Assembly (NCBI GenBank): GCA_030637775.1
Contig: DAOWFY010000126.1
Coordinates: 1-5,826, forward strand
Direction of reading: 5' to 3'
Origin: DAOVGU01 sp030637775 [NCBI: bacterium]
Lineage (GTDB): Bacteria; Ratteibacteria; UBA8468
DNA: 5,826 nucleotides
Within the stretch, counting starts at the first letter, position 1; the number at the start of each line of letters is the position of its first letter. Below the pieces are notes generated by a model. The model saw only the letters and a list, made by a program, of their open reading frames with translations, was not told where the DNA came from and did no database searches. Both the position numbers and the translations under genes were made by a program. This document shows, piece after piece, positions 1-5,826 of the stretch.

Positions 1-621
1 AATGTATTAAACCTTGCAATGGCTACAGAGACAAAACTTATCTATGCCTCCTCGGCGGCGGTCTATGGCAATGGACCGATACCAATGAAAGAGGATCGAA
101 AACTTTCTCCTTTAAATTCCTATGCCTCCTCCAAATGTATGATCGATAAGTTAGCAGAAAAGACAATGAAAGAAAAAAATATCTCAATCATAGGATTGCG
201 CTATTTTAATGTCTATGGTCCAAAAGAAGCGCATAAGGGTAAGTCGGCGAGTATGATCTGGCAACTGTCCAGAACAATAAAAGAAAAAAGGGTCCCCCGA
301 ATTTTCAAAGATGGGGAGCAGTCAAGGGACTTTATCTATGTTAAGGACGTTGTCTCGGCAAATATAAGAGCAATGGAAAGCAAAGAGAGGGGTATCTTTA
401 ACATCGGCACCGGTAAATCGGTGACCTTTAACAGAATTATTAAGATTCTAAATGAAATCTTTGGCACCTCCTTTCGACCAGAGTACTTTGATAATCCCTA
501 CAATTTCTATCAGAACCATACCCAGGCAGATACAAATCTTTCCTCCAAAATTTTAAAGTGGAAAAGCAGATTCTCCATTGAGGATGGAATCAAAGACTAT
601 TTTCCCTCCATAAAAATATGA
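1..621 (+). CDS. hldD: NAD(P)-dependent sugar-nucleotide epimerase, HldD-like (5' end outside window)
   Basis: The reading frame is open from base 1 to a TGA at 619-621, giving 206 visible residues; E. coli HldD is about 310, so the N-terminal Rossmann glycine motif is missing only because the window begins inside the gene. The visible part is an extended short-chain dehydrogenase. It has the YASSAAVYG segment (catalytic Ser region, 43-69), the YxxxK pair (Tyr codon 121-123, Lys 133-135), RYFNVYGP, then an H-K-G-K segment with Lys at 235-237 where HldD has its second active-site lysine, then RDFIYVKDV, GIFNIGTGKS and a late TQAD. This run of motifs matches ADP-L-glycero-D-manno-heptose 6-epimerase, which makes the heptose precursor for LPS inner core in the cytoplasm. 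A related epimerase of the GalE type is possible. Its stop overlaps the nikR start by four bases, so the two are probably co-transcribed, although no functional link is obvious. Confidence 0.8.
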   Translation, partial: NVLNLAMATETKLIYASSAAVYGNGPIPMKEDRKLSPLNSYASSKCMIDKLAEKTMKEKNISIIGLRYFNVYGPKEAHKGKSASMIWQLSRTIKEKRVPRIFKDGEQSRDFIYVKDVVSANIRAMESKERGIFNIGTGKSVTFNRIIKILNEIFGTSFRPEYFDNPYNFYQNHTQADTNLSSKILKWKSRFSIEDGIKDYFPSIKI

Positions 622-1037
622 AAGAGAAAGAGATAGTCCGTTTTGGGGTATCATTGGAAAAAGAACTTTTGCGGAGGTTCGACTCCCTTACCGGAGAGAA
701 AAAGTATCCTAATCGTTCTGAGGCAATCAGGGATTTAATCAGGGAGAACTTAGTCAAGAGGGAATGGATAAAGGGCGAAAAGGTGGCCGGCGTCATCACC
801 CTTGTTTATGACCATCACAAAAGGGAGCTGGTAAATACCTTAACCGATATCCAGCATCATTTTCATGAACTCATCATTTCCACCCAGCATATCCATTTAG
901 ATGAGGATAACTGTCTTGAGGTTGTGGTGGTAAAGGGAAAACCAAAGGAGGTCGGAAGTCTTGCCGACAGGCTTAAAGCCACCAAAGGCGTTAAGCACAG
1001 TTTCTTAATCATGACCACCATCGGAAAACAGATTTGA
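618..1037 (+). CDS. nikR: nickel-responsive transcriptional regulator NikR
   Basis: This 139-residue protein is of normal NikR length (E. coli 133). Residues 6-48 form a ribbon-helix-helix DNA-binding domain: the beta strand IVRFGVSL, then two helices containing NRSEAIRDLIRENL, the family signature. Residues 56-135 form the ACT-like nickel-binding and tetramerisation domain. By alignment to E. coli His76, His87, His89 and Cys95, all four square-planar nickel ligands are present as His80, His91, His93 and Cys99, within the QHHFHEL and QHIHLDEDNCLE segments. The protein reads more like Pyrococcus-type NikR (for example VAGVITLVY, CLEVVVVKG, GVKHSFLIMT) than the enterobacterial one. NikR normally binds DNA when nickel is sufficient and represses nickel uptake. 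The ATG at 618 overlaps the upstream TGA (ATGA) and has no clear Shine-Dalgarno, which suggests translational coupling. The likely target is the transport operon immediately downstream. Confidence 0.95.
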   Translation: MKEKEIVRFGVSLEKELLRRFDSLTGEKKYPNRSEAIRDLIRENLVKREWIKGEKVAGVITLVYDHHKRELVNTLTDIQHHFHELIISTQHIHLDEDNCLEVVVVKGKPKEVGSLADRLKATKGVKHSFLIMTTIGKQI

Positions 1038-1061
1038 CATTTAAGATTTTTTTGTTAAAAT
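1034..1061 (+). promoter_or_regulatory. sigma-70-type promoter for the receptor/transporter operon
   Basis: A perfect -35 hexamer TTGACA (1034-1039), overlapping the nikR stop codon, is followed by a 16-base AT-rich spacer. The -10 is TAAAAT (1056-1061), five of six matches to consensus, with a TG two bases before it (1053-1054) as in extended -10 promoters. Transcription would start near 1067-1069, leaving a leader of about 240 bases before the receptor start. The match is visible directly; activity is inferred, and the organism's sigma factor preference is unknown. Confidence 0.65.
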
Positions 1062-1073
1062 TTTTTTACTCTT

Positions 1074-1104
1074 TAGTAGCACGAAATTAAAAAATGTGCT
1101 ATTA
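1074..1104 (+). promoter_or_regulatory. putative NikR operator (spaced dyad)
   Basis: TAGTAGCAC (1074-1082) and GTGCTATTA (1096-1104) are inverted copies with one mismatch, separated by 13 AT-rich bases. The 27-31 base overall span matches NikR operators, whose half-sites lie about two helical turns apart (GTATGA-N16-TCATAC in E. coli spans 28; GTGTTAC-type half-sites with a similar spacer are described in other lineages). The dyad sits roughly at +6 to +37 of the predicted promoter, 37 bases after nikR, so bound NikR would overlap the start region or block the polymerase. As RNA it could also form a 9-pair stem with one G-U, but no U-run follows. Assignment to NikR is inference from geometry and neighbourhood. 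Confidence 0.55.
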
Positions 1105-1153
1105 TAAATGTAGAATAAAAATACCAGAATCAATCAGAGGGAGAAAGGAGGTG

Positions 1154-1309
1154 ATGATTAAAATATTGAAAATTAAAAATGCAGAAGGCAGCCTCACTCA
1201 AAAGCAAGGACTGCCTTCCGCTGGTACTCAGGTAGAAAATCCACCTAAGTCCGGTAATATTATACCGCATCTGGACTTAGGTGGCAACAGAAAAATTGAA
1301 AGGAGATGA
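1154..1309 (+). CDS. possible small leader ORF (51 aa), unrecognised
   Basis: The ATG at 1154 follows an exceptionally complete anti-16S match, AAAGGAGGTGAT (1144-1155), though the core GGAGG ends only two bases before the ATG. The frame is open for 51 codons and its TGA (1307-1309) ends two bases before the preferred receptor start at 1312, which would allow translational coupling. The frame also extends upstream to an ATG at 1094, but that start lacks a ribosome site and lies inside the dyad. The peptide begins MIKILKIKNAEG and has a polar, proline- and glycine-containing remainder with no signal peptide, membrane helix or motif that I recognise. Both leader hairpins lie within it. It may be a leader peptide acting with those structures, or a chance frame. 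Confidence 0.25.
   Translation: MIKILKIKNAEGSLTQKQGLPSAGTQVENPPKSGNIIPHLDLGGNRKIERR
1181..1221 (+). promoter_or_regulatory. leader hairpin 1
   Basis: GAAGGCAG (1184-1191) pairs perfectly with CTGCCTTC (1211-1218), and the stem continues outward after one mismatch with GC (1181-1182) to GC (1220-1221). Inside, CCT (1192-1194) can pair with AGG (1207-1209), leaving a loop of about 12 bases. No U-run follows, so it is not an intrinsic terminator. It lies in the predicted 5' leader of the receptor mRNA and is probably an RNA regulatory element or part of one; its class is not recognised. Confidence 0.45.
1226..1284 (+). promoter_or_regulatory. leader hairpin 2 with a competing alternative pairing
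   Basis: CCACCTAAGTCC (1241-1252) and GGACTTAGGTGG (1273-1284) form a perfect 12-base-pair stem. Within it GGTA (1253-1256) and TACC (1263-1266) form a small inner stem, and GCATCT is left as a one-sided bulge. ACTCAGGT (1226-1233) is an imperfect copy of the 3' arm and can pair with ACCTAAGT (1243-1250) with a single mismatch, so the two structures exclude each other. The 3' arm ends 16 bases before the receptor AGGAG and no U-run follows. This suggests a switch acting on translation or mRNA stability more than a classical terminator. The pairing is seen directly; the regulatory role is inferred. Confidence 0.5.
1298..1305 (+). promoter_or_regulatory. ribosome binding site of the TonB-dependent receptor
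   Basis: GAAAGGAG (1298-1305) touches the first in-frame ATG at 1306 but lies six bases before the second ATG at 1312. Normal spacing therefore favours 1312 as the real start, which shortens the protein by two residues (Met-Lys). Confidence 0.7.
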
Positions 1310-1311
1310 AA

Positions 1312-3582
1312 ATGTTGTCATTTAAGAGGTTAGCAGTTTTGGTAGTAGGGATTTTTCTAACTGTCCTTGTCCAAACTGCCCTGGCTGAAGAAAAAGAGGA
1401 AAAGGAAAAAGTCTTTAAGTTAGGAGATGTAGTAGTTACTGCCACTCGTTATGAGAAGGCGGTTGAGGATGCACCGGGAAGTGTTGTTGTAATTAGTAAG
1501 GAGGAAATAGAAAAATTCCACCTTGTAGGTGTGGATGAGGCGATTAAATTCTCCCCGGGGGTACACAGCCGCAGGTCAAAGGGACGCTGGTCTATCGGTG
1601 GAGGATTTTCTCTAAGGGGCTTTGACGATTATAAGCGTTGCCTTGTTTTGGTAGATGGACAGGAAAGACAGGACTACGATACCATTCCCATCGAGATAAT
1701 TGAAAGGATTGAAGTTGTAAAGGGTCCTTTCTCCGCCTTATATGGCGACAAAGCTCTTGGGGGAGTGGTAAATATCATTACCAAAACTCCGGAGGAAAGA
1801 ATACTTCAATTGGATGCCGGGGTAGAATCGTATAATACAGGGGTCTACAAACTCCTTTATGGTGATAAGACTGGTAAGTTAGATTTCCTGTTTTCTGTTC
1901 AAAAAAGTAAGTCGGATGGATATGTAAGTAACCTTTATACGGTCAAAGAGTATATCGGTAAGAGCGCTGCTACGGCAACGGTGACTGGCTGGGAAAAGAC
2001 CAAGGATAAATATGGAGATACATGTTATCTGGTAGGAGACAAGGGAAATAACTGGATGGAAAACGACCATTACAACCTAAAACTTGGTTATGAGCTCTCT
2101 CCCGAGGCAAAGCTCGGACTACAATTTTATTATAAGGATTACAACTATGGATATAAGAATGGAGAAAGTTACCTTATAGATACCGCTACCGGCAATGTGA
2201 TTCAGCCTGCTGTCGGTGAGAGTACCGTCGTGGAAATCAGTCCCGGCGGCACAAAACTCAAGGTATATGGTACAGGATTTGAATCCAGTTATGGTGGTGG
2301 ACCAGGCTATGGCTCCACCCTCTCCTATGACCAAGAACTTACCGAGAGAGTAACCATCGGTACCAAGCTCGGCTGGGATACCTATGACCACTGGTATGCC
2401 GATGCATACGATAATTACTCCACCACTGTATACAATAGACTCTGGACAGGCTTGCAGTCAACGATTGACCTTACTGATAAGCATATCCTTACAACCGGTC
2501 TAGACTGGCGAGATGAGGATGTAAATTGCGAGAAGTGGGAACTATCTGACTGGAAGGATGTCAAGAGCAAAACGACGTTAAACTTGGAAATGTCCGGTAA
2601 GGTCAATAGCTGGGGAATCTATCTTCAGGACGAGTGGAAGATCTTAGAAAACTTAAGCCTTTTTTCCGGGGGCAGGTATGATAAGTGGGGAACCTCGGAT
2701 GGAAAAAATTCTTACTGGAATTCGGCAACGGACAGCTACATCAGTGAATCCTTCTCCAGTAACAGCGAAGATAGTTTCAATCCTAAATTGGCAGCAGTTT
2801 ATAAACCGAAAGAAAAAACTACTCTTCGCTCTTCAATTGGCACAGCATTTCGTGGTCCAGAGGCAACCAATCTCTATAAGGACTGGTACTACTATGGCAA
2901 GCTTTATCGGGGTAATCCAGAACTTAAACCGGAAAAGAACCAGGCCTGGGAGATAGGGATTGACCAGAAATTATGGAAGGGTGCAAAGGGAGGAATAACC
3001 TACTTTGATAACAGAATGGATGACTATATCTGCCGAAGGACACTTACAGATAGCGAGGTTGATGAATACAATAGCACCTATGGAACAAGCTACGACTATG
3101 AAAAGATTACCCAATACGACAATGTCGCCGAGGCAAAGAGTGCAGGAGTTGAAATAGGTCTTGAGCAGAAATTACCGGCAGGCTTTTCTATCTTTACAAA
3201 CTGGACCTATAATGAAACAGAGGTTCTGAAGAACCCTGCCAATCCAGACTCAGTGGGGAAGCATCTGACATATGTCCCGGAGAATATCTTTAATACCGGG
3301 CTTAACTACACCAAAGAATTTGCTAAGAAGAGAAAACTTTCGGTCAGTTTGACTGGCCGATATGAGGACAAGGTATACACCAAAGATGATAACTCAGATA
3401 TTTATGACGGTGCCTATGGAGGGTATGAGGATTACTTTGTGGCAGATTTTAAACTAACATATGCCTTCGGAAAAAATTACGAGTTGATGTTTACGGTGGA
3501 TAATCTCTTTGACGAAGAGTATTATCAATACTACAAGTCGCCGGGGCGAACCTTCGGATTGATGACAAGAATTAAGTTCTGA
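1312..3582 (+). CDS. TonB-dependent outer-membrane receptor, probably for a nickel or other metal chelate
   Basis: The protein has 756 residues from the ATG at 1312 (758 from 1306). It has a signal peptide at residues 1-25 (basic MLSFKR, hydrophobic core, cleavage after ALA) and a short Glu/Lys-rich linker. A BtuB-like TonB box, DVVVTATR, lies at residues 39-46. A plug domain to about residue 165 includes LVLVDGQ and IERIEVVKGPFSALYG...GGVVNIIT. The remaining residues form a 22-strand-type beta barrel with Tyr/Trp/Asp-rich loops, the conserved GNPELKPEK segment near residue 534, a final VDNLFDEEYY motif and a terminal Phe as used by the BAM machinery. It should import a scarce ligand across the outer membrane using TonB-ExbBD energy; none of those partners is in the window. 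The family's sequence does not fix the ligand: cobalamin and siderophore receptors share this architecture. NikR and the spaced dyad upstream point to nickel, as for FrpB4 of Helicobacter pylori. The gene is intact. Confidence 0.92.
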   Translation: MLSFKRLAVLVVGIFLTVLVQTALAEEKEEKEKVFKLGDVVVTATRYEKAVEDAPGSVVVISKEEIEKFHLVGVDEAIKFSPGVHSRRSKGRWSIGGGFSLRGFDDYKRCLVLVDGQERQDYDTIPIEIIERIEVVKGPFSALYGDKALGGVVNIITKTPEERILQLDAGVESYNTGVYKLLYGDKTGKLDFLFSVQKSKSDGYVSNLYTVKEYIGKSAATATVTGWEKTKDKYGDTCYLVGDKGNNWMENDHYNLKLGYELSPEAKLGLQFYYKDYNYGYKNGESYLIDTATGNVIQPAVGESTVVEISPGGTKLKVYGTGFESSYGGGPGYGSTLSYDQELTERVTIGTKLGWDTYDHWYADAYDNYSTTVYNRLWTGLQSTIDLTDKHILTTGLDWRDEDVNCEKWELSDWKDVKSKTTLNLEMSGKVNSWGIYLQDEWKILENLSLFSGGRYDKWGTSDGKNSYWNSATDSYISESFSSNSEDSFNPKLAAVYKPKEKTTLRSSIGTAFRGPEATNLYKDWYYYGKLYRGNPELKPEKNQAWEIGIDQKLWKGAKGGITYFDNRMDDYICRRTLTDSEVDEYNSTYGTSYDYEKITQYDNVAEAKSAGVEIGLEQKLPAGFSIFTNWTYNETEVLKNPANPDSVGKHLTYVPENIFNTGLNYTKEFAKKRKLSVSLTGRYEDKVYTKDDNSDIYDGAYGGYEDYFVADFKLTYAFGKNYELMFTVDNLFDEEYYQYYKSPGRTFGLMTRIKF

Positions 3583-3595
3583 GAAAAAACATATT

Positions 3596-4510
3596 ATGAA
3601 TGGAAGAATTAAGTGGCTGGGTATAATTTTACTCATTATCCTGGCCACTTTTTCTTCCTATGCTTTGAGTTTACGGCGAGAAAACCTTGTAACCAACACC
3701 CTCCCCCTTACCCCCTCCCCTCAAGGGAGGGGTAAAGAGGGAATAGAAAGAATCATTTCTTTGTATAGTGCCGCTACCCAAATACTCTATGATCTGGGTA
3801 TGGCAAAGAGAATCGTTGGAGTGAATCGTAGCAGTAGCAACCCTCCTGGTGCAGAAAAGAAGGTACAGTTAGGACGTGGTTTCGGCCATATCAATATTGA
3901 GATGGTTATGGCTTTAGAGCCGGATATAGTATTTGCCTGGAGGCCAGACGGTAAAGTTCTTAAAGAAAAGGGAATTCCTGTATTTGTGCGCGATAGTGAT
4001 ACCTGCGATATAAAGAGAGTAATCGGCTTGGTAAGGGATATTGGAAAGGTTGTGGGAAAAGAAGTTCAAGCCGAAGAGATTGCTTATCATATGCAGGAAA
4101 GGATAGACAAAATAAAGAAAAAAACTGCATATATTCAGTCTAAACCGCTGGTCTATTTTGAATCAGGCTCTCTGGGACACACAAGAGGTCCTGGTTCCCT
4201 CACCTATGATTTAATTACTCTTGCTGGAGGAGAAAATATAGCCAATGACAAATTGGTTGCTTTTCCTCTTCTGAGCAATGAGTATATCATTACTAAGAAT
4301 CCAGAGATTATTATTGTGGAGGAATATGGCGCCTCCATTGAAAAGAGAATTGAAGAGATAAAGGGAAGAGATGGTTGGCAGGAGATTAAAGCAATCAAGA
4401 ACAACAAAATATTCAGAAGTCCTGTCTATTATACCGATTACGCTCCAAGATGCATTGAGGGATTGGAGCAGTTTGCCAAATGGTTCCATCCTGAGATATT
4501 CAAAGAATGA
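3596..4510 (+). CDS. periplasmic metal-chelate-binding protein of an ABC importer (BtuF/FecB/TroA-like)
   Basis: The protein has 304 residues. Residues 1-23 form a signal peptide (Arg/Lys near the start, then WLGIILLIILATFSSYA); there is no lipobox cysteine, so the protein should be soluble in the periplasm, as fits a Gram-negative. The mature part is a class III binding protein. The first lobe starts ERIISLYSAATQILYDLG near residue 51, contains INIEMVMALEPDIVFAW (99-115), and is joined by a long helix (about 153-176). The second lobe has the GPGSLTYDLITLAGGENIA signature (198-216), then NEYIITKNPEIIIVEEYG and a C-terminal helix with GLEQFAKWFHP. The usual BtuF YP-type ligand segment after the first strand is replaced by NRSSSNPPG, so cobalamin is not supported. 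Residues 35-49 are encoded by an embedded palindromic repeat. The start has no Shine-Dalgarno and lies 13 bases after the receptor stop; it is chosen because it supplies the signal peptide. The stop overlaps the permease start (ATGA). Confidence 0.85.
   Translation: MNGRIKWLGIILLIILATFSSYALSLRRENLVTNTLPLTPSPQGRGKEGIERIISLYSAATQILYDLGMAKRIVGVNRSSSNPPGAEKKVQLGRGFGHINIEMVMALEPDIVFAWRPDGKVLKEKGIPVFVRDSDTCDIKRVIGLVRDIGKVVGKEVQAEEIAYHMQERIDKIKKKTAYIQSKPLVYFESGSLGHTRGPGSLTYDLITLAGGENIANDKLVAFPLLSNEYIITKNPEIIIVEEYGASIEKRIEEIKGRDGWQEIKAIKNNKIFRSPVYYTDYAPRCIEGLEQFAKWFHPEIFKE
3611..3656 (+). terminator. intrinsic-terminator-like hairpin inside the binding-protein signal-peptide codons
   Basis: The 5' arm 3611-3627 (AAGTGGCTGGGTATAAT) pairs with 3635-3650 (ATTATCCTGGCCACTT). 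This gives 16 pairs, 14 Watson-Crick and two G-U, with one bulged T at 3622 and a seven-base loop. The 3' arm runs directly into TTTCTT, giving TTTTTCTT at 3649-3656, the form of a Rho-independent terminator. It begins 29 bases after the receptor stop and 15 bases after the binding-protein start, so it is inside coding sequence. It could reduce read-through into the ABC genes unless ribosomes translating the signal peptide disrupt it. Structure is seen; termination is inferred. Confidence 0.55.
3699..3741 (+). repeat. GC-rich palindromic repeat (REP/RPE-like) embedded in frame
   Basis: This C-rich then G-rich palindrome pairs TTACCCC (3708-3714) and TCCC (3716-3719) with GGGAGGGGTAA (3725-3735), with a single bulged C and a five-base CTCAA loop. 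An outer CCCTC (3699-3703) pairs with GAGGG (3737-3741). It is read as TLPLTPSPQGRGKEG, a peptide of the type (LTPSPQGRG) often produced when dispersed intergenic palindromes fall inside genes. Its base composition differs sharply from its surroundings. It lies between the signal peptide and the folded domain, where extra residues are tolerated. Confidence 0.65.
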
Positions 4511-5547
4511 AGGCCAAAGAATTTATTGCTAAAAGGCAATTTAAGTGGAGCCTAATTCTTATAGCTCTAATCGTCGGTTTATTAATGAGTATGATCTTTG
4601 CCCTAACTATCGGTTCAACTCCCATTCATCCTTTTGTGATAGCCAAGATACTTTTATCTAAAATAGTAAATCTCACCAAGGATTGGCCAGGATATTTTGA
4701 ATCAATAGTAATTGGGGTCAGGCTTCCCAGAATTTTGTTGGGAGCCCTTGTGGGGGCGGCCTTAGGAATTGCCGGTTGTAGTATGCAGGGAATGTTCAGG
4801 AATCCGATGGCTTCCCCTTATGTTACAGGAATTGCCTCGGGGAGTGCATTTGGCGCCTCTTTGGTGATAGCTTTGGGGTTAGGGTGGGGATGGGTTGGAC
4901 CCTCAGCATTTATATTTTCTGTCTCTACTGCATTTTTAGTCTATTTTATCGCGAAGACAAGAGGGAAAATTCCCGTGGGGACATTACTCTTAACCGGAAT
5001 TGCTATCTCACTTTTCTTCTCTGCTTTAGTCTCCTTTACTCAGTATGTTGCCGGGGAAAGGCAGCTACGCCAGATTGTTTTCTGGCTTATGGGTGGATTG
5101 TGGGCAAGCAACTGGAATAAGGTACTCAGTTCTTTCCCCTTAATTCTTTTAGGAAGTATCGGAATATCATTTTTCAGTCGGGATTTAAATCTTCTCCTTA
5201 CTGGTGAGGAATCGGCATTGGATTTAGGTGTTGGGGTGGAGAATGTAAGAAAAATGGTTCTTGTCTTGGCCTCTTTAATTACGGCAAGTGCTGTAGCCGC
5301 CTGTGGCATAATTGGATTTGTGGGCTTAATCATTCCCCACATCATGAGGATTTTGGTTGGACCCGACCATCGGATACTTCTACCCTCTTCTTTCTTAGGA
5401 GGAGCGATATTCTTAATCTGGACAGATACGCTTGCCCGCAGAATCATTGCCCCTACAGAACTGCCAGTAGGGATTATTACCGCAATTTTGGGAGTGCCAT
5501 TTTTCCTCTTTCTTCTCCGTAAGAGAAAGAGGCAAATAGGATTTTAA
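4507..5547 (+). CDS. FecCD/BtuC-type ABC transporter permease
   Basis: The protein has 346 residues, typical for the FecCD family, which forms a homodimeric channel with about ten transmembrane helices per subunit. Hydrophobic segments run from residue 15 to the C-terminus. Family motifs appear in order: GVRLPRILLGALVGAALGIAG (70-90), MQGMFRNPMASPYVTGIASGSAFGA (93-117), IVFWLMGGL (190-198), GEESALDLGV (233-242, the region contacting the ATPase), GFVGLIIPHIMRILVGPDHRILLPSS (270-295) and ELPVGIITAILGVPFFLFLL (318-337). The tail is basic (RKRKRQIGF), in line with a cytoplasmic C-terminus. It should move the chelate or metal delivered by the upstream binding protein across the inner membrane. Its ATG overlaps the binding-protein stop by four bases and its TAA overlaps the ATPase ATG by one base, so the three are translationally coupled. 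The family carries siderophores, haem and cobalamin, and the sequence alone does not tell which. Confidence 0.93.
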   Translation: MKAKEFIAKRQFKWSLILIALIVGLLMSMIFALTIGSTPIHPFVIAKILLSKIVNLTKDWPGYFESIVIGVRLPRILLGALVGAALGIAGCSMQGMFRNPMASPYVTGIASGSAFGASLVIALGLGWGWVGPSAFIFSVSTAFLVYFIAKTRGKIPVGTLLLTGIAISLFFSALVSFTQYVAGERQLRQIVFWLMGGLWASNWNKVLSSFPLILLGSIGISFFSRDLNLLLTGEESALDLGVGVENVRKMVLVLASLITASAVAACGIIGFVGLIIPHIMRILVGPDHRILLPSSFLGGAIFLIWTDTLARRIIAPTELPVGIITAILGVPFFLFLLRKRKRQIGF

Positions 5548-5826
5548 TGAAACTCAAAGTTAAAAAGGTAAGTTTCTCCTACGATAGCGTAGAGGCATTA
5601 GAGAACATTTCTTTTGAATTAGAGCAAGAGGAAATTTTAGGAATAGTTGGACCCAATGGGTCGGGTAAAACCACTCTTCTCAGGTGTATCAACCGGGTGC
5701 TAAAGCCAAAGACCGGAGTCGTATTCCTTGATGAGGTAAACCTATCCTTAATAAGACAAAAGGAGATCGCCAGGAGAATAGGGGTTGTCCCACAAAATTC
5801 CACAAACAGATTTCCCTTTACCGTCT
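5547..5826 (+). CDS. ABC transporter ATP-binding protein, FecE/BtuD-like (3' end outside window)
   Basis: The ATG at 5547 shares its A with the permease TAA (TAATG), and the frame stays open to the window end, giving 93 complete codons of a protein that usually has about 250-270. Visible parts are the A-loop aromatic (Tyr12, in VSFSYDSVEAL), the Walker A P-loop GPNGSGKTT (35-43) and the Q-loop glutamine in GVVPQN (Gln83). The signature LSGG, Walker B and switch histidine would lie beyond the window. Together with the two preceding genes it makes a complete binding protein, permease and ATPase importer; it would power transport by ATP hydrolysis at the inner membrane's cytoplasmic face. Confidence 0.95.
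   Translation, partial: MKLKVKKVSFSYDSVEALENISFELEQEEILGIVGPNGSGKTTLLRCINRVLKPKTGVVFLDEVNLSLIRQKEIARRIGVVPQNSTNRFPFTV

Follow-up and report, generated by a model that had tools for sequence, protein, structure and literature searches.

We describe an operon that, in our judgement with slightly better than even probability, is repressed by NikR and imports chelated nickel, probably as a nickel tetrapyrrole, from which a CobN/ChlID chelatase would then release the nickel. The case for nickel as the metal carried is strong; those for a tetrapyrrole as the carrier and for removal of the metal, not insertion, are moderate. They build on what can be read from the DNA, namely the genes, their order and conservation, a predicted operator, a separate B12 salvage operon, CO dehydrogenase genes and a search for CbiC that gave no match.

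Organization of the nikR locus

The window, i.e. the whole stretch of DNA that was analysed, is a complete contig (5826 of 5826 bases) of the genome referred to as G000. Its features are:

1..621, + strand: hldD-like sugar epimerase, C-terminal part (TIGR02197, 220.2 bits over part of the model, cut-off 274.6)
618..1037, + strand: nikR, nickel-responsive ribbon-helix-helix repressor, 139 aa (Pfam NikR_C and RHH_1)
1034..1061, + strand: sigma-70-type promoter-like site of the receptor operon, TTGACA-N16-TAAAAT (11/12 consensus positions)
1076..1102, no strand assigned: candidate NikR operator, GTAGCAC-N13-GTGCTAT (1 match at ≤1 mismatch in the window)
1160..1305, + strand: structured 5′ leader of the receptor gene, candidate RNA switch (folding z −5.1)
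1306..3582, + strand: TonB-dependent outer-membrane receptor, 758 aa (Pfam Plug and TonB_dep_Rec_b-barrel)
3596..4510, + strand: periplasmic binding protein of the FecB/BtuF/heme-binding-protein fold, 304 aa (Pfam Peripla_BP_2)
4507..5547, + strand: FecCD-type permease, 346 aa (Pfam FecCD, 310.7 bits)
5547..5826, + strand: ABC ATPase, cut by the contig end (Pfam ABC_tran)

Open reading frames and Pfam matches agree with the arrangement first proposed from the sequence, in which an intact nikR is followed on one strand by genes for a TonB receptor, a FecB-type binding protein, a FecCD permease and an ATPase. The overlapping starts and stops described for the last three genes are found at the binding-protein stop (with the permease) and at the permease stop (with the ATPase), whereas the binding-protein gene begins after a 13-nt gap downstream of the receptor gene. 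The hldD-like neighbour, which also lies upstream of nikR in the sister genome G001 and not in G003, is not judged part of the nickel system. Since the contig ends inside the ATPase gene, the 'entire route' that the original prediction placed in one locus was cut short.

NikR and its predicted operator

The NikR sequence combines a ribbon-helix-helix DNA-binding domain (RHH_1) with the NikR_C domain (114.6 bits, Pfam cut-off 22) and exceeds the cut-off of NCBIfam model PRK04460 (187.3 bits, cut-off 105), while TIGR02793 stays under its own. In the alignment with the solved NikR 2bj1 (PDB, E 1.9e-41) H80, H91, H93 and C99 are kept, as had been claimed for an intact NikR; we take these residues to be the four nickel ligands of the His3Cys site.

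A 27-bp palindrome of consensus GTAGCAC-N13-GTGCTAC, drawn from the G000 and G001 copies, lies just downstream of the receptor promoter and predicted transcription start. The window holds 1 match at ≤1 mismatch, compared with 0 in 200 shuffles. Across 35 related genomes only five such copies were found, two of which defined the consensus, all of them on nikR contigs (G003, G007 and G026 in addition to G000 and G001). A copy with 0 mismatches precedes a DUF4198 gene, presumably nikK. At ≤2 mismatches there is no excess, with 15 sites against 32 for a reversed control whose mismatch spread is not given; it is only the closeness of the match and its location, not whole counts, that speak for the operator. 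Its geometry is that of a NikR regulon, a 27–28 bp inverted repeat with a 13–14 nt spacer at a promoter; such a repeat and spacer are described for NikR sites in the accessible text of PMC545781. Three promoter-like sites occur in the region where 0.9 are expected, and the promoter hexamers are identical in G001. Control of the receptor operon by NikR, which the original prediction had assumed from adjacency, is thus well supported as a prediction by a putative site at the receptor promoter.

In other genomes the picture is more varied. Upstream of a second nikR run in G397 lies a palindrome that differs at one position from the delta-proteobacterial NikR consensus, and a search of G061 recognised no NikR operator. 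This class of NikR might respond to a different metal: in G007 and G026 a ZnuABC-like operon stands behind the operator seen here, and a zinc role has been suggested for NikR of such a class in Methanothermobacter (PMC3087415, in the portion available).

The receptor leader (1160..1305) was given a consensus fold from four leaders, in which 4 of the 18 pairs show a double-sided change in some leader, the covariation term being near zero (+0.25); it has no Rfam match. As originally noted, the window holds no recognisable cobalamin riboswitch: the search up to E 1 gave none and returned one sub-threshold match to an unrelated Rfam family.

The operon continues into chelatase genes

The remaining operon genes of G000 lie on contigs G000:C59 and G000:C145, placed by similarity to G001, where the operon continues with a Gate-type membrane protein, a CobN-like chelatase, a ChlI/D-type ATPase, ExbB and ExbD. 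Pfam matches identify a TonB gene in G000 and G061, and sequence similarity points to one in G033 and G397. In G000, Fur-family and FeoB-like genes follow the operon. The initial idea of nickel-chelate uptake stands as regards nickel; it missed the operon's own ExbBD and the chelatase (CobN plus ChlID), both because the contig ends inside the ATPase gene. That the operon runs into a class I chelatase and ExbBD makes a metallated tetrapyrrole a likelier ligand than a small nickelophore.

The two gene products have the composition of a class I chelatase, a CobN-Mg_chel H-subunit with an AAA+/VWA partner. The G001 CobN scores 1813 bits against NCBIfam NF004646 (PRK05989.2-4; cut-off 1468), a model exceeded in 2 of 14 control genomes, and the G001 ChlID is over the TIGR02442 cut-off. 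A structural model of CobN residues 380–1295 (pLDDT 77.9, with the stretch containing the Cys loop below 50) matches CobN 7c6o with a Z score of 53.8 and an rmsd of 3.7 over 747 (VIA-align). The equivalent of the catalytic His538 of the heme dechelatase HmuS, the His of a GxHG motif, is kept in 10/10 aligned proteins and corresponds to H562 in G001. The D1208-H1209 pair at the HmuS cation site is absent from the cassette CobN. All 5 cassette-type CobN proteins carry CX4CX4C and, in place of the pair (located by counting back from the GGM motif), Cys-Cys, compared with 0/5 of the others aligned; the G000 fragments end short of this position. The cassette CobN stands closer to CobN and ChlH than it does to HmuS.

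The same pair of proteins could instead insert nickel into a ring, with nickel on a small chelator (or a metal-free tetrapyrrole) as the imported substrate, to form an unknown bacterial nickel-tetrapyrrole cofactor. CobN with ChlID is the ATP-driven inserting type, as their model scores in G001 indicate, and the link to NikR fits insertion as it does release. Pairing of the cassette CobN with an ATPase, as in inserting chelatases and unlike HmuS, may count against dechelation; HmuS requires NADH and no ATP according to the available text of PMC12583661. CobNS-related proteins of methanogens were, moreover, once proposed as F430 nickel chelatases (PMC3087415, same portion). We nevertheless regard insertion as unlikely: inspection of the listed operons by eye revealed no ring-making genes, import for salvage better accounts for an outer-membrane receptor that comes with an energy transducer, and an HmuS-like CobN sits in the G061 operon.

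Conservation of the cassette

G001 keeps the gene order, with 85–97% protein identity for hldD to FecCD, and the same order with nikR in front recurs in G397, a genome of Elusimicrobiota. The proposed adjacency of nikR, receptor and FecBCD genes is hence found in a second phylum, and its maintenance in G001 and G397 indicates that the gene order is not due to chance. The cassette occurs in few of the assemblies, which are fragmented. In all four cassettes whose upstream end lies on the contig, nikR is in front, adjacent in G000, G001 and G397 and about 6.7 kb upstream in G061, with CbiM/NikM and hmu-like genes between; its position cannot be judged in G033, whose contig starts inside the ATPase, or in G062, where the pieces lie on short contigs. 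The longer G061 version comprises nikR, CbiM/NikM, DUF2162, ExbB, DUF2149 and a second CobN, then the receptor. We assume its DUF2162, ExbB and DUF2149 genes to be hmuT, hmuU and hmuV. The second CobN has hydrophobic N- and C-terminal stretches, and among solved structures HmuS is its best relative. Downstream of the transporter genes come CobN and ChlID in G000, G001, G061 and G397, and the second nikR of G397 heads a separate nikR-ChlID-CobN run. CobN is also present in G039, G048 and G259, with no nikR within the stretch examined.

Nature of the ligand

The best NCBIfam model of the receptor is TonB-hemin TIGR01785 (229 bits, below its cut-off of 316.85). For the binding protein (model pLDDT 88.2), the best hit of a fold search has a Z score of 26.3; the nearest folds, at about 26, include heme-binding proteins, an iron-binding protein ties at 26.1, and BtuF (24.6) and CeuE with nickel (24.5) score slightly lower, so that binders of heme, B12, Ni-His and iron are not told apart. 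The pocket of His98, His165 and His195 first envisaged for this protein was rejected, as the binding proteins of G061 and G397 retain none of the three residues and even G001 differs at H165.

Heme-iron uptake with an HmuS-like enzyme, the proximity of nikR being incidental, would be in line with the hemin receptor model, the heme-binding folds and the Fur-family and FeoB-like genes of G000. The NikR operator at the promoter, the association with nikR in two phyla and the missing D-H pair of the cassette CobN make it very improbable. Import of a small nickelophore (Ni-His2 or similar, as by Helicobacter receptors with CeuE/NiuDE), the chelatase genes serving something else, is in keeping with the nickel-bound CeuE as a near fold (Z 24.5, the best hit having 26.3) and has a precedent in NiuBDE (PMC5140060, in part). 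We consider it rather improbable, given that in four genomes the transporter genes are followed by CobN and ChlID, that a nikR heads ChlID-CobN alone in G397 and that the proposed His ligands are not conserved.

The scores expected of a B12 importer are not reached: BtuF gives 86.5 (cut-off 234), and the BtuC models of the permease give 338.8 for PRK09535, its best NCBIfam model (cut-off 461), and 218.8 for another (cut-off 334). The same genome has a separate salvage/BtuFCD-like operon with its own cobalamin riboswitch (locus L034), which bears out the claimed distinction from the B12 importer. Plain B12 import was rejected on the basis of the riboswitch and salvage genes at this paralogous operon. 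No cobalamin riboswitch was found in the window or at L033, L082, L083 and L131, and no Rfam riboswitch reached the gathering score in the cassette loci of G001, G033, G061, G062 and G397. CbiC, the one corrin-ring marker tested, was not found in G000 or G001; of 35 genomes only G014 and G032 have it, and CobN was matched in neither of these. A role of CobN as cobaltochelatase for the cell's own corrin synthesis was rejected on this single marker, the G000 assembly being 84% complete.

What weighs most against the preferred reading of nickel-tetrapyrrole import is a related module of Trichlorobacter lovleyi. There, a receptor about 35–37% identical and a periplasmic-type CobN stand behind two tandem cobalamin riboswitches, beside cobalamin genes, on a plasmid stretch that also carries an energy-coupling-factor cobalt transporter (cbiQ annotated). 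This receptor family can thus serve cobalt or corrinoids. Homologous operons with cobalamin riboswitches and no nikR had been named beforehand as grounds for giving up the nickel route; receptor and CobN provide such a case in part, but no FecBCD or ChlID is annotated in the 38 kb displayed for this locus. Salvage of a corrinoid or cobalt tetrapyrrole, with CobN removing or exchanging cobalt and NikR sensing or tolerating it, has this module and the BtuC-like permease score in its favour. NikR and its operator, CbiM/NikM beside nikR in G061, the lack of a cobalamin riboswitch at the cassette loci and in the window and the separate B12 operon argue against it, and we hold it to be of low probability.

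Nickel CO dehydrogenase is over cut-off in 5 of the 7 genomes examined (G000, G001, G061, G062 and G397), its presence in G000 and G001 providing the co-occurring nickel enzyme sought; the cassette-bearing G033 has no match and G003 a weak one below cut-off. The idea that NiFe hydrogenase is the chief nickel enzyme in these two genomes, G000 and G001, was not borne out, with a 69-position match in G000 only and none in G001.

Proposed mechanism

In our model of nickel-tetrapyrrole import, apo-NikR would leave the operator at 1076..1102 when nickel is scarce. The TonB receptor, energised by the operon-encoded ExbB-ExbD (and TonB), would take the nickel chelate into the periplasm, and the FecB-type protein with the FecCD-ATPase would carry it on into the cytoplasm. 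There, powered by the ChlI/D-type AAA+ ATPase, the CobN-like H-subunit, whose metal site is rich in Cys, would remove the nickel, which would supply CO dehydrogenase and also shut the operon via NikR.

The bacterium may thereby scavenge nickel from rings made by other microbes. A more tentative extension, which we put well below an even chance, is that the NikR-controlled route with its Cys-sited, ATP-driven CobN-ChlID dechelatase harvests nickel that dead methanogens leave behind in tetrapyrroles (coenzyme F430 or products of its breakdown), as a possible nickel counterpart of the hmu heme system. Known nickel acquisition proceeds by uptake of the free ion, of Ni-His or of small metallophores. 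Such modes are also covered in the accessible part of PMC5140060. If true, our reading would extend this list by the scavenging of metal from a ring cofactor, much as iron is obtained by heme dechelation, and would suggest what may become of F430 in anoxic sediments. It would also offer a testable role for the CobN-like proteins that a 2025 study (PMC12583661, available text) found to be present in numerous anaerobes and archaea, with no cob genes associated and their function unclear. On the more tentative extension, the orphan CobN-like proteins that methanogens and other anaerobes possess would be nickel (de)chelatases.

Comparison with known systems

One close parallel is the hmuYRSTUV heme uptake system of Bacteroidota with its dechelatase HmuS, where, in the accessible parts of PMC12583661 and PMC13227078, a TonB receptor and a CobN-superfamily protein likewise share an operon. 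The likeness extends to the DUF2162, ExbB and DUF2149 genes of G061 and to the His538 equivalent; NikR control, a FecBCD importer, a cytoplasmic-type CobN with Cys motifs and a ChlI/D ATPase set the present system apart. Helicobacter FrpB4 or NikH with CeuE/NiuBDE also form a NikR-linked TonB receptor and FecBCD-type nickel importer, but from separate genes, with Ni-His2 as proposed ligand and no chelatase mentioned in the portion of PMC5140060 available. In Caldithrix abyssi, nikR, a TonB receptor and a NikR-like site occur in one locus, so that a nickel route in one locus is not wholly new; the importer there is of NikMNQO type (cbi/nikMNOQ homologues), and the available text of PMC5317091 mentions no chelatase. 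With the class I chelatases CobNST/ChlHID the system shares CobN and ChlID scores over cut-off in G001, but it has a Cys pair at the metal site and no corrin or chlorophyll genes recognised adjacent. BtuB-BtuFCD has the same transporter class and fold; here a NikR operator replaces the cobalamin riboswitch and equivalog cut-offs are not reached. No published report of this NikR-receptor-FecBCD-CobN operon was among the literature matches listed, and an older prediction (e.g. in the review of Schauer, Rodionov and de Reuse) is possible. Among plasmids, CobN matched 159 records, all below 60% identity and the best at about 32%.

Gene content of the window and of the operon beyond it

The 5826 bases of the window form a complete contig of a fragmented assembly (177 contigs, 1.4 Mb, completeness 84%). 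Open reading frames and domain profiles confirmed the original prediction of a nikR gene followed by a TonB receptor and a FecBCD-type importer:

Window start: terminal part of an hldD-like gene, preceding nikR
618-1037: nikR
268 nt: intergenic gap from nikR to the receptor
1306-3582: TonB receptor
3596-4510: FecB-type binding protein
4507-5547: FecCD permease
Window end: ATPase, initial 93 codons only

The NikR protein matches solved NikR proteins (2bj1, E 1.9e-41), and alignment with these showed that H80, H91, H93 and C99 are kept.

The sole other genome of the genus listed, G001, carries the region on a single 17.9-kb contig. Downstream of the ATPase it encodes, in order, a Gate-domain protein (341 aa), CobN (1295 aa; 1813 bits, NF004646 cut-off 1468), a ChlI/D-type AAA+/VWA protein, ChlID (660 aa; 836.5, TIGR02442 cut-off 779.45), ExbB and ExbD. 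In the genome that holds the window (G000), contig C59 contains the ATPase end, the Gate gene and the N-terminal part of CobN, while contig C145 contains the CobN end, ChlID, ExbB, ExbD and then a TonB protein. These pieces were kept as separate contigs, the central part of CobN falling outside both; their products are 86-96% identical to those of G001. The Gate-domain (PF07670) membrane protein, at 7303-8328 (-) of the G001 locus L033, lies between ATPase and CobN in all five cassettes showing that part (G000, G001, G033, G061, G397), and could transport the metal or the emptied ring. Directly 3' of TonB in G000 are a Fur-family gene and, by eye, a FeoB-like gene (L088, 1027-4631); a transposase-like gene, also named by eye, occupies the contig end (L088, 1-900).

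Conservation of the cassette and position of nikR

CobN was detected at E ≤1e-20 in 5 of 61 genomes (G000, G001, G033, G039 and G048, the last two with only 33-34% identity) and at E ≤1e-100 in 3 of 340 Elusimicrobiota genomes (G061, G397, G259). The G033 contig begins within the ATPase and continues with Gate, CobN, ChlID, ExbB, ExbD and TonB. G397 shows the order nikR, receptor, binding protein, permease, ATPase, Gate, CobN, ChlID, ExbB, ExbD, TonB, its receptor being alignable with that of the window in two parts only (40% and 26%). In G061, nikR is followed by a CbiM/NikM gene, DUF2162, ExbB, DUF2149 and a CobN with a hydrophobic stretch at each end, then by the receptor-to-ExbD cassette and TonB. 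In G062 (Poribacteria), receptor, binding protein, permease and ATPase share one contig and CobN (46%) sits on another. The gene orders of G000, G001, G061 and G397 thus place nikR ahead of the cassette in all four cases with a visible upstream end. In G397 an extra nikR comes immediately before ChlID and a further CobN, which carries a D-H pair (L133, 7672-13844 (-)); visual inspection of the 20 kb of this locus revealed no transporter gene.

A candidate NikR operator

Two sites were noted in the nikR-receptor gap:

1034-1061: promoter-like site, TTGACA-N16-TAAAAT
1076-1102: operator candidate, GTAGCAC-N13-GTGCTAT, 14 nt past the promoter-like site

G001 keeps the candidate operator, with a single mismatch that differs from that of the window. 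It is built like published NikR signals, with half sites similar to GTAACAC-N13/14-GTGTTAC, a reversed form that was reported for Desulfotalea psychrophila (PMC545781). The site upstream of the second nikR of G397, a NikR-type palindrome, is one mismatch from the delta-proteobacterial form. In G061, no operator was recognised.

We scanned 35 genomes with the consensus GTAGCAC-N13-GTGCTAC derived from the G000 and G001 sites. At up to two mismatches the number of sites is uninformative, since the reversed control gave more (32 versus 15, the latter in 11 genomes). The five sites with 0-1 mismatch (G000, G001, G003, G007, G026) all lie on the nikR-bearing contig; for the three genomes outside the consensus, the chance of one site each on that contig is about 5e-8, calculated from contig share and rounded genome sizes. 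The perfect copy, in G003, precedes a DUF4198 gene that we take to be nikK. In G007 and G026 the operator lies upstream of what looks by eye like a pseudopilin gene, followed by a ZnuABC-like operon closing with a methyltransferase and nikR (Pfam for G007), a system perhaps under NikR. The run pseudopilin-ZnuA-ATPase-ABC3-methyltransferase-nikR extends over L104 3047-7200 and L103 5018-868 (-), and the operator overlaps, by eye, a TTGACA/TAAAAT-like promoter. We regard control of the window's operon by NikR as very probable.

The chelatase and the binding protein

The cassette CobN is nearer to CobN and ChlH (7c6o, Z 53.8; 4zhj, Z 50.1) than to the heme dechelatase HmuS (9d26, Z 38.0), which is the best solved relative of the G061 CobN with hydrophobic ends (3e-145). 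We aligned five cassette-type CobN (G001, G033, G061 second copy, G397 first copy, G062) with five others (G039, G048, G061 first copy, G397 second copy, G259). All ten retain the histidine that corresponds to HmuS His538. The motif GCxGxxCDGxVCKILHDP is common to the five cassette-type proteins, in which Cys-Cys occupies the position of HmuS D1208-H1209 when residues are counted backwards from the GGM that comes next; the other five lack both and carry D-D or D-H there. Roles of the HmuS residues are as assigned in PMC12583661, which describes many CobN-like proteins, chiefly archaeal, with no cob genes nearby and unclear functions.

The binding-protein model (pLDDT 88.2) is closest to heme-binding 2r7a (Z 26.3) and 2r79 (26.1) and putative iron-binding 4m7o (26.1), with BtuF (24.6) and nickel-bound CeuE (24.5) only slightly behind. 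With matches so close, the ligand is not readable from the fold. His98, His165 and His195, proposed as pocket ligands, turned out not to be conserved. Near the start of this gene, a C-rich inverted repeat (3698-3735 (-)) gives a sub-threshold Rfam match to whalefall-1 (20.6 versus 37 bits); it may be an inserted repeat, since the encoded stretch is absent from G001.

Nickel or cobalt

Among loci L033-L037 and L043, Rfam detected one cobalamin riboswitch, in L034 (G000, contig C32). It stands at the head of genes that by eye resemble cobU, cobT, cobS, an aminotransferase gene and cbiB, together with a further set of FecBCD genes and one that is TonB-like. CbiC was not found in G000 or G001. G000 thus carries a different operon for salvaging B12 and, judged by the CbiC gene alone, the corrin ring is probably not made by the cell. 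The cassette loci of G001, G033, G061, G062 and G397 contain no Rfam family at gathering score. Of the nickel enzymes, CO dehydrogenase (TIGR01702) is above cut-off in five of seven genomes (G000, G001, G061, G062, G397), weak and below it in G003 and not found in G033; NiFe hydrogenase has weak support in G000 and was not found in G001.

The main result against the nickel reading comes from a Trichlorobacter lovleyi SZ plasmid, whose receptor is 37% identical to that of the window in matched pieces (plasmid search; 35% over 766 columns by blastp). It is followed 3' by DUF2162, ExbB, DUF2149, CobN, ExbB, ExbD, TonB and a second receptor; the module from receptor to CobN (L142, 17520-27502) resembles hmu operons. 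Two cobalamin riboswitches lie immediately upstream, and the surroundings contain a cobalt transporter of the energy-coupling-factor type as well as cobalamin genes. The CobN of this module shares 40% identity with the HmuS-like one of G061, where nikR and CbiM/NikM stand alongside; one kind of module is therefore tied to cobalt in T. lovleyi and to nickel in G061. By analogy with CbiMNQO and NikMNQO, we interpret this as a shared mechanism serving two metals, but it also makes corrinoid substrates of the window system conceivable. Nickel acquisition appears likely, and import of a nickel tetrapyrrole with dechelation is the reading we narrowly favour.

The component parts are known families, and the literature searched, accessible in part, yielded no earlier report of their combination under NikR. 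It offers precedents for pieces in Helicobacter (PMC5140060) and Caldithrix (PMC5317091), a Nik/Opp/Dpp operon with a TonB receptor upstream in cable bacteria (PMC11247825), and, for Methanothermobacter, comments about a NikR next to ZnuABC and about nickel chelatases related to CobNS (PMC3087415).

The receptor leader

Four receptor leaders from two phyla were compared:

1160-1305: window
13430-13560 (-): L033
8960-9104: L131
9860-10003: L083

No Rfam match was found for the leader, and folding is weak in G061 (z -1.1). All four share an initial hairpin at an equivalent position, as well as GGTRCT and AAGYCC. AAGYCC is able to pair upstream with GGTRCTT; in single folds its possible partner is instead GGRCTTA or GGGCT, further downstream. 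Where the variable base of AAGYCC differs, so does the base opposite it. The leader is a possible conformational RNA switch.
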